Shown: in pieces, positions 1 through 64,000 of the stretch | Numbering within the stretch: position 1 is the stretch's first letter | How the letters are laid out: every line of letters starts with the position of its first letter | Assembly (NCBI GenBank): GCA_023380935.1 | Contig: JAMCST010000016.1 | Location: forward strand, 1-64,000 | From: Patescibacteria group bacterium | GTDB lineage: Bacteria > Patescibacteriota > Microgenomatia > UBA1406 > GWC2-37-13 | DNA length: 64,000 nucleotides | Reading direction: 5' to 3' | Translations under genes and position numbers: made by a program | Notes under the pieces: generated by a model | What the model saw: the letters and a program-made list of their open reading frames with translations, nothing else | Told to the model about the DNA's origin: nothing | Databases searched by the model: none

Positions 1-1150
1 CGCCAAACACGTCATTATCCCCCCCTATTTCCAGCCACTTTTCCGCATCCAAAGCCGCCGCCACTCCCGTCCCGACCGCAGTCGCGGCTTGACGGTAAAC
101 CGGATCGGCGCAGTCGCCCGCCGCAAATACCCCGGCCTGAGACGTCATGGTCTGAAAGTGAAAATCTAATTGTTTGATGGTTACATTGTTCCGCTGTTTA
201 TCATTCTCTTCTGTTTTATCTTTTGTTTTTGCCCATTCCCAGGCTTTTCTTTGAGTGGTGACGACATAGCCTCTTTCGTCACGCTCCACCTGGCCGGCCA
301 ACAAATCGGTGTCCGGCCGGTGGCCGATCGCGACGAATAAGCCGTCAAGCGGTATGGTGCCGATGATACTGTTTCCTTCTTTTTTTTGGATGGTAAGCTG
401 TAAAAGTTTGGGTGCCACCGCCTCAAGCCCTTTAATTGATTTCTTCATCAGGCTCTGGTCGGAGGGGGTAATCTTGACGGTTACCGAACTAAGTTTTGTC
501 TCTCCGTTAACCTCGGTCACCTGGGCGTTAAACAGTTCGTGAATGTTTGGATGATTGAGTACCCGCTCCTGCATAATCTTTGAGGCGCGAAAGCTGGGCT
601 TGCGGTGGATGATAATGACGTGTTTGGCGAATTTGGTTAAAGTCAGCGCCTCTTCCATGGCCGTGTCGCCGCCGCCGGCCACCGCCACGGTCTTGCCCCG
701 GAAGAAAAACCCGTCGCAGGTGGCGCAGGCCGACACGCCTTTGCCGCGCAGCCGTTCCTCGCCGGGAACATTCAACCAAAGCGCCTTGGCGCCGGTGGCG
801 ATGATAACGGCTTTCGTCTGTCGGGGCGCTTTCTTGCCCGCCTGGTCCGGGACCGATAACCCGTACCCGACGGTAAACGGTAATTTTGACAAATCTATGG
901 TATTGATATTCTCATCAATCACGCGCGCTCCCAGCTTCACCGCCTGATCGCGCATCTTTTGGATCAGCTCGGCGCCGAGAATCGATTCAAACCCCGGATA
1001 GTTCTCTACCTCGCTGGTCAAGGTCAGCTGACCGCCCGGCGGCGAACCGGCGAAAACCAACGGCTTTAAATTGGCGCGCGCCAGATAAATGGCCGCGGCC
1101 AGTCCGGCCGGGCCGCCGCCGATTATTATTACATTATTGATATTTACCAT
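1..1150 (-). CDS. trxB: Thioredoxin reductase-like FAD/NAD(P)-dependent oxidoreductase (partial, continues off the left edge)
   Basis: Minus strand from ATG at 1150 encodes MVNINNVIIIGGGPAGLAAAIYLARANLKP (FAD-binding GGGPAG) and the redox motif SACATCDGFFFR; no stop before the window edge. Confidence 0.9.
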   Translation of the reverse strand, partial: MVNINNVIIIGGGPAGLAAAIYLARANLKPLVFAGSPPGGQLTLTSEVENYPGFESILGAELIQKMRDQAVKLGARVIDENINTIDLSKLPFTVGYGLSVPDQAGKKAPRQTKAVIIATGAKALWLNVPGEERLRGKGVSACATCDGFFFRGKTVAVAGGGDTAMEEALTLTKFAKHVIIIHRKPSFRASKIMQERVLNHPNIHELFNAQVTEVNGETKLSSVTVKITPSDQSLMKKSIKGLEAVAPKLLQLTIQKKEGNSIIGTIPLDGLFVAIGHRPDTDLLAGQVERDERGYVVTTQRKAWEWAKTKDKTEENDKQRNNVTIKQLDFHFQTMTSQAGVFAAGDCADPVYRQAATAVGTGVAAALDAEKWLEIGGDNDVFG

Positions 1151-1165
1151 AAAAAATTAAATTTA

Positions 1166-1396
1166 TTAAAGGTTGATTACCCTTTCCACCATCTGCTGAA
1201 CCTTGTCCATCTTGGTTCTGGGCACAAACCGGCAGATATCGGAAATGACGATCTCCTTGGACAGGCTGTCGATGGCTTTTTTCACCGCGGCAATCTGCTG
1301 GAGGATCTCTCCGCAGTCGCGCTTCTTGGCCGCCATCTTTTCGATGCCGTGCAGCTGGCCAACAATCCGGTTAATGCGTTGACTCAAATCAATCAT
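1166..1396 (-). CDS. CsoR/FrmR/CstR (DUF156) family metal- or persulfide-sensing repressor
   Basis: 76 aa, RINRIVGQLHGIEKM...RDCGEILQQIAAVKKAIDSLSKEIV typical of the family. Confidence 0.85.
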   Translation of the reverse strand: MIDLSQRINRIVGQLHGIEKMAAKKRDCGEILQQIAAVKKAIDSLSKEIVISDICRFVPRTKMDKVQQMVERVINL

Positions 1397-1436
1397 GCTG
1401 TTGATTTAGGTTGAGTAATAAAGATTAATCTTTCCC

Positions 1437-1464
1437 ATATACTCTATGGGAGTATAGAGTATAC
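1437..1464. promoter_or_regulatory. Candidate operator of the CsoR-like repressor
   Basis: ATACTC-TATGG-GAGTAT inverted repeat with a further GAGTAT copy, 40-70 bp upstream of the repressor start codon. Confidence 0.5.
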
Positions 1465-1597
1465 GATAACAGGGAAAATTTGATTTGTCAAACGCAACTT
1501 GATTGACGAAGAACATAACTCAAAGATAATCATCTGGTATAAGAAGTAATGATTCGGTGAGAAAGATCGCATCAACCAACCATACCGCTACCTTATA

Positions 1598-1993
1598 TTA
1601 AATGGGTCGTATAAATTTTAGAAGCCTTCTAAGCGCGCCGCCTATGCCGCGGGATCTTGCCGCAGCTTCTCGATTAGCCTTCAGTTGCGCAGCTCTCTGT
1701 TTATCCTGCAGATCATCCTGCCAAGTACGAACCCTTTCCTTATGGATAGTAGATCTTGCCGATAATATGCCTGGATCTACTCCTCCTCGGCCCGAAGTTG
1801 GCGCCAAGTCGGGATCGACTGGTATCCTACGCTTAGTAGCTCTAAACATCTGATTGGCCGTTTCTCTTCCAACCACCCGTTGACCTGATTCATCGTCTAT
1901 TACGCTTCTCTTGTATGGGCTGGCTGAATCTGGTGTCGCTGACGCTCCCCATTTCGACCACTGTTCCGGCGTGCCTGGTACTCCTCCTACCAT
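1598..1993 (-). CDS. Hypothetical protein
   Basis: 131-aa ORF between other genes; no recognised domain. Confidence 0.4.
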   Translation of the reverse strand: MVGGVPGTPEQWSKWGASATPDSASPYKRSVIDDESGQRVVGRETANQMFRATKRRIPVDPDLAPTSGRGGVDPGILSARSTIHKERVRTWQDDLQDKQRAAQLKANREAAARSRGIGGALRRLLKFIRPI

Positions 1994-2010
1994 ATTTGAT
2001 TGCTTTGAAT

Positions 2011-3318
2011 TTACCCCTTACTCAGGCTTTCCAAAAACTCGGCGTTGGTCTTGGTTTTGGTCAGCCGTTCAATCATCTTAACAATTCTTTCCTCGGTGTT
2101 CAACAGCGACAGCATCCGGCGCAGCGTCTGGATTTTGGGCAGGATGGCTTTGTCGTAAAGCATCTCTTCGTGGCGCGTGCCGGATTTTTCCACGTCGATG
2201 GCCGGGAAAATCCGCTTGTTGGCGATCTCCCGGTCCAGATGGATCTCCGAGTTGCCGGTGCCTTTCAGTTCCTCGTAGATCAGGTCGTCCATGCGCGACT
2301 CGGTGCCGACCAGGGCCGTGCCGATGATCGTCAAGCTGCCGCCCTCTTCGCAGTTGCGCGCCGCGCCTAAGAATTTCTTGGCCGGATAAAGGGCCGACGG
2401 ATCAAATCCGCCTGACAGCGACCGGCCGCTGGTGTTATTTACCGATAGATTAAGGGCGCGAGCCAACCGGGTAACCGAATCAAGCAGGATTACCACGTTT
2501 TTACCCATTTCCACCAGGCGCCGGGCCCGGTCAAGCGCCAGATTGGCCACTTTAACCTGCTGACGGGGCGACTCGTCGAAATTGGAGGCCGCCACCTCGC
2601 CTTTGATAAAGCGTTTAATTTCCGTCACTTCCTCGGGCCGTTCACCGATCAGAATCGCCATCAGAATCACGTCGGGGTGATTGACGGCAATCCCTTCGGC
2701 CATTTCCTTCAAAAAGGTCGTCTTGCCGGCCTTTGGTTGGGAGACAACCAACGCCCGTTGGCCAAAGCCGATCGGCGCGATCAGGTCGACCATACGTGTC
2801 GACAGAATCTCGGGTTTAGTCTCCAACCTGATTTGTTTATGGGGATGCAGCGAAGTCAACTGTTCAAAACTCTTCCGGGTGCGGCTTTGTTCCTCGGTCA
2901 TTTCCGCGCCGTTGATCTTCTTGATCAACAACAGGCTGTGGAAACGCTCCCCTTGTTTGGGAGGACGCGCCAAACCCTCCACTTCGTCGGCCCGGCGCAG
3001 CCAGAACCGGCGGATCTGCGACGTGGAAACGTAGATGTCGTCTTGGGGATTAATAGTATAGTCTTTGCGCAAAAAACCATACCCGCCCAACGTAACATCA
3101 AGGATGCCCTTGGCCGGATAGCTCATCTTCAGATCCTCTTTCAACCGGTCTTCCAACTCGTTACCCGGCTTTGTCGCCGGCCTGACCACCGGCTTTGTCT
3201 TGGTGGTAATGATGGGTTTTTCCTCGTACTTTTCCAGAATGGTGGAAACGTCGAGCGAGCTGGAATCAGATTGTTTGCTAACCGCAGAGGCAGAAGCAGG
3301 TTTTTTGAAAAAGACCAT
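2011..3318 (-). CDS. rho: Transcription termination factor Rho
   Basis: [14 protein letters not shown] Walker [47 protein letters not shown]. Confidence 0.96.
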
Positions 3319-3588
3319 AGATTAAAAAATTAAATAATAACGTTGACTAGTGATGCGGCGCGAGGATTTGGCGCGGAATGAGCGTGGATCTGTCTGGTAA
3401 GACTGGTAACTGCCATGTTCACCCTAATTTGCGATTTACCATTAAATTCGTCCTTACTGGTTAATATATTGACTAAGGAAGGTACGATAAGCTACTCAAG
3501 ATTAACAACTGCCGTTTTGGAATATAAATGATCCTCCACGATGAGGCGCATGGGACTTTTTCCCTTGCTCCATAAATGGGCGGATGCC

Positions 3589-3642
3589 TTTTCCGACTTT
3601 ACGTCGGAAAAAAATCATCTGATTCCCCGACTTTACGTCGGG
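3589..3642. repeat. Two tandem hairpins sharing the 15-mer CCGACTTTACGTCGG
   Basis: TTTTCCGAC-TTTAC-GTCGGAAAA (3589-3611) and CCCGAC-TTTAC-GTCGGG (3626-3642). Confidence 0.7.
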
Positions 3643-3776
3643 ATTACCCTTATCTTGATAGTATCAGAGAAAAAGTTATCAAGGTTTTCTCATCAGGAGG
3701 ACCAGTTCTATTATATTAGACCTTTTATCGGTTTGTCAAATGCAAATATCCGGCCCGATTATGATACACTGTAGGT

Positions 3777-4217
3777 GTGAAAACCCAGTCCTACCTGTTT
3801 CTCGTTTTTTTACTCGTGGTGCTCGTATTTATTCTTGGCGTCCGCTACGGCCAGCAGGTGGAACGCACCGACCGGGTTCCGACTCCGGTTACCTCTCGGG
3901 CGCCGGCGCCGACCATCGCGCTGGACACCAAAACCTACATTCATCAGGGCTGCGGCGTAAGCTTTATCTATCCGGCCTGGTGGCATAATGAGGTCACCTC
4001 CAGCCGGTCCGCCAGCTTTGCCTTTGCCGGACAGACGGTGATGTCTGTAATCTGCGACAAAACCAATCTGCCGGCGCCGATTGGAACCAACCCCACCGAG
4101 TGGCGCAAAAAAGATCCGAAAACCGGCCTGACCGTGACGGTCAAGGTCAACGATGGGCAAAAAAACTGGCTCCGGCTCGTCGGCGCCACCCTCGAGTTTA
4201 TCTCGCCCACCCCCTGA
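3777..4217 (+). CDS. Hypothetical membrane-anchored protein
   Basis: N-terminal hydrophobic helix YLFLVFLLVVLVFILGVRYG; 146 aa. Confidence 0.6.
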   Translation: MKTQSYLFLVFLLVVLVFILGVRYGQQVERTDRVPTPVTSRAPAPTIALDTKTYIHQGCGVSFIYPAWWHNEVTSSRSASFAFAGQTVMSVICDKTNLPAPIGTNPTEWRKKDPKTGLTVTVKVNDGQKNWLRLVGATLEFISPTP

Positions 4218-4256
4218 CGACTTGCCCATGATCGCCGACTGACTTATACTGTCATT

Positions 4257-5285
4257 ATGCAGAAACTTAAACTGGCCTACTTTGGCTCACCGGATTTTTC
4301 CGCCCGATTACTGGAAAAAATCATTAACGATCACCGCCTTCCGGTTGCGGTAGCACTGGTCGTTACCCAGCCGGACCGGCCGGCCGGCCGCAATCAAACA
4401 TTAACCCCGACGCCGGTTAAAACAGTCGCCGATCAATATCATATTAAAATCGTTGATTTTTCATTGGGAAACGCACAGGTTAACCGAACACTTGATGGGA
4501 CTGTGGAACAACAGAATCTGTGGCGTTTTCTCAAAACTCTTGATCTTGCCTTAGTTTACGCATACGGAGAGATCCTGCCTGAAGAGATGCTTAACTTACC
4601 AAAATACGGCTTTTGGAACATTCATCCGTCACTTCTCCCCGAATATCGCGGTGCTTCACCGATTGCTTATCCCCTTATTTTAGGCGATAAAGCTTCCGGC
4701 GTTTCGCTGATACAGATGGACAAAAAAATGGACCACGGATCAATCTTGGCACAAGAAAGATTAGAAATAAAACCGGACGACGCACGACCGGATTTGGAGA
4801 AAAAATTAACAAATCTTGCCTGGTGTATGTTTAAAAAACTAATTTCAACCGACTTCAGCCAATTTCAGACAATTTCAACTCGTCCGCAAGATCATTCCCG
4901 GGCCACCTACACCGTTATTCTGAAAAAGTCCGACGGCTTTATTCCGCTGACTGTTCTCAAAAAATGCTTGAATAACCAACCGCTAGATGTCGACAAGCTA
5001 CCCAACTTTCTACAACATTATCTAAAGCAGTCCAAAATTGATTCCAACCCACTAACCCGTAACTCGCAAACGTTATTGTTTAATTTATTCCACGGTCTTT
5101 CCCCCTGGCCAGGCCTCTGGACCAACGTTACACCTACGAGGTGGAATGGGAAACGTCAGAAAAGGCTGAAAGTTATCGAAATGAAGATTGTCGGCAATAC
5201 ACCAGTAATCACCAAGGTTCAACTCGAGGGGAAAAACCCGGTTGATCTGACCACTTTCAACCGGGCCTATCCCGGTCTATTGTAA
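4257..5285 (+). CDS. fmt: Methionyl-tRNA formyltransferase
   Basis: LKLAYFGSPDFSARLLEKI, VVTQPDRPAGRNQTLTPTPVK, NIHPSLLPEYRGASPIAYPLILGD. Confidence 0.95.
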   Translation: MQKLKLAYFGSPDFSARLLEKIINDHRLPVAVALVVTQPDRPAGRNQTLTPTPVKTVADQYHIKIVDFSLGNAQVNRTLDGTVEQQNLWRFLKTLDLALVYAYGEILPEEMLNLPKYGFWNIHPSLLPEYRGASPIAYPLILGDKASGVSLIQMDKKMDHGSILAQERLEIKPDDARPDLEKKLTNLAWCMFKKLISTDFSQFQTISTRPQDHSRATYTVILKKSDGFIPLTVLKKCLNNQPLDVDKLPNFLQHYLKQSKIDSNPLTRNSQTLLFNLFHGLSPWPGLWTNVTPTRWNGKRQKRLKVIEMKIVGNTPVITKVQLEGKNPVDLTTFNRAYPGLL

Positions 5286-5690
5286 ACTCCCCCACAGCGC
5301 CTCAAACTGGTTTTCCAGGTTGGTCACCAGCTCCTGATCGCTAATAATCAAGGCAAAGGGCGCTTTTTGGTTGTAGGAAACCATGATTGCCTGATGATCA
5401 AAAATCATCAGATCGCTCTCGCTTTTTTTGGCAGTTCTGATAAAGCGCACCTGATTTTTCTTGCCGTCTTTCTGTCCGGCATCATCGCGGTTAGCCTGGC
5501 TATTGGTCAGTATCTCTCGCGTAATTGTCTGCGAACCAAACAGCCGCGGCGCATAGCTTTTGTCAAAGTAGTCGCCGATAATCCTGCCGTATTGTTGGGC
5601 CAAACAGATTACGTTCAGCGCTTTTGCCTCGAGCGATTTTTCGTAGACCTTTTTGATTTCGTCGACTCCAAATAGTATCTGTACGTCCAT
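5277..5690 (-). CDS. TrmB-like effector domain without a DNA-binding domain
   Basis: ILFGVDEIKKVYEKSLEAKALNVICLAQQYGRIIGDYFDKSY resembles the C-terminal region of the adjacent TrmB-like protein; no wHTH. Confidence 0.5.
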   Translation of the reverse strand: MDVQILFGVDEIKKVYEKSLEAKALNVICLAQQYGRIIGDYFDKSYAPRLFGSQTITREILTNSQANRDDAGQKDGKKNQVRFIRTAKKSESDLMIFDHQAIMVSYNQKAPFALIISDQELVTNLENQFEALWGSLQ

Positions 5691-5778
5691 TGGTTGTCGC
5701 CCCCTATCTGTCAGATAATTGAACTGTTAATAGGGTTATGCTAATATAAGAACTAAATATTGTAAATTTGTTGTCCGT

Positions 5779-6570
5779 TTGATGAACAAAGTCTCCCGGT
5801 TCTTCATTAATCTGGGCTTTACCAAGGAACAGTCGGACATTTACCTTACCCTTTTAAAAGACGGGCCGCAGACCGTTTTGCAGCTGTCGCGCAAAACCAA
5901 TGTCAACCGCACCACTCTTTACCGGACGCTCGAAAAACTGCACGCGCAAAAATTAGTTGAGGAAATTATCGACGAATACAAAAAACTTTATAAAGCGGCT
6001 GATTTTCATACCATTGATTTACTTGTCAAAGAACAGGAAAACCGAACCGAGTTTCTAAAAACCGCATTTCCAGAAATAAACGCGCTATTAACATCAACCA
6101 GCTCAAGCCAACCGGGAACAAAAGTGGTTTTTTACCGCGGAAGCGATGGTATTAGACAAATGGGTTGGAATACTTTAAAAGCCAATCGGATAGTTATGGG
6201 CTATACTTATCGTCGTTTTGAAGAAGTTGTTGGTGAAAAATTTGCCAAAGACTGGTGTGAGGAATTTATCGATCGTGGATTGCTGCTGCGGGAAATTTAC
6301 TCAAACGAACTTTATAAGAGCAAAGAGCAAGGCTATCGACAGATAACTTATCCGTCAGCACATTTTCAAGAAAAATATATCCAACCGACAATACTAAACA
6401 TCAATCATCAAATGGATATCTATAACGATGTTATTGGTATTTATAACTGGCACGAGGGTGAAATATTTGGAGTCGAAATCTACAATGAAAAAGTCGCCGC
6501 CATGCACAAGCAAATATTTGAGATTGTCTGGAAAATAGCCATTAAGCCGCCAAAAAACCTCAAACTTTGA
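5779..6570 (+). CDS. TrmB-family transcriptional regulator (wHTH plus effector domain)
   Basis: FFINLGFTKEQSDIYLTLLKDGPQTVLQLSRKTNVNRTTLYRTLEKLHAQKLVEE. Confidence 0.85.
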   Translation: MMNKVSRFFINLGFTKEQSDIYLTLLKDGPQTVLQLSRKTNVNRTTLYRTLEKLHAQKLVEEIIDEYKKLYKAADFHTIDLLVKEQENRTEFLKTAFPEINALLTSTSSSQPGTKVVFYRGSDGIRQMGWNTLKANRIVMGYTYRRFEEVVGEKFAKDWCEEFIDRGLLLREIYSNELYKSKEQGYRQITYPSAHFQEKYIQPTILNINHQMDIYNDVIGIYNWHEGEIFGVEIYNEKVAAMHKQIFEIVWKIAIKPPKNLKL

Positions 6571-7342
6571 GGATCATTCCCACCACATATCCAACTAGGG
6601 CGGACACCATTCCGATAATCAACATTTCCGCTCCCTGACGGAGAAAATGGCGACCAAGCGTCATTTTGGCTTTGTAATAACCCAGGCCAAACAATGTCAG
6701 CGCCGATATCGCCAATCCCGAATTCATGGCCAAACGCGTCGGGAAAAAGAAAAACGGCGTCAAGGGAATGAATGACCCGATAATGGCCGAGACTCCGACG
6801 ACGACGGCGACCGGCAGCGCCTGTCTTCTCTCCACCGGTTCCAGTTTAAGCTCCTGTTCCATCATTACCTTTAACCAGATTCCTTTGTCCTTAGTGATCG
6901 TTACCACAATATCGTCTAGGGTTTTGCCGCTGAAGCCGTAACTCTCGTAAAGCGCGCGGATTTCTTCTCTTTCTCCTTCGGGCACATGTTCGATTTCATA
7001 TTTTTCCCGTTCGTATTCCGACCGGTAGTAGTCGGCGTCGGCCAGTTTGGTCGTATAGGCCACCGCCGCCATGGAAACCGATTCGGCAAAGGCCGCGGCC
7101 AATCCCGCGACAATCACGATTTTATTGGAGGCAGTGGCTGCTGCCACACCCAATATGATTCCCAACACGTTAACCAAACCGTCCTGGCCGCCGAGGATAA
7201 TATCGGAAAGATTAAATGTCCGTTTATGGCCTTCTTCGTGGTGGATGTCGCGGCGGATTGCCCTGGCCGAATGCGTCTCTTTAATCTTCTTGAGGTTGCG
7301 TTTGAGATAAGCGTCACGTGCACTCTCCACTCGGGTAATCAT
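6560..7342 (-). CDS. VIT1/CCC1-family membrane protein
   Basis: LSDIILGGQDGLVNVLGIILGVAAAT and a C-terminal membrane region. Confidence 0.85.
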   Translation of the reverse strand: MITRVESARDAYLKRNLKKIKETHSARAIRRDIHHEEGHKRTFNLSDIILGGQDGLVNVLGIILGVAAATASNKIVIVAGLAAAFAESVSMAAVAYTTKLADADYYRSEYEREKYEIEHVPEGEREEIRALYESYGFSGKTLDDIVVTITKDKGIWLKVMMEQELKLEPVERRQALPVAVVVGVSAIIGSFIPLTPFFFFPTRLAMNSGLAISALTLFGLGYYKAKMTLGRHFLRQGAEMLIIGMVSALVGYVVGMILKV

Positions 7343-7349
7343 ATGATGA

Positions 7350-7970
7350 TTATAAAACAATATGATGAATACGACAACGGGCTTGGTAGCTGTCCCACGC
7401 GCCGACTTTGATCAAAGCATCGCGATGGGAAGCCGGTTTTCCGTTAGCCGATAATCGCTGGGTACGGGTGGCGTTCCATTTTTTGCAAACGGCGCAGACC
7501 GCTTTTAACTTGACGACCTCGCCGTCGGCCAGGGCCAACAATTGCGGCATGACGCCGAACGGTTCGCCGCGGAAGTCCGTATCCAGCCCGGCCACCACCA
7601 CATGGATATGCTGTTGCAATAGTTGGTTCACTACGCCAATAATGGTCTTGGGAAAAAACTGCACCTCGTCGATCACCACTACTTTGGTGTTTTTGTCGAT
7701 TTTGTTCAAGATATTTTCCGGGTTTTGGATACTTACCGCACGCCACTTTCGTTTTGAGTGCGAAACGATTCGGTTGGTGACATAACGATTGTCTAAGACA
7801 TGATTAAAAACGACGGTTTTTAACCCGGCGATTTTGTAGCGTTGCAGTCGCTTGACTAACTCTTCGCTTTTGCCGGAAAACATCGGGCCGGTAATCACGT
7901 CCAACCGACCATAACTAATCAACCTGGCAGGTTGGTTTTTGCTTTGGCGGGACGGCCTAGATTTGATCAT
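7350..7970 (-). CDS. tdk: Thymidine kinase (type II)
   Basis: GRLDVITGPMFSGKSEELVKRLQRY, VVVIDEVQFF, GLDTDFRGEPFG, CAVCKKWNATRTQR. Confidence 0.95.
   Translation of the reverse strand: MIKSRPSRQSKNQPARLISYGRLDVITGPMFSGKSEELVKRLQRYKIAGLKTVVFNHVLDNRYVTNRIVSHSKRKWRAVSIQNPENILNKIDKNTKVVVIDEVQFFPKTIIGVVNQLLQQHIHVVVAGLDTDFRGEPFGVMPQLLALADGEVVKLKAVCAVCKKWNATRTQRLSANGKPASHRDALIKVGAWDSYQARCRIHHIVL
7917..7937. repeat. Palindromic element, family C, copy 1, in the 5' part of tdk
   Basis: AATCAACCT-GGC-AGGTTGGTT; shares 20 nt CAACCTGGCAGGTTGGTTTT with 23577-23599. Confidence 0.75.
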
Positions 7971-9234
7971 TTTTGATATTCTGTCTGATAAGCTCCATCA
8001 GCTTTTCCATCACCCATAAATTATGGTACGTGGCTAAATTATAACCAAGGATTTCCCGCTGTTTAAACAAATGATGCAGGTAGGCTTTGGTAAAGTGACG
8101 GCAGACATAACAACCACAACCGGTCACCACCGGCTCCAGATTGTTACGATAGTGTCCCCGCATTATATCCAGTTTTTCAAACTGCACAGATGCCAGGCTG
8201 AATTCCCGATGATTAAGCCTTAGTATTTCTCCCATCCGCGCCAGCCGGGTCGGCTCGACACAATCGAAAGTATCGATGCCGTACCTGACCAGATCAACAA
8301 TGTCGTCGATCTGACCGACACCGAGCAGGTGTACCGGCCGATCGTCGGGCAGGTAATCGGCTACCCAGCGCACCTGATCACGCATCTCTTTTTTGCTTTC
8401 GCCCACCGACACTCCCCCAATCGCCACGCCGGACGTATTTTGCCCCACGACAAATTTTGCCGATTGTTTTCTTAAATCCTCAAACGTTGCTCCCTGGATT
8501 ACTCCGTAAAGATATTGATTTTGCCTGCGACAGGTGGCAGGAGGAAAAGGGTTCCCGACAGCGCGCAGTTTACGAGCACTGGCGGGAAATGAACTCCTGA
8601 CAGAATCTGTCGCCGTACCAGTTTTGAGTTTATGCTTAATACATCTTTTCAACCACTCGTGAGTCCGCTCCATCGCTTGCTGTGCATAACGGCGGGTGGC
8701 CGGATAGTAGGTGCATTCGTCAAACGCCATGTTGAGATCGGCACCGATCTGGCGCTGATATTCCATTGATTTTTCCGGAGTAAACTCAAGTAGTTCTCCA
8801 TCAAACACCGAACGGAATTTCACACCATCATGCGATATTTTTTCAATTAGCGGCCGCTCCGGCCTAACTTCATCATCCTGAAGAACTTTAGCACGCTGAT
8901 GCTGGTCGCTATGATTTAGCCTACGCCCTAACGAAAACACCTGAAATCCGCCCGAGTCGGAGATCAACGGCAGATTTAACTGGCTAAACCGGTGGATGCC
9001 GCCGGCCGACTCCACCACTGCCGCTCCCGGATGGGTTACCAGATGATAGGTATTGACAAACGCGAGCTGGATGCCGATCTCATTGGTTAAGCTGGGAAGC
9101 AGTGCCTTAATCGCTCCTTTTGTCCCCACCGGTACAAATGCCGGGGTAGTGACGGTTCCGTGATCGGTACAGATTTTTCCCAGACGGGCGCGCGATTTTT
9201 TAGACCGCAAGAGGTTTTGGAAAAACTTACCCAT
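7957..9234 (-). CDS. tgt: Queuine/archaeosine tRNA-guanine transglycosylase
   Basis: LISDSGGFQVFSLG, KFRSVFDGELLEFTPEKSMEYQRQIGADLNMAFDEC, YGVIQGATFEDLRKQSA, TGCGCYVC. Confidence 0.95.
   Translation of the reverse strand: MGKFFQNLLRSKKSRARLGKICTDHGTVTTPAFVPVGTKGAIKALLPSLTNEIGIQLAFVNTYHLVTHPGAAVVESAGGIHRFSQLNLPLISDSGGFQVFSLGRRLNHSDQHQRAKVLQDDEVRPERPLIEKISHDGVKFRSVFDGELLEFTPEKSMEYQRQIGADLNMAFDECTYYPATRRYAQQAMERTHEWLKRCIKHKLKTGTATDSVRSSFPASARKLRAVGNPFPPATCRRQNQYLYGVIQGATFEDLRKQSAKFVVGQNTSGVAIGGVSVGESKKEMRDQVRWVADYLPDDRPVHLLGVGQIDDIVDLVRYGIDTFDCVEPTRLARMGEILRLNHREFSLASVQFEKLDIMRGHYRNNLEPVVTGCGCYVCRHFTKAYLHHLFKQREILGYNLATYHNLWVMEKLMELIRQNIKNDQI
8527..8613 (+). repeat. Structured palindromic element, family A, copy 1, inside tgt
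   Basis: Nested stems GCGACAG/CTGTCGC, CAGGAG/CTCCTG, TTCCCGACAG/CTGGCGGGAA with loops shared with 16749-16836. Confidence 0.85.
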
Positions 9235-9284
9235 GGCAGTATTGTAGCAGAACGACCGACGGAATCGGTCGCCAATCGATTCGG

Positions 9285-9776
9285 TTATTTATAGTACCCT
9301 CTTACCTGGAAAAGGATATATAAAGAAAGCAGCGAACCGATGATCAAACTGCCGACGTTGAAGTGAACGACGTTGTCGATTACGCCCACCAATGTGGCGT
9401 AATACAAATAGTTCCAGCCTTGCTTGGAGCGCTTGAACAAACCGGGAATCGCCAAGGCATTCAACACCACGGCAACGGGCGCAACCACCAATCCCAACGT
9501 ATAGGCAAAGCCGACGTGCAAACCACCTAAATAGCTAAACGGCGCCATTACCGATCCCAGGCCAAACAAAGCCAACAGGGCCGGAAGGGCAAGAATAATT
9601 AAGATTAAATTAACGTAGGGAGCGAATTTGACAATTACTTCTCGCCAGCGATCCGGCAGCGTAAACGGCGCTTTTTTCACCAGATACTCATCCAACATTT
9701 TTTCTAACTCAACCAAGGGGTTAGTGGCGGAATTTTGGGTAGCCATATAGCTTAAGACTAGATGAAAAAAAAGCAA
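9285..9776 (-). CDS. Hypothetical multi-pass membrane protein
   Basis: 163 aa with several hydrophobic segments. Confidence 0.7.
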   Translation of the reverse strand: MLFFHLVLSYMATQNSATNPLVELEKMLDEYLVKKAPFTLPDRWREVIVKFAPYVNLILIILALPALLALFGLGSVMAPFSYLGGLHVGFAYTLGLVVAPVAVVLNALAIPGLFKRSKQGWNYLYYATLVGVIDNVVHFNVGSLIIGSLLSLYILFQVRGYYK

Positions 9777-9799
9777 ATGTCAACTAGAGAGAAACGTGT

Positions 9800-10897
9800 C
9801 TATTTAATTAACATTGCGTCGCCAAACGAGTAGAGCCGAAACTTTTCCCCGACGGCAATCCTATACAGATCGATCAAATGACGTCGGGAGTGCTTATGTT
9901 GGAGAAACGCCTCGACCAGCATCATTAGCGACGAACCGGGTAGATGAAAGTTGGTAATCAACGCATCAATCATCTGGAAGCGATATGGCGGAAAGATAAA
10001 TAAGTCGGTTTTCCCGATGACTGATTTAACTGATGATTTAGCCGATCGCAACTGATCCCAGCTTGGTCGGTGGTTGATTACAACTGACTCGAGCGTCCGC
10101 ACCACCGTGGTACCCACTGCCACCAACTCCTTACCTTCATTTTTCAGTTGATTAATTAACTGAAAAGTAGAAACGGGAACTTCATACCATTCCTCATGGA
10201 GTTTTTTTTGCTTAAGATTCTGCTCGGTTACCGGAGCAAAGGTTCCTAACCCCACATGGAGCGTAAGGTAATGGCGTTTTATTCCTTCCCGGTCCAGTTT
10301 ACTCAATAATCGATTGGTGAAATGAAGTGAGGCGGTGGGCGCCGCGGCCGATCCTTCTTTTTGAGCAAAAATCGTTTGGTATTTTTGCTTTAACTCAACT
10401 TGGCTTAACGGAGTATTTTTAATATATAACGGAATCGGCATCGTTCCTTTATCCTCCAGAACAGAAAATAGCTCTCCAACCGAAAAATCAAACCGCAGGG
10501 TAAAAATATGCTCCTGCTGATCAATTACTGTCATGAAATATCGCTGATCGAAAAACAGCCGGTCGCCTATTTTAATTTTTCGATCAACCATGGCCCTGAC
10601 TGTATTTGCCTTTTCCCTAGTAACTGGTAACCGATCGCCAATAACTTCATTAATTAAAAACAACGCCTTCGCTTTGCCTCCGGAGGTTTTCCTCATCTCC
10701 ACTCTGGCCGGCACCACTTTAGTATTGTTCATCACCAAAAAACTGGGCTTGGGAAGATAGCGGCCCAGATGATAGAAATAATCAAGCTCTACGCTATTTG
10801 ATTTGGTGTCGTAAACCAACAGACGTGAATGATCGCGCGGCACGGCCGGTTGCTTGGCGATCAGTTCAGAAGGCAAGTCGTAATAATATGGTTTCAT
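9800..10897 (-). CDS. queA: S-adenosylmethionine:tRNA ribosyltransferase-isomerase
   Basis: MKPYYYDLPSELIAKQPAVPRDHSRLLVYD, HVGLGTFAPV, AVGTTVVRTLES, TNFHLPGSSLMMLVEAF. Confidence 0.95.
   Translation of the reverse strand: MKPYYYDLPSELIAKQPAVPRDHSRLLVYDTKSNSVELDYFYHLGRYLPKPSFLVMNNTKVVPARVEMRKTSGGKAKALFLINEVIGDRLPVTREKANTVRAMVDRKIKIGDRLFFDQRYFMTVIDQQEHIFTLRFDFSVGELFSVLEDKGTMPIPLYIKNTPLSQVELKQKYQTIFAQKEGSAAAPTASLHFTNRLLSKLDREGIKRHYLTLHVGLGTFAPVTEQNLKQKKLHEEWYEVPVSTFQLINQLKNEGKELVAVGTTVVRTLESVVINHRPSWDQLRSAKSSVKSVIGKTDLFIFPPYRFQMIDALITNFHLPGSSLMMLVEAFLQHKHSRRHLIDLYRIAVGEKFRLYSFGDAMLIK
10141..10166. repeat. Palindromic repeat, family B, copy 1, in queA
   Basis: TTTTCAGTT-GATTAATT-AACTGAAAA; 23-nt identity with the gpmI copy on the opposite strand. 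Confidence 0.75.
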
Positions 10898-11024
10898 GAG
10901 TAAAGAGCTTTTGATATTATACGGTAAATTATCGCTGGACGTCGCCGCATGTTGACAACCCAATAATCGTTTAGTAAAATATTACAGGATATTCTGTTAC
11001 TAATTTACTAATTAATTTTAAAAC

Positions 11025-11594
11025 ATGGCAAATTCTTTCGATAACTTAACTATCGCCCGCGCTTCATTAGATATGGTTCAACGATGGTCAACATCTAAAC
11101 AACTAAGAACAGCTGAAAACCTCCCAAACGATGCACCTCAATTACCCTTAACCGAACCACAAGCAATTTCTGTCGCCGTGATGCTAACTGCAATTTCCGG
11201 TGGTTTGGCGCGTATCCATGATACCCACGCTTTCCAAACCGAATTCCTTACTCCCCAAGCAGATTCAACTGGTATTAGAGTATTGGAACGCTCTGAAGAG
11301 CCTGATGGCTCTTGGTCACAACCACTTTACGCAACAGGAGGACTGGATCGTAAACAAGACGCCGCAGTTGATATCTACGGAGGAAAATCTCAACAACCAA
11401 CCTCGGCACTCGTAAGACTAGATAAGGGAACTACAGTGTTCTCAGCATCTGTCTCTGGACCGGTACACGCATCCACAGTTAACGTTTATGATTTATCTCA
11501 CACTCAACCAGCAGAATCTCCAACGGCACCGCAAGAATTAGTTGCTCGTCTGTTGTCTGCGTTGGCAAACATTCGAACCAAGATGCAGGTGTGA
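11025..11594 (+). CDS. Hypothetical protein
   Basis: 189-aa intact ORF, no recognised domain. Confidence 0.55.
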   Translation: MANSFDNLTIARASLDMVQRWSTSKQLRTAENLPNDAPQLPLTEPQAISVAVMLTAISGGLARIHDTHAFQTEFLTPQADSTGIRVLERSEEPDGSWSQPLYATGGLDRKQDAAVDIYGGKSQQPTSALVRLDKGTTVFSASVSGPVHASTVNVYDLSHTQPAESPTAPQELVARLLSALANIRTKMQV

Positions 11595-11625
11595 ACCATC
11601 CGTCTGCGAACCATATCGTAGCCTA

Positions 11626-12150
11626 TCAGGAAAATTTTTCCAATACCCAAAACGTGAATTTGTCTGAACCGGATTGATGGTTCTGTTTAAAAACGGTCTT
11701 GGTAAAGACCGACCGGTACTCCGGGAAGAACACGTCGGCGTCGTACTTGCCTTTAACCACGGTCAGATACAACCGGTCGGCCAGTTTAATCGCCTGCTGG
11801 TAAATCTGGGCTCCACCGATGATAAAAATCTCCTTTCCCTCACTGTCAGATAAACCGGCAGCCCGACTAATCGCTTCTTCAAGCGAATGGCAAACTTCTA
11901 CTTCAGTTAAGTAATCAACTGAAGAGACGGGTTTCCAGTGACGGTCGTGAGTGACCACGACGTTGTATCGATTTGGCAGTGGCTTACCGATCGACTCGAA
12001 GGTTTTTCTGCCCATAATTACCGCATGGCCCTGCGTTAATTCTTTAAAGCGTTTCAGATCTGCCGGGATATGCCAAAGCAGTTTATTATCCTTTCCCAGC
12101 TCCCGATTCGGTCCGATGGCCGCAATTATGCTAAAGGTGGTTTTTTTCAT
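11626..12150 (-). CDS. folA: Dihydrofolate reductase
   Basis: FSIIAAIGPNRELGKDNKLLWHIPADLKRFKELTQGHAVIMGRKTFESIGKPLPNR. Confidence 0.95.
   Translation of the reverse strand: MKKTTFSIIAAIGPNRELGKDNKLLWHIPADLKRFKELTQGHAVIMGRKTFESIGKPLPNRYNVVVTHDRHWKPVSSVDYLTEVEVCHSLEEAISRAAGLSDSEGKEIFIIGGAQIYQQAIKLADRLYLTVVKGKYDADVFFPEYRSVFTKTVFKQNHQSGSDKFTFWVLEKFS
11901..11924. repeat. Palindromic repeat, family B, copy 3, in folA
   Basis: CTTCAGTT-AAGTAATC-AACTGAAG, 8-bp perfect stem, 8-nt loop. Confidence 0.75.
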
Positions 12151-12176
12151 ATTAAAGGCCGGCAGGACGATTTATT

Positions 12177-13145
12177 TTATTTTTTATTGGTATAGCCGCC
12201 GGACACCACCAATTCCGCCTTGATCGGCGGATGCGGGTCGTAGTTCTCCAGCTCGACGAATTCCGGCCGGAAAGCGTCAAGGCTGTGAAATTGGTGGTTA
12301 AACTTAACCGTCGGCCAGGAGCGTGGTTTCCGTTTTAACTGTTCGCTCACTGCGTCAAGGTGGTTTTCGTAAATATGCACGTCGCCAAAAGTATGGATAA
12401 ACTCGCCAGGCTGATAGCCGGTTACCCGGGCGATGACCAAACAAAGCAACGCATAACTGGCGATATTAAACGGCACGCCGAGAAACAGGTCGGCGCTGCG
12501 CTGGTAAAGCTGCAACGACACCCGACCGTTCATCACGTTCAGCTGAAACATATTGTGACAGATGGGAAAGTGCGAGGTATCTTTGAGTTGCGCCATGGTG
12601 TAGAGATATTCCGGATTCCAGGAACTGACAATGGCGTTGTGGCAGTTAGGGTCGATACAGATCTCGTTAATCGCCCATTTCAGCTGGTCAATCGTCCGTG
12701 TGGTCCGGGTCGGCCAGCGCCGCCACAGTTCTCCATAGATTTTTGGCAGATTGCCCCATTGTTTAGCGAATTTTTCATCCGTCCGTATTTTTTCTATAAA
12801 CGCTTCTTTGGTCAATTCATTCCGGACTTTAGACTCTGAATTCTTAATATTATAGATTTTATACGGATAATCGTCCCAGATATGAACGTTATGATCAACG
12901 AGATATTTTATGTTTGACTGGCCCGACATGAACCAACTCAACTCGTATAGTACACCCTTCCAATAGATTTTTTTGGTCGTCAGAAGCGGAAACCCCTGCG
13001 TCAGATCAAACCGGATCTGCTTGCCGAACAAACTGTATGAGGCAACGCCATGGTCGCGGTCAACTTTACGCGTCCCATGATTAAGTACCTCGCGGAGCAG
13101 ATTTAGGTACTGATACTCTGGATGATTGCGGGACTGGGAGTCCAT
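12177..13145 (-). CDS. thyA: Thymidylate synthase
   Basis: FPLLTTKKIYWKGVLYELSWFMSG, FPICHNMFQLNVMNGRVSLQLYQRSADLFLGVPFNIASYALL. Confidence 0.95.
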   Translation of the reverse strand: MDSQSRNHPEYQYLNLLREVLNHGTRKVDRDHGVASYSLFGKQIRFDLTQGFPLLTTKKIYWKGVLYELSWFMSGQSNIKYLVDHNVHIWDDYPYKIYNIKNSESKVRNELTKEAFIEKIRTDEKFAKQWGNLPKIYGELWRRWPTRTTRTIDQLKWAINEICIDPNCHNAIVSSWNPEYLYTMAQLKDTSHFPICHNMFQLNVMNGRVSLQLYQRSADLFLGVPFNIASYALLCLVIARVTGYQPGEFIHTFGDVHIYENHLDAVSEQLKRKPRSWPTVKFNHQFHSLDAFRPEFVELENYDPHPPIKAELVVSGGYTNKK

Positions 13146-13168
13146 AATTTGATTCTGAATTCTGCGTT

Positions 13169-13708
13169 CTAAATTTGTTTTTCCCTGCGTTTTGTCGTAA
13201 CTCTCCCCCCTTGCCATTGGCCTTTATACTGGCTACCGCCTCCGTCAACCCACGCAAACTGGGCATGGACGATTCGGCAACCCATTTCTAACTTTACCGG
13301 AATCGGTCCTTCGTTTTTAAGGGCGAACGTGAGTTTTCCGCAATAACCAGGGGCAACATTTCCCGTCCGTAAAATTAGACCACTGCGAAAGGTGGTGGTA
13401 CGCGGCTTAAAGTTAATGGTAATATTAAGCGGCGTGTTCACCGACTCAATTGTCGTTGCCAGATAAAATTCACCGGGATTAACAACAATTGTCTTTGATT
13501 TCTTGGCATCATACTTAACCACCAGTTTGATATTCGGAGTTTGTCTTTCGCTTATGCCTAAAAACGCCCGTCCGGAGATTTTATACAACTCACCCAAACG
13601 AAGATCAAAACCAGCCCCTTCTGGATTGGTTAATTCCCGTTCGGACAAATTCTCCACCAGTTTTTTGGTCTTGACTAATTTCAAGAGAATCTTCGGACCA
13701 ATAATCAT
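13169..13708 (-). CDS. dcd: dCTP deaminase / dUTPase-like
   Basis: EGAGFDLRLGELY, FYLATTIESVNTPLNI, RSGLILRTGNVAPGYCGKLTFALKNEGP. Confidence 0.85.
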   Translation of the reverse strand: MIIGPKILLKLVKTKKLVENLSERELTNPEGAGFDLRLGELYKISGRAFLGISERQTPNIKLVVKYDAKKSKTIVVNPGEFYLATTIESVNTPLNITINFKPRTTTFRSGLILRTGNVAPGYCGKLTFALKNEGPIPVKLEMGCRIVHAQFAWVDGGGSQYKGQWQGGRVTTKRREKQI

Positions 13709-13714
13709 ATAAAC

Positions 13715-13746
13715 TAATTACGAATTACTAATGATGAATTACGAAT
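13715..13746. repeat. Inverted-repeat flank (left) of the four-helix-bundle gene
   Basis: TAATTACGAATTACTAATGATGAATTACGAAT; reverse complement of the right flank contains TAATTACGAATGATGAATTACGAATT. Confidence 0.7.
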
Positions 13747-13749
13747 AGT

Positions 13750-14130
13750 TTATTCGCGTTCGTTTTTAGTATTCAATATTATAGTCGAAATAATTCTTCT
13801 TAGTTGGTTACATTCGTCAATTAAATCTTCAACCGCTCTCTTTTCTTGAATATTAATTTCTTTAACAAGTGAGAGCCAATAAATTGTCTCTACGGCAGAT
13901 TTTGCCGCTATTTGAAAGAAATTAACAAAATCTTTTTTTGAAGAACCAAAACCGCCCTCAATCACGTTAGCGCCAATCGACGTTGCTGAACGCATTAATT
14001 GATCAATTAGAGGCCAACAATTTCTATCTGACCTTAACCGCTGGCACAATTTTATTATTTCCAAGGAAAAGTGAATACATCTTGTTTTAAATTCTTGCTT
14101 AAATACTTTTGTCTTATCTTTTTCATCCAT
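13750..14130 (-). CDS. Four-helix-bundle (S23 / 23S rRNA IVS-type) protein
   Basis: FSLEIIKLCQRL...LIDQLMRSATSIGANVIEGGFGSSKKDFVNFFQIAAKSAVETIYWLSL. Confidence 0.9.
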   Translation of the reverse strand: MDEKDKTKVFKQEFKTRCIHFSLEIIKLCQRLRSDRNCWPLIDQLMRSATSIGANVIEGGFGSSKKDFVNFFQIAAKSAVETIYWLSLVKEINIQEKRAVEDLIDECNQLRRIISTIILNTKNERE

Positions 14131-14139
14131 AATTTTTTA

Positions 14140-14186
14140 ATTCATAGCTCATAATTCTTAATTCGTAATTCATCATTCGTAATTAT
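14140..14186. repeat. Inverted-repeat flank (right) of the four-helix-bundle gene
   Basis: AATTCTTAATTCGTAATTCATCATTCGTAATTA. Confidence 0.7.
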
Positions 14187-14971
14187 TCTATCCTTCCCAT
14201 CTCCTCAACCCTAAAATCGTCCGCGTCGGCAAAGCTCACCTGATAGATCGGCAACCCCTTAGCCAAGCGCCTGAGGGTTTCCATCAGATGATTTTCTCCC
14301 ATATCGTCAATGGCGCCATACAAATAATTACCGTCGCATCCTTCAGGGATTATCACGGCTTTGTTTTTCACCAATAAATTAGACAGGCGTCTGCGGCGCT
14401 CTTCGGCCAGTGTCGCATGGTAAACAAATACCTGGGTCACGACCGATTGATTATCAGCCTGCCAACAATGCTGGGGATAAATCCCCCGGTTTCCTTTTAT
14501 TAACAAAACTCCCTCTTCTTGATGGTCTCCATTAAGCACCGTTATAGACCGTTCGGATTTTTTTAAGCCGTTGAATTTTTCACCAATAAAATTGAACTGA
14601 GACTGCGTAAGGTTATAGGCTTCTAGATCAACAGCCATCTGTCGCAGATGTCCACATCCATCCAGCAGCTTATCAGTCCCGGCGCAGTGAGCGTCGGTAT
14701 GGAACCGCAGATTGGCTGAGCCACCCACCACCTCAACCAGCGTCTGCCAGATTTTTTCCTGATTAGCCGTTAAAGCGTAACTATTGGCCGTGGCCAAAAC
14801 CAAGGCCAGTTCACCGGCATCGGCTCCAGGAACAGCCAACGCCGGAAGGTTAGAGTCATTCGGATATCTTCCGTCAATGCATCGGCTGATAAACCGGGTA
14901 TCCGCTGAAACCAAGTATTGATTATCACGCATCAATGCATCTAGCTGTGATAGCGTAAGCTTTGTCCGCAC
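14183..14971 (-). CDS. Carbonic-anhydrase-like protein (cadmium-CA/beta-CA-like Cys-His motifs)
   Basis: SRCIDGRYPNDSNLPALAVPGADAGELALVLA, FHTDAHCAGTDKLLDGCGHLRQ. Confidence 0.5.
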   Translation of the reverse strand: MRTKLTLSQLDALMRDNQYLVSADTRFISRCIDGRYPNDSNLPALAVPGADAGELALVLATANSYALTANQEKIWQTLVEVVGGSANLRFHTDAHCAGTDKLLDGCGHLRQMAVDLEAYNLTQSQFNFIGEKFNGLKKSERSITVLNGDHQEEGVLLIKGNRGIYPQHCWQADNQSVVTQVFVYHATLAEERRRRLSNLLVKNKAVIIPEGCDGNYLYGAIDDMGENHLMETLRRLAKGLPIYQVSFADADDFRVEEMGRIE

Positions 14972-15100
14972 TAGTTATTATCAAACTTATATTCCCTAAT
15001 TTATTTTACCTCGTTTTTTTCAAATATGAATTGGTTGAAAAAACTCAACTCATTGGGTAAAATACCATTCATCTTGTTGTTATTTTAATTTGTCAATCAA

Positions 15101-15991
15101 GTGTCAGAGCCAACACCGCCTCGACTACCGACAGAAAACCTTTCACTGGAAACAAGATATAAGCAAGTACTAGATTATTGGAATGGGACTGGAAAAAATA
15201 CTGTAGTCCCAACTAATAGATTTGGCTTTGCCGGCGGGCATATTCCCGTTTTATTCGGAACAGATAACCCGCTATGGAGAATGATTAAGGCTCATGCCCA
15301 AGCAGATCGCTTTCCTTTGGCCGGATTTGACTTTACTATCGCTGATCTGGGGGAAATTGGCGCATTAGCTCGCTATCTGGCTGAAAAAGGACAGATCGGT
15401 GGCTGCATCGATGAACGACTCGCCACTCGGACAGCTGAAGGCGATTCCGGCGTCCACGAACGCTGCGGTGCGGCCGGATTAATCGCAAGCAACATCGGTG
15501 GACAAGGGACGGCTATTGAAGACATGGCCCTTCAGGCACTGCCTCAATTTAACGGCCAAAAGGCTTCGCTTATTCCTGGCACAGAAGGCGGCCATGAATC
15601 GATCACTGTTTTAACCGATCTAACCGGCCAAGGAACTGCCCTACCCGCTGCGCAGCTTACAGGTGCCCGGACAGTCGGAGCACTGCCCTTTACCGCCAGT
15701 ATTTCGGTTAGGAATATTTTGGATTTTGCCCAGCAAAACGGGGGCCAATTATCAGATGCTCAACGTTTAGTAAGGAACGTGACCTTATTTAACGTCGGAG
15801 TCGCTGACAGAATTATCGGCGGAGACCACAATCACTTGCAAGAAGTTGCCAAAGCACAAGGAGTCGTTGTTGTCGAAGATCAGCGCGGTTTACCAAATGA
15901 CCCAGACACTCAGGCACTAATTAGGACTTATCATGATACGATGGCGACTATAAGAGGCGGTCGACCAACAACAACTATTCAGATAGCCTAA
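15101..15991 (+). CDS. Divergent carbonic-anhydrase-like protein
   Basis: GTG start; GGCIDERLATRTAEGDSGVHERCGAAGLIA has CxDxR and HxxC motifs. Confidence 0.4.
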   Translation: MSEPTPPRLPTENLSLETRYKQVLDYWNGTGKNTVVPTNRFGFAGGHIPVLFGTDNPLWRMIKAHAQADRFPLAGFDFTIADLGEIGALARYLAEKGQIGGCIDERLATRTAEGDSGVHERCGAAGLIASNIGGQGTAIEDMALQALPQFNGQKASLIPGTEGGHESITVLTDLTGQGTALPAAQLTGARTVGALPFTASISVRNILDFAQQNGGQLSDAQRLVRNVTLFNVGVADRIIGGDHNHLQEVAKAQGVVVVEDQRGLPNDPDTQALIRTYHDTMATIRGGRPTTTIQIA

Positions 15992-16106
15992 CTCCTACCA
16001 ACAATACATTATTCGCCAGAATCTCACCGTCGCTGTTACCATAATAAAAACAGCCCGGATATCCATGAAACAATATAGTCTACAACGGCTGTGCTACAAT
16101 AAAATC

Positions 16107-17249
16107 ATGAGTGTTGCCGTGGTGGTTTATGACCCGACGATTAATGACCCGCTTAGCCGCGTGCGCGGCGTCGGGCGCTATCTCCAGATTCTGCGCGAAA
16201 ACTTCCCCGACTGGACTTTCACTGATAACTGCTCACTAATAACTCACAACTCAACGTTTATTAATCCTTTTTTCAGCCTCCTCAAACCGCCGCTGGCCAT
16301 GAAACGGATGGCCAAAAAACAGATCGCGGTGATCCACGACTTAATACCGCTTAAGTATCCTTCCCACTTTCCTATCGGTCTAAAAGGGTCGCTTAATGTT
16401 TTTTTGAACAAAATGGTGTTAAGAAATTATGATGCGGTTATTACCGATTCTGAACATAGTAAAAAAGACATTGTGGCTATATTAAAAATCAAACCGGAGA
16501 AAGTAAAAGTTATATATCCGTGTTTGCCACGAATATTTGTTAACGGGTTAACGGATTCACCCCGCTTCGTCCCGCCAAGCGGGACTTCAAGGGGCGAGCG
16601 AGTTAGCGAGTTAAAATCCAGGTTGCCTGATTCTAAATTTTGCCTTTATGTGGGAGATGCCACCTGGAACAAAAACCTGGTCAATCTGGCTAAGGCAGTC
16701 AAGCTGGCAAATGTAAACTGCGTGTTGGTGGGAAAAGTGTTTGAGCGAGCAATAGGTGGCCCAAGTGGAAGGGATCCTGACAGCGCGCAACGCAGTGAGC
16801 ACTGGCGGGAAGGAAACTTGGGACAGAATCTATTGCGAGCTAGTCATGCTTGGCAAAAAGAACTCCGTGATTTTTTATACGCAGTACATAATGATAAACG
16901 CTTTCATTTCCTTGGTTATATTTCGGACGAAGAACTGATTAACATATACCGAAAAGCGGCAGTGAACCTTTTGGTGTCGCGCGATGAAGGGTTTGGGTTT
17001 TCCTATGTTGAGGCGGCCTTCCAGGCAGTGCCTTCGTTGCTTTCCGACATTCCGGTCTTCCGGGAAATTGCCGGGCCGGCAGCGTTTTACTGTTTGCCGG
17101 ACGACCCAAAAACCATCGCCCGCCAAATCGCGGCGATTTTTTCCGATTCGACCAAAGCCACGGCAATGGGACAAACTGCTAAGCGAAGAGTCGCGCGGAT
17201 GACCAACAGCCAATTTACGCAGTCGTTGCGCCGTTTAGTTGACAGTTGA
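16107..17249 (+). CDS. Glycosyltransferase family 4/1-type
   Basis: IAVIHDLIPLKYP, ITDSEHSKKDIVAIL, CLYVGDATWNKNLVNLAKAVK, GFGFSYVEAAFQAVPSLLSDIPVFREIAGPAAFY. Confidence 0.9.
   Translation: MSVAVVVYDPTINDPLSRVRGVGRYLQILRENFPDWTFTDNCSLITHNSTFINPFFSLLKPPLAMKRMAKKQIAVIHDLIPLKYPSHFPIGLKGSLNVFLNKMVLRNYDAVITDSEHSKKDIVAILKIKPEKVKVIYPCLPRIFVNGLTDSPRFVPPSGTSRGERVSELKSRLPDSKFCLYVGDATWNKNLVNLAKAVKLANVNCVLVGKVFERAIGGPSGRDPDSAQRSEHWREGNLGQNLLRASHAWQKELRDFLYAVHNDKRFHFLGYISDEELINIYRKAAVNLLVSRDEGFGFSYVEAAFQAVPSLLSDIPVFREIAGPAAFYCLPDDPKTIARQIAAIFSDSTKATAMGQTAKRRVARMTNSQFTQSLRRLVDS
16560..16594. repeat. Palindromic element, family E, inside the glycosyltransferase gene
   Basis: CCCC-GCTTC-GTCCCGC-CAA-GCGGGAC-TTCAA-GGGG; shares CCCC[AG]CTTCGTCCCG with 56665-56681. 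Confidence 0.75.
16749..16836 (+). repeat. Structured palindromic element, family A, copy 2, inside the glycosyltransferase gene
   Basis: GCAATAG/CTATTGC, CCCAAGT/ACTTGGG, TCCTGACAG/CTGGCGGGA; loops as in 8527-8613. Confidence 0.85.
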
Positions 17250-17259
17250 TTTTTAAATT

Positions 17260-17454
17260 ATGGATTTGTTGCTTTACGTGATTTTTTCCGCCGTGTATAT
17301 CATGGTGATCCATTTTGCCGTGGCCATCCGCAACCATTTTGACGTGTTCTTGATGATCGGCTTGTTTGTCTTAGGTGGTGTAATCGGCTGGCAGATGCAC
17401 AGCTATGAGCTGGGATTTGTCTTTGCCATGGTGGCGTCGTTGCTGTTTTGGTGA
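17260..17454 (+). CDS. Small membrane protein
   Basis: 64 aa, hydrophobic, directly after the glycosyltransferase. Confidence 0.5.
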   Translation: MDLLLYVIFSAVYIMVIHFAVAIRNHFDVFLMIGLFVLGGVIGWQMHSYELGFVFAMVASLLFW

Positions 17455-17482
17455 AGGCCTTCTGATTTGGGAAAAACCAACC

Positions 17483-18172
17483 TCATCTCTTTCTTTTCCG
17501 GGTAGCTTCTTCTTTCTCAATCAGTCCGTCCTGCAACCAAACGACGCGGTGCACATAGCGTTGGTCGTCGGGCTCGTGCGTCACCATCACAATTGTCTGT
17601 TTCAATTCATCATTTAGTTTCTTGAACAACTCCAGCACGGTTTTGGCCGAAACCGTATCCAGGTTGGCGGTCGGCTCGTCGGCGAACAGGATGGCGGGCC
17701 GATTGATCAGAGCACGGGCAATGGCGACGCGCTGCTGTTCGCCTCCGGATATTTCATGGGGATAATGATCCAACCGTTGACCAAGCCCAACCAGACCCAG
17801 CAATTCGGCGGCCCGGCTCTTGTATTCTTCTGGCTTCTTTCCCAATGCCAGGGCCGGCAGATAGACGTTTTCCAGTACGGTGAATTCGACGATCAAGGCG
17901 TATTCCTGGAACACATAACCCAAATGCTCCAAGCGGTAGCGGGTTTTTTGGGACGCCGACAGTCGGGTGACGTCGGTCGACCCGATCCAGATCTGGCCGG
18001 CGGTGGGCGTATCGATCAGGCCCAACTGGTGCAGCAGCGTCGACTTACCCGAACCGCTGCGACCCATCACCGCGACGAATTCTCCGTCAGCCACGCTAAA
18101 AGATAATCCCTTCAGGGCCGGAGTGGGGACTTTGCCCGGATAGGTTTTTTGCAAATTGTCGACCTTGATCAT
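17483..18172 (-). CDS. ABC transporter ATP-binding protein (LolD/MacB type)
   Basis: [53 protein letters not shown]. Confidence 0.95.
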
Positions 18173-18176
18173 AATT

Positions 18177-19394
18177 TTAATGCCAAATTGCCGTTAAAAT
18201 ATTCTCTTTTGTCACCAACCGGGCCGGGATAAAACCGGCCAGCAATCCGGTGACGATTAAACTGACTATGCCGGCGCTTACCGCCATGGCCGTATGAGAC
18301 AATGATAGATAACCGAACTCCACGTTGATCGGATGGGCGGCCAACAGGGGCGTCAATAGACCGAACACCAATACCGATCCGATCACCACTCCACACAACA
18401 CATAAAAGAATGACTGAAATACGTAGGATAAAACGATAATCCTCTGCTTGATGCCAATCGCCTTAAGAATCCCGATCTGGCGTCGTTTATTAATGGCATT
18501 GACGTAAATCAGAACAAAGATGGTAATCGCCGCCACCAACACGCTGATGGCGCTGACAATGACCGAAATCAGACTCAGGGCGTTAAGAAAAGCAGTAAAC
18601 GAACCGAGCAGGTCGTTGAAGTTCTGGATTTTCAACCGGGGAAACATTTGTTGGATTTTGTGTTGGTATTGGGAAATCGTCGCCCGATTCAGGTCGGTTT
18701 TTACCAGGATTTTTGAAGCGTTGTTAAAGGTCGACAAGATCGACTCGGCTTCCCTGGCGGTAATAAAGGTTTCGAAAATTCCGATCGAATCGTTGTAAAT
18801 ACCCTTCACCGTATAGGTACGGATGATGCCGTTGGCATAGGTGACGTGTACCTTATCGCCTACCTTAACCCCACCCAGGTCGCTGGGGGCCGGGACATTG
18901 TAGCCGCCGGCCAAGGCCGAACTCAAAAGAATCTGGTCGGTGTCGGTGTCGGAAAGATACTGGCCGGCCAGAATCATTTTATTCAGAACCAGCACTTTGG
19001 TTTCCTGGGCAGGATCGATTCCGATAATCTCTCCGGACACGTTTTTGAATACGCCGTTTTTGTCTTTGTCAAAAGCGATTGATCCGGCCAACGAGTAACG
19101 CCGGGTCGTGGCAACGACGCCGGGAATCGTATTGATCTCCGCCTGAATCGTGTTTTGATTGACGATGTACTGTTTAAGCTGCGGTTCCTGCTGCGGATTA
19201 ACAATGATGTACGAGCTGTAAGTATCGAGTAACGTCTGACGGAAAAGCGTTTCCAGACCATGCAGGATACCGGAAATAAACATCATGTTCAGGAATGACA
19301 GGGAAAGAATAAAGATCAATAGAATCAGCAGCGAACGACTGCCGCGCATAACCGACTTAGAGGCGATGAAAAAGGCAATCTTGATATCGTTCAT
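18177..19394 (-). CDS. ABC transporter permease (MacB/FtsX type)
   Basis: Periplasmic domain plus C-terminal helices (INKRRQIGILKAIGIKQRIIVLSY). Confidence 0.9.
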   Translation of the reverse strand: MNDIKIAFFIASKSVMRGSRSLLILLIFILSLSFLNMMFISGILHGLETLFRQTLLDTYSSYIIVNPQQEPQLKQYIVNQNTIQAEINTIPGVVATTRRYSLAGSIAFDKDKNGVFKNVSGEIIGIDPAQETKVLVLNKMILAGQYLSDTDTDQILLSSALAGGYNVPAPSDLGGVKVGDKVHVTYANGIIRTYTVKGIYNDSIGIFETFITAREAESILSTFNNASKILVKTDLNRATISQYQHKIQQMFPRLKIQNFNDLLGSFTAFLNALSLISVIVSAISVLVAAITIFVLIYVNAINKRRQIGILKAIGIKQRIIVLSYVFQSFFYVLCGVVIGSVLVFGLLTPLLAAHPINVEFGYLSLSHTAMAVSAGIVSLIVTGLLAGFIPARLVTKENILTAIWH

Positions 19395-19401
19395 AATGAA
19401 G

Positions 19402-20565
19402 CTATTGTGCAACTATCCGATCGCCGGCCGACACGCCCGCCACCACCTCGGATTTGACAAAACCTTTGACTCCCAATTCGATCTTGGTGAGTTGATCTTT
19501 GCCGACGCCCGCCTTTTTGACATAGTTTATCCCGTTTTTGCTGACGATGGCGCTGTTGGGTAAAGTCAGGACTTGGTTTTTGCGCAACGTTTCTATGGTA
19601 ATGGTCGCAGACATCGATGGCTTAAGCTGGGCGCTATTCCCCTGCATTATAACCTTGACGCCGTATTCGACATCGCCCTGGCTTTTATTACCCACCGTAT
19701 CAATGACCGTTACCGTTCCGGCAAAGGTTTGATCAGGCAAGGCGTCAAAGACGATTTTGGTTGGTTGGCCGGGATGAATACGCGGCACATTGACTTCGTT
19801 TACCGCCGCGATCAGGCTCGGCTGGGTAAAGGTGGCGATCACCGCCACCGGCCTGGAGGCGGTAATGGACTGGGAAGAAACCGAGGTGGCCGAAGCCGCT
19901 GCGGACTGGACAGTCACTTGGTCGCCAACATTCACCAGGAGGTTGACCACCTGTCCGGAGGCCGGAGCGTTAACCGTCACGCTCTGGGTTTGTTCATAGG
20001 TAAGCCTGGCGCTGCTTAGCGCCGCCTGGTCCTTGGCAATTACTCCCTGCTGGTTTTTGTAGTTGGCTTCGGCCGCCAACCAGTCGTCCTTGGCCTCATG
20101 AAACTCGGGAAGAGCGCGGTTGGTTTCGTTCGGACTATTGTCCGAGTTCTGGTAGGTGTTATTAGTTGCTAGATCGTAAAAGGTTTTCCATTGGCTGAAC
20201 ATGGTGGACTGCAATGTGTAGGCCAGGGCCTGGTCGGCGTCAAGGGCGGTTTTGGCCGCCAGGTAGCCGGCATAGGCGGCTTTTTTCTCGCTCTCGGTGG
20301 CGGTGCTTTCCACATGGAACAACGGGTCGCCTTTTTTGACCGATTGGTTATTGGCTACGAACAGTTGAGTGATGATGCCGTTGGTCGGCGAAAACACCTG
20401 GGTTTGCGACGCGGCGTTGTAGTTGGCGTTTACCTGGATCGTGTCAACTAAATCCTCCCGTTTTACCGTATAAACGGAAAGATCGTTTGACTGTTGCCTA
20501 ATTAACAACCAAACCATTATCACCGCGCCAATCAGAATGATGGCAAGACCGATATACTTTTTCAT
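19402..20565 (-). CDS. Membrane-fusion (HlyD/RND adaptor-like) protein
   Basis: NGIITQLFVANNQSVKKGDPLFHVES biotinyl-lipoyl-like; adjacent to MacB-type genes. Confidence 0.88.
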   Translation of the reverse strand: MKKYIGLAIILIGAVIMVWLLIRQQSNDLSVYTVKREDLVDTIQVNANYNAASQTQVFSPTNGIITQLFVANNQSVKKGDPLFHVESTATESEKKAAYAGYLAAKTALDADQALAYTLQSTMFSQWKTFYDLATNNTYQNSDNSPNETNRALPEFHEAKDDWLAAEANYKNQQGVIAKDQAALSSARLTYEQTQSVTVNAPASGQVVNLLVNVGDQVTVQSAAASATSVSSQSITASRPVAVIATFTQPSLIAAVNEVNVPRIHPGQPTKIVFDALPDQTFAGTVTVIDTVGNKSQGDVEYGVKVIMQGNSAQLKPSMSATITIETLRKNQVLTLPNSAIVSKNGINYVKKAGVGKDQLTKIELGVKGFVKSEVVAGVSAGDRIVAQ

Positions 20566-20697
20566 CTCTTATCTAATGGTATACTCTTTTTTGCCGACGA
20601 TTTGAAGGGCTTTATGGTCTTGGTGACGTCTGGGCTGGTTCAGTTTGCGTTAAATCTGAAGTAACCCATCGGTTTGCTATAATAAATCCCACTCACT

Positions 20698-21201
20698 ATG
20701 GCGGTACCGGAAACTGTGGCGGCGTTGATCATTAGCCAAGAACACGGCCCACGTTATTTATTGGCCCAAAGAACAGGGTCGTTGGAAACAAACCGCTGGG
20801 GACCGCCGGGCGGACACATTCGCCTGCATGAACCACCAAACGCAGCTGTACAACGAGAAATATGGGAAGAAACCGGACTATGGATCCCAGAAACTGATCT
20901 GACTAGTCTAGGAAAAGGTAAGCAGTATTTTACTGTCAATGAGCAAGCGTTCCTTCTTTACGGTTTTGCGATTCTTCATAACCCTCCCATGGGTCAACCC
21001 TCCAGACGCGACTCCCACCATAAAGATTGGAGTTGGATTCCTGCGTCAGAAGTAACCGATCCAAACTTCCCTCTTTGTCTGTCGGCCGTCGCTCTTTTGC
21101 ATGCCTACAGGTTCTATTTGGCTCACCAAAGACGAATTTCTGAAGATCTATGTCAACTTAATTTCATGCCCAACCTCACTGCCAGGCGCCTGACTCCATA
21201 A
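20698..21201 (+). CDS. NUDIX hydrolase
   Basis: GGHIRLHEPPNAAVQREIWEETGLWI Nudix box. Confidence 0.88.
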   Translation: MAVPETVAALIISQEHGPRYLLAQRTGSLETNRWGPPGGHIRLHEPPNAAVQREIWEETGLWIPETDLTSLGKGKQYFTVNEQAFLLYGFAILHNPPMGQPSRRDSHHKDWSWIPASEVTDPNFPLCLSAVALLHAYRFYLAHQRRISEDLCQLNFMPNLTARRLTP

Positions 21202-21261
21202 ATCCAATTAAAATATGGTTTGACTCCCTTAGTTAATGTCTGTTATGATCAATAAATATTC

Positions 21262-23631
21262 ATGGATAACTTCCGTCACTTAACCTGGAGGAAGCGCATT
21301 TCCCTTCTTGCCTCACTCCTATTACTACTTCTAATTGGTTTTGGTTTTCTACTCAGATCAATCAACCCCACTTACAAAAACCGGGCGGCGGAGACCAACG
21401 ACATTATCCGTTTAAATCAGCAACTGCTTCAATTAACGCGTCTACCTCGTTCAGATTCAAGCCTCTATGCAATCGCCTTGCGAAGAAAAGAATTATTATT
21501 AAAAGAGTTAAAACAAAACCCAAAGGCTTTTTTAAATCATGTCTTATCTCCTGACAAAATCGCATATCTTCCGATTGAAATTAAAAATAGCGACTTGGTC
21601 GAAAAAGAGACTAAACTCGAAGGAAGAATAGACGTATTGCATTTTGACGATTTTAATAACAAAACCAGCGGCACAATTTACCGAATGTCGGGGTATAACC
21701 TGCATTTCAGTGAAGACCCCCCTCAAGTCTTAACGGGAACAATTGTGGTAGCAAGCGGCATCGCGCTTAACTCAGAGCTAGTTGTTAACCCTAGTGATCC
21801 GGGTCGTTTTCAAATTAAAATAAAACCCAAGGCAAAAACACAAGCGGTTGGCGACATAAAAATTGCGTCTTTGTTGATTAACTTCGCCGATAACCCATCT
21901 TATCAACCTTATACTGCCGAACAAGTAAAAAATATGCTTTTTGATTACAGCTTATCAGTTAACAACTATTACAAAGAGGTGTCTTTTAACCAAGTTCGCT
22001 TGAGCGGCAATGTCTTTGGTTACTACACAATTCCTTTCAGTGGCAATAGTAATTGTGATTACGAAGCTTGGAGTAGCTCGGCATGGGCAATGGCGCAACA
22101 GGCTAGTGTTCCTTTGCAAGATTACGATCATTACATATACGTATTCGCCGACAACGTTTGCGGTCAGGCTTTTCCTGCCATAGCTCAATTGGGGGGAAAC
22201 GAAATCTGGCTGTTTAACACACCGAGTAACGCTGTTATCGCTCACGAGTTAGGCCACAACTTCGGGCTCAATCATGCAAATTATTTAAACTGTAACGGAG
22301 AACCAATCGATCGCTACTCGAACTGCACTGAGGTTGGCTATGGTGACCCTTATGACGTAATGGGAGCTGGAAATATGTTTCATACGAACGCATTCAATAT
22401 GATTACTGAAGGATGGATTCCTGCCTCGCGTGTTATCAACGTCTCAGAAAGCGGGACTTACACAATTTCCCCTTTGGAACTTTCCAGTACTCTCCCACAA
22501 GCGATAAGAGTCCTAAAACGTGATACAAACGACTATTATTATCTAGAATATCGACAACCGATTGGTGTTTTTGATGCGCCTTTAAGTGCATATGCTGGCG
22601 CTACGCGAGGCGTTTTGATACATCTGGTAAGAGGGAATCTGCTGGAAGCAACGACCTTGTACATAAACAATTACCCAAGCACATCCTCTTTCCCTGCTCT
22701 TGCCGACGGTGATAGTTTTGAGGATACAAATGGTGCGGTATCAATTACCCAAATTAGCCATGATGATAATAAGGTTATTTTATCTGTCGTTGTTCCCAAG
22801 ATCACTCTTACTCCTACACCAACTCCAACTCCAACCCCAACAATTACCCCAACTCCTTCTGCCACCTCCCAATCTGGAAAAGCTTTGTATTTCGATGGCG
22901 CAAGTTATTTGCAGACTCAAGACACTGGTAATAAAGTTGCACTGACTTCTCAATTTACCTTCGAAGCCTGGATAAAACCTGATCATGCCACAGTCTCAAA
23001 CTTCCAAACATTACTGTCAAGATATTATCAATCCCAGCCAGATCTGTATTATCACCTGTTTCTATATACTAACAAAGAAACGGACAAGTCCGAGTTGCGG
23101 TTTTCTAACGGAAAAAAAGGCATTGGTAGCTCAGAGGTTATCCCCGCTAACGACTGGACTCATATTACTCTTACGCGTAACGGCAACACCTTCACTTTGT
23201 TCATTAACGGCCAAACTGCAGCTTCGGGAGATTTTGATCCCACCGGCCAAATTCCAACCAATCCGCAAAACGTGTTTTACCTTGGAGCGTGGCGACCCAG
23301 TTCCACGGTATTTTACCAATACCACGGCGCCATGGATGCGGTGCGCATCTCCAATACGGTACGGGATGTAGTGAATAACTGGAACAGCGGCGCCTATCTG
23401 CGTCCATATGTGGTTGATGGTTATACCCAAGCGTATTGGCGATTCGAGAACAACCTGACCGACCAAAGCCAGAATAACCTCTCCAGTACGGTGGTGGGCA
23501 CCACCACTTACGTGCCGGGCAAAGAAAGCTCCGATCCTAACGGAGAACCACTCGGTTCGGCGAACCAACCTTCGGCAAACCAACCTGGCAGGTTGGTTTT
23601 CGGGTTGGTAAGACGGGCTGGATTAAATTGA
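21262..23631 (+). CDS. Secreted metzincin (M11 gametolysin-like) protease with C-terminal LamG-like domain
   Basis: N-terminal TM/signal; AHELGHNFGLNH zinc motif with YDVMGAG Met-turn; (TPTP)n linker; FTFEAWIKPD LamG-like. Confidence 0.8.
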   Translation: MDNFRHLTWRKRISLLASLLLLLLIGFGFLLRSINPTYKNRAAETNDIIRLNQQLLQLTRLPRSDSSLYAIALRRKELLLKELKQNPKAFLNHVLSPDKIAYLPIEIKNSDLVEKETKLEGRIDVLHFDDFNNKTSGTIYRMSGYNLHFSEDPPQVLTGTIVVASGIALNSELVVNPSDPGRFQIKIKPKAKTQAVGDIKIASLLINFADNPSYQPYTAEQVKNMLFDYSLSVNNYYKEVSFNQVRLSGNVFGYYTIPFSGNSNCDYEAWSSSAWAMAQQASVPLQDYDHYIYVFADNVCGQAFPAIAQLGGNEIWLFNTPSNAVIAHELGHNFGLNHANYLNCNGEPIDRYSNCTEVGYGDPYDVMGAGNMFHTNAFNMITEGWIPASRVINVSESGTYTISPLELSSTLPQAIRVLKRDTNDYYYLEYRQPIGVFDAPLSAYAGATRGVLIHLVRGNLLEATTLYINNYPSTSSFPALADGDSFEDTNGAVSITQISHDDNKVILSVVVPKITLTPTPTPTPTPTITPTPSATSQSGKALYFDGASYLQTQDTGNKVALTSQFTFEAWIKPDHATVSNFQTLLSRYYQSQPDLYYHLFLYTNKETDKSELRFSNGKKGIGSSEVIPANDWTHITLTRNGNTFTLFINGQTAASGDFDPTGQIPTNPQNVFYLGAWRPSSTVFYQYHGAMDAVRISNTVRDVVNNWNSGAYLRPYVVDGYTQAYWRFENNLTDQSQNNLSSTVVGTTTYVPGKESSDPNGEPLGSANQPSANQPGRLVFGLVRRAGLN
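23577..23599. repeat. Palindromic element, family C, copy 2, near the 3' end of the M11/LamG gene
   Basis: AAACCAACCT-GGC-AGGTTGGTTT, perfect 10-bp stem. Confidence 0.8.
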
Positions 23632-24438
23632 AAACAGGAGTTTGGCATTATGGGTGGTTTGCTCGGCTAGCGCTTCTTCGGATAAATTTAAGGCGGTACT
23701 GACAAATCGATTAATTAAAACAATATTGGCCGGTTGATTGGGGTATTGTTTTTGAGAACGAAGCGGTTCGGGTAAAAGAAACGGTGAGTCGGTTTCTAAA
23801 ACCAATAAATCCAACGGTACTTTTTTTATAAATTCCTGTTTATTCTGGTTGTAGGTAATGTCGCCGTCGACACCGACATAGATTCGGTGTCTAACGGCAA
23901 AATCCAGCAGTTCATCATCCGGCTCGCAGCAGTGAAATACGGTTTTTCCTTCCAGCCGTTTGTCCCAATGGCTTTCCAGCAGCGGCAACAGATCATGCTT
24001 TGCCTCACGGTTATGCAAAATCAGGCTTTTATCATGTTTCAGCGCCAACTTGATTTCTTCGACCAGTAGCTGTTTTTGCCGGTCAGCAAAATCTTGATCA
24101 ATCACATAATGATCGTATTTGGTTTTTTGGTAGATAAAATAGTCGAGCCCAACCTCACCGATCGCTACGACTTTGGGACGTTGTAGTAATTTTTCGATGG
24201 CGTTTATCGGGTCGGGAAACCCGACCCTTACGCTGGCGTGGTGTGGATGGATACCCACCGCGGCATAGACATTGTCATATTGGCTGGCGATCGTTGCAGC
24301 CGCGGATGACGTCTGGTCGTCGGTACCAGGTACTAAAAGATGTGTCACGCCGGCGCGGGTAGCCGAGTCAATTACTTCAGATACATTCTTGCGCAACGCT
24401 TTGAAGTTCAGATGACAATGGGTGTCAAACATAGGCAA
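23623..24438 (-). CDS. tatD: TatD-family deoxyribonuclease
   Basis: MFDTHCHLNF, GIHPHHA, AIGEVGLDYF, LILHNREAKHDLL, LVLETDSPFLLPEP. Confidence 0.92.
   Translation of the reverse strand: MPMFDTHCHLNFKALRKNVSEVIDSATRAGVTHLLVPGTDDQTSSAAATIASQYDNVYAAVGIHPHHASVRVGFPDPINAIEKLLQRPKVVAIGEVGLDYFIYQKTKYDHYVIDQDFADRQKQLLVEEIKLALKHDKSLILHNREAKHDLLPLLESHWDKRLEGKTVFHCCEPDDELLDFAVRHRIYVGVDGDITYNQNKQEFIKKVPLDLLVLETDSPFLLPEPLRSQKQYPNQPANIVLINRFVSTALNLSEEALAEQTTHNAKLLFSI
24209..24227. repeat. Palindromic element, family D-like, inside tatD
   Basis: GGGTCGGG-AAA-CCCGACCC. Confidence 0.65.
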
Positions 24439-24469
24439 TGAATTAGCGACGTTGATATATAATAATACA

Positions 24470-25996
24470 ATGCTTTTTTACTATTTGACAGCCTTGGTGC
24501 TGGCGGGGCTGGGGTGGTTGGACGCCCGCTACCTGACGTTAGTACATTACCAGCAGGCGATTTTAGTCTGCGCCCGCTACACGATCTTTGTCGACTGCGG
24601 CAAGGTACTGCAAAGTCCGTACTCCGCGATGTTCGGAATACCCCTGGCGGTCATTGGCCTGATTAATTATTCGCTGTTGTTACTGGCGATCAGCGCCTCA
24701 TTTCTGACGCGCAAAAAACTGTTTTCTTACTGGCTGGTAATCCAAACGGCCGGGGCGTTCCTGGCGTCGGTGTATTTCATGTACCTGCAGATCTTTGTGA
24801 TCGGCAGCCTTTGTCTGTACTGCACCGGCTCGGCCTTAATCAGCTTGCTGTTGTTCCTGATCGTCTTGGTCTCGCAAAAACCAGCCGTGCTAGATGTAGT
24901 GGGTATGATTTATCAACTCGTTATCAAACCGGTGTTTTTTTGGTTTGATGCCGAACTGGTGCATGAAACCGTCATTAATCTGGGACAGATCCTGGGTCGA
25001 GTCTGGCTGGTCAAGTCGATCCTGGTTTTTTTTATGAAATCAAACCGCCCGGCGTTACACCAGACACTGGCCGGCATCAGTTTTACCGGACCGGTCGGTC
25101 TGGCAGCCGGCTTTGACTACCAAGCCAAACTAACCCGTCTTTTACCCAACCTTGGTTTTGGCTTTCAGACCGTCGGAACGATTACCAACCGGCCGTACGG
25201 CGGCAACCCGCCTCCCCGGCTCGGCCGGCTGCCCAAATCAAAGTCATTACTGGTCAATAAAGGCTTTAAAAATCCCGGGGCTAGCGCCACGATCAGCCGT
25301 TTGACCAACGAGGAGTTTGCCATTCCGGTCGGCATCAGTCTCGGTCGCACCAATTCCCGCCGCCTGGTAACCCAACGATTAAGCGTTAACGACATTACCG
25401 AGGCGTTTGAAAAATTTGAACACTCCGGCCTACGCCACGCCTACTACGAACTGAACATCAGTTGTCCCAACCTGTTAGGAAAAGTTGAGTTCTACTCAAC
25501 CCGTCATTTAACCCAACTGTTGACCGCCCTCCGGTCCCAAAAAATCAGCCGGCCGGTTTTTGTAAAAATGCCGATCGAAAAAACCGACCGGCAGTTTTTA
25601 GCCATGCTGCAAATCATCAGCCGGTTTTCCTTTATGAAAGGCGTCATCATCGGCAATCTGCAAAAAGACCGGCGCGATCCGGCCTTTGACCAGGAAGAAA
25701 TAAAACGGGCCGGCCGCGGTAATTTCAGCGGCAAGCCTACTTGGAAACGCTCCAACGAACTGATTAAGTTAACCTACCAAGCATACAAGCGGCGTTTTGT
25801 CATTGTCGGCTGCGGCGGTGTGTTTTCTGCCCAAGACGCCTACGAGAAAATCAAACTGGGCGCCTCTCTGGTGCAGCTAATCACAGGGATGATCTACCAG
25901 GGACCGCAGTTAATCGCCCAGATCAATCTGGGACTGGAGGAACGGTTGCGCCAAGACGGATTCAGGAGTATCCAGGAGGCCATTGGTACGGCATAA
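24470..25996 (+). CDS. Fusion protein: N-terminal VKOR-like domain plus C-terminal dihydroorotate dehydrogenase (class 2-like)
   Basis: One uninterrupted ORF: ILVCARYTIFVDCGKVLQSPYSAMFGIPLAVIGL and GSLCLYCTGSA (VKOR), then FDAELVHETV, GLAAGFDYQAKLTRLLPNLGFGFQTVGTITNRPYGGNPPPRLGRL, NISCPN, IVGCGGVFSAQDAYEKIKLGASLVQLITGMIYQGP (DHODH). Confidence 0.88.
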   Translation: MLFYYLTALVLAGLGWLDARYLTLVHYQQAILVCARYTIFVDCGKVLQSPYSAMFGIPLAVIGLINYSLLLLAISASFLTRKKLFSYWLVIQTAGAFLASVYFMYLQIFVIGSLCLYCTGSALISLLLFLIVLVSQKPAVLDVVGMIYQLVIKPVFFWFDAELVHETVINLGQILGRVWLVKSILVFFMKSNRPALHQTLAGISFTGPVGLAAGFDYQAKLTRLLPNLGFGFQTVGTITNRPYGGNPPPRLGRLPKSKSLLVNKGFKNPGASATISRLTNEEFAIPVGISLGRTNSRRLVTQRLSVNDITEAFEKFEHSGLRHAYYELNISCPNLLGKVEFYSTRHLTQLLTALRSQKISRPVFVKMPIEKTDRQFLAMLQIISRFSFMKGVIIGNLQKDRRDPAFDQEEIKRAGRGNFSGKPTWKRSNELIKLTYQAYKRRFVIVGCGGVFSAQDAYEKIKLGASLVQLITGMIYQGPQLIAQINLGLEERLRQDGFRSIQEAIGTA

Positions 25997-26069
25997 CCAT
26001 CGGTTGACCACCTGTAGACGGAGACGTCGGGCTTGCTTATTGTTTTTTTCTTCTCTATACTAATCTTGT

Positions 26070-26528
26070 ATGACCATCTTCTTCGGTGCCGACCACCGGG
26101 GGTTTGAACTGAAAAACAAGTTGATGGAATATCTTCAGGAAAAAGACATCCGCGTTCAGGACTTGGGCAACTACCAGTTTGACCCGGAAGACGACAATCC
26201 GGACTTCGCCCATAAGGTAGCGATAGCGGTCCAGCAAAATCTGACTGAGTTTATGGGGATTTTGATCTGTGGATCGGGCGTAGGCATGAGTATCGTGGCT
26301 AACCGCTACCCCGGTATCAGAGCGGTACTTGGTTTTGAGACAGAACAGATCCGTCATGCGCGGGAAAACGATCACGTCAATGTGTTAGCCCTGCCGTCTG
26401 ATTACGTTGACTTCGAAAAGGCCAAGCTGTTGGTAGATAGTTTTATCCACTCCCAGCCTAAGGCCGAAACAAAATATATCCGCCGGGCCAAGAAAATGGA
26501 CGAGGTTGTCAGACCGACTACGACTTGA
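26070..26528 (+). CDS. rpiB: RpiB/LacA/LacB-family sugar-phosphate isomerase
   Basis: FFGADHRGFELKNKLMEYL, ICGSGVGMSIVANRYPGIRAVL, ARENDHVNVLALPS. Confidence 0.9.
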   Translation: MTIFFGADHRGFELKNKLMEYLQEKDIRVQDLGNYQFDPEDDNPDFAHKVAIAVQQNLTEFMGILICGSGVGMSIVANRYPGIRAVLGFETEQIRHARENDHVNVLALPSDYVDFEKAKLLVDSFIHSQPKAETKYIRRAKKMDEVVRPTTT

Positions 26529-26928
26529 TGCGGTTATTAACCAGGTCGTCAGCCAGCTGGTTTTCTTCCCGGGGAATATGATGGTAACTAACCGGCAGTT
26601 TAATCTCCTGTTCCAATTGTTTAATCTGGATGATGTAGGCGCGGATTTTGGCGTTTTTTACCTTGTACAAACCATTAAGCTGATTGACCAACAACTGTGA
26701 GTCCGAATAAAACCCGATCGCCCCCACACTTTCCCACTCTCTAAACTCTTTAACTTTATTCAAGGCGGTAATCACCGCCTGGTACTCGGCGTCGTTGTTG
26801 GTGGCCGCACCGATATCGGCCCGGTGGGAAAACACTTGCCGTCCGTCAATAAAAAACGCCATGCCGATTGCGGCAGGACCGGGGTTGCCTTTTGACCCAC
26901 CGTCAGTATAAATTTGCAGGGTTTTCAT
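26518..26928 (-). CDS. RNase H-like (reverse-transcriptase-like) protein
   Basis: LQIYTDGGSKGNPGPAAIG, NDAEYQAVITAL, FYSDSQLLVNQLNG. Confidence 0.88.
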   Translation of the reverse strand: MKTLQIYTDGGSKGNPGPAAIGMAFFIDGRQVFSHRADIGAATNNDAEYQAVITALNKVKEFREWESVGAIGFYSDSQLLVNQLNGLYKVKNAKIRAYIIQIKQLEQEIKLPVSYHHIPREENQLADDLVNNRIKS

Positions 26929-26958
26929 GGAATAGTGATAGTATAACCGAACGCAGTT

Positions 26959-27228
26959 TTATCTACCAACGTATTGATCGATTAAAGTGATGGCCAAACC
27001 AGCCAGCCCTAGCCCGACCAACCCACCGGCAACACATTCAATGTCACGAATTGCTGTTAATACACTAGTCTGCATTCCTACCGCTTTTTCATACCGTAGA
27101 CGCTCTAGTATGTTCTGACCAAGCGGTCGGTCAGTCGTCGGCGGAGTAATGCCTCGAAACTTAAGAAACCAATCCGCCAAAAATCTTTCTACTGGAACTG
27201 CGTACTCAGCCGTTAAATCATATCCCAT
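26959..27228 (-). CDS. Hypothetical protein with C-terminal hydrophobic helix
   Basis: 89 aa ORF. Confidence 0.5.
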   Translation of the reverse strand: MGYDLTAEYAVPVERFLADWFLKFRGITPPTTDRPLGQNILERLRYEKAVGMQTSVLTAIRDIECVAGGLVGLGLAGLAITLIDQYVGR

Positions 27229-27262
27229 AGTACTTAATATTTTAACAAAATATTGGCGGTTG

Positions 27263-28366
27263 TCAAGTTTGAACTTTGGCTTGATAGCGGCCTTCCGGGT
27301 TTTTTTCCACCAGTCCTTTAAGCTCCAAAAGGGACAGTGGACCGGACAAAACCTTAACCTCGATCTTCAACCGGTCGCTGATGGCATCCAGACTCAACGG
27401 CTCCTGTTGCAGCAAGTCGATGATCTGGCTTTCCCGAAAACTTAACTTGGGTAAAGCCTTCACTGACTTGGCCGGCAGATTCAGGTAGGTAAAAATATCG
27501 TCAACGCCGCCGATGTAAGTCGCTCCTTGTTTAATCAATATGCTGGGCGCCTCGGACAACGCTGAAGTCAGGGGCACCGGCGGCACAAAGACTTCTTTAC
27601 CCTGCTCGGCGGCATAGCGGGCGGTAATCAAAGCGCCCGAGTCTTTGGCGCCTTCAATCACCACCACGGCCCGGCTTAGGCCGGAGATGATCCGGTTACG
27701 GGCGACAAACAAACCTTTGGTCACGGTGTGGCCGGGCGGAAACTCGGAGATGACTAGGCCGTGGGAGCAGATCTGGTCGTAGAGACGGCGATTGCTTGGC
27801 GGATAGACAATGTCCACGCCGCAGCCCAACACCGCCACGGTCTTGCCTTTGGCCTGCAACGCACCCTGGTGACTGGCCGTATCGATCCCCAGCGCCAGCC
27901 CGGAAACAATCGTCAAACCTGACTGGGCCAAGGCTAACGCAAACTGCCGGGCAATCTGCAAACCGTAGCTTGAGGCGCGCCGCGTACCGACAATAGCCAA
28001 ACAAACGGATCGATTCAGTTCGTCAATCGACAATCCGCCCCGGTAATAAAGGCAGATCGGCGCATCGCTTAAGTGTTTCAGGGCAACCGGATACCGGGGA
28101 TCAGTGATGATGATATAATCAATAACTTTCTGTTTTAACTCCGTAGCTTTTTTGACTGGATCAAAAGCCGCACGAAAAGTTACTAGCTGGTCGGCCGTCT
28201 TGATGCCGATTACGGCCGCGAGGTCGCCCCGGTTGGCCTGATAGGCGCGCTCGGCCGATTTGAACCGCTGGAGCAGCACCTGTAACCGGATCGGCCCGAT
28301 GCCCAAACAGTGGGAAAAAGCCAGGTGATACAACCGGTCATCAACAGTTCCCATTGCCTTCATCAT
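27263..28366 (-). CDS. dprA: DNA-processing protein DprA
   Basis: AIVGTRRASSYGLQIARQFALALAQSGLTIVSGLALGIDTASHQGALQAKGKTVAVLGCGVDIVYPPSN. Confidence 0.95.
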   Translation of the reverse strand: MMKAMGTVDDRLYHLAFSHCLGIGPIRLQVLLQRFKSAERAYQANRGDLAAVIGIKTADQLVTFRAAFDPVKKATELKQKVIDYIIITDPRYPVALKHLSDAPICLYYRGGLSIDELNRSVCLAIVGTRRASSYGLQIARQFALALAQSGLTIVSGLALGIDTASHQGALQAKGKTVAVLGCGVDIVYPPSNRRLYDQICSHGLVISEFPPGHTVTKGLFVARNRIISGLSRAVVVIEGAKDSGALITARYAAEQGKEVFVPPVPLTSALSEAPSILIKQGATYIGGVDDIFTYLNLPAKSVKALPKLSFRESQIIDLLQQEPLSLDAISDRLKIEVKVLSGPLSLLELKGLVEKNPEGRYQAKVQT

Positions 28367-28438
28367 CAACCGGCCTCCTATAATTGTCAACGGGATATAT
28401 GCCACAATCAGGCGCCGAAATGTATTAAAATTACCACA

Positions 28439-29971
28439 ATGAAAAAACTGGCCCTGATTGTTCTTGACGGCTGGGGCATCGGTGAACCCAAGGAAAACAA
28501 CGCCATCTACATGGCTAAAACGCCGTTCTTTGATTATTTGTGGGACCATTATCCGCATACCAAACTCCAGGCGAGCGGCGAGTTCGTCGGTCTGCCTAAG
28601 GGTCAGATCGGCGGCAGCGAGGTCGGCCACCTGACGATCGGCGCCGGCCAGGTACTGCTGCAGACGCTGCCACGCATTAACCGCAGCCTGGCCGATCCGG
28701 AACACCGTCAAACCGGAATTCTCAACCTGCCCGGCTTCCAACAATTCATCAAACTGGCGCAGCGTCACCCGACCCACCTGATCGGCCTCGTATCAGCCGG
28801 CGGCATCCATAGTCACATTGACCACTTATTCGCCATCTTGAAATTAATGAAACAAATGCAGGCGCGCAGTCCGTACGTCCATTTCATCAGCGACGGCCGG
28901 GATCGGCCGCCGCACTCGGCCATCAACGACGCCATACGCCTACTTCAGTTAATTAATCAACTGAAATACGGGAAAGTCGCCACCTTAAGCGGCCGCTACT
29001 ACGCGATGGACCGCGACAACAACCTTGACCGCACCGACCGGGCGGCCCGCACCATCGCCGCCCCCCAATCAGACCCTGCCCCGGGCCATCATCTGTCTAA
29101 ATTAAGCGATCATGTCCGCTTCGCCTATAATAATGACGTTACTGACGAGTTTATCGAACCGGTGCGGGTCGATCGGGATTTTTCCGGACTCAATCCCGCT
29201 GAACCGCTGTTCTTTTTCAACTTCCGCACTGACCGGATGAAACAGTTGGTCCGGACGATCCACCGACTCGCCCCGACCAATCCAATTTTCACCATGACCC
29301 GTTATGATGCCGGGTTTCCCTATCCGGTAATTTTCGATAAAGTAGAGGCTACCAAAACGCTGGGAAAATTAATCAGCGAACAGGCGGCTCGGCAACTGCG
29401 CACCGCGGAGACCGAAAAAGCTCCCCATGTCACCTATTTTTTCAACGGCGGCACCGAGCTGGTTTATCCTCACGAACACCGCGTCATGACTTCCAGCAAT
29501 AAGGTCAAACACGACGCCATGCCGGAAATGAAGGCAGAAGAGATCACCCGCAACGTGATCAAAACGGTCAAGCAGCTGTCGCCCCAGTTTGTTTTGGCCA
29601 ACTATGCCAACTCGGACATGGTCGGGCACACCGGCAACTTCCCGGCCATTAAACGTGCCGTGGAAAAGGTCGACGCCGAATTAAAAACGCTCTGCCGTTT
29701 CTTGAGTCAAGCAGGCTACGTCTGCGTGATTACCGCCGACCACGGCAATGCCGACGTTGCCTTTGACCTGAAAACCCGCCAGCCGCACACCGCCCACACT
29801 CTTAACCCGGTGCCGTTTGTGATCTACGCCCCCCACCAGAAAGATATTCACAAGTTAAGGCTTAACCACGACCCGAATGCCGGACTAAGCCTGGTGGCCG
29901 GAACCGTGTTACAATTAATGGAGATTCCCAAACCAAAAAAGGGCTTTGTCAGCTTGATTTTAGACAGTTAG
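28439..29971 (+). CDS. gpmI: 2,3-bisphosphoglycerate-independent phosphoglycerate mutase
   Basis: LIVLDGWGIGEPKENNAI, GGSEVGHLTIGAG, FISDGRDRPP, SGRYYAMDRDNN, ITADHGNAD. Confidence 0.96.
   Translation: MKKLALIVLDGWGIGEPKENNAIYMAKTPFFDYLWDHYPHTKLQASGEFVGLPKGQIGGSEVGHLTIGAGQVLLQTLPRINRSLADPEHRQTGILNLPGFQQFIKLAQRHPTHLIGLVSAGGIHSHIDHLFAILKLMKQMQARSPYVHFISDGRDRPPHSAINDAIRLLQLINQLKYGKVATLSGRYYAMDRDNNLDRTDRAARTIAAPQSDPAPGHHLSKLSDHVRFAYNNDVTDEFIEPVRVDRDFSGLNPAEPLFFFNFRTDRMKQLVRTIHRLAPTNPIFTMTRYDAGFPYPVIFDKVEATKTLGKLISEQAARQLRTAETEKAPHVTYFFNGGTELVYPHEHRVMTSSNKVKHDAMPEMKAEEITRNVIKTVKQLSPQFVLANYANSDMVGHTGNFPAIKRAVEKVDAELKTLCRFLSQAGYVCVITADHGNADVAFDLKTRQPHTAHTLNPVPFVIYAPHQKDIHKLRLNHDPNAGLSLVAGTVLQLMEIPKPKKGFVSLILDS
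28944..28965. repeat. Palindromic repeat, family B, copy 2, in gpmI
   Basis: TTCAGTT-AATTAATC-AACTGAA. Confidence 0.75.
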
Positions 29972-29982
29972 GTATAATAATC

Positions 29983-30681
29983 ATGGAAATCATCCCTGCT
30001 CTCCTCGAGCCGACACCAACAGCCCTAGTTCATCAGATTAACCGGCTGGCGCCGTTTTTTTCCCGGTTCCAAATCGATATTGCCGACGGCGTCTATGTGA
30101 CCAATACCACCGTCACCGTGGCCGAGGCGTTGACCGCCATCGCCAACCCACGCCCGGGCGCCGCTTCCCCGGTTAGTTTTGATTTACACCTGATGGTTAA
30201 GGACTACGAAACCCAGTTAAAAACAGTTGAACGGCTTAGCCGCCGGATAAAAATCAATGCGGTGTTGATTCATGCCTCGCTTTCTCCCGATTATCCCCGG
30301 CTTGCCCGGCAATTTAGTTTTCCTATCGGTCTGGTGATCAACCCAAACGCATCAATTAAGCAGCTGGATAAACATTACGCCCTATCTAACCTTCCCGTCA
30401 TCCAGGTCATGTCGATTTTTCCCGGCAGACAGGGACAAACCTTTATTCCGGAAACATTGAATAAAATTGAACAACTGCGCCGGATCGGCTATAGGAATAA
30501 AATTTTCCTCGACGGCGGCATCAACGACCGAACCCTGCCGCTGATCTGTCAGCACCGCGATTGGCCCGATGCCTTGTGTATCGGCAGCTACCTGGCGCGC
30601 AGCAATGACATTGCCGGCACACTTGACCGTCTGAAGACCCAGTTGGGGAGAGCTTCCCCACCTAACCAATTCCTGCCATGA
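29983..30681 (+). CDS. rpe: Ribulose-phosphate 3-epimerase
   Basis: IIPALLEPTP, FQIDIADGVYVTNTTV, FDLHLMVKDYE, VMSIFPGRQGQTFIPETLNKI, FLDGGIND. Confidence 0.9.
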   Translation: MEIIPALLEPTPTALVHQINRLAPFFSRFQIDIADGVYVTNTTVTVAEALTAIANPRPGAASPVSFDLHLMVKDYETQLKTVERLSRRIKINAVLIHASLSPDYPRLARQFSFPIGLVINPNASIKQLDKHYALSNLPVIQVMSIFPGRQGQTFIPETLNKIEQLRRIGYRNKIFLDGGINDRTLPLICQHRDWPDALCIGSYLARSNDIAGTLDRLKTQLGRASPPNQFLP

Positions 30682-31880
30682 TCCTGATTTTATTTTTTCT
30701 CTGGCGCATTTTTGACCTGGCGGCCGCCGGCCTGGCCACCCGGGTAATTCCCTATCTGGGGTTTTTTCCTTATAAAGAGATCTTTGCCGACTACCGTCTG
30801 CCCCACCTGGTTACCGGCTGGGCCAACTTCGACGGCGCCCAGTATCTCTTGATTGTCCGGGAAGGCTATAATCAGTTTACCCAGGCATATTTTCCCCTTT
30901 ACCCCTTACTAGTCAAGGCGGTCTCGTTGGTTGTCTCCAACCAACTGTTAAGCGGCCTGTTCATCTCAAACGCCAGCTTTGTGGTCGGACTGTATTTTTT
31001 CCGTCAATATTTGGTGGGGACGGGCGAGGAGACCTCGCCCCTACAAGCAATTGCGTTTCTCCTGATCTTTCCCACCTCGTTTTTCTTTGGGGCTCTGTAT
31101 ACCGAAGGGTTGTTTTTTTTGCTGCTGGTTTTGGTACTCTACGGACTGCAGAGAAAAAAATACCGGCTGGTGGCGATCGCCGGGTTCTTGGCGGCGTTAA
31201 CCCGGTTGATCGGCGTTTTTCTTATCATTCCGATTGGGCTACGTATGATTCAAAATCAAATGGCAAAAACTCAAGGCAAAAATTACGGGTCAAGGTTAAA
31301 AAACATAAATCCTGTTTCATGCTTCATAAAATCCTTAACTACCAATTTCTATCTGCTAACCCCTCTTCTTGGTCTTCTTGCTTACATGTTCTACCTTTGG
31401 AAAACCACCGCCGACCCGCTGTTTTTTTTCCACTCCCAACCGGTATTCGGCGCCAATCGCTCGACCCACTTGATACTGCTGCCCCAGGTTTACTTTCGCT
31501 ACCTGAAGATTTTTTTGACCGCTGCCTGGAATTTTCAATACTTTGTCTCTGCTATAGAGTTCCTCGTGTTTAATTTTTTCCTTTTTATCCTAATGATTTA
31601 TGGCGTCAAAAGCTGGCAGAGGTTTAAGGGAAAAAATTTCCGACTATGGCTTTTAACAGAAAACGTCGGGTTAATGCTGTTTTCACTCGTTAACCTCCTT
31701 TTGCCCACCCTGACCGGCACTTTTTCTTCGGTGCCGCGCTACGCACTGATGTCTTTGACGGTGTTTATTTACCTGGGGCAAATCAAGACAGAATCGGTTA
31801 AAATAATGGTCGCGATCGCTTTTATAGTGTTACACCTTGTGACGCTGGGTTATTTTATCCAGGGGTATTTTATCGGATGA
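30678..31880 (+). CDS. PIG-V-like (mannosyltransferase-type) membrane protein
   Basis: WANFDGAQYLLIVREGYNQFTQAYFPLYPLLVKAV, multiple TM segments. Confidence 0.75.
   Translation: MILILFFLWRIFDLAAAGLATRVIPYLGFFPYKEIFADYRLPHLVTGWANFDGAQYLLIVREGYNQFTQAYFPLYPLLVKAVSLVVSNQLLSGLFISNASFVVGLYFFRQYLVGTGEETSPLQAIAFLLIFPTSFFFGALYTEGLFFLLLVLVLYGLQRKKYRLVAIAGFLAALTRLIGVFLIIPIGLRMIQNQMAKTQGKNYGSRLKNINPVSCFIKSLTTNFYLLTPLLGLLAYMFYLWKTTADPLFFFHSQPVFGANRSTHLILLPQVYFRYLKIFLTAAWNFQYFVSAIEFLVFNFFLFILMIYGVKSWQRFKGKNFRLWLLTENVGLMLFSLVNLLLPTLTGTFSSVPRYALMSLTVFIYLGQIKTESVKIMVAIAFIVLHLVTLGYFIQGYFIG
31016..31044. repeat. Palindromic element, family D, inside the PIG-V-like gene
   Basis: GGGGAC-GGGCGAGG-AGA-CCTCGCCC-CTAC. 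Confidence 0.75.
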
Positions 31881-31895
31881 ACCCGACTGACCCGT

Positions 31896-33593
31896 ATGAA
31901 CCGCCTACCGTTTTTCCACAAAGCCAAGATCACTGACCTGAATTTCCGCACCGCGGCCATCGCCGACAGCCGGAGGTGGTTGATCGGAATGGCCGTCGTG
32001 GTGGTGGCGATATTTTTAGTGCTATTCCTCCGCCTGTTCCAGCTGACCATTGTCAAACACGCCTACTTCCAGCAGACGGCCGAAGACAACCACAACCGTG
32101 CCCTGATCATCGAGGCGCAACGGGGCAGAATTACTGACCGCAAAGGTTTTGTCATCGCTCAAAACACTCCACCCGACCTGCACGCGCTGGAAGCACGGAT
32201 TCCCTCTTCCCGCACCTACTACGACGGCATGATTATGGGCAACCTGATCGGTTACCGGCAGATCGCCGACGCCGCCGACATGGAAAACAACGACTGCCGT
32301 ATACCGCTGCAGCTGGGTGATAAAATCGGTAAAAAGGGGGTCGAAGCACTCTACGACTGCCGGCTGCGCGGCCGCAACGGCAAAAAACTGGTAGAGGTCA
32401 ATGCCCAGGGGAAGCTTCTGCACAGCATCACGGTGGAGCCGGCCCAGCCCGGCAGCAACATCCAGCTGGCCATCGACCTCGAGCTGGAAAAAGCAGCCTA
32501 TGAACAAATCAAGGACAAGCGCGCCGCGGTTGTCGTGCTTGACCCGCCCACCGGCGCGGTCCTCGCCATGGTCTCGACGCCGTCGTTTGACCCCCAAGAC
32601 TTTGAAAACGGTGCGGCCGAAGCGGTTCAGTCGTACCTGAACGACCCGGCTCAACCGCTGTTCAACCGCGCTACCGCCGGCACCTACCCGCCCGGTTCGA
32701 TCTTCAAACTGATGGTGGCGATCGCCGGGCTGGAAGAGAAAAAGATCGACGCCGCTACCCAGTTCGAAGACAAAGGCATTTTGCAGGCCGGCCCGCTTAA
32801 ATTCGGCAACTGGTACTTTCTCCAGTACGGAAAAACCGAGGGGATGGTTGACCTAGTCAAGGCTATCCAGCGCTCCAACGACATATTTTTTTATCAAGCC
32901 GGCGAAGCGGCCGGGCCGGACGCCATTAAAAAATGGGCGCTGCGCTTCGGGCTGGGAAAAAAGACCGGCATCGGACTGGAAGAGGCCGAAGGTCTGGTGC
33001 CGTCGCCGTTCTGGAAACAGGAAACCCTCAAAGACCGCTGGTATCTGGGCGACAGCTACAACCTGGCGATCGGCCAAGGTTACACCCTGGTTACCCCACT
33101 GCAGATCGCCCTCGCCACCGCCGCCTTTGCCAATAACGGCTACCTGTGCCAACCCCAGTTACTAAAAAACCAACCGTCCCGTTGCGAAAAGCTACCGGTC
33201 AGCGGCACCAATCTCAGTTTAATCCAGGAAGGCATGCGGCGCGCCTGCGCCACCGGCGGGACCGGCTGGCCGTTGTTTGATTACAAAATCAAAAACCTGG
33301 AGTTCAGAAGCAGCCAGACCCGCGGCCTGACCGGAGAAAAACTGGCTTCGGTTGAAGCGGCGTTGGACAAAAATCCCCAGGCCTGGGAAGCACTGCCAGT
33401 GGCCTGTAAAACCGGCACGGCCGAGACCCACGGTCAGGACAGCAATCCGCACGCCTGGTTTACCGCTTATGCGCCGGCCGATAACCCCCAGATTGTGGTA
33501 ACCGTGTTGGTGGAAAATGCCGGCCAGGGTTCGGACGTGGCCGCCCCGATTGCCAAACAAATACTGACCACCTACTTCGAACGCAGTCAATAA
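31896..33593 (+). CDS. mrdA: Penicillin-binding protein 2 (transpeptidase)
   Basis: PPGSIFKLMVAIAGL (SxxK), RSND (SxN), CKTGTAE (KTG). Confidence 0.92.
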   Translation: MNRLPFFHKAKITDLNFRTAAIADSRRWLIGMAVVVVAIFLVLFLRLFQLTIVKHAYFQQTAEDNHNRALIIEAQRGRITDRKGFVIAQNTPPDLHALEARIPSSRTYYDGMIMGNLIGYRQIADAADMENNDCRIPLQLGDKIGKKGVEALYDCRLRGRNGKKLVEVNAQGKLLHSITVEPAQPGSNIQLAIDLELEKAAYEQIKDKRAAVVVLDPPTGAVLAMVSTPSFDPQDFENGAAEAVQSYLNDPAQPLFNRATAGTYPPGSIFKLMVAIAGLEEKKIDAATQFEDKGILQAGPLKFGNWYFLQYGKTEGMVDLVKAIQRSNDIFFYQAGEAAGPDAIKKWALRFGLGKKTGIGLEEAEGLVPSPFWKQETLKDRWYLGDSYNLAIGQGYTLVTPLQIALATAAFANNGYLCQPQLLKNQPSRCEKLPVSGTNLSLIQEGMRRACATGGTGWPLFDYKIKNLEFRSSQTRGLTGEKLASVEAALDKNPQAWEALPVACKTGTAETHGQDSNPHAWFTAYAPADNPQIVVTVLVENAGQGSDVAAPIAKQILTTYFERSQ

Positions 33594-33602
33594 CCGACCA
33601 CC

Positions 33603-34943
33603 TCAAGGCAGCAGATTAACGACAAAACTATTCCAGCCGTAACCGTCGCGCTCCGCATCGGTCTGGCCAAAATTAGTCGGGCCGGTTTTGATAAATTCGT
33701 GAGAGGCACGCCGGCTACGCCGCTCCGAATCCAACCGTTCGACGAACAGTTGCGACGCATCGGCCACGCCGTGCCGGGCAGCCGCATAAAGCGCCAGTAC
33801 GTCGTAAAGAAACCAACTGGCGCCGCGCTGATAGTCGCCGGCCGCGTTAACCGGACCGCCGCTGTACTCGTTGGCCGGGCGAAAACCGCCGTTAGCACCG
33901 CTGATCACCTTAAAACCGAGAAACTTACCGTCCGGATACCAGACGCGCGCCAGCCGTTTCAGAGTCGCACCTACCCGCTGGTCACTCAACAGCGGCGTGT
34001 TAAAGTAATACAAAGACAGCGCCTCGCCCACCAAAGCCGAGACGTCCATATTACTTGAACCTTGGCGCTGAGGTAAAGATAGACCGTCCGCCGGACTGAC
34101 CAGGTTGGCATAAGCCGTTAAACTACTTTGATATAGGTTTTTGTCTAGCGGTATCCCCATCTCCTGCAGACAACGCATTGCCACACATAACAATCCTTGG
34201 TTATAACCAAACACCTCGGGACTGGCAACCGGCGCCCCGGCCGGGCGATAGGTATCGGACCAGCAATGGTAAGTGCCGATTTGACTGGTACCGCCAAACT
34301 CCGGTCCGGACCGGGTCTCTCCCTTGGTAACATAATGCCCGTTATTGATATGCGAAGCAGTAAGCGGCCAGGCTCTTTGCATCGATTCACGGTTCGGTTG
34401 ACCACCCAGTTGTTGCAATAGATAGTTTTGCAAAACGTAGATTAACGTGCTTTCATCGTCGCGATCGCGATTAGGCGGATGCGTACCGTCAATACGCAAG
34501 GCCGTGGCAATCTGGCCATTGGCATTATTGCGCTGGTCAGCGGCAAACTGGCCAACCGCCATTTGCGATAGATTTTTATCGCGCAGCGCCGCCAGCGTCC
34601 ACCAGCTGTCACGACTGAAAAAATACTCGGCGTAGGCCGGGCTAGGGATGATCCACTGCTTGCCGCCTACCACACAGCGGCGAGCAGTACCATTCATGAT
34701 GTTTTTACAATCAGTCAATGTCGACTCGGCATTAGTCTGGCGGGCCACGACACTGATCGCACTAAGAAAATCGCGGTGGGACAACGGTTGCGTCCTAGGT
34801 TCGGGAGTAGGAATCGCGGTGGGGATAGCCGGTAAACGGCGGTAACCGCCGTCACCCGGAAGACTAGCCGCCAGTGCCAAACCGCCTATCGCACCGGTCG
34901 CGAGTTTTAAAAACTGGCGCCGGTTAGGCTCAACTTGTGACAT
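33603..34943 (-). CDS. Predicted exported protein with Tat-like signal, possible (alpha/alpha)6-barrel glycosidase-like
   Basis: MSQVEPNRRQFLKLATGAIGGLALAASLPG twin-arginine signal; FFSRDSWWTLAALRD, SGGPVNAAGDYQRGASWFLYDVLALYAA. Confidence 0.6.
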   Translation of the reverse strand: MSQVEPNRRQFLKLATGAIGGLALAASLPGDGGYRRLPAIPTAIPTPEPRTQPLSHRDFLSAISVVARQTNAESTLTDCKNIMNGTARRCVVGGKQWIIPSPAYAEYFFSRDSWWTLAALRDKNLSQMAVGQFAADQRNNANGQIATALRIDGTHPPNRDRDDESTLIYVLQNYLLQQLGGQPNRESMQRAWPLTASHINNGHYVTKGETRSGPEFGGTSQIGTYHCWSDTYRPAGAPVASPEVFGYNQGLLCVAMRCLQEMGIPLDKNLYQSSLTAYANLVSPADGLSLPQRQGSSNMDVSALVGEALSLYYFNTPLLSDQRVGATLKRLARVWYPDGKFLGFKVISGANGGFRPANEYSGGPVNAAGDYQRGASWFLYDVLALYAAARHGVADASQLFVERLDSERRSRRASHEFIKTGPTNFGQTDAERDGYGWNSFVVNLLP

Positions 34944-35009
34944 AGTTAATAAACTATAGGATACCATCCTTAAGCCGAATCGTCAAATCGGCTGTGGTAG
35001 AATGAGCTT

Positions 35010-38000
35010 ATGACCCAGGAAGTCCCTGCAAACCACGATGCGTTGTCCGGCGTCAAACAGCGCCTGCAGACGCAAATCCACGAAGCCCTGTCTCCCCAGG
35101 CCAAACGCCGCCAGTTGATCGTCAGTCAAATGGACAAACTGAAACAAACGCTTGACCGTGACCCGCACGGTGACAAAGCTGGCCAGGCGTTATCGGAATC
35201 ACTCCAGCGTTACCGCGATCCGGGCGCCGAAACCAAACCGAACCGGGAACAGCTGGAAAACGAGGCGGTCGCCTATCTGGCCTTACGCCTGGAGCAGGAC
35301 GGCATTACCGTCACCCGGCCCGACGGCACCAAGGCAGTGGAAAAGATCACCCTGCGCCCGGAACAGATCGAAGCGGTCTGCATTTTGCTGGAAAAAAACC
35401 ACCTCCAGGCGGCCACGGGCTTTGGCAAGTCAAAGTACGTCTTACCCATCACCGCCACGGTGGCTGCCCTTACCCACCTGGACCCGATCTTTGTGGCGGC
35501 GGTGTCGCCGGAGCTGCGCTCCGAACTGGAAAACTATACCGGCGGCATGGCCGATCTGCTGCCCGAGGCGATGCGGCCGCTTACCTACCAACACCATAAA
35601 GACGAGGCGTTCGCCCAGAGCCAACACGCCCTCGCCACACAAGCCAACCAACAGGTTAAGGCCGTGGTTAACGAAACCGCCGGTAAACCAGAGCCAGATA
35701 TCAGCACTGAACGAAACAATTACTTTGATCAGTTGCTCCAGCGATCCCCCGTTTATTTCACCAATACCAAAACCGACAAGCCCGTGGCTTATACGGAGGT
35801 TAAAGACCAGACGCAGCCGACCATCTTTTTCTTCGACGAGGACCAATTGGTGTTTCATACGATGCGCGAACCCGGCCTGCGGATCGGCCACATCTATCTT
35901 GATGAGATTCATGTGCCGTATTCGCGCGGCGGCGGCTACTTTATTAATCAGGAAAACGAGGCGGCCACGCCGGAGGCCAACACCCAGTATCTGTTCAAGC
36001 GCATCACCATCGGACTGATGAAGGAAATCGTCAGCCGGGAAAACCTGTTCCGCCAGCAAGAGGGACTGTATATTTTTGCCGACGGTCAGGCGGAAAACCG
36101 GCTGTATCGCCTGGTGCAGGCGGCCGGCCAACTGGCCGATGGTCAAGGCGCGGTTGCTCCCGACCGGGAACTGGCTAGCACTTATCTGAAACAGGCGCTC
36201 CAACCGATCAGCACCGCTACCGGCTTGAGCCTTGATCAGCTGCAACAATGGTATCTGCCGCTTCTCACCAGTCAAGTCGCCCGCCAGCGCGAAATTTTTC
36301 AAGTGCCACAAACTTTACAAGAGCAACAAGCTGCTCAAACCGAACCGGGCCACCTGGACAGCCATGGGATTTTTGATGAACTGGCGTTAAGCCTGCAGCG
36401 GTCTTTGACCATGGCCAAAGGCGTCCACTACATGAAAGACCAAGACGGCCACATCAACCCACGCGACTATTTTATGGGACTGGAGATGCCGGAACGCAAG
36501 TACAATACAGACATTATGCTTGGGATTCAGGCGTGGAATAACCAATACGAATTCCTCGACGCGGCCAAAAGTATTGACTCCTTTACCCTATTTACCGGCT
36601 GGGCGGCCAACCGGGTGCGGGGCAAAATCAGCGGCTTGTCAGGCAATCTTTATACCCCGACCCTGTCGCATGTCAATCACCTGAAAAAAACCGTACTCGC
36701 CCGTTTTCTTGAGGAGCACTCCGGCCGGGCCTGCCGGGCAGTGGGCGCCGAGAAAAAAGTCCCGCCGCCAACACCCAGTATCTTTACCGATCTCCAGGAA
36801 ATGAACCAACAGCTGGTTAACGCCATCCGATATGATACCCAGCACCATCAGGCGATTGTTTTTTGTTTCAATGAAAGTGAAGCCGCGGAGCTGGCTGAAC
36901 GGTTTAAGGCTCAGTTCGGCGCCGAAGCCGTGCTGCTGGCCGACGCCGCCAAGACCGAGACCGAGGCAAAAATACTGTACGACCGGTTTGCCAACCGCAG
37001 CCAACGGCCGACCATCTTGATTTCCACCGGCCGGGTCGGCGTGGGAGTAGACATTAAAACCAGCGCCGGCCAGTTTACCGATCACAAGAGCTATATCTAC
37101 GGCCTGCCGTTTTCCGTCAACCAGGTCTATCAGGCAATGGGCCGGCGCCGGCTCGCCAGCCAACACCCGGACAAGGACTTTACCTGGCTGATCAACCTGG
37201 ACCAACTCGACCGGTTTCCTGCCTATCAGGAACTCAACGAAGCGGCCCAAGCCAAACTCAAAGACAAACTGCGTAAAAATCCGCTCGCCGCCTTGGACCG
37301 CCTGGCCTACCTGTCGGAGAACCTGGCGATCGGCGCCTATGATTTTTCCACTCAATACGATAAGATTTTTCAGGAACGCATCAAAGACGTCCAGCAGAAG
37401 ATGACCGACATGAGCCGGCGCCGGTTTACCGACCTGGAAAAGCGCCTGAAAGAGCTGGGCAACGACAACGTTGACCTAACACTACTTAACCAGTTTTGTT
37501 CCGACATCTACGGCATGACCCTGCCGGACTATTTTAGCGATAAGGTCGGGGTACCAAGCTCAATCTACCATGACATCATCAACCAATTGCACCTGCAGGT
37601 CTTTCCGGCCTACAGCCTGAACGCCCGCGTCAGCGACGTTTTTAACGAATGGCTGGCCGACGACGCCAAATTTAACGACTGGATTGACACTAAACTGTCT
37701 CCTTTTGCCTATTTTGCCAACGAAATCCTGTTAAAAAAACTAAAAGACCTCCGATTTTATCCCCAACTGCGCCAGGCGGAAAAGGTAAGCTTCAAAATGC
37801 TCCACAGCGAGCCGGCTGACCGGCTTGGACTATTTAGCTCATTGGACCGGCACGGGGACTATGTCCGTTTTGATATCAAGGCCAACCACATCGACCCCAA
37901 GCTGAACTTTATCGGTCACCGTCACCCACAGGACACCCAAACCCAGGTCGTGTGCGACTATAAACAGGGCGACATGATCCAACTTTATCCCGAAGACGAC

Positions 38001-38096
38001 TATGAGAGCCTGGCCCGTTTCCGCACCGGGGAGAATGGCTGGAATCATTTGCTGGTGCTGTTTAGCTCCGGCCAGCCGACCGCCACCCAATCATGA
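35010..38096 (+). CDS. Large SecA-like/SF2 DEAD-type ATPase (1028 aa)
   Basis: LRPEQIEAVCILLEKNHLQAATGFGKSKYVLP, HIYLDEIHVPYSRGGGYF, QAIVFCFNESEAAELAERF, ILISTGRVGVGVDIKTS, QAMGRRR. Confidence 0.75.
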   Translation: MTQEVPANHDALSGVKQRLQTQIHEALSPQAKRRQLIVSQMDKLKQTLDRDPHGDKAGQALSESLQRYRDPGAETKPNREQLENEAVAYLALRLEQDGITVTRPDGTKAVEKITLRPEQIEAVCILLEKNHLQAATGFGKSKYVLPITATVAALTHLDPIFVAAVSPELRSELENYTGGMADLLPEAMRPLTYQHHKDEAFAQSQHALATQANQQVKAVVNETAGKPEPDISTERNNYFDQLLQRSPVYFTNTKTDKPVAYTEVKDQTQPTIFFFDEDQLVFHTMREPGLRIGHIYLDEIHVPYSRGGGYFINQENEAATPEANTQYLFKRITIGLMKEIVSRENLFRQQEGLYIFADGQAENRLYRLVQAAGQLADGQGAVAPDRELASTYLKQALQPISTATGLSLDQLQQWYLPLLTSQVARQREIFQVPQTLQEQQAAQTEPGHLDSHGIFDELALSLQRSLTMAKGVHYMKDQDGHINPRDYFMGLEMPERKYNTDIMLGIQAWNNQYEFLDAAKSIDSFTLFTGWAANRVRGKISGLSGNLYTPTLSHVNHLKKTVLARFLEEHSGRACRAVGAEKKVPPPTPSIFTDLQEMNQQLVNAIRYDTQHHQAIVFCFNESEAAELAERFKAQFGAEAVLLADAAKTETEAKILYDRFANRSQRPTILISTGRVGVGVDIKTSAGQFTDHKSYIYGLPFSVNQVYQAMGRRRLASQHPDKDFTWLINLDQLDRFPAYQELNEAAQAKLKDKLRKNPLAALDRLAYLSENLAIGAYDFSTQYDKIFQERIKDVQQKMTDMSRRRFTDLEKRLKELGNDNVDLTLLNQFCSDIYGMTLPDYFSDKVGVPSSIYHDIINQLHLQVFPAYSLNARVSDVFNEWLADDAKFNDWIDTKLSPFAYFANEILLKKLKDLRFYPQLRQAEKVSFKMLHSEPADRLGLFSSLDRHGDYVRFDIKANHIDPKLNFIGHRHPQDTQTQVVCDYKQGDMIQLYPEDDYESLARFRTGENGWNHLLVLFSSGQPTATQS

Positions 38097-38872
38097 AAAT
38101 TGGCATGATGAACGATCCGGTTAATAATTTATTTGAAGAGATCAAGTTTGCCGGAAAATATCAGTTTGACTTTCTTGATCTAACCATCGAACCGCCGCGT
38201 TGTCAGGTTGAAGACGTTGATTGGGACCGGGTCCAGACCTTTATACGGCAACACCGGCTTGGCGTGATTGGTCATACCAACCCGATCCTTCCTTGGGCGT
38301 CACCGATCATTAGCCTGAAGGAAGCGGCCTTAACCGAACTGGAAAAACAACTGGCCTTATTTCATCGCCTCGGCGCCCAGTATGTCAACCTGCACGCCCA
38401 CTGGTACCAACCGCATTCGCCGCCCCGAGAGATTGGGGAACGGATCATCGCTTCGCTTCACCGACTGCTTAAGATAACAAATAAATTCGGATTGAGATTA
38501 ATGCTGGAAAACCAGGCAAGCGGCTTTTTCAATACTCCGGATCGCCTGCAACCGATTTTTTCCCGTTGTCCCCAGCTGCTTTTTCATCTGGACGTCGGCC
38601 ATGCCCAGGTGGCCGGTAAAGGACGAAGCCTGACCGCCGACTTTATCCGTCGGTTTGGTAAACGACTGACCCATGTACACCTGTCCGATAACCGAGGTGT
38701 CACCGACGACCATCTGGCGCTTGGCGAAGGTATGATTGACTGGAAAATGACCGTGGAGGCGCTAAAAAAAACACGATATGACGGAACCGTAACCCTGGAA
38801 GTATGGAACAGAGCTAAGCTGAACCGGTCGCGCTGCCGTTGGTTGGAACTATGGGAAAATAGTGGGATGTAA
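38093..38872 (+). CDS. Xylose-isomerase-like TIM barrel (sugar phosphate isomerase/epimerase family)
   Basis: YVNLHAHW, RLMLENQ, LLFHLDVGHAQV, LTHVHLSDNRG; ATGA overlap with the upstream gene. Confidence 0.85.
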   Translation: MKIGMMNDPVNNLFEEIKFAGKYQFDFLDLTIEPPRCQVEDVDWDRVQTFIRQHRLGVIGHTNPILPWASPIISLKEAALTELEKQLALFHRLGAQYVNLHAHWYQPHSPPREIGERIIASLHRLLKITNKFGLRLMLENQASGFFNTPDRLQPIFSRCPQLLFHLDVGHAQVAGKGRSLTADFIRRFGKRLTHVHLSDNRGVTDDHLALGEGMIDWKMTVEALKKTRYDGTVTLEVWNRAKLNRSRCRWLELWENSGM

Positions 38873-39046
38873 TGATTTATTATAGGTTTTTCTCAGAACA
38901 GGATTTTTGGCTGATTTTGCCGCTCCAATCAACTGGCAATTCGTGTTGTCGTTTAGCTACAACGCCATTTAATATTTCTATCCGCAGATCGACTTGACAA
39001 GGCGGTTTGTGATAATTTACTATATATGATATAATAATGACAATAT

Positions 39047-40555
39047 ATGGCCGACCAAAGGATTGAAGCGGGCATCGGACACCTCAAGCACGCCGCCGCT
39101 CCGACAGCATTATTAAGCCTCGCCGGTCTAGTTGCCTGTTCCGGACCAACCGTGGCCGACATTCATCCTGGCTCCACATTGGAAAACGCCCCGACAGCTC
39201 CTCCGTTACCGGGCGCTGTACCGACCGTCGACAGAATCACCACTGACCAAAACCCAGAAATACCGCAGGAATTACGCGATTATGTGACTAAAAACGGCGG
39301 GAGGGTTGGCGTTCCTTTTCCTTTGAAATCTAATCCGGAATACGGGAACTTACCCGACACAACCATCCTGTCATATTTTGACAAACAAGGTCAGTACCGG
39401 CTCGCCTTTGAACAAGACGAAACAATCACCTCCACTCCGGCTTTCCCCCTCTGGGTTAAGGATGGAAATTCAGTCCGTGGAGTTACAATTGAACGCAGCC
39501 TAGATTCGAATAACCCCAATCCGGCCGTCACTTGGCTATTTAAACAAGGTGTAAGTGAAGTTGAAATGACCAACATGTTTAAATCAACGGACCAAACCAC
39601 TGCAGAAAGCGCTATCCGCGACATGCTGGACCAAATCGTTATTATCGATAACCAAGGACGTTTTCAAAAAATTCCTTTTGTGCAGTTAACGCCCGGAGAA
39701 CAACAAACCATGGTCCATAAAATTATGGGGAACATGCAGGAGGTTCCACCCACCCCCTCTGCTCCACGCGCTTCCGCCACGCCAACTCCCACTACTACAC
39801 CCACCACCGAGGCGACCGCCACCGTCGCGCCCACTGCCACCCGTGAACCCACGGCCACGGCGACTAAAGAACCAGCTTGGTATGACTCAACCGATATTGA
39901 GGTGCGCCGCAAGGGTGTTGAAGAGTGGGCCAACCGGATTGACTACACCGGCTACACCCCCCAGGAAGTGGCCGAGCTGAAGCAGTTGATGATTGATTAT
40001 CTTCCCTATGTCCACTCTTCCCCGCTCAAGGTTTTCCCCTGGTACAACAACTTTCCCTATGAGTTCAGTGAAAATCCCTTGGCGTATTTACAGGCGGTCA
40101 GGGGAATCACGAATAACGACAATAAAGGAACATCATCAAGTCTTACAGATTTATATGTAAAGCTCGACCGCAATTTCTTCAAAACGTTGTCTAACAATGA
40201 CAGTAAAGAACTAAGCTGGCTTATGCAAATATCGAAAGAGGCGATGGTCCATTATGTTTACACAAGCTCACGCAGTGCGGCAAGAGAGCTTGAGACTAAA
40301 AATGTCAGCGCTCAAATCGTAAAACAGACCGCTAAGTTCCTTGACAACAATTGGAATCGTCATGACTTGGGTACGGTTTCTGCAGCTATTGTCACGCTTC
40401 AGGACCTGGTTGATGCCAAGAAACCCGATGGTTCGTGGTTGATTACTGATCCGGCAACGCGCAGTGACCTTTCAAGTCAGGCGCAAAGTTACATCTCCGG
40501 GATGAATCAAGTCGCTACGCAAAACGGCTGGATTGCTACTACTCCGTGGCAATAA
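39047..40555 (+). CDS. Predicted lipoprotein, unknown function
   Basis: N-terminal hydrophobic segment ending LVAC (lipobox-like); Pro/Thr-rich linker. Confidence 0.6.
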   Translation: MADQRIEAGIGHLKHAAAPTALLSLAGLVACSGPTVADIHPGSTLENAPTAPPLPGAVPTVDRITTDQNPEIPQELRDYVTKNGGRVGVPFPLKSNPEYGNLPDTTILSYFDKQGQYRLAFEQDETITSTPAFPLWVKDGNSVRGVTIERSLDSNNPNPAVTWLFKQGVSEVEMTNMFKSTDQTTAESAIRDMLDQIVIIDNQGRFQKIPFVQLTPGEQQTMVHKIMGNMQEVPPTPSAPRASATPTPTTTPTTEATATVAPTATREPTATATKEPAWYDSTDIEVRRKGVEEWANRIDYTGYTPQEVAELKQLMIDYLPYVHSSPLKVFPWYNNFPYEFSENPLAYLQAVRGITNNDNKGTSSSLTDLYVKLDRNFFKTLSNNDSKELSWLMQISKEAMVHYVYTSSRSAARELETKNVSAQIVKQTAKFLDNNWNRHDLGTVSAAIVTLQDLVDAKKPDGSWLITDPATRSDLSSQAQSYISGMNQVATQNGWIATTPWQ

Positions 40556-40593
40556 GCCGTTGACAGCCGGCGATTTATTCGCCATAATGATAA

Positions 40594-41043
40594 TTGTTTA
40601 TGCTAAAACGACTGCTGTGGGCGGCACTAATTGTGGTCGTTCTGATCGTTGGGGTTGAATGGTATGTGTTGAATACCCGGTCGTCTCAATATCCCTCTAC
40701 CTCGCCTACGCCACGCAAAACCGATTGGGAGTCCTGGCAGCCGTCAACGATCCGTACCTACAAAAACGCCAAATACGGCATTTTGTCGTCCGCCTTGGTT
40801 AAAATCAGGCTTGTTACCGCCTCATTATTGACCGCTGAAACTGTCGACGAAAAAGAACTGCGTTTCAAATACGATAAAACGCTGGCTTATTATGACCGCT
40901 ACGAAACCAAAACCACCCCGGCCAGGGCAGTTAAAAATCCTACCGGTTTCCCAATCAAAACAAATGAGGTATATCTGGTCGAATGGCTAGGACAGCCGGC
41001 CAAAACCAATAATCTTTGGAGGATTACCAGACTAATGCCTTAA
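40594..41043 (+). CDS. Hypothetical membrane-anchored protein
   Basis: N-terminal TM helix LLWAALIVVVLIVGVEWYVL. Confidence 0.6.
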   Translation: MFMLKRLLWAALIVVVLIVGVEWYVLNTRSSQYPSTSPTPRKTDWESWQPSTIRTYKNAKYGILSSALVKIRLVTASLLTAETVDEKELRFKYDKTLAYYDRYETKTTPARAVKNPTGFPIKTNEVYLVEWLGQPAKTNNLWRITRLMP

Positions 41044-41045
41044 AG

Positions 41046-44000
41046 ATGAAAAAAACAATCCTTTTCCATGTATTAGCGATAGTCTTATTGTTTTTTATTT
41101 CCGGCAGGGTTACGGCCAAATTTCCCTGCGACGGCGATGACGGTAACTGCGACTATTATTACTGCTGTAATAAAGACTGCACCAGCGGCACCTGCCTAAG
41201 CTGCGGATCATGCACTACCCATGACCCGCCACCGACGAATCCTCCTTTTCCTACCAATACTCCAACACCCGCCGGCAGCAGCTCCAGTAGTTCGGGCGGG
41301 TCAAGTTCGTCGTCGTCAAGTAGCTCCAGTTCCAGCTCGACCTGTACCAAACCGACTTATAGCTGTAGCGTTAAAAGCGACTGCGTTGCCTCGTCCGGCA
41401 ACTATGACTGTGTCAACTCGACCTGCCGCTATTACGATCTTTACGCGTGTCCAAACTGCGACTGGCGACCTAATGGTTGGAGCTGCAGCAGCGGCTGCCC
41501 GTGGCACCATACGATCCGCAGTTGCGTCAACGGCTATCTCCAAGACAGCGGCGAGTTAAGCGGCGGCTGCACCAGCAACACGGTCACCACCTTCCCCGAC
41601 TGCACTACCGGAGCCAACTGGGGACCGCTGTGCGTGGAATGGAGCTGCTCTCAAGCTGGCACCGGCACTTTCAATATCGACGGTTGGTTGATTAACCAAA
41701 ATGCACCGGATAACGCGGGGAATGGTTGGCAAGCCTTTGTGGGCGTGACCGCCGTCAGACTGGATGATTGTGGATCAAACTGCCAAACTACACATGATTA
41801 TAAATTTTACTCCACCACCAACGATTACGGTGGCGGTGCCGTCGGCAGCGCCGGCTTTCCGACGTCATCGCGAATTTTGGGAGGTATGGGTGGCAATCTA
41901 AGCGACGGTAACCAATTTTATTTCAGCCCGCTGGGCGGCAGCGCCACGGCGATGCAGGGCGATCCGACTTGGGGCGGTAGCTGGGCTTACGGCAAAGGTA
42001 GTGACGGTCAATTCGGCAGTGGGCCTCGAACAATCTGCATCCAGGGTTATTATCATCGCAGCTGCAGTCAACAACCCAACTGTCCTACCTGCGGTACCTG
42101 CACTGACGGATCGGCTTCGGTTTATTCCAACGAACTCTGCTTTACCCGACCAACCCCAACGCCAATGCCACCCACCTGCACTTCTTTTACCGACGTCCAT
42201 ATTGAACAGTGCGACTCAAACAGCAAATTTACTAACAAAGACGCCGCCTGTTATACAAAAAACGGAACAGTGACTCTTAACCTGGGAGGGATGACCACAA
42301 CGGCAACAAAAATGCGTTTTTGGGAACCGAGCGACCCCAACACCACCTGTAGCAGTCTGTCATTGGGCGCTTCGGATCCGGCCGGGAAAACCGGTTGGAC
42401 CAACGAAGAAGCGTATAGTACCACCAAGACCTGGGCCTTGAGAAGCGGCGACGGCGACAAAAAGGTCTGCGTTTATTTAAGTAATGGCGGAGGCACAACT
42501 CAATGTGGTGGAATGATTAAATTAGACACCGTTCCTCCGACCTGTCAAGTCCAAGGTCCTTTGTCTGCCTATGCCAACCCCACCTCATCATATGGATATA
42601 ATGCCTACGGCTATGATAACCAGTCGGTTGGATTCAGCCAGGCGGCCTTTATCCCCACTGCTTCCGACGGCACCAATTGGACAAACCTCTGTTCTGCTAA
42701 CAGTTCAAGTTGCAGCGGTTCCACCACCTTTGCCAAAAATAACTACCACTCTTACTATGTCGTCTGCAATGCCCGCGACAAGGCCGATAACCGCTGTCTC
42801 GGCGACCCCTGGTGCTGGGACGGGCTGGCCCCGGCCAAAAGCTGCACCGGTTACAGCGACTGCGGCGCCACTGACAAAATCAAGGTCTGGATCATTCCCG
42901 ATCCCCCGATCGTGGCACTTAACCCCGGCTGCGTCGCCGGGTCAAGCCATCCGTCGGTCGGCCTAAGTCTTAGCTCTGAAGGTGACGAATTCCAGTATTA
43001 TGCCTACAAAAGCAGCGACTGCACCGGTACCCAGATCGAAAACAGCGGCTGGCGCACCGGCTGGGCCGCCAGCGTTTACACTTTCACCTCGTCGTTGGCC
43101 AACTATACTGGGCCGGTTTCCTGGAAAGCGCGCTCGCGCTGGACCAGCGACACTAACCAGTACGAAAACTGGAGTAGTTGTTCAAATTTCCAGGTCGACA
43201 GCGCCGCCTCCAACCCGTCGGTCAGTTGCATCCGTCAAGGTCCGGGCACTAACGCTGGCAGTTGTAAATTTAACTGTTCCTGGACGCCAAACAGCGACAG
43301 TTCCTGCGCCAACGACCCATTCACCTATAAAGAGTCTTTCACCGACACCACCGGCGGCAGTTGGGTCAGGCCCGGCACCAGTACGATGGACGACGTCTAC
43401 GACAGCCTGACCAACACGATCATCGACAATGTGGCCAATGGCGCTACCTTGACGGCTAACGTTCGCGCCAAAGACTCACTCGGCAACGCCTCACCCGGTT
43501 GGGCCTCAACCTCGATTGACTGCAACACCAATCCTCCCTGGTGTGAAGGCGCCACGATTTCCCCGGCTTCGCCCCAGAAAAAGAATACCGCCATCAGCTT
43601 CAGTTCCACTGCCAAGGACACCGCCGGACTATCGTCCTGTATCCTATCGATCAACGGCACCACCGTCAGTACCGCGGGCCTAAGCGGTACCAGTAACGCA
43701 TGCAATTTAAGTTGGACGCCGACGGCTGACGGAAGCTATACCTATCAAACCACCATTACCGACACCGACAACCTTTCCAGCGCCTGCCAGTCGGGTAGTT
43801 ACTGTATCGATACCCAAAAACCCGGTGTGCCACCGGGCAGAAAACTCACCTGCGCCTGGGACGGAACGGCTAACGGTTATCGGGTTACTTACGAATGGAG
43901 TCCGGTCGCGGACAACGGCTGCGCCGGGTTGAGTACAACGCCGTACTGGTCCCAGATTTCCACCAGTAGCAGCGTCGACGCTACCGGAGGCTTTAGCAGT

Positions 44001-46904
44001 GTCCCCGACTGGAATAATACCTGGGAAAATGTCACCAAACGCACCAGCAGCGGCAGCAGCGGCGTCTTTGGCGCCGGCACCACGGTCTATGCCCATGTGC
44101 GCAGCCGCGACAAGCTGGATAACCAATCAGACTGGTCTGACATCAGTTCGGTTGCGATCGGTCCCACCACCTGCACCGGCCAGACACCACCAACCATCAG
44201 CTGTTCGGTAAACAACAACGCCATTACCTTTAACTGGACCTACTCCGATCCGGCCGTGAGCAACTACTGGCTACAGGCGAGCACCGGCAACAGCGTCAAT
44301 GCCGACGGCTCGTTTGTCACCGCCCTTCCCAGTCCTCCGGACAACCACTGGGTCAGCGGCCTGACCGACACCCTCACCGGCCTTAACTATAACACTACTT
44401 ATTACGCCCACGTTACCGGCTGGGGCGCCGGGCCGTGGTCAAGTATTGTCAGCTGTAAAACCGCGGCGCCACCCACCACTCCCCAACCTTCATGCAGCTG
44501 TGCGGCCAACGGCGCCAGCATTACTTATCGTTGGACCCCGTCTTCGTATTACGATTACCATCTCCAGGTTGGCACGTCGACCACGCGCAGCGCTGACGGC
44601 TCGCTTGCCCAAGCCAACGTCTTTAATACCTGGGTCGGCGCCGGGCTGACCGAAAAGACCGTCGCGGGTTTGAGTCCGGACACTCCGTATTACGCGGTAA
44701 TCCGCGGCACCCTAGACAACACTTACACCACTCATACCGACTGGGGCCCGACCCTGCCGACCGCAGCAATCTCCTGCACCTGCCCGGCCATGTCCGGCCC
44801 CACCATCACCAAAACCTGCAGCAGCTTGAGCGGCGACCAGTTGACGCTGAACTGGTCCGGCAACAGCGGCTTTACCAGCTTCTGGGTCCAGGTAAACCAA
44901 CGCACCTCGTCGGACACGCCCACTGCCCGCGCCCCCTACGATCCCGGCGACGCTTATATGGACGGATCTTTGCTTAGCGCCAATACCTACAACAGCGGCT
45001 GGACCACCGATTCTAGCGTAACCCTTACTATTTCTCCAAACACCAAATACGACTATATCATCATCGGCAAAACCGCCGGCGGCACGGTCTCGGCCTGGAA
45101 CACCGCCTGGCCAAGCGATCCGAACGATGTCACCTGCCTCACCTCGGACATCGGCACCTACAACAGTTCGGTTTTTGTGGACAAAGGCAATGCTCCGTAC
45201 ACCGACCCGTCGCAAAATCTCGGTTGTGCCGTGAACGCGAGCGGCCAGTGCACCGGTTGCGAGGCCAACGACGGCGCCTGGTGCAAGGGCTTTGACCTGG
45301 GCACTTACAACAATGGCATGGCGCGCGAACCGGGTTTGTGCGGCGCCCGCGCCTTACAGTTGGGCAGCGGCGCCACGCCAAACCGCCTTAACTCCGCCGA
45401 CCAAGGTTTGCTTGATCTAGCCGACCGCACTTCCACGGCCGACGGATCATCCGGACAATATATGGTCAAATGTTACACCTATGACGATGCGGCCGGATTC
45501 AAACTCTGGGGTAGCGCCTTGCCAAATTATTCCTGTCAGGTGGTCAGAACCGAGATCGGTAACGCCAGCTACCGCGGCGGCCGCGGTAAAATTAGCCTGC
45601 AGGTGATGGGGCGGTTTCCCGAATGGCTCAGCCAGGACCCCAACTACTGCACCGCCGGCAACCCCTGGCCGTGCAACTCTTGGCAAACCTGCCAGGCCGA
45701 TATCAATCCCACCGACAATCCTAACCTGTTTGCCGACGACGGCGTCACCTTTGTCGGCGGACAGATCACCTGTAACTTCAGCAGCGGCCTGTTGAGTCCG
45801 GCGCGCTTCGAAGTGCGGCCGAACGACGTGCTTTATAGCTGTTCCTGGGGCGGATACAACCTGCCTCCCCGTTCCTACACCACCTGCGGCAGCGGCTATC
45901 CTTATTGTTCGGACTATCCCGCTACCCTAAGCGAAACCGCCCCGACCTCCAGCAACCCCTGGCCGGGGTATTTTGAGATGAATTGGGGATTTTTTGGCGG
46001 CGAGACCGGCCGTTCTTTCACCGTCAAGGTCGAGGCCGGCAGCGACTACAACAGTACCACCACCAATCCGCGCACCGTCACTATTAACAAAAGCAGCGCG
46101 ACCGCCGGGTCGCCGTTTGGCTTTAACATCAACGCCACACCCACACCCACGCCTATCCCCACCCAGGCTCCCTGGAAACAACTGAAGGATGCTGATTTCC
46201 AGGGCAGTACCAACCTTAATAATCCGATTCCGGTGGCGCCATTGGACTATGACAGCGGCGCGGCCAACTCAGCGTACTTTGTCCTGAACCAAGGCGGCGT
46301 GGTCACTGCCCCCCAGGTCAATATAAAAACGAACAACGCCGCGGCCCAGGTCTCATCGCCAAACTGGCAGGTAAATACCTACAACTTTACCCAGTCGTTT
46401 GACAAAAGCATTTTCCTTAATTATGTCCGCTCAAGAAAAAAATACAAAACCATCACCAGCCTAAGCGAAATTGCCGCCGACGGGATCTATGTCCTCAACG
46501 TGGGGGGGGCTACCCCGTTGTCTGTAACCGTTTCCCAACTGCCCGACTACAACTTTGTCCTGATTGCCGACGGTGCGGCCGGCGTCTCGATCGACTCGGA
46601 CATTAAAACGAGCGACTACGGCAAATCCCTGGCGATTATCGCCGACCTGATCAAGATCAACCCGAGCGTCAGCGAGATCAACGCCATCCTGATCGCTCCC
46701 CAGATCAATACTGACAACGGCGCGGCCGTCGACCAGGGATTGAAGATTGTCGGTAATTTGGTGACCGCCCAGCTAAACACCAACCGCTTTCAAGACACCA
46801 CCAACCAGAAACCGGCCGTCTATATTGTCACCGACCCGAAAAAATATCTCGGACTGTTGCCTTATTTATCAATTGACCTTTATGACTGGAGACAGTTGCA
46901 ATAA
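41046..46904 (+). CDS. Giant Cys-rich secreted surface protein with Ser-rich linker and FN3-like repeats
   Basis: Signal peptide MKKTILFHVLAIVLLFFISGRVTA; Cys-rich N-terminus; SSSSSGGSSSSSSSSSSSSS; repeated GLxxxTxYYAxVRG-like strands. Confidence 0.8.
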   Translation: MKKTILFHVLAIVLLFFISGRVTAKFPCDGDDGNCDYYYCCNKDCTSGTCLSCGSCTTHDPPPTNPPFPTNTPTPAGSSSSSSGGSSSSSSSSSSSSSTCTKPTYSCSVKSDCVASSGNYDCVNSTCRYYDLYACPNCDWRPNGWSCSSGCPWHHTIRSCVNGYLQDSGELSGGCTSNTVTTFPDCTTGANWGPLCVEWSCSQAGTGTFNIDGWLINQNAPDNAGNGWQAFVGVTAVRLDDCGSNCQTTHDYKFYSTTNDYGGGAVGSAGFPTSSRILGGMGGNLSDGNQFYFSPLGGSATAMQGDPTWGGSWAYGKGSDGQFGSGPRTICIQGYYHRSCSQQPNCPTCGTCTDGSASVYSNELCFTRPTPTPMPPTCTSFTDVHIEQCDSNSKFTNKDAACYTKNGTVTLNLGGMTTTATKMRFWEPSDPNTTCSSLSLGASDPAGKTGWTNEEAYSTTKTWALRSGDGDKKVCVYLSNGGGTTQCGGMIKLDTVPPTCQVQGPLSAYANPTSSYGYNAYGYDNQSVGFSQAAFIPTASDGTNWTNLCSANSSSCSGSTTFAKNNYHSYYVVCNARDKADNRCLGDPWCWDGLAPAKSCTGYSDCGATDKIKVWIIPDPPIVALNPGCVAGSSHPSVGLSLSSEGDEFQYYAYKSSDCTGTQIENSGWRTGWAASVYTFTSSLANYTGPVSWKARSRWTSDTNQYENWSSCSNFQVDSAASNPSVSCIRQGPGTNAGSCKFNCSWTPNSDSSCANDPFTYKESFTDTTGGSWVRPGTSTMDDVYDSLTNTIIDNVANGATLTANVRAKDSLGNASPGWASTSIDCNTNPPWCEGATISPASPQKKNTAISFSSTAKDTAGLSSCILSINGTTVSTAGLSGTSNACNLSWTPTADGSYTYQTTITDTDNLSSACQSGSYCIDTQKPGVPPGRKLTCAWDGTANGYRVTYEWSPVADNGCAGLSTTPYWSQISTSSSVDATGGFSSVPDWNNTWENVTKRTSSGSSGVFGAGTTVYAHVRSRDKLDNQSDWSDISSVAIGPTTCTGQTPPTISCSVNNNAITFNWTYSDPAVSNYWLQASTGNSVNADGSFVTALPSPPDNHWVSGLTDTLTGLNYNTTYYAHVTGWGAGPWSSIVSCKTAAPPTTPQPSCSCAANGASITYRWTPSSYYDYHLQVGTSTTRSADGSLAQANVFNTWVGAGLTEKTVAGLSPDTPYYAVIRGTLDNTYTTHTDWGPTLPTAAISCTCPAMSGPTITKTCSSLSGDQLTLNWSGNSGFTSFWVQVNQRTSSDTPTARAPYDPGDAYMDGSLLSANTYNSGWTTDSSVTLTISPNTKYDYIIIGKTAGGTVSAWNTAWPSDPNDVTCLTSDIGTYNSSVFVDKGNAPYTDPSQNLGCAVNASGQCTGCEANDGAWCKGFDLGTYNNGMAREPGLCGARALQLGSGATPNRLNSADQGLLDLADRTSTADGSSGQYMVKCYTYDDAAGFKLWGSALPNYSCQVVRTEIGNASYRGGRGKISLQVMGRFPEWLSQDPNYCTAGNPWPCNSWQTCQADINPTDNPNLFADDGVTFVGGQITCNFSSGLLSPARFEVRPNDVLYSCSWGGYNLPPRSYTTCGSGYPYCSDYPATLSETAPTSSNPWPGYFEMNWGFFGGETGRSFTVKVEAGSDYNSTTTNPRTVTINKSSATAGSPFGFNINATPTPTPIPTQAPWKQLKDADFQGSTNLNNPIPVAPLDYDSGAANSAYFVLNQGGVVTAPQVNIKTNNAAAQVSSPNWQVNTYNFTQSFDKSIFLNYVRSRKKYKTITSLSEIAADGIYVLNVGGATPLSVTVSQLPDYNFVLIADGAAGVSIDSDIKTSDYGKSLAIIADLIKINPSVSEINAILIAPQINTDNGAAVDQGLKIVGNLVTAQLNTNRFQDTTNQKPAVYIVTDPKKYLGLLPYLSIDLYDWRQLQ

Positions 46905-46927
46905 CCATATAACATTTATCATGTATC

Positions 46928-47737
46928 ATGGAACATATAAAATTAAATAAAGTTGCGTCACAACAAGGCCAGGTGTTGTTAATTGTGTTGATGGTGATCG
47001 CCACCGCCTTGACCATCGCCTTTTCCGTATCATTTTCCAGCCGCCTGAACACCCAGACCGCCAAACTGGAAGAAGAGTCGCAAAAAGCATTGGCCGCGGC
47101 CGAGGCGGCGCTCGATGCCACCCTAAACAACGGGGCCGCGGTGAACCTGGGAACATTGGGTGGTGATTTTTCCGGATTCACCGGTGGCGCCACCATCGTC
47201 ACCACCGCCTCAAACCAATTCATCACCCCGCTGCTGCGCAGCGACGGTCAGTATACCTTTTATCTGGCCGACTACCAGCTGAACACCAATAGCTTTTCCA
47301 ACTACTGGAAACACGACATCAGCGCCATCTACTTCCAGTCCGAGTCAAGCGGCTGTGCCAACAACAGCGCGGTAGAACTGACCTTAATCAAAGCGGACAA
47401 CAGCGTCGGACAGCGCTATATTATTGACCCGTGCTCGCGTATCGAAAACAACACCGGCGCCTTGGCAACCACGGCCGGCGGCAGTTTTCTCAACGTCAGC
47501 TTTGCCTATAAAACCACCACAACGGTCACGATTGGCAGTGATACCAAGGTGATGCTCGTGCGCGTGATCGGCGCCGCGACCAAGATCGGTCTGGAAACCG
47601 CTGCGGCTACGCCGTTTCCGCTACAGGGAAAAACGATCATTTCCGAAGCCAAGACTACGACCGGCGTCACCAAGAAAATTCAGCTCTTCCAGTCCTTTCC
47701 CCAGATCCCGGCTGACTTTTTCGTTACAAGCTTCTAA
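46928..47737 (+). CDS. Pilin/PilX-like protein with N-terminal hydrophobic helix
   Basis: QQGQVLLIVLMVIATALTIAFSVSFSSRLNTQTAKLEEESQKALAAAEAALDATL. Confidence 0.65.
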   Translation: MEHIKLNKVASQQGQVLLIVLMVIATALTIAFSVSFSSRLNTQTAKLEEESQKALAAAEAALDATLNNGAAVNLGTLGGDFSGFTGGATIVTTASNQFITPLLRSDGQYTFYLADYQLNTNSFSNYWKHDISAIYFQSESSGCANNSAVELTLIKADNSVGQRYIIDPCSRIENNTGALATTAGGSFLNVSFAYKTTTTVTIGSDTKVMLVRVIGAATKIGLETAAATPFPLQGKTIISEAKTTTGVTKKIQLFQSFPQIPADFFVTSF

Positions 47738-47744
47738 AATATAT

Positions 47745-47867
47745 TTACCCGTGCCGGGTGGGGTGATCGTCGAGAATAATCCCGACACAGTCGCGAAACT
47801 CATCCTTCCAGGCCTTAAGAAACTCAAGTGAACGGATGGTGGGAATCACGACGGCTGTCGTTGACAT
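47745..47867 (-). pseudogene. Truncated N-terminal remnant of an RGP/UDP-arabinopyranose-mutase-like protein
   Basis: 40-aa ORF MSTTAVVIPTIRSLEFLKAWKDEFRDCVGIILDDHPTRHG then stop; VVIPTIRxLEFL..W resembles the start of RGP-family proteins. Confidence 0.45.
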
Positions 47868-47874
47868 GGGTGGA

Positions 47875-48615
47875 TTAATATTTTTCAAAATAGACCTGTC
47901 CTGGTGGCACCCGATATTGATCTGTTAATGTTTGACGCATGGTCTCGACCATTTCCCGCCGACCACACAGGTAATAGTCGTGCTCACCCAAGACGCTACC
48001 GGACATCACCAGGGATTTTAGACCAACGTCAATATGCCCCAAGCCGAAGTCCGGCCGGTCAGGTTCTGACACGGCGGCCAGACTGGTTTCTCGGGATAGA
48101 TAAATCTGGAAGTCAAAGCGCGCATCGGTTTGTTTTAGCTGCTTCAGTTCCGCCAGATAAAAAACGTCTTTTATTGTTGCCAGGCCCCAAAGTAGTTTTA
48201 CCGGGGTGGGAAAACCGGTAACGCGTAACTTTTCCAGCAGCGCCAGCATTGGTGCGATGCCGGTGCCGGTGGCAAGAAAAAGCTTGGGACGGTGACTGTC
48301 ACGCAGGTAAAACTGGCCGGCCGGCCCCTGAAAATTGACCGATGCGCCGATCGCCAGACCGCGCAAATAGACCGATCCGGCGCCGTTGGGCACCAGTTTA
48401 ACCAACAGATCAAACCGATCGGTAGTGGTTTCGGCCGAAGCAATCGAGTAAAGTCGGCGCGCCAGCGCTCCGTCCGGCTGCGGCACCTCCATGATCACAT
48501 ACTGCCCGGCGCAGAAAGCCAGATGCGCCGGACTGGTCAACTGAAAACGACATCGAATTACGTCATTGGTTAGGGCTTTCCTTTCTACTAAATTAGTTTG
48601 ATAATGATTAAGCAT
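47875..48615 (-). CDS. Ferredoxin-NADP reductase-like FAD/NAD-binding oxidoreductase
   Basis: GQYVIMEVP, RRLYSIAS, FLATGTGIAPMLALLE, YYLCGRREMVETM. Confidence 0.9.
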   Translation of the reverse strand: MLNHYQTNLVERKALTNDVIRCRFQLTSPAHLAFCAGQYVIMEVPQPDGALARRLYSIASAETTTDRFDLLVKLVPNGAGSVYLRGLAIGASVNFQGPAGQFYLRDSHRPKLFLATGTGIAPMLALLEKLRVTGFPTPVKLLWGLATIKDVFYLAELKQLKQTDARFDFQIYLSRETSLAAVSEPDRPDFGLGHIDVGLKSLVMSGSVLGEHDYYLCGRREMVETMRQTLTDQYRVPPGQVYFEKY

Positions 48616-48640
48616 ACGCTGTCAAGATAAATGAATTAAG

Positions 48641-49087
48641 TTAAGGAACGGCCGGATCAATCGCTTGAGCCATCTGCCGGTAAGACTGGGCGCGTTTTTC
48701 ATCGCCTTTGGCTTGATAAAGCTGACATAGACGGTATAACACGTCTTTTGCTTTCGGGTTTTTCTTAATATCCTGTTCAAGTTTATTAATCATGGCTTCG
48801 CGTTGGTATTTTTCCGCAAAAATCTGCTGTTCCAGGTTGTTGCCGTAGCTGGCGGCGTATTGTTTTAACTGGTCGGGGAAAATATCCAGGCGGCTGATCC
48901 GGCGCAGATAGTTAATCGCGGCGCCGTGACTACCGTCAGCCAAACTAAAGTACAACGGGGAGATTTGCTGTGAACTCACCAGATTAAGCAGAAGTAACAG
49001 CGCCAGCAGGCTGCCGGTTGCCAAACCGCCGGCCCGCCGCCAGTGGTGTTGCCACGGCAATTTGGTGATTTTTTTGGTCTTCCCCAT
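48641..49087 (-). CDS. Hypothetical membrane-anchored TPR-like protein
   Basis: TM helix; DVLYRLCQLYQAKGDEKRAQSYRQMA. Confidence 0.55.
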   Translation of the reverse strand: MGKTKKITKLPWQHHWRRAGGLATGSLLALLLLLNLVSSQQISPLYFSLADGSHGAAINYLRRISRLDIFPDQLKQYAASYGNNLEQQIFAEKYQREAMINKLEQDIKKNPKAKDVLYRLCQLYQAKGDEKRAQSYRQMAQAIDPAVP

Positions 49088-49193
49088 CGTGTCGCAATGA
49101 TTTTGCTAATACCGCTATTATATACCGGTTAGTCGGGAAATTGCATCGGGATAATCGTTCCCAAATCAAGGTAAGTTGGTATATAATTTTTGT

Positions 49194-51554
49194 ATGGATG
49201 TTGTCTATCTGCAAACCCTCGGAGACCGCCTCGTTACCCTGGTCTTCGCCCTGACCGCGCTGGCATTGGCGACAATCATCACTTTTTTATTGCTTTATCT
49301 ACTGATAATCTATATGCGCCTGAAACGGCGCGAGCAGATTTCCCTGGAAATGCTGACCCTGGAGGTACGGATGCAAAAAGACAACGAGATCAAGGTTGAC
49401 GCGGCCGAACAGATGTTTGCTTCGTTTGCCTCGTTGAAAAAGTCGGGGATGTTTTCTTTCCTCGATCTTAACGACGTGCTTGCTTTTGAGATCGTTGGTC
49501 GTCCGTCAGACATCCGTTTTTACGTCTCGGCACCGGCGCGTCTAGTCGATCTGGTGGAAAAAACCATCTATAGCTACTACCCGATGGCCGATGTCCGCCG
49601 GGTCGACGAACCCAACATCTTCAGCGAAACCGGCAAGGTCGCCACCGGATCACTGATCACTAAGGACCTCGCCTATATGCCGTTGAAAACCTATCGCGAC
49701 CTGGCCACCGATCCGCTGGCCGCCATCACCTCGGCCCTGTCAAAAATCAGCACCGGTGAGGGCGCCATGGTTCAGATTCTCATCCGACCGTCCGAAGCCA
49801 AGTGGAAAAAGCAGGGCAAAGCCTATGTTTCCTCGACCAAAAAAACCGAGGCCAACCCGGAAAAAGCCACCTTCAAAACCGATCCCAAGATGCTGGAAAA
49901 AATCGACGAGAAGTGCAGCCGCACCGGTTTTGAAACCGCCATTCGCTTCGTCGTCTCGGCCAGAAACAAGGAAACCGCTTCGGTGCACCTGCGCAACATC
50001 AAAAACGCCTTTACCCAGTTCAACGGCGACCTCAACTCGCTAACCAGCGCCAATACCATGTTCCAGGGCGGTTTTATGATTAACTGCATCTATAAATTTT
50101 TCCCGGTGGTCGAACTGCCATTTTCCCGGTCTTCATCAATTTTGTCCTCGGATGAGTTGGCCAGCATGTTTCATTTTCCCAACAAGACCATCGAAACACC
50201 CCACATCCAGTGGTTAAGGGCCAAGACCGCGCCGGTGGCCGCCGATATTCCCAGCGGCACGAACGACGACACCTTTATCGGCTATGGTTATTACCGCGGC
50301 GTCAAACGGCCGGTAGCGGTCGGCTTTAGAGACCGCCAACGCCACGTCTACATCATCGGCAAGACCGGAACCGGCAAGTCGGAACTGCTCAAGGAGATGA
50401 TCAAACAGGATATCAAGGCCGGCTATGGCGTCTGCGTGATCGACCCCCACGGCGACCTGATCGACGATACGATCCGCTATATCCCGCCGGAGCGGGCCGA
50501 AGACGTTATCTACTTTGACCCGTCCGACACCGAGCGGCCGATGGGCTTGAATTTGCTCGAGGCGAAAACCGAGGAACAACGCCATTTTATCACCACCGCC
50601 ATCATTAATCTGATGTACAAACTGTACGATCCCCAGCGCACCGGCATCATCGGACCGCGCTTCGAACACGCGGTACGCAACGCCATGCTGACGATCATGG
50701 TCGATCCGGGCGCCACCTTTATCGAGGTGGTACGCGTCCTGACCGACGCCAAATATGTCCAGGAACTGCTTCCCCGCGTCCAGGATCCGATCGTCAGGCG
50801 CTACTGGACCGACCAGATCGCCCAAACTTCCGACTTCCACAAATCCGAGGTGTTGGACTACATCGTTTCCAAATTCGGTCGGTTTGTCACCAACAAAACC
50901 ATGCGCAACATCATCGGCCAGTCGCGCTCGTCGTTCGATTTCCGTTCGGCCATGGACGAAGGCAAAATTCTTCTGATTAATCTTTCCAAAGGCAAACTGG
51001 GTGAGGAAAACTCGAGCTTCCTGGGACTGGTGCTAATCCCAAAGATTTTGATGGCGGCGATGAGCCGCCAGGAGATTCCCGAGGAAAAACGGCGGGATTT
51101 TTTCCTTTACGTCGATGAGTTCCAAAACTTTGCCACGCCGGACTTTGCCACCATCCTTTCCGAGGCGAGAAAGTATCACTTGAGCCTGACCGTCGCCAAC
51201 CAGTTTATCGGCCAGATGGACGAGGAGGTAAAAAACGCCGTTTTCGGCAACGTCGGCACGCTGATTTCCTTCCGGGTCGGCGTCACCGATGCCTCGTATA
51301 TCCAGCGCGAGTTCCAGCCGGTCTTCGGCGAGTCTGACCTGATCAATATCGAACGCTTCCATATTTACATGAAAACGATTGTAAATAACGAGCCGGTGCC
51401 GCCATTTTCCGTTGACCTGACCAAGGACTTCAAAAAAATCCAGGCCGCGGCCAATGAGAAAATTGCCCAGGCAGTCATTCAATTATCGCGATTAAAGTAC
51501 GGACGCCCCAGGGAACTGGTTGAGGCGGAAATTGTGCAAAGATCACACTTATGA
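49194..51554 (+). CDS. VirD4/TraG/HerA-type membrane-associated ATPase (DUF87-like)
   Basis: VYIIGKTGTGKSELLKEMIKQDIKAGYGVCVIDPHGDLIDD, LYVDEFQNFATPDFATILSEARKYHLSLTVANQFIGQM. Confidence 0.9.
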   Translation: MDVVYLQTLGDRLVTLVFALTALALATIITFLLLYLLIIYMRLKRREQISLEMLTLEVRMQKDNEIKVDAAEQMFASFASLKKSGMFSFLDLNDVLAFEIVGRPSDIRFYVSAPARLVDLVEKTIYSYYPMADVRRVDEPNIFSETGKVATGSLITKDLAYMPLKTYRDLATDPLAAITSALSKISTGEGAMVQILIRPSEAKWKKQGKAYVSSTKKTEANPEKATFKTDPKMLEKIDEKCSRTGFETAIRFVVSARNKETASVHLRNIKNAFTQFNGDLNSLTSANTMFQGGFMINCIYKFFPVVELPFSRSSSILSSDELASMFHFPNKTIETPHIQWLRAKTAPVAADIPSGTNDDTFIGYGYYRGVKRPVAVGFRDRQRHVYIIGKTGTGKSELLKEMIKQDIKAGYGVCVIDPHGDLIDDTIRYIPPERAEDVIYFDPSDTERPMGLNLLEAKTEEQRHFITTAIINLMYKLYDPQRTGIIGPRFEHAVRNAMLTIMVDPGATFIEVVRVLTDAKYVQELLPRVQDPIVRRYWTDQIAQTSDFHKSEVLDYIVSKFGRFVTNKTMRNIIGQSRSSFDFRSAMDEGKILLINLSKGKLGEENSSFLGLVLIPKILMAAMSRQEIPEEKRRDFFLYVDEFQNFATPDFATILSEARKYHLSLTVANQFIGQMDEEVKNAVFGNVGTLISFRVGVTDASYIQREFQPVFGESDLINIERFHIYMKTIVNNEPVPPFSVDLTKDFKKIQAAANEKIAQAVIQLSRLKYGRPRELVEAEIVQRSHL

Positions 51555-51850
51555 TGAAACAAGCCCGTCTGTTTGTGCGCGGCGACGTGATTGGCGTTGG
51601 GTTCCGCGCCTGGACCAAGATCCAGGCTAAGATTAACGGTGTTTCCGGCTGGGTACGCAATGTGTTTGACGACGAGACGCGTTTCGGCAAAAACGGCGGA
51701 GTCGAGGCAGTGGTTCAGGGTGACGCGGACAGCGTTGACCGTATAATCGCCTTGATAAAAACCGGCCCGCCGGTGGCCCGCGTCGAGGAGGTAGAGGTGG
51801 TCTGGGAAGAACCCAAGGAAATCATCGAAGATTTTTCCATTCGTAAATAA
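51551..51850 (+). CDS. acyP: Acylphosphatase
   Basis: ARLFVRGDVIGVGFRAWTKIQAKINGVSGWVRNVFD, GGVEAVVQGD. Confidence 0.88.
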   Translation: MMKQARLFVRGDVIGVGFRAWTKIQAKINGVSGWVRNVFDDETRFGKNGGVEAVVQGDADSVDRIIALIKTGPPVARVEEVEVVWEEPKEIIEDFSIRK

Positions 51851-51862
51851 TACAATACTATT

Positions 51863-52195
51863 ATGTCAGACGCGTTCTTTTCGCTGGCCTTTAAGGCAAG
51901 TTTTTTAACCCTGCTCGTTTCCAGCCTGCTGGTGGTCTATCACGCCATGCGCTCGGCCAAGACGCTGGGCGGCACACTGGGCCAGGGACTGAAAAAAGTG
52001 GCGGCCGGCACCACTTTGGACACAATCATGATTATTACCTACATGTTGCTGGAACGGGGCGACCGCGGCATACTCAACGACGAACAAATCAGGCTTTTCT
52101 TTGTGACGGTCGGCATCTTCGGCGCCGCTTTGTTGATCGCCGGCTACCTCCAAATTTACCGCATTTCCAAACGCCTCAAACTGTTTACCGTCTAG
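51863..52195 (+). CDS. Hypothetical membrane protein
   Basis: 110 aa with hydrophobic segments. Confidence 0.55.
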   Translation: MSDAFFSLAFKASFLTLLVSSLLVVYHAMRSAKTLGGTLGQGLKKVAAGTTLDTIMIITYMLLERGDRGILNDEQIRLFFVTVGIFGAALLIAGYLQIYRISKRLKLFTV

Positions 52196-52805
52196 GACCG
52201 GCACGAGGACGGTAGGTAAAAAGGTTTTTAACTACGGAGCGATTACCTATAATTGGTTCTTTTCCCGTCTGCATCATTCCTGGTACAGATACGAGTCGTC
52301 TTCTTTCCCTTTCCCAATTTTTTTGATCGTATCTGCTCCCTTTCTTTAGGTGGGGAGCAACTAAATCCTTTATTAAATCAAAAAGGCGGTGGGGGTCAGC
52401 CAAGTCCGCCTCGCTAACCGTTACCGACCGCTTGTCGGGGCTATAATTTGATAAGTTAATCCCCATGGCTTCTGTAAGCACTGCTACTTCATGGGGCGTT
52501 AAAACTGGTAAAAGCTGCGATATTACCTGTTCATATAGCACCTTAGCCGCTACTAAATCGACATACTCGAACAACCCTAACTCATTCCATTGATAAATTC
52601 CTGCCCGAATAAAATCGAGGGTTAACCGACGAACGGAGTAAAGATTTGCCATAGCCGCAGCCAATAACTGACCGGCTCTTTCAATCGGACACCAACCACC
52701 GTTCCCGTTATCACGAATAAATTCTTCCGGCCTAGACATCAACGATTGATGGATATCGTCACGAATAGAAAGATAATCTCCTAATAACCTATCGCGTTCT
52801 CTCAT
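52185..52805 (-). CDS. Hypothetical protein
   Basis: 206-aa intact ORF. Confidence 0.5.
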   Translation of the reverse strand: MRERDRLLGDYLSIRDDIHQSLMSRPEEFIRDNGNGGWCPIERAGQLLAAAMANLYSVRRLTLDFIRAGIYQWNELGLFEYVDLVAAKVLYEQVISQLLPVLTPHEVAVLTEAMGINLSNYSPDKRSVTVSEADLADPHRLFDLIKDLVAPHLKKGSRYDQKNWERERRRLVSVPGMMQTGKEPIIGNRSVVKNLFTYRPRAGPRR

Positions 52806-52932
52806 TGGGCAATTTTAACATAATTGATAAACCAAACCCTCATCACTGATCCTATTTGTGCCGTTAACTTCTACGTATATTCTGCGGGTATGAAGGTGAC
52901 TGTTGCCCGGCGGGCTGATACAATATATATCA

Positions 52933-53382
52933 ATGAAAGTCTTCAATCGCCAATTTAGTCGCAACTTTGAAAAGCTGGAAAGTTATGAAGCCGGCGTTTC
53001 TTTGCTTGGCGCCGAAGTCAAGTCGATCCGCACCGGCAACGTCCGCTTGGAAGACGCGTTTGTCCGCCTGACCAACGAGGAAGCCTTCTTGGTCAACGCC
53101 GACGTGCCCATCTACCGTTTCAGCCGGCCGCAGGGCTATGACTCCCGACGCACCCGCAAGCTGCTACTGCACCGCGACCAGCTTATCCGACTCAAGACCA
53201 AACTCGCCTCGGTCAGTCGGCTGGCCATCGTACCGGTCGCCTGTTACACCAAAGGTCACCTGGTCAAGCTGGAGATCGCCCTCGCCAAAGGCAGACGGAC
53301 AATCGAAAAAAAGAAACTGGAAAAGCAACGCGACATCAAACGCCAGGAGGAGAAAAAGATCAAGGAGTATTTACGCAACTAA
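52933..53382 (+). CDS. smpB: SsrA-binding protein
   Basis: NRQFSRNFEKLESYEAGVSLLGAEVKSIRTGNVRLEDAFV, basic C-terminal tail; near ssrA. Confidence 0.93.
   Translation: MKVFNRQFSRNFEKLESYEAGVSLLGAEVKSIRTGNVRLEDAFVRLTNEEAFLVNADVPIYRFSRPQGYDSRRTRKLLLHRDQLIRLKTKLASVSRLAIVPVACYTKGHLVKLEIALAKGRRTIEKKKLEKQRDIKRQEEKKIKEYLRN
53299..53375 (+). repeat. 77-bp direct repeat (left copy), 3' end of smpB
   Basis: Perfect identity to 56022-56098. Confidence 0.95.
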
Positions 53383-53402
53383 AACCCGATGAAACATACT
53401 TT

Positions 53403-53942
53403 ATGCTTATCCCAACTCATTTAGCCGCAGTTTATTTGCTGTCGAAGGGTTACTGTGAAGGATTGGGTGGTTTGTGTGGCTCCGAATCGGTATTTACTAC
53501 CGTATCGATTATTGGCGCCCTTCTTCCTGACATTGATATCTTTTTTGGCAAAAAGGTCAACGAACATCGTAATACGATTTTTCATACCCCGATCTTTTGG
53601 ATCATTGTTCTTATCCTGCTAAAAATCTACCGTTTTTTTAACCGCAGTCTCACACCATATATCATTGCTATTGGACTAGGAGTATTTTCTCACCTCTTTC
53701 TTGACTGGTTAAGCGGGAGAACCACCGGAATTAGGCTGCTTTACCCAGCTTCAAAAAAACAATACAGCCTTTTCCCAACCGATCCAAAAATAGGAAACGT
53801 AGAAATACTGCCTAACAAACGCAACAAAAAACGCTATTTAAGATGGATGGTTAATTACTTTAATAATCGTTTTTTAGTCGGAGTGGAAATACTCATTTAT
53901 TTTGGTGTTATTTTGATACTATTTTTCGGTAACCGTAAGTAA
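53403..53942 (+). CDS. Membrane-bound metal-dependent hydrolase-like (YdjM/DUF457-like)
   Basis: MLIPTHLAAVYLL, GALLPDIDIFFGKKVNEHRNTIFHTPIFW, FSHLFLDWLSG. Confidence 0.75.
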   Translation: MLIPTHLAAVYLLSKGYCEGLGGLCGSESVFTTVSIIGALLPDIDIFFGKKVNEHRNTIFHTPIFWIIVLILLKIYRFFNRSLTPYIIAIGLGVFSHLFLDWLSGRTTGIRLLYPASKKQYSLFPTDPKIGNVEILPNKRNKKRYLRWMVNYFNNRFLVGVEILIYFGVILILFFGNRK

Positions 53943-53953
53943 CTTAACCATTT

Positions 53954-55150
53954 ATGACGATTGAAAAAACCCGGTCAATAACGACCTGTTTTTATCATGG
54001 TATATATGGTTTTATGCAAGATCATAAACTATTCGGCGCGTGGCAAAGAACTTCAAATCAACATATTAAAGCAATAAGGACACACTTTGGCGCGAAAGAA
54101 AACGCGTCGATCCTCTATTGTGGCACAGCAACAACAAGAAATCCACAGAATGTATACGAAGCGATGATGAGTTTAGGCATTAATCCATTAGTTACAACAC
54201 TAGACTTATCTAGAAAACCTCTCATGGGTCTTGACAGAAAGACTTATCAACCTATGCAGGCAAACGCTGTATCATTGTCTTTTGCTGATCGAAGTTTTGA
54301 TTACGTCACCACCGACTTTTTACTTTCGAAAATGGCGCTTGAGTCTATTATTCTCACTATTCAAGAATGGGGCAGAGTTCTCAATAAAGATGGACTTATT
54401 ACCACAACTACGGGAGTAAGACAATCCGACATTAACTTAACAAATCGGGCTTACGATGAAATCACTAATAGGATTTACGGGATACATTTTCTTCCAATAG
54501 AGCTTCTAAGACAGATATTTTATTCCGCTGGCCTTGAGGTCAGGTTTGAAAAAGCCAAGTTTGATGTAAAACCCTTCATGTATCGTTACCCCGACGAATT
54601 CCTTGTTTTTATCGAGGCAAAACCAATTAAGTCTGAAAATGTGGATATGGTAGAAAAAGCCAAAGAGTTAATACGGGATGGTCTATTAATCTATAAAGCA
54701 ACTCTGTCTGATCCCCATCTTCGTCCTCTAGGCTTTGAAGAAATATTGATAGATTTGATAAATAATAAATTCATTGTTTCCCGACAGGAAAACGGAGAGT
54801 TGCTTGGATTTATTCGTATACAAGAAATGTCTGGTAATTGGTATGAAATTGGGTCGTTATATATTAACCCACTTTATAGAAACACACCGCACCACTACGG
54901 ATCAAGTCTACTTACCCAAGCGGTAAGTGTTGTAAAACAAAAAGGGGGGCAAGCGATTGTTTTTAGTAATAATCAAAGCATTATCAACATGCTGGAGAAA
55001 TTTGGGGCTACAAAACAAAAAATTATTCCGATGGGGCTATTATTACCTTTTATTATCACTAGATTGGCACATAGTAAAAATGTAGGAGATTTTATTTCGA
55101 GTACCATTAATAAAAGAGACAGGTCTATTTATACATTATTCGCGCAGTAA
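53954..55150 (+). CDS. Methyltransferase-like protein fused to a C-terminal GNAT-like domain
   Basis: ILYCGTATTRNPQNVYEAM, ANAVSLSFADRSFDYVTTDFLLSKM...WGRVLNKDG; C-term LLGFIRIQEMSGNWYEIGSLYINPLYRNTPHHYGSSLLTQAV. Confidence 0.65.
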   Translation: MTIEKTRSITTCFYHGIYGFMQDHKLFGAWQRTSNQHIKAIRTHFGAKENASILYCGTATTRNPQNVYEAMMSLGINPLVTTLDLSRKPLMGLDRKTYQPMQANAVSLSFADRSFDYVTTDFLLSKMALESIILTIQEWGRVLNKDGLITTTTGVRQSDINLTNRAYDEITNRIYGIHFLPIELLRQIFYSAGLEVRFEKAKFDVKPFMYRYPDEFLVFIEAKPIKSENVDMVEKAKELIRDGLLIYKATLSDPHLRPLGFEEILIDLINNKFIVSRQENGELLGFIRIQEMSGNWYEIGSLYINPLYRNTPHHYGSSLLTQAVSVVKQKGGQAIVFSNNQSIINMLEKFGATKQKIIPMGLLLPFIITRLAHSKNVGDFISSTINKRDRSIYTLFAQ

Positions 55151-55948
55151 CGGCTTTATAGCCTTTGCCCTTCTTATACAAAGAGGCTTCTTAACAAGAA
55201 CATCGGCGCAGATGTAACTCATACAGGCTATTTTCTGCCAAGCAGGGATATTAAGACTACGAAAAGCACCGACAGCTCGTAATATTTTAAGTAAATTTAA
55301 CCACTTGTCATGATTAAACCTATTTTTGTTATACTCCGTTAATACCTCATCTATATTTGAGACTCCTGTTTTTTTAGACGTCAACGGCAATTTAACAACG
55401 CCAAGTTTCAAATCGTCACCTAACCCTTCTAAACTGCCTAATCTAATATATGCATCTAACAACTCGAATAATGATGAATTCGGTTCAGGTGACCTGCCAT
55501 TCAAGGCAAGAAATAACCCGGTGACGACCGGAACAACTGTACGTAAATTATAATCAGTTATTTCCCTGTCGGATCGCACAACATAACCCTGACAATTAAC
55601 ATCGTCAACGATTGACGATAGTAGTACTTTAACTTGCTCACGAATTTCTTGTTGTGGTACGGCATACCATGGAAGGTTTTGAAAGAATTGTTCCATTGGT
55701 AATGGGTCTTTGGGGGAAAAACCGTCCGCGAGTCTCATTTGTCTGTTAAGAAACGCTAGTTTTTGTGTCTTTGTAAGATCAATCCTTTCATCGGCTTCAT
55801 CATCTACCCATCTAAAGTAAGAAAACATTCCAACAACGAATTGACCTCTATCACCAACCAGGTGGGGTAATGTTTCTAAAACGCGCGCTGCCACATAGGG
55901 ATCTTTACTTGGTCGATATCGATTCCAAACACCCCGAAATTCAATCAT
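55136..55948 (-). CDS. Squalene/phytoene synthase-like protein
   Basis: YVAARVLETLPHLVGDRGQFVVGMFSYFRWVDDEADE and LGSLEGLGDDLKLGVVKLPLT, comparable to the two Asp-rich motifs. Confidence 0.6.
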   Translation of the reverse strand: MIEFRGVWNRYRPSKDPYVAARVLETLPHLVGDRGQFVVGMFSYFRWVDDEADERIDLTKTQKLAFLNRQMRLADGFSPKDPLPMEQFFQNLPWYAVPQQEIREQVKVLLSSIVDDVNCQGYVVRSDREITDYNLRTVVPVVTGLFLALNGRSPEPNSSLFELLDAYIRLGSLEGLGDDLKLGVVKLPLTSKKTGVSNIDEVLTEYNKNRFNHDKWLNLLKILRAVGAFRSLNIPAWQKIACMSYICADVLVKKPLCIRRAKAIKPLLRE

Positions 55949-55979
55949 GATGCAATTTTACTATACTATAATGTTTCAC

Positions 55980-56105
55980 AACCTGGACAAACTGTAGATC
56001 GTCCTGGCCAAGGGCCGGCGAACAATCGAAAAAAAGAAACTGGAAAAGCAACGCGACATCAAACGCCAGGAGGAGAAAAAGATCAAGGAGTATTTACGTA
56101 GCTAA
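55980..56105 (+). pseudogene. Duplicated, truncated 3' end of smpB
   Basis: Encodes NLDKL*IVLAKGRRTIEKKKLEKQRDIKRQEEKKIKEYLRS*; 77 nt identical to the smpB 3' end, upstream part diverged with an internal stop. Confidence 0.92.
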
Positions 56106-56161
56106 GTTCCGCCTTCTTTAATTCAGGCCATCATAATGGTATAATATAACTGTTTCTCAAA

Positions 56162-56553
56162 GGGGATGACAGGCCTCGACGGAAGATTTGCTCTTTGACA
56201 AATGGCTGAGACGAACCTATTGCGTTAAATGGAAAAAATCAAGTGCTAATGATGAAAGTCAGGCAATTGAAGCGTCATACTACAGGAATATGCGATTCGC
56301 ATATGCCCCTGTGATGGCGTAACAATCTCTGTTTAGGATTTTCCCTGGTTCAATCTTAAAATAGAGCTTAACCAACTGGGGTCGGTCAAGGCGGAGTTAC
56401 TGTTTGTCCGCTTCTGAACGATAAACCATCAAACGGCAGCTTATTTGCGTTTATTTGTTTTCACAAATAAGCTTGAGTCAAAAACAATTTATTCTCAGCT
56501 ACAACATTTGCCAGAGGCTCTTTCGGACCCGGGTTCAACTCCCGGCATCTCCA
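56162..56553 (+). ncRNA. ssrA: Transfer-messenger RNA (tmRNA)
   Basis: 5' GGGGATGACAGGCCTCGAC pairs with 3' GGGTTCAACTCCCGGCATCTCCA; tag ORF GCTAATGATGAA...GTGATGGCGTAA. Confidence 0.93.
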
Positions 56554-56644
56554 CACTTCGCCCCTAATGAAGCTAATAGCGAAAGGGGCTACGTGGTGGC
56601 GCAGCCACTAATATTTTTCCAGCCCAATATCTAATCGCGAAGTG
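56554..56644. repeat. Palindrome-armed element directly abutting the tmRNA 3' end
   Basis: CACTTCGC (56554-56561) / GCGAAGTG (56637-56644); internal CCCCT/AGGGG and GTGGC-GCA-GCCAC. Confidence 0.65.
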
Positions 56645-56664
56645 TGTCCCTAACGTAGTCCTAA

Positions 56665-56681
56665 CGGGACGAAGTGGGGCG
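56665..56681 (-). repeat. Family E palindromic element fragment
   Basis: Reverse complement CGCCCCACTTCGTCCCG matches CACCCCGCTTCGTCCCG in the glycosyltransferase gene (15/17). Confidence 0.6.
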
Positions 56682-56749
56682 ATAAATGATGACCTTTGTT
56701 GTTTATAATCCGTTGACTATAATATTCTTTCACCTACAATACGTTTGAC

Positions 56750-56998
56750 GTGTATTACTGTTATATCCTTAAACTCATAGATAACACTTACTATATCGGC
56801 TATTCCTCAAATTTGAAATCAAGAATCCAAAATCATCAAAGGGGCAGAGTTAAACAAACAAAAAAACTAAGACCGTGTATATTGCTTTACTATGCCGCTT
56901 TTAGTTCCAAGAAAAAGGCGTTAGATTTCGAAAAATATCTGAAAACGCCTTCGGGTTTTGCATTCCGCAATAAAAGACTGATATGTTCGCGTCCTTGA
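56750..56998 (+). CDS. GIY-YIG nuclease superfamily protein
   Basis: YYCYILKLIDNTYYIGYSSNLKSRIQNHQRG; GTG start. Confidence 0.88.
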   Translation: MYYCYILKLIDNTYYIGYSSNLKSRIQNHQRGRVKQTKKLRPCILLYYAAFSSKKKALDFEKYLKTPSGFAFRNKRLICSRP

Positions 56999-57154
56999 TC
57001 AAGCGCCACTACTTTCATACATTTGTTGTCCAGGGCTGAAGTTTTGACCACCAATCCTACACCGGTCATTGGGATTGCCATGATTTGCTATGGTGTTGGC
57101 GCGCTGAGATTGGGCCATGAGATAACTAGCCAATCTTCACGGGCAAAAGCCTGA

Positions 57155-57901
57155 TTAAACCTCGATCCGCGAAAAGAAGTAGCTGCCGACGGTAAGCATA
57201 ATAACAGACAGTCCGGCCAGAACCGCGATATCCAACCCAATCCCGAAATGAGAAGAATGAATCAGAGCTCCCCTCAGACCATCCACTCCATAAGCCAACG
57301 GATTAATCTGGGTAATGAGGGTTAAAACCGGCGACAGACCACTCAGAGGAAACAGGGCACCGGAAAGAAAAAATAACGGCATGACCAGGAAATTCATGAT
57401 CAGCTGAAACCCCTGGAAGTCTTCAAGTAATGAGGCGATCGTCGTTCCCACTGCCGTAAAAAACAGCGAGATGAGAAACATTAAAACGATAAATAACGGT
57501 AGATGGGCTAAGCTATAGGGCCGAAAACCTATCACCAACGTCAGCAGAAAAACAACCATTCCCTGCATGGTGGCAATCGTTGCCCCTCCCAGCGTCCTTC
57601 CGATCATAATACTCATCCGGGACACCGGCGCCACCAGCGTTTCTTTTAAAAAACCAAACTGGCGGTCCCAGACCAACTCGATGCCGGAAAAAATCGCGGT
57701 AAACAAGATTCCCTGGGCAATCACGCCCGGCGCCAGGAAATCAATGTAGTTGCCGTTGCCGGCCCGGCGAAACACCGGCCCCAAACCAAACCCGAGCGCC
57801 ACCAGAAACAGAATCGGCTGGCCCAATGAGCCGATTATCCGTGAGCGCGAGCGAACGTAACGCTTAAGCTGGCGCAGCCATAAAACATAAATCGCTAACA
57901 T
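57155..57901 (-). CDS. ABC-2 type transporter permease
   Basis: Six TM-like segments; RQFGFLKETLVAPVSRMSIMIGRTLGGATIA. Confidence 0.9.
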   Translation of the reverse strand: MLAIYVLWLRQLKRYVRSRSRIIGSLGQPILFLVALGFGLGPVFRRAGNGNYIDFLAPGVIAQGILFTAIFSGIELVWDRQFGFLKETLVAPVSRMSIMIGRTLGGATIATMQGMVVFLLTLVIGFRPYSLAHLPLFIVLMFLISLFFTAVGTTIASLLEDFQGFQLIMNFLVMPLFFLSGALFPLSGLSPVLTLITQINPLAYGVDGLRGALIHSSHFGIGLDIAVLAGLSVIMLTVGSYFFSRIEV

Positions 57902-57904
57902 ATT

Positions 57905-58705
57905 TTAATGCCTCCTCCACATCTGCCGACGAAGCCGCATTTTATCGAGCCCGCTTGCCTCTTCTTCGCGGATCGCCCGGCCGGTAAGGCTAAGAAAGGC
58001 TTCTTCCAGCGACGAGGTGTGGGTTTGAACTTTTAACTCTGTCGCCGTACCGTGGGCGATGATTTTACCGTGATCAATGATCGCTATCCTTTGCGCCATC
58101 CGTTCGGCTTCTTCCATGTAATGGGTGGTGAAAAACACGGTAATCTGTTTGGTTTTATTCAGGTTAAGAATGTAATTCCAGAGCTGGTTGCGCGTTTGCG
58201 GGTCCAGGCCGAGCGTCGGCTCGTCAAGGAAAAAAATGCTGGGGTGATGCAGTAAACCCCGGGCGATCTCCAGCCGCCGCTTCATGCCGCCGGAAAAGGT
58301 TTTTACCAAATGATTGCGCCTATCCCACAACTCGACAATGTCCAATAACTCCTTAATCCGGCTTTTGCGCAACTGGCTGGGAACCCGATAGAGCATGCCG
58401 TGGAACTCCATGTTCTCATGGGCGGTTAACTCGTCGTCCAAACTGGGGTCCTGAAACACGATACCAAACGACTGCCGGACTTTGTTTTGTTCCCTGGTAG
58501 GATCAAAGCCGTTGATCCTGATTTGGCCGCTGGTCGGCCGCAGCAGGGTGGTGAGCATTTTGATCGTGGTTGACTTTCCCGCTCCGTTTGGCCCCAAAAA
58601 GGCAAAAATCTCGCCGGCGCTGACGTTGAAGCTGATGTCATTAACCGCCGTAAAGCCGTCAAACTTCTTTACCAGATGTTCTACCCGAATCGCCTGGTCC
58701 GTCAT
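57905..58705 (-). CDS. ABC transporter ATP-binding protein (DrrA type)
   Basis: FLGPNGAGKSTTIKMLTTLL, TFSGGMKRRLEIARGLLHHPSIFFLDEPTLGLD. Confidence 0.95.
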   Translation of the reverse strand: MTDQAIRVEHLVKKFDGFTAVNDISFNVSAGEIFAFLGPNGAGKSTTIKMLTTLLRPTSGQIRINGFDPTREQNKVRQSFGIVFQDPSLDDELTAHENMEFHGMLYRVPSQLRKSRIKELLDIVELWDRRNHLVKTFSGGMKRRLEIARGLLHHPSIFFLDEPTLGLDPQTRNQLWNYILNLNKTKQITVFFTTHYMEEAERMAQRIAIIDHGKIIAHGTATELKVQTHTSSLEEAFLSLTGRAIREEEASGLDKMRLRRQMWRRH

Positions 58706-58906
58706 AAGGTATATATTATACAACTACAAAACCCACCATTAAATTATGGCCCACCTGCGCCTTAATGAGTTTATTCTCAAGGAAAATGGAGAAGATTGTA
58801 TCGGCAATTACCCGAGAGGTCCGAAAAGAATAAAGAATCCGCTAATGCACCAATCCCGACGGTTGTGTTTAGGTATGAAGAATGGTAGTAATCTACTCCT
58901 ACAGCG

Positions 58907-59248
58907 TTATTGAGGACACAGTGGGTTAACCGGTTTATCTGGGTTAAAAATTCGCTCGACAGCTTCCATGGTGCAGTCGACTCGTTTACCGTTCTCATCA
59001 AGAGGCAGCGGGTCGTTACTTCCGTCCAGCTCTCCCGTCGCCAATACACAACCCGATCCACCCCCTGTTTCTTGGGCTACTTTCTGCAACAATTGGCTTC
59101 CGGTCAGTTGGGCAACAGCACCCGTTCCTACGGATATTATCGGTGCAAGTAGAACTAGACCGAGCATCGCTGTTGCCAAATAAAAGCCCGGTGGCCTCAT
59201 TTTTATCTCCGTGGCTAATCCTTCTATTCTTGACTTCAATCTATCCAT
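58907..59248 (-). CDS. Small secreted/membrane-anchored hypothetical protein
   Basis: TM helix PGFYLATAMLGLVLLAPIISVGTGAVA; 113 aa. Confidence 0.5.
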   Translation of the reverse strand: MDRLKSRIEGLATEIKMRPPGFYLATAMLGLVLLAPIISVGTGAVAQLTGSQLLQKVAQETGGGSGCVLATGELDGSNDPLPLDENGKRVDCTMEAVERIFNPDKPVNPLCPQ

Positions 59249-59285
59249 AAGGAAGTATTATACAGCATAAATATGTATTTACAAT

Positions 59286-59768
59286 TCAAACCCCCATTTC
59301 CAGACCCAGATCAATTTCCGCAAAGCCGTTGCGCCTGTAAAAAGCAATCGCCTTGCTGTTGTGAAAGTAGGAGTTGACAAACAGTTTTTGATAATGGTGT
59401 TGCTTGGCCCATTGTTTAACCCTGGAGACCAATTTGGTTCCGATCCCTTTTGACCGGTAGGCCGGAACCACACCCATATTATCAATTTCCAAATAGCGGC
59501 TCTTGCGATAGCTAACTTTTTTAGGAGAACAGGCAATATAACCGACCGGAATCTGACCGTCGTAAGCGATAAAACAAACGTTACCCTTTCCGGATAGCAG
59601 CCTGCTAAAATACCGCTCTCCAGCCTTTGACAGCGCCCAACCCATTACCAAGTCGTCGTCGTACTTCTGGTTATCCAAAAAGACTTCGTGATTAAGGTGT
59701 TGGAGAATATGAACGTCTTCTGGTGATGGTTGGCTGATTAAAATCATTATGGTTATTATCACGACCAT
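59286..59768 (-). CDS. GNAT-family N-acetyltransferase
   Basis: IDNMGVVPAYRSKGIGTKLVSRVKQWAKQHHYQKLFVNSYFHNSKAIAFYRRNGF. Confidence 0.88.
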   Translation of the reverse strand: MVVIITIMILISQPSPEDVHILQHLNHEVFLDNQKYDDDLVMGWALSKAGERYFSRLLSGKGNVCFIAYDGQIPVGYIACSPKKVSYRKSRYLEIDNMGVVPAYRSKGIGTKLVSRVKQWAKQHHYQKLFVNSYFHNSKAIAFYRRNGFAEIDLGLEMGV

Positions 59769-59785
59769 TTTACACCCCTTATTTA

Positions 59786-60604
59786 TTACAGTGTGTCTTC
59801 ATATTTTGCATGTTCATCTCTGATTACATCCCACTGTTTTTTTGCTTCTATATTTGGACAGTAAACTGAACACGTTGATGAAAAATGAACCATCTGTAAA
59901 TTTGGCGCTGGAAGAAACATGGCAACTAATTGACGCAATTCTTCTGCTTTTTTTCTGGTTAAACCGACAAACCAATTAGCATACTCATCTCCACAAAAAG
60001 ACATAATAAACGGTCTCCCATTTATGACGTCTAAAATGCGGTCTGCTTCTTCCATGGGGAATGGGTACAAAGAAGTAAAGTCTTGTTCTCTAATACTATC
60101 GCATACTGTTGAAAAGTTGCTTGGAATTAAATGTGCCTGACTAAGATGAATAGTGCCTCTCCAAAATGACCTACTTACCCCCGCCTTGCCCCAATTCCCT
60201 ATATGAACACCATCAATTCCATCCCCCATGTCGTAGTCAGGATGATAATCAACCAAAAGCATTATTCTGTTGACATCTGGCTCTATTGGACGAGCACTAT
60301 CAAGATAATGTAATAAACGATTGTGCACACCGGTTAATAGTAAAGGAACCCTTTTCCCTTTAACGTATACATCTCGTCGGGGATAGCAAACATCAATTCC
60401 TGGCAATATTCGTTTGTAATATTGTTCGTTAACCTTCACGCTGGGCGGATACACGGCGTCGCGAGACGATTCATATATTAATGGTTCTTGCCACGCGCCC
60501 GGGCCCTCATAAACATAATTCAGACCACCATAGTGTGTAGTATACATTTGTTCACAAGACAACATAGCTAATAACGATTTATTAAAACTGTTCCAAATAT
60601 CCAA
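59786..60604 (-). CDS. Hypothetical protein with DYHPD motif (possibly UPF0489/arginase-like)
   Basis: IMLLVDYHPDYDMGDGIDGVHIGNWGKAG. Confidence 0.45.
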   Translation of the reverse strand: MDIWNSFNKSLLAMLSCEQMYTTHYGGLNYVYEGPGAWQEPLIYESSRDAVYPPSVKVNEQYYKRILPGIDVCYPRRDVYVKGKRVPLLLTGVHNRLLHYLDSARPIEPDVNRIMLLVDYHPDYDMGDGIDGVHIGNWGKAGVSRSFWRGTIHLSQAHLIPSNFSTVCDSIREQDFTSLYPFPMEEADRILDVINGRPFIMSFCGDEYANWFVGLTRKKAEELRQLVAMFLPAPNLQMVHFSSTCSVYCPNIEAKKQWDVIRDEHAKYEDTL

Positions 60605-60648
60605 TCCTGATGTATATTATACCCTATAGTACTAGATATAGAAAGATT

Positions 60649-61506
60649 TTATGCGCTAATCAGTATCACCTCGACCACGGCCAGACCGATGCCGATGCCC
60701 TGGCGCAGACTAAACTTCTCTTTGAGAAAGATCACCGCTAGTGTCACGGTAAGAATGGTGTAGGTGGAGGCGACCGGAGCGATCAGTGACACTGGGCCGT
60801 GATCAAAGGCCAAAAAATAGAGCAGCGACCCGACCCAAAGGATGACCGTTCCCAAAATCGTCGGCAGAAAATTAGATCGGGAAAGCGCCGGAAGCGCCCG
60901 CCCGGGACGGTCAATCAAATAGTTGAACACCGACACCAACTGCAAGACGATGGCCAAAAAAAACAGGTGTGAGGGCGCGCCAATCCAGTTGGTCGATAGC
61001 TTGGCGAGAAAATCGCTTGCTCCCAGCGCCAAGGCGGTCAAGGTCCCCCAGACAACCCAGTGCGACCCGGTCACCGACCGTCGCGGTCGCCCAACAGGAA
61101 GAGTCAGCAAGAGACCGGCTAAAATAACCAAAACCACTCCTAACCCCTGGTGCAAACGCATGGTTTCGTGAAGAAAAATCAAAGATAACACCGTCGTCAC
61201 TACCGGACTGGTCGCCACCAGGGTCGAGGTTAATGCCAGTTCGCCCTTGGAAATGGCGTAGAGAAAGAACAAATTGCATACTGCCACAACCACAATTACC
61301 AATAGGTTAACCGGACTAGGTAAGTTGAGATGAAACCGGGAAATCACCAACACCACTGGCAACCAGATAACCAGTTTGAAAAAATTGGAGAAGATGTTAT
61401 TCCACAGGGGCGAGATATGACTAAAACCTTTTTTCACCAGGATCTGCGCCGCCGACCACAACACCACGGCGCTTAGGGTCAGAACCAGCCAGGTGGACAT
61501 TCTCAT
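60649..61506 (-). CDS. DMT-superfamily (EamA) transporter
   Basis: Two EamA-like halves; LTSTLVATSPVVTTVLSLIFLHETMRLHQGLGVVLVILAGLLL. Confidence 0.9.
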   Translation of the reverse strand: MRMSTWLVLTLSAVVLWSAAQILVKKGFSHISPLWNNIFSNFFKLVIWLPVVLVISRFHLNLPSPVNLLVIVVVAVCNLFFLYAISKGELALTSTLVATSPVVTTVLSLIFLHETMRLHQGLGVVLVILAGLLLTLPVGRPRRSVTGSHWVVWGTLTALALGASDFLAKLSTNWIGAPSHLFFLAIVLQLVSVFNYLIDRPGRALPALSRSNFLPTILGTVILWVGSLLYFLAFDHGPVSLIAPVASTYTILTVTLAVIFLKEKFSLRQGIGIGLAVVEVILISA

Positions 61507-61564
61507 AGTATATCAGGTGGTACTTTGATTTGCTTTTATATATTTGGTTAGATATAATTAAATT

Positions 61565-63433
61565 ATGGAGCAAGACAACAATAAAAACACTAATTCAAGC
61601 GTCGGTTTGCCTCCGATTAAAACCTTGTTCAGCGAATCGTGGCAGGCTTTTACCCGTAGTTTGCTTGGTTTGTTCATCCTCAATATCGGCGCGTTTATCG
61701 CCACTATTTTGGCCGTTATCTTAACGGTTGGAGCGCTTTTCTTCACCGCTATAAAAAATCCTGTAGTACAAAAATGGTTAGTGTTTTTACGCGCACCCGG
61801 ACAGTCTGTTTGGCCATCCTTCCAGTGGTCGGCGCTATCACCTTTTATCACTCTGCTCGTGGTCGTTTTTGTGGTGGTTGTTCTAATTGGCCTTACTGCC
61901 GGAATCGGTTCGGTACTGATCGTCGCCAATCAGGGACAACTGTCGGTGGGCAAAGCGTTGCGCCGGAGTCTGAGCCTGATTATCCCCTTGCTCCTTACCA
62001 CCTTATTGGCCGGTTTGATTAACTTGGGAAGTCTGGCGCTTTTTTTCCTACCGGTTTTGATCGTCAGCTGTCTGTTGGCCTACGTCAACTTTGCGGTGAT
62101 TTTGGAAAACAAACGCTACCTCCAGGCCATTAAGTCCAGTGTTCAGACCGTTGGGCAACACTTTGGAGAAATCGTGGTTCGTTTCCTAATCTACTGGTTG
62201 ATCTATGTGGGAATCGCCATACTAGTGCCGGGCCTCGTCCGCAAACTCGATCCGCAAACCACAGCTAGTGTCGCAATTTTGTCTTTTGTCGTCAACTACC
62301 TGCTCGGCTGGTTTGGAATGGCGTTTTCCCTGACGCTGTACCGCCAAGCCAAAGCCGTCACCGACCCCAGCCGCCCGGCCAACCTAACCTGGATTTTGAT
62401 CGTAACCGTTCTCGGATGGATTATTATTGCTTTGGTGAGTTTTGCCGGTTATCAAGGCGCCAGCCGCCTGATCAAATCGGGCCGATGGCAGTCTATGTTT
62501 AACCGGGCCGCGACAAACCGATCAAAGACTAATGCGATTATGGCGCTTGCTCCGTCTGCCTGCGGCCTGTCAATTCCGGTGCCAGCCACCACCGCCACCA
62601 GCGAAGGAAAACTGCGTAAATGGCTTTACGAAGAGATACCGCTCGACAAAAACAATTTTTATGTTCTCGATAGCGACGTTTTTCCGGTTGATTACGTATT
62701 GGGGTCTATCATTAGCTTTAAATCCGAGGTTGCCCAGGCGGAAAACGGCCAATACAACCTGGGCTATCCGGGACTGAATGTTTTCTGCGTAGACAACAAC
62801 AAGGGCCTGACGCTGGAAGAGTACAAGTCTCTGGCTTTAGCTAACAAACACTTTACCGTAACAGTGCAAAAAGATATGCACTGGGGAGAAGTAACGGTGG
62901 TTCCGGTGCTGGTCGAAGGTAAATTTAAAGATCAGCCGCTTCAAGAACCGGCGTTTCTGGCCGTCAGTCAAGACGGCAGCCGGTTACTTTATATCCGCAT
63001 CTGGTCGGCGACGAAATCAGATCCTCTAGCGAAAACCATTACCCAAGACATCCAAACCATCTTAGACAACCTTAAATACCGCAGTGCCAAAGGCAAGTTA
63101 AACGAAATGACCTTTGCCCAACCAACTAGTGCTCCAGCCGCTCCGGTTAACCAAATTCCCAACTGCACCCAGTTTACCATCCGAGAAGGCGAGTTTGCCA
63201 GCGATAAATGCTACACCAGCAAAGACCTGGCCGACCTGCAGTATTATATCCAGCGGTTTAACAGCGCCGTATCGATGAATAATGCCGCGATCGCCTCAAT
63301 GCAAATCACCTGCAACGGGAGCGATTTTTTCAAAAATTCCTGCGAGCGCGACAAGGCGCAAAAGGCCCAGGCGGAAAACGACATTAACCAGTACCGTACT
63401 ACGATTCAAGGGATTATTGCCAAAGGGAAATAA
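61565..63433 (+). CDS. Hypothetical multi-pass membrane protein with large C-terminal domain
   Basis: 622 aa, about 6 N-terminal hydrophobic segments. Confidence 0.75.
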   Translation: MEQDNNKNTNSSVGLPPIKTLFSESWQAFTRSLLGLFILNIGAFIATILAVILTVGALFFTAIKNPVVQKWLVFLRAPGQSVWPSFQWSALSPFITLLVVVFVVVVLIGLTAGIGSVLIVANQGQLSVGKALRRSLSLIIPLLLTTLLAGLINLGSLALFFLPVLIVSCLLAYVNFAVILENKRYLQAIKSSVQTVGQHFGEIVVRFLIYWLIYVGIAILVPGLVRKLDPQTTASVAILSFVVNYLLGWFGMAFSLTLYRQAKAVTDPSRPANLTWILIVTVLGWIIIALVSFAGYQGASRLIKSGRWQSMFNRAATNRSKTNAIMALAPSACGLSIPVPATTATSEGKLRKWLYEEIPLDKNNFYVLDSDVFPVDYVLGSIISFKSEVAQAENGQYNLGYPGLNVFCVDNNKGLTLEEYKSLALANKHFTVTVQKDMHWGEVTVVPVLVEGKFKDQPLQEPAFLAVSQDGSRLLYIRIWSATKSDPLAKTITQDIQTILDNLKYRSAKGKLNEMTFAQPTSAPAAPVNQIPNCTQFTIREGEFASDKCYTSKDLADLQYYIQRFNSAVSMNNAAIASMQITCNGSDFFKNSCERDKAQKAQAENDINQYRTTIQGIIAKGK

Positions 63434-63443
63434 GATCGCCCCA

Positions 63444-63944
63444 TCATAAATAACGGATAGTGTGTCTGGGGACATGACCGGTTCTACTGATGGATTCCCA
63501 TGCGTTTGACGAAGAAGTCGTAAACTCCAAAATAGGCAGACCCGGTTGACCGCCATTTAATTGTCTCGGCTCGAGCTTGACCCCGATTAGATATTCAGTT
63601 GAGTTGCCATTTGGGTTACCATCATGTACTATCTCAACCATGCAGACTCCAGCTTTTACGGCGGCGTGCATAAAATCCAACGGCAATAATCGGGTTTGGA
63701 TAGCCATCCGCGTGGCTTTAGTAGCAGTATTGCCACCTGTCCCGTTACTGCATTCACCATTGGCTGATAAATAAAGTGCCTCCACTCGACACACGCCTGG
63801 ATAAGTATATGATCGTTGGTACCCAACCGCTTGTCTCCCTACCACGATTGGGCCAAAACTACTTCCAGTCACCACGGGGACACCATAATTATTCATGGGG
63901 TCTTTATCACCTACCCATGGTTGGAATCTGGTCAGATCAAGCAT
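63444..63944 (-). CDS. Hypothetical protein (start uncertain, may extend past the window)
   Basis: Open reading frame near the edge; ends KHTIRYL-type C-terminus. Confidence 0.45.
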   Translation of the reverse strand: MLDLTRFQPWVGDKDPMNNYGVPVVTGSSFGPIVVGRQAVGYQRSYTYPGVCRVEALYLSANGECSNGTGGNTATKATRMAIQTRLLPLDFMHAAVKAGVCMVEIVHDGNPNGNSTEYLIGVKLEPRQLNGGQPGLPILEFTTSSSNAWESISRTGHVPRHTIRYL

Positions 63945-64000
63945 GGCCTGATCGAAAGGAAGCGGACGCAGACCACACGGATTAGCTGGTTCCCATTGGC

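Follow-up and report, generated by a model that had tools for sequence, protein, structure and literature searches.

The window, that is, the whole stretch of 64,000 nucleotides analysed here from a Patescibacteria group bacterium, carries two copies of a palindromic element, each lying inside a protein-coding gene (Table 1). Copy 1 is found in tgt and copy 2 in the gene of a GT4-type glycosyltransferase. In translation, the tgt frame stays open across copy 1, which contributes about 29 residues (the ATDSVRSSFPASARKLRAVGNPFPPATCR region) and no stop. The original prediction, made from the letters alone, had described both palindromes and an in-frame insert in tgt. These parts are borne out, with the correction that the element is antisense to tgt.

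When folded as single-stranded DNA, copy 1 reaches -21.8 kcal/mol, against -11.3 in shuffles (z -4.45, 0 of 200), and its stems are nested as predicted. The outer stem (GCGACAG/CTGTCGC) is topped by an additional conserved G.T pair, and TGG faces ACAGAA in the loop that follows. The inner stem, TTCCCGACAG/CTGGCGGGAA, contains an A.G mismatch, and the apical motif is CGCGC...GAGCA. The predicted structure of this Tgt is poor (mean pLDDT 53.8, residues 207-242 below 50) and was left out of the interpretation.

Table 1. The two element copies in the window, their host genes and the anatomy of copy 1 (R1, covariance model of the element).
Feature	Position	Strand	Evidence or remark
tgt, tRNA guanosine(34) transglycosylase	7957..9234	-	host gene of copy 1; TIGR00430 393.7 bits, cut-off 306.75
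Element copy 1, 87 bp = 29 codons, antisense to tgt	8527..8613	+	R1 95.6 bits, E 2.1e-22
Outer stem, 5' arm GCGACAGG	8527..8534	+	last G pairs with T
Unpaired conserved TGG	8535..8537	+	8534-8537 = GTGG, foot of inner hairpin
Middle stem, 5' arm CAGGAG	8538..8543	+	6/6 pairs covary
Conserved internal loop, 5' side GAAAAGGG (family: GGAAGGG)	8544..8551	+	mean column identity 0.85
Inner stem, 5' arm TTCCCGACAG	8552..8561	+	column conservation and covariation analysis
Apical region CGCGCAGTTTACGAGCA (family: CGCGCAG-variable-CGAGCA)	8562..8578	+	apical motif CGCGC...GAGCA
Inner stem, 3' arm CTGGCGGGAA	8579..8588	+	column conservation and covariation analysis
Conserved internal loop, 3' side ATGAA (family: GGAAA)	8589..8593	+	column conservation
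Middle stem, 3' arm CTCCTG	8594..8599	+	covariation
Unpaired conserved ACAGAA (family: ACAGRA)	8600..8605	+	mean column identity 0.87
Outer stem, 3' arm TCTGTCGC	8606..8613	+	sequence and covariation
GT4-type glycosyltransferase, host gene of copy 2	16065..17249	+	several NCBIfam glycosyltransferase models match, each below cut-off
Element copy 2, 88 bp, sense to glycosyltransferase	16749..16836	+	R1 96.4 bits, E 1.2e-22; DNA fold z -3.41

A third copy was found outside the window by blastn of the source genome (G000:C13:33736-33816); it is sense to a gene that we take, from motifs in its protein, to be dus. The covariance model R1, built from 22 copies, returned at E<=1 the same three copies in the source genome and no further ones.

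A covariance-model search of CPR genomes, proposed with the original prediction, shows how far the element extends. Blastn with copy 1 gave matches in 14 of the 57 genomes searched. Within the order, R1 detects the element in 46 of 83 genomes at E<=0.001; copy numbers per genome reach 27 (G028 and G058). At E<=1e-4, 70 of the 373 genomes searched in the class carry it, as do 17 of 379 in a phylum sample, nine of these 17 lying outside the class. When GTDB r220 contigs were scanned for an exact pattern, 17 loci emerged, from Ca. Roizmanbacteria, Levybacteria/Levyibacteriota, Microgenomates and one Saccharibacteria record. The last of these (L170; PFOA01000028.1, 6199-6297), in a transketolase-like gene, is identical to a Roizmanbacteria locus (L180) over the 129 bases compared, so the Saccharibacteria contig is probably misbinned. 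The exact pattern had no matches in viral contigs, and no match was found in phages. Carriage by phages or plasmids was dropped as a candidate: the one match, in a Skermanella plasmid, is absent under the covariance model and is therefore regarded as chance. In Rfam, the element has no match at the gathering score in the window, copy 1 has none at E<=10, and a copy from G028 (L025) drew sub-threshold miRNA models only; a T-box resemblance of GGGTGG was dropped for want of an Rfam match. (The one gathering-score match that Rfam gives for the window is a tmRNA gene at 56162-56556, + strand.) No earlier description of the family was found in searches of the open-licence literature. This large, structured repeat family is real and apparently undescribed.

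The element is mostly about 87-135 bp long, the longest copy having 174 (L014), a range that arises because the apical loop varies. Its structure was examined on the 95 distinct places or rows among 98 matches (A2); the counts on 93 copies given below exclude matches shorter than 75 nt. Among the 95 distinct copies, pairing is seen in 92.1% of cells and 21 of 25 pairs are changed on both sides, counts that are biased towards the proposed structure since the alignment was fitted to it. The covariation score is 0.510, as against 0.185 when shuffled (0 of 500 shuffles reach the observed score) and at most 0.109 when slid; a MAFFT alignment of 22 copies gave 0.375 versus 0.144. In the outer and middle stems, column identity averages 0.59-0.64; the averages are 0.81-0.87 for the internal loops and 0.85-0.90 for the inner stem. 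Thus, the outer and middle stems keep their pairing, and the loops and the inner stem keep their sequence. The earlier proposal of selection on structure and not on sequence is accordingly not supported in that form, only the outer and middle stems being free in sequence. Immediately 5' of the middle stem the tetranucleotide is GTGG in 49 copies, GTGA in 25, GTGT in 13, ATGG in five and ATGT in one, that is, GTGN in 87 of 93.

Past four shared intrinsic pairs, the outer stem runs on for a mean of 5.5 bp, compared to 1.1 with shuffled flanks (n=93). In recent copies of G028, the cores are near-identical and the arms are different yet perfectly paired. About 14 copies are without outer arms and have a common motif instead, like RGGARCAG...CTGGAR, and similar arm motifs (GCGACAGG, GCAATAGG) are shared by several genera. 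Given these armless copies, the recurring motifs and the lack of a clean empty site, derivation of the arms from the target was not adopted. They may have originated by flank copying, from pre-existing hairpins or by evolution in place.

The two strands of the element are not equivalent. With DNA parameters, the GTGG strand folds more stably than its complement in 91 of 93 copies, and it is also the better folder in all 13 in-gene copies that are antisense to the host gene; neither count is of independent cases, as the copies share ancestry. Wobble is rare (48 G.T and 28 A.C among about 2,200 cells, or about 2%, the conserved G.T position left out). A spanning frame is present at 43 of the 95 places, and 33 of these, about a third of the 95, were retained as in-gene; the ten excluded, chosen by eye, have little gene on one side. 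The element is also found in intergenic positions. The retained copies, 20 sense and 13 antisense, sit in permissive linkers and use more than one reading phase, the commonest accounting for 13 of 20 sense and 9 of 12 antisense copies (the tgt copy excluded). Since both orientations and more than one phase occur, host mRNA or a conserved peptide is unlikely to be the thing kept. The results suggest that what is recognised is a single folded DNA strand, and not the host mRNA or an encoded peptide; an RNA produced by the element itself is a less probable alternative.

The genes that host copies include tgt, GT4, dus, TsaD, asnB and transketolase; the names other than those of tgt and GT4, which come from profile matches (below cut-off for GT4), are our assignments from sequence motifs. 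Certain loops are used recurrently across genera: in GT4 (G000, G028, G026 and G063), TsaD (G028 and G062) and asnB (G006 and G058), as well as in transketolase and dus. The cores of copies at one gene site in different genera differ. In dus (G000 versus G001; L064, L089) and in transketolase (G074 versus G070; L092, L093), a single site holds the element in opposite orientations, which suggests that the core flips between inverted arms or re-inserts. Three different loops of Tgt are occupied, with matches in 3 of the 14 Tgt loci scanned. In a GT2 gene (L205-L234), R1 matches 5 of 30 loci, and the linkers of the rest carry diverse, often palindromic inserts. In transketolase, R1 matches 5 of 18 loci at E<=0.01, and the stretch from GWHG to TREAYG measures about 75-81 residues with or without the element (11 genomes where it could be delimited).

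A clean pre-insertion site was not found in the linkers of tgt, transketolase, GT2 and asnB, all of which are variable or scarred. The original prediction had contrasted the tgt insert with a short linker in other Tgt proteins and had looked to orthologues in close relatives for empty sites. The Tgt linkers listed for relatives have 15 to 47 residues, several with other inserts, and this hypervariability invalidates the comparison with a short ancestral linker.

The asnB genes of genus g7 offer a different kind of comparison. The complete element is present in G058; in G060 a 33-base palindrome retains its two ends and its outer loops, and spans both ends of the model (R1 14.2 bits, E 0.14); and G057 and G036 have what we read as shorter remnants. 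From the sequences, the series may be read as loss of the hairpin tip. In-protein copies appear to decay into ordinary protein linkers. Two orthologous pairs of copies in G082 and G083 illustrate how copies change: one site is nearly unchanged, and at the other the stems differ yet stay paired. At the former, site 2, the flanking coding DNA has visibly diverged (roughly 80% identical by eye) around the almost unchanged element, as could also be expected if a function were being maintained.

Most descriptions of in-frame palindromic repeats concern Rickettsia and some genomes rich in REPs (PMC3733652, PMC10969869). The Rickettsia repeats (RPEs) are presented there as short palindromic repeats, in frame in unrelated genes and also between genes, and those of R. 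conorii bear a CGTC tag at one end (PMC3733652). The resemblance in principle that the original prediction drew is upheld: the element is palindromic, unrelated genes are translated through it in frame, other genomic copies exist, and covariation on 95 copies is strong. Neither of the outcomes that the prediction had named as refuting it was observed. Compared by description, it differs from RPEs in having no CGTC tag, its ends being site-specific arms and its fixed loops containing GTGG and ACAGRA, in belonging to another host phylum, and in lying in genes in both orientations and in more than one frame.

REPs have been reported inside genes, in palindromes, and in related genomes at roughly matching sites (PMC3733652), and PMC6006769 gives the REPs of RAYTs a GT[AG]G guide and a size of 21-65 nt. 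The element is likewise strand-specific, and some copies are in genes or palindromes; at the 5' foot of its hairpin GTGG stands in 49 of 93 copies. It is, however, longer (mostly 87-135 nt), with several internal loops and a long variable outer stem. In REPtrons, copies flank a RAYT gene and GTAG or GTGG stands 0-2 nt 5' of the hairpin; no such flanking is seen for the element (0 of 20 Y1 loci within 1.5 kb), and copies without exact GTGG have GTGA, GTGT, ATGG or ATGT. MITEs are short, non-autonomous and dispersed, with an inverted-repeat character. These traits, which also appear in PMC10969869, are shared by the element, but its outer arms vary by site and are not fixed terminal repeats, and no target-site duplication was clear on inspection by eye. 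The element works like REPs and RPEs and, by the tests made, is a member of neither. The family is familiar in kind; its size, structure, spread and visible decay are unusual.

Signs of movement are seen in G028, where near-identical cores are found at unrelated sites and where, in two loci (L107 and L110), one core appears nested within the apical loop of another. As no clean pre-insertion site was found, insertion itself is what we infer. A candidate for the enzyme comes from the distribution of the Y1 transposase domain (Y1_Tnp, PF01797), which is present in 39 of 46 element-bearing genomes versus 20 of 37 others (Fisher p 0.003). Counted by genus, the association weakens (p 0.028), and it loses significance within genus g20 (p 0.13) and among single-genome genera (p 0.22); the partial rank correlation given genome size is 0.37 (permutation p 0.0003). 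Seven of the 46 element-bearing genomes have no Y1 match, the 99% complete G027 among them. In the 20 fetched Y1 loci, three copies were found, about 2.4-2.7 kb from the Y1 gene, and the IS200-like loci L164 and L165 contain no copy when scanned. Co-occurrence without adjacency led us to reject Y1/RAYT as a proven partner; a Y1/HUH transposase is the leading guess for the mobilising enzyme, though a doubtful one.

We prefer the view, with a probability of roughly 0.7, that the element is a mobile, non-autonomous palindromic DNA repeat, comparable in its working to a large REP or RPE, and that its recognised form is one folded single strand. When single-stranded, the GTGG...ACAGRA strand would fold to a long hairpin whose conserved unpaired motifs would be recognised by an enzyme acting in trans. 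Insertion would occur either way round, between genes or in tolerant protein linkers, where the copies would be translated through. Later deletion of the hairpin tip would leave short palindromic scars and, eventually, ordinary linker sequence. In favour of the mobile repeat are its patchy distribution, the near-identical G028 cores at unrelated sites, conserved loops with free stems, covariation, the strand asymmetry in folding, both orientations, the g7 asnB remnants and the co-occurrence with Y1. Against it are the lack of an empty site, of a duplication and of Y1 adjacency, the Y1-negative carriers, the weak Y1 association within groups and the almost unchanged site 2 of G082/G083. Alternatively, the element could be a true REP that belongs to a RAYT (Y1/HUH) transposase, with GTGG as the guide at the hairpin foot and the outer stem as the palindrome that holds the REP. 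The published guides and the REP families in palindromes and genes fit this, as do GTGN directly 5' of the middle stem and the Y1 co-occurrence; the size of the element, the carriers with no Y1 match and the absence of adjoining copies at the fetched Y1 loci do not, and we consider it possible but less likely than not.

Conserved loops and covarying stems are also what RNA families show, and the near-identity at one orthologous site (G082/G083) could reflect a structured RNA, transcribed from the element and acting in cis or trans (in processing, regulation or intron-like removal). The two in-gene orientations, the same strand folding best in every antisense copy, the scarcity of wobble pairs and the Rfam result speak against this and make it improbable. 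Moreover, as the retained in-gene copies are open in frame, excision is not needed. A mutational origin, with template switching making and keeping perfect palindromes and no recognition involved, would account for the very few G.U intermediates and the many unrelated palindromes in the same linkers. It is very improbable, because template switching would erase the conserved unpaired loops and mismatches, which persist, and near-identical cores stand at unrelated sites. Short, structured and dispersed, the element could even be taken for a SINE-like RNA element moved by reverse transcriptase, but RVT_1 is found in only 9 of the 46 genomes with the element and in 6 of the 37 without it (Fisher p 0.78), and G058, G018 and G016, all rich in copies, have no reverse transcriptase match at E<=1e-5. 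Such a partner was rejected for lack of association, and retrotransposition is scarcely credible.

The mobile-repeat reading can be taken further. The element may be a phylum-wide parasite of CPR bacteria, recognised as a folded single strand, whose insertion copies part of the target flank into site-specific inverted arms and whose cycles of insertion and hairpin collapse are a main source of new protein linkers. We regard this as rather unlikely; if true, flank-copying insertion would set its transposition apart from the usual kind, in which the target is directly duplicated. Whatever the mechanism, the family is large and widespread in reduced, mostly uncultured Patescibacteria, and its structure is detailed enough for predicting the binding requirements of a recognition protein. 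Sites with full copies, collapsed copies and scars allow comparison, and the gain and reshaping of linkers in such bacteria becomes a testable question. For annotators, the warning is that repeats may be the origin of many of the odd inserts seen in CPR proteins.

Some further features of these sites may be recorded. Around several G028 copies (L104, L107 and L110), the shared sequence extends into the flanks by about 35 bases on either side. Palindromic inserts unrelated to the element occupy the same protein linkers in relatives (GT2, asnB and tgt); the asnB genes of G007 and G059 (within L248-L256) have other palindromes, that of G007 being a perfect one of 28 bases. The Tgt of G020 (L038) carries two similar inserts, unrelated to the element, in two loops.

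Follow-up and report, generated by a model that had tools for sequence, protein, structure and literature searches.

Bacterial VKORs and class 2 dihydroorotate dehydrogenases (DHODHs) are the described systems closest to the protein reported here. The two ends of a four-helix VKOR lie in the cytoplasm, the N-terminal helices of a class 2 DHODH form its membrane and quinone-tunnel region, and elsewhere a Cys base characterises class 1 DHODH. In the VKOR-thioredoxin protein of Synechococcus (3kp9/4nv5), the attached thioredoxin domain lies on the exported side. Four positions after the CXXC motif, the VKORs of M. tuberculosis and humans have Trp or Tyr (PMC11208910). Class 2 PyrD, represented by the enzymes of E. 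coli (1f76) and M. tuberculosis (8ofw), uses a catalytic Ser. In fungi, rare class II DHODHs whose base is Cys work anaerobically, one of them with free FAD/FMN, and no VKOR fusion is described in the paper on these enzymes (PMC8520639). Also, no VKOR-DHODH fusion was found in the open-licence literature, nor was VKOR relevantly linked there with Patescibacteria, in agreement with the earlier note on this DNA, which knew of no described example.

The window, meaning the whole analysed stretch of 64,000 nucleotides, belongs to a draft genome (G000; 940 kb, 17 contigs, 84.7% complete) that groups with Patescibacteria; among its close matches with a name are Roizmanbacteria, Woesebacteria, Gottesmanbacteria and other Microgenomates. 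One gene in it encodes a VKOR domain and, C-terminal to it, a class-2-DHODH-like flavoprotein domain (residues 146-507), and the features are collected in Table 1. An alternative GTG start at 24422 would lengthen the product to 524 aa. Further upstream, at 21262-23631, lies a large exported-looking protein bearing the metalloprotease-type motif HELGHNFGLNH.

Table 1. Features of the fusion gene and its immediate neighbours (window positions; residue numbers are those of the 508 aa product)
Feature	Position	Strand	Basis or remark
VKOR-DHODH-like fusion gene	24470..25996	+	Single uninterrupted ORF from ATG to stop (stop included), 508 aa
VKOR domain	24491..24865	+	Pfam match, residues 8-132
CLYC active-site motif of the VKOR half, C115-C118	24812..24823	+	Alignment of fusions
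Junction and class-2 N-terminal helices (137-156, 161-177, 179-189)	24878..25036	+	Model, NCBIfam, Foldseek, alignment
DHODH-like barrel (Pfam DHO_dh)	25055..25948	+	Cys332 at the catalytic-base position (NISCPN); Y217, V262, L397 changed
TatD-family DNase, divergent neighbour	23623..24438	-	Outside the system
RpiB-type sugar-phosphate isomerase, downstream neighbour	26070..26528	+	Outside the system

The N-terminal half matches Pfam VKOR (PF07884) with E=5e-24 and a score of 85.3 bits (cut-off 27.5). Four transmembrane helices are predicted (2-28, 59-80, 83-111, 116-135), and the key residues are the loop cysteines C34 and C43, S49, and the pair C115-x-x-C118. Among 56 aligned fusions, both CLYC cysteines are invariant in all, and the full set of C34, C43, S49, C115 and C118 is invariant in the 55 that cover it, one row being incomplete. 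Modelled alone, this half reached a pLDDT of 90 and matched Synechococcus VKOR (4nv5, TMq 0.82; 4nv2, 0.83) as well as human and Takifugu VKORs; the entry 6wv8 matched with TMq 0.77. Searches by sequence with a profile built from the fused VKORs likewise recover Synechococcus VKOR (E=3e-14) and the Takifugu VKOR-like protein (E=6e-5).

The C-terminal half matches Pfam DHO_dh (E=8e-51, residues 196-493) and exceeds the cut-offs of both TIGR01036, the class 2 DHODH model (229 bits vs 200), and NF003652 (284.6 bits vs 267). In Foldseek it resembles the class 2 DHODHs of M. tuberculosis, H. pylori, E. coli and humans, 8ofw and 6b8s included. From its fold and conserved barrel residues, this half would bind FMN. 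The class-2 N-terminal helices, of quinone-tunnel type as judged from the fold, are retained. In an AlphaFold model of the full-length protein, run with a 50-sequence alignment, both folds are well modelled (mean pLDDT 93.4, pTM 0.90), and TM4 is followed almost at once by the first class-2 helix. The spacing between C118 and H165 is 50 residues in 47 of 56 fusions and 46 in the window protein. A basic loop between TM2 and TM3 (R81-K82-K83) agrees with both ends being cytoplasmic, and the cytosolic placement of the flavoprotein fits the four-helix VKOR topology. In one genome of another class (G008), additional sequence between the domains reads as two more transmembrane helices, so the same cytoplasmic side would be kept.

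It can be seen that the earlier reading of this gene was sound in its architecture. It had described an uninterrupted VKOR-DHODH ORF, which is borne out by the ORF itself, the Pfam and NCBIfam matches, the models and the recurrence reported below. The motifs that it named are present (loop C34/C43, C115-L-Y-C118, FDAELVHE and NISCPN). The domain search and the AlphaFold check that it proposed placed Pfam VKOR and DHO_dh far above their cut-offs and recovered the VKOR and class 2 DHODH folds, the N-terminal part matching Synechococcus, human and Takifugu VKORs in AlphaFold and Foldseek. The call of a class-2-like DHODH likewise holds, by both NCBIfam models and by fold.

Like the VKORs of Synechococcus and M. 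tuberculosis, the fusion has four helices, two loop cysteines, a CXXC motif and a conserved Ser, and its genomes likewise contain DsbA-like partners. However, the domain that it carries is a DHODH-like flavoprotein on the cytoplasmic side, by topology, rather than an exported thioredoxin domain. The residue at CXXC+4 is Ala in 53 of 56 fusions, in contrast to the Trp or Tyr of the M. tuberculosis and human enzymes; Ala was also seen by eye in some unfused relatives. With the class 2 PyrDs the fusion shares the barrel fold and the N-terminal helices, whereas the active site differs. When 54 fused domains were aligned with E. coli PyrD (E. coli numbering), the catalytic Ser175 was Cys in all 54, and the corresponding Cys332 is present in 56 of 56 fusions. 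Moreover, K66 is replaced by Tyr, N139 by Ser and T247 by Leu in 54/54, and N111 by Val and Y318 by Ile in 53/54; N172, S174, N177, K217 and N246 are kept. Within the set of K66, N111, N172, N177, N246 and T247, which we take to be the orotate contacts of E. coli PyrD, N172, N177 and N246 are thus kept and K66, N111 and T247 replaced. The Cys, Val and Leu recur in most unfused Patescibacteria relatives, the Tyr in part of them. With the fungal enzymes the fusion shares a class II scaffold whose base is Cys, a combination linked to respiration-free work; those enzymes, however, are the organism's pyrimidine DHODH, as the fusion probably is not, and that of Anaeromyces is soluble and works with free FAD/FMN (PMC8520639).

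The same architecture, which the earlier note had proposed to look for in other genomes, is not confined to the window. A single-ORF fusion exists in about 45 of 382 sampled genomes of the same class, spanning seven family groups (f1, f2, f3, f11, f14, f155, f171), and the phylum sample adds two genomes of other classes (G003, G008). In named contigs, 50 of the best 80 loci were fused. No conserved operon surrounds the gene: no other gene family is common to more than 17 of 50 fused loci. Unfused forms also occur. One genome (G689) has an unfused VKOR with the DHODH-like gene directly after it, and another (G697) has consecutive unfused genes for a DsbA-like protein, VKOR and a DHODH-like protein. 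In the latter (L158, G697:C5) the run is on one strand, and the sequence before the DHODH-like start resembles a translated tRNA gene. In many relatives a DHODH-like gene of this type stands unfused, among them G442, G450, G510, G528, G726 and G638, in which no VKOR was found; this indicates that the domain also works without VKOR.

In a tree of the DHODH domain, fused and unfused members are intermingled, which implies several gains or losses of the fusion. Between 15 and 17 changes of the fused label are required, starred branches forcing at least 5-6 of them, on a tree with many weak branches and a remote outgroup, in which the automatic label left out G003 and G008. A single origin of the fusion was considered and set aside on this count of changes, though many branches are weak. 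Additionally, three genomes (G312, G226 and G287; L031:385-2034, L032, L033) have a PAP2 phosphatase-type membrane domain N-terminal to a DHODH-like domain, in the position that VKOR occupies in the VKOR fusions, together with separate VKOR and DsbA-like genes. These proteins resemble the VKOR fusion in joining an N-terminal polytopic membrane domain to a Cys-base DHODH-like domain; however, the membrane part is here a phosphatase, which has no function in redox chemistry, and their DHODH part keeps Lys at position 66, where the VKOR fusions have Tyr. They indicate that two fused domains do not necessarily have a chemistry in common. Two further loci (L100 and L101) are apparently one fusion gene, since their match coordinates, identity and E-value agree; as one contig bears the label WWE3 and the other Roizmanbacteria, a genome may have been misbinned or mislabelled.

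Gene presence was tested in 39 genomes, 37 with the fusion and 2 with adjacent genes, absence being called by HMM searches of draft genomes. PyrB and PyrF were both unmatched in 18 of the 39 (16 of the 37 fused), at a median completeness of 96%, and in most of these genomes PyrE was missing or only a weak phosphoribosyltransferase-type match. Two fusion genomes of 100% completeness (G313, G507) gave neither PyrB nor PyrF, and the window genome, about 85% complete, gave no match to PyrB, PyrE or PyrF. Fifteen fusion genomes have both PyrB and PyrF; a second DHO_dh-family gene lies near the pyr genes in 11 of them and elsewhere in 3, nearness being judged from hit coordinates only, except in four genomes read directly. 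In these four, a class 1 PyrD stands between pyrC and pyrF (G454), a PyrD with PyrK (class 1B) close to pyrE/pyrF (G584), and a divergent DHO_dh-like gene between pyrC and pyrE (G157, G478). The fusion gene itself was away from the pyr genes wherever these were located. The coupling of pyrimidine synthesis to disulfide formation that the earlier note had suggested is not supported: many fusion genomes are without PyrB, PyrE or PyrF, most that bear the pathway hold a separate DHODH-family gene, usually near pyr, and the fused domain is altered at the catalytic base and at orotate-contact residues. The fusion is probably not the cell's pyrimidine DHODH.

In 33 of 37 fusion genomes no VKOR besides the fused one was matched; the other 4 have a second, three above the cut-off and one a weak match. 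A DsbA-like protein (PF13462) was found in 36 of 37, that of the window genome being L157:652-1302 (G000:C2). Neither COX1 (haem-copper oxidase) nor cytochrome bd subunit I was matched in any of the 37, although controls gave matches. The latter subunit was found in only 1 of 74 tested genomes (G638:C2:174358-175641), which has the unfused DHODH-like gene and no VKOR. UbiA was tried as a quinone marker and proved uninformative, with matches general in the class; the one clear homologue in the window genome most resembles decaprenyl-phosphate phosphoribosyltransferase, which would leave scavenging as the source of the quinone. CPR genomes lacking quinone biosynthesis genes have also been reported by others (PMC8407418).

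The conserved tight fusion, the usual status as sole VKOR and the persistence without a pyrimidine pathway suggest that the flavin half serves disulfide chemistry and not pyrimidine synthesis. The explanation we prefer, held tentatively at somewhat below an even chance, is a disulfide-forming membrane enzyme into which a flavin partner is built, the two sharing one quinone site and the flavin half re-oxidising the quinol. The fusion would act in the cytoplasmic membrane as a self-contained thiol-redox enzyme. In its VKOR half, electrons would pass from an exported DsbA-like protein to the loop pair C34/C43, then to C115/C118 and to a bound quinone. The class-2-DHODH-like half would lie on the cytoplasmic side of the membrane, its quinone tunnel adjoining the VKOR bundle, and would exchange electrons between VKOR's quinone and its FMN. 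The likely net flow would run from DsbA thiols through VKOR, quinone and FMN to a small cytosolic acceptor or O2, the flavin half thereby re-oxidising the quinol made by VKOR in cells without a terminal oxidase; this direction is favoured because no terminal oxidase of the two tested families was found. The predicted thiol-to-quinone path in one half and quinone-to-flavin path in the other are supported by homology. So is the quinone link proposed in the earlier note, both parent families reacting with quinone and both domains being intact and tightly joined. We infer the binding of FMN and quinone, the direction of the electrons and the cytosolic substrate, the identity of that substrate being the weakest step of the mechanism. 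A narrower form, which we consider rather unlikely, is a respiratory-chain-free disulfide enzyme in which VKOR would pass electrons to a captive quinone, then to the attached DHODH-derived, non-orotate flavin domain and on to a soluble cytosolic acceptor. The PAP2-DHODH fusions and the unfused relatives in genomes without VKOR are the main cautions for the disulfide reading; the UbiA result and genome G456, taken up below, also count against it. Fusion genomes have VKOR and DsbA-like proteins, yet neither main terminal oxidase family, which makes the route of quinol re-oxidation a puzzle; the conserved VKOR-flavoprotein fusion is a concrete, testable candidate for the missing step. Moreover, an annotation as quinone-dependent DHODH in Patescibacteria may not denote a pyrimidine enzyme, a point that bears on metabolic reconstructions.

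Several other explanations can be weighed against this one. That the C-terminal half is a working DHODH, with dihydroorotate and thiol electrons both entering one quinone pool, would agree with the class 2 model scores (TIGR01036, NF003652), with the retained N172, N177, K217 and N246, and with the activity, also anaerobic, of Cys-base class II DHODHs in some fungi (PMC8520639). One genome (G456) has pyrB/pyrE/pyrF and no PF01180 match beyond the fusion, so the fusion could be the DHODH there. However, the loss of PyrB and PyrF in 16 of 37 fusion genomes, another DHODH-family gene in 14 of the 15 that have both, the near-universal pocket substitutions and the lack of either tested oxidase family for quinol re-oxidation make this reading unlikely. 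The flow could also be reversed, a cytosolic donor reducing the quinone through the flavin half and the quinol driving VKOR backwards to reduce exported disulfides, in the manner of DsbD. Potentials of DHODH-bound FMN of about -242 to -330 mV, which PMC8520639 cites, would permit this, and the DsbA-like partners and the lack of the two oxidase families are equally compatible with it; since those bacterial VKORs that have been characterised act as oxidants (PMC11208910), we regard it as very unlikely.

The N-terminal domain might instead be chiefly a membrane anchor for the flavoprotein, with the halves independent of each other. The unrelated PAP2 domain at the same position in three genomes and the coming and going of the fused state on the tree speak for such a role. 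Against it stand the invariant VKOR cysteines, the usual lack of any other VKOR, the presence of VKOR as the partner in all other fusions read, G003 and G008 of other classes included, and the unfused DsbA-VKOR-DHODH-like gene neighbours; with these, the anchor role becomes distinctly improbable. An assembly chimera or a frameshift joining two genes, which the earlier note had raised as what would refute it, can be dismissed as having a negligible chance, because the single-ORF architecture recurs across independent assemblies, in about 45 genomes and 50 named contigs; the pTM of the full-length model also speaks against it.

The divergent DHO_dh-like proteins in the pyr clusters of G478 and G157 (L209, G478:C3; L208, G157:C2) are about 360-386 aa long, and the former adjoins a lyase of the fumarase/aspartase family, which hints at fumarate as electron acceptor. 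The cluster of G456 (L214, G456:C2:161500-177000) has no DHODH; FrdA/FrdB-like genes (6541-8196, 8204-8863) lie in it among pyrB, carA, carB, a pyrC-like gene, pyrE and pyrF, together with an aspartate ammonia-lyase (10230-11519), and the Frd-like pair may have a part in the dihydroorotate step.
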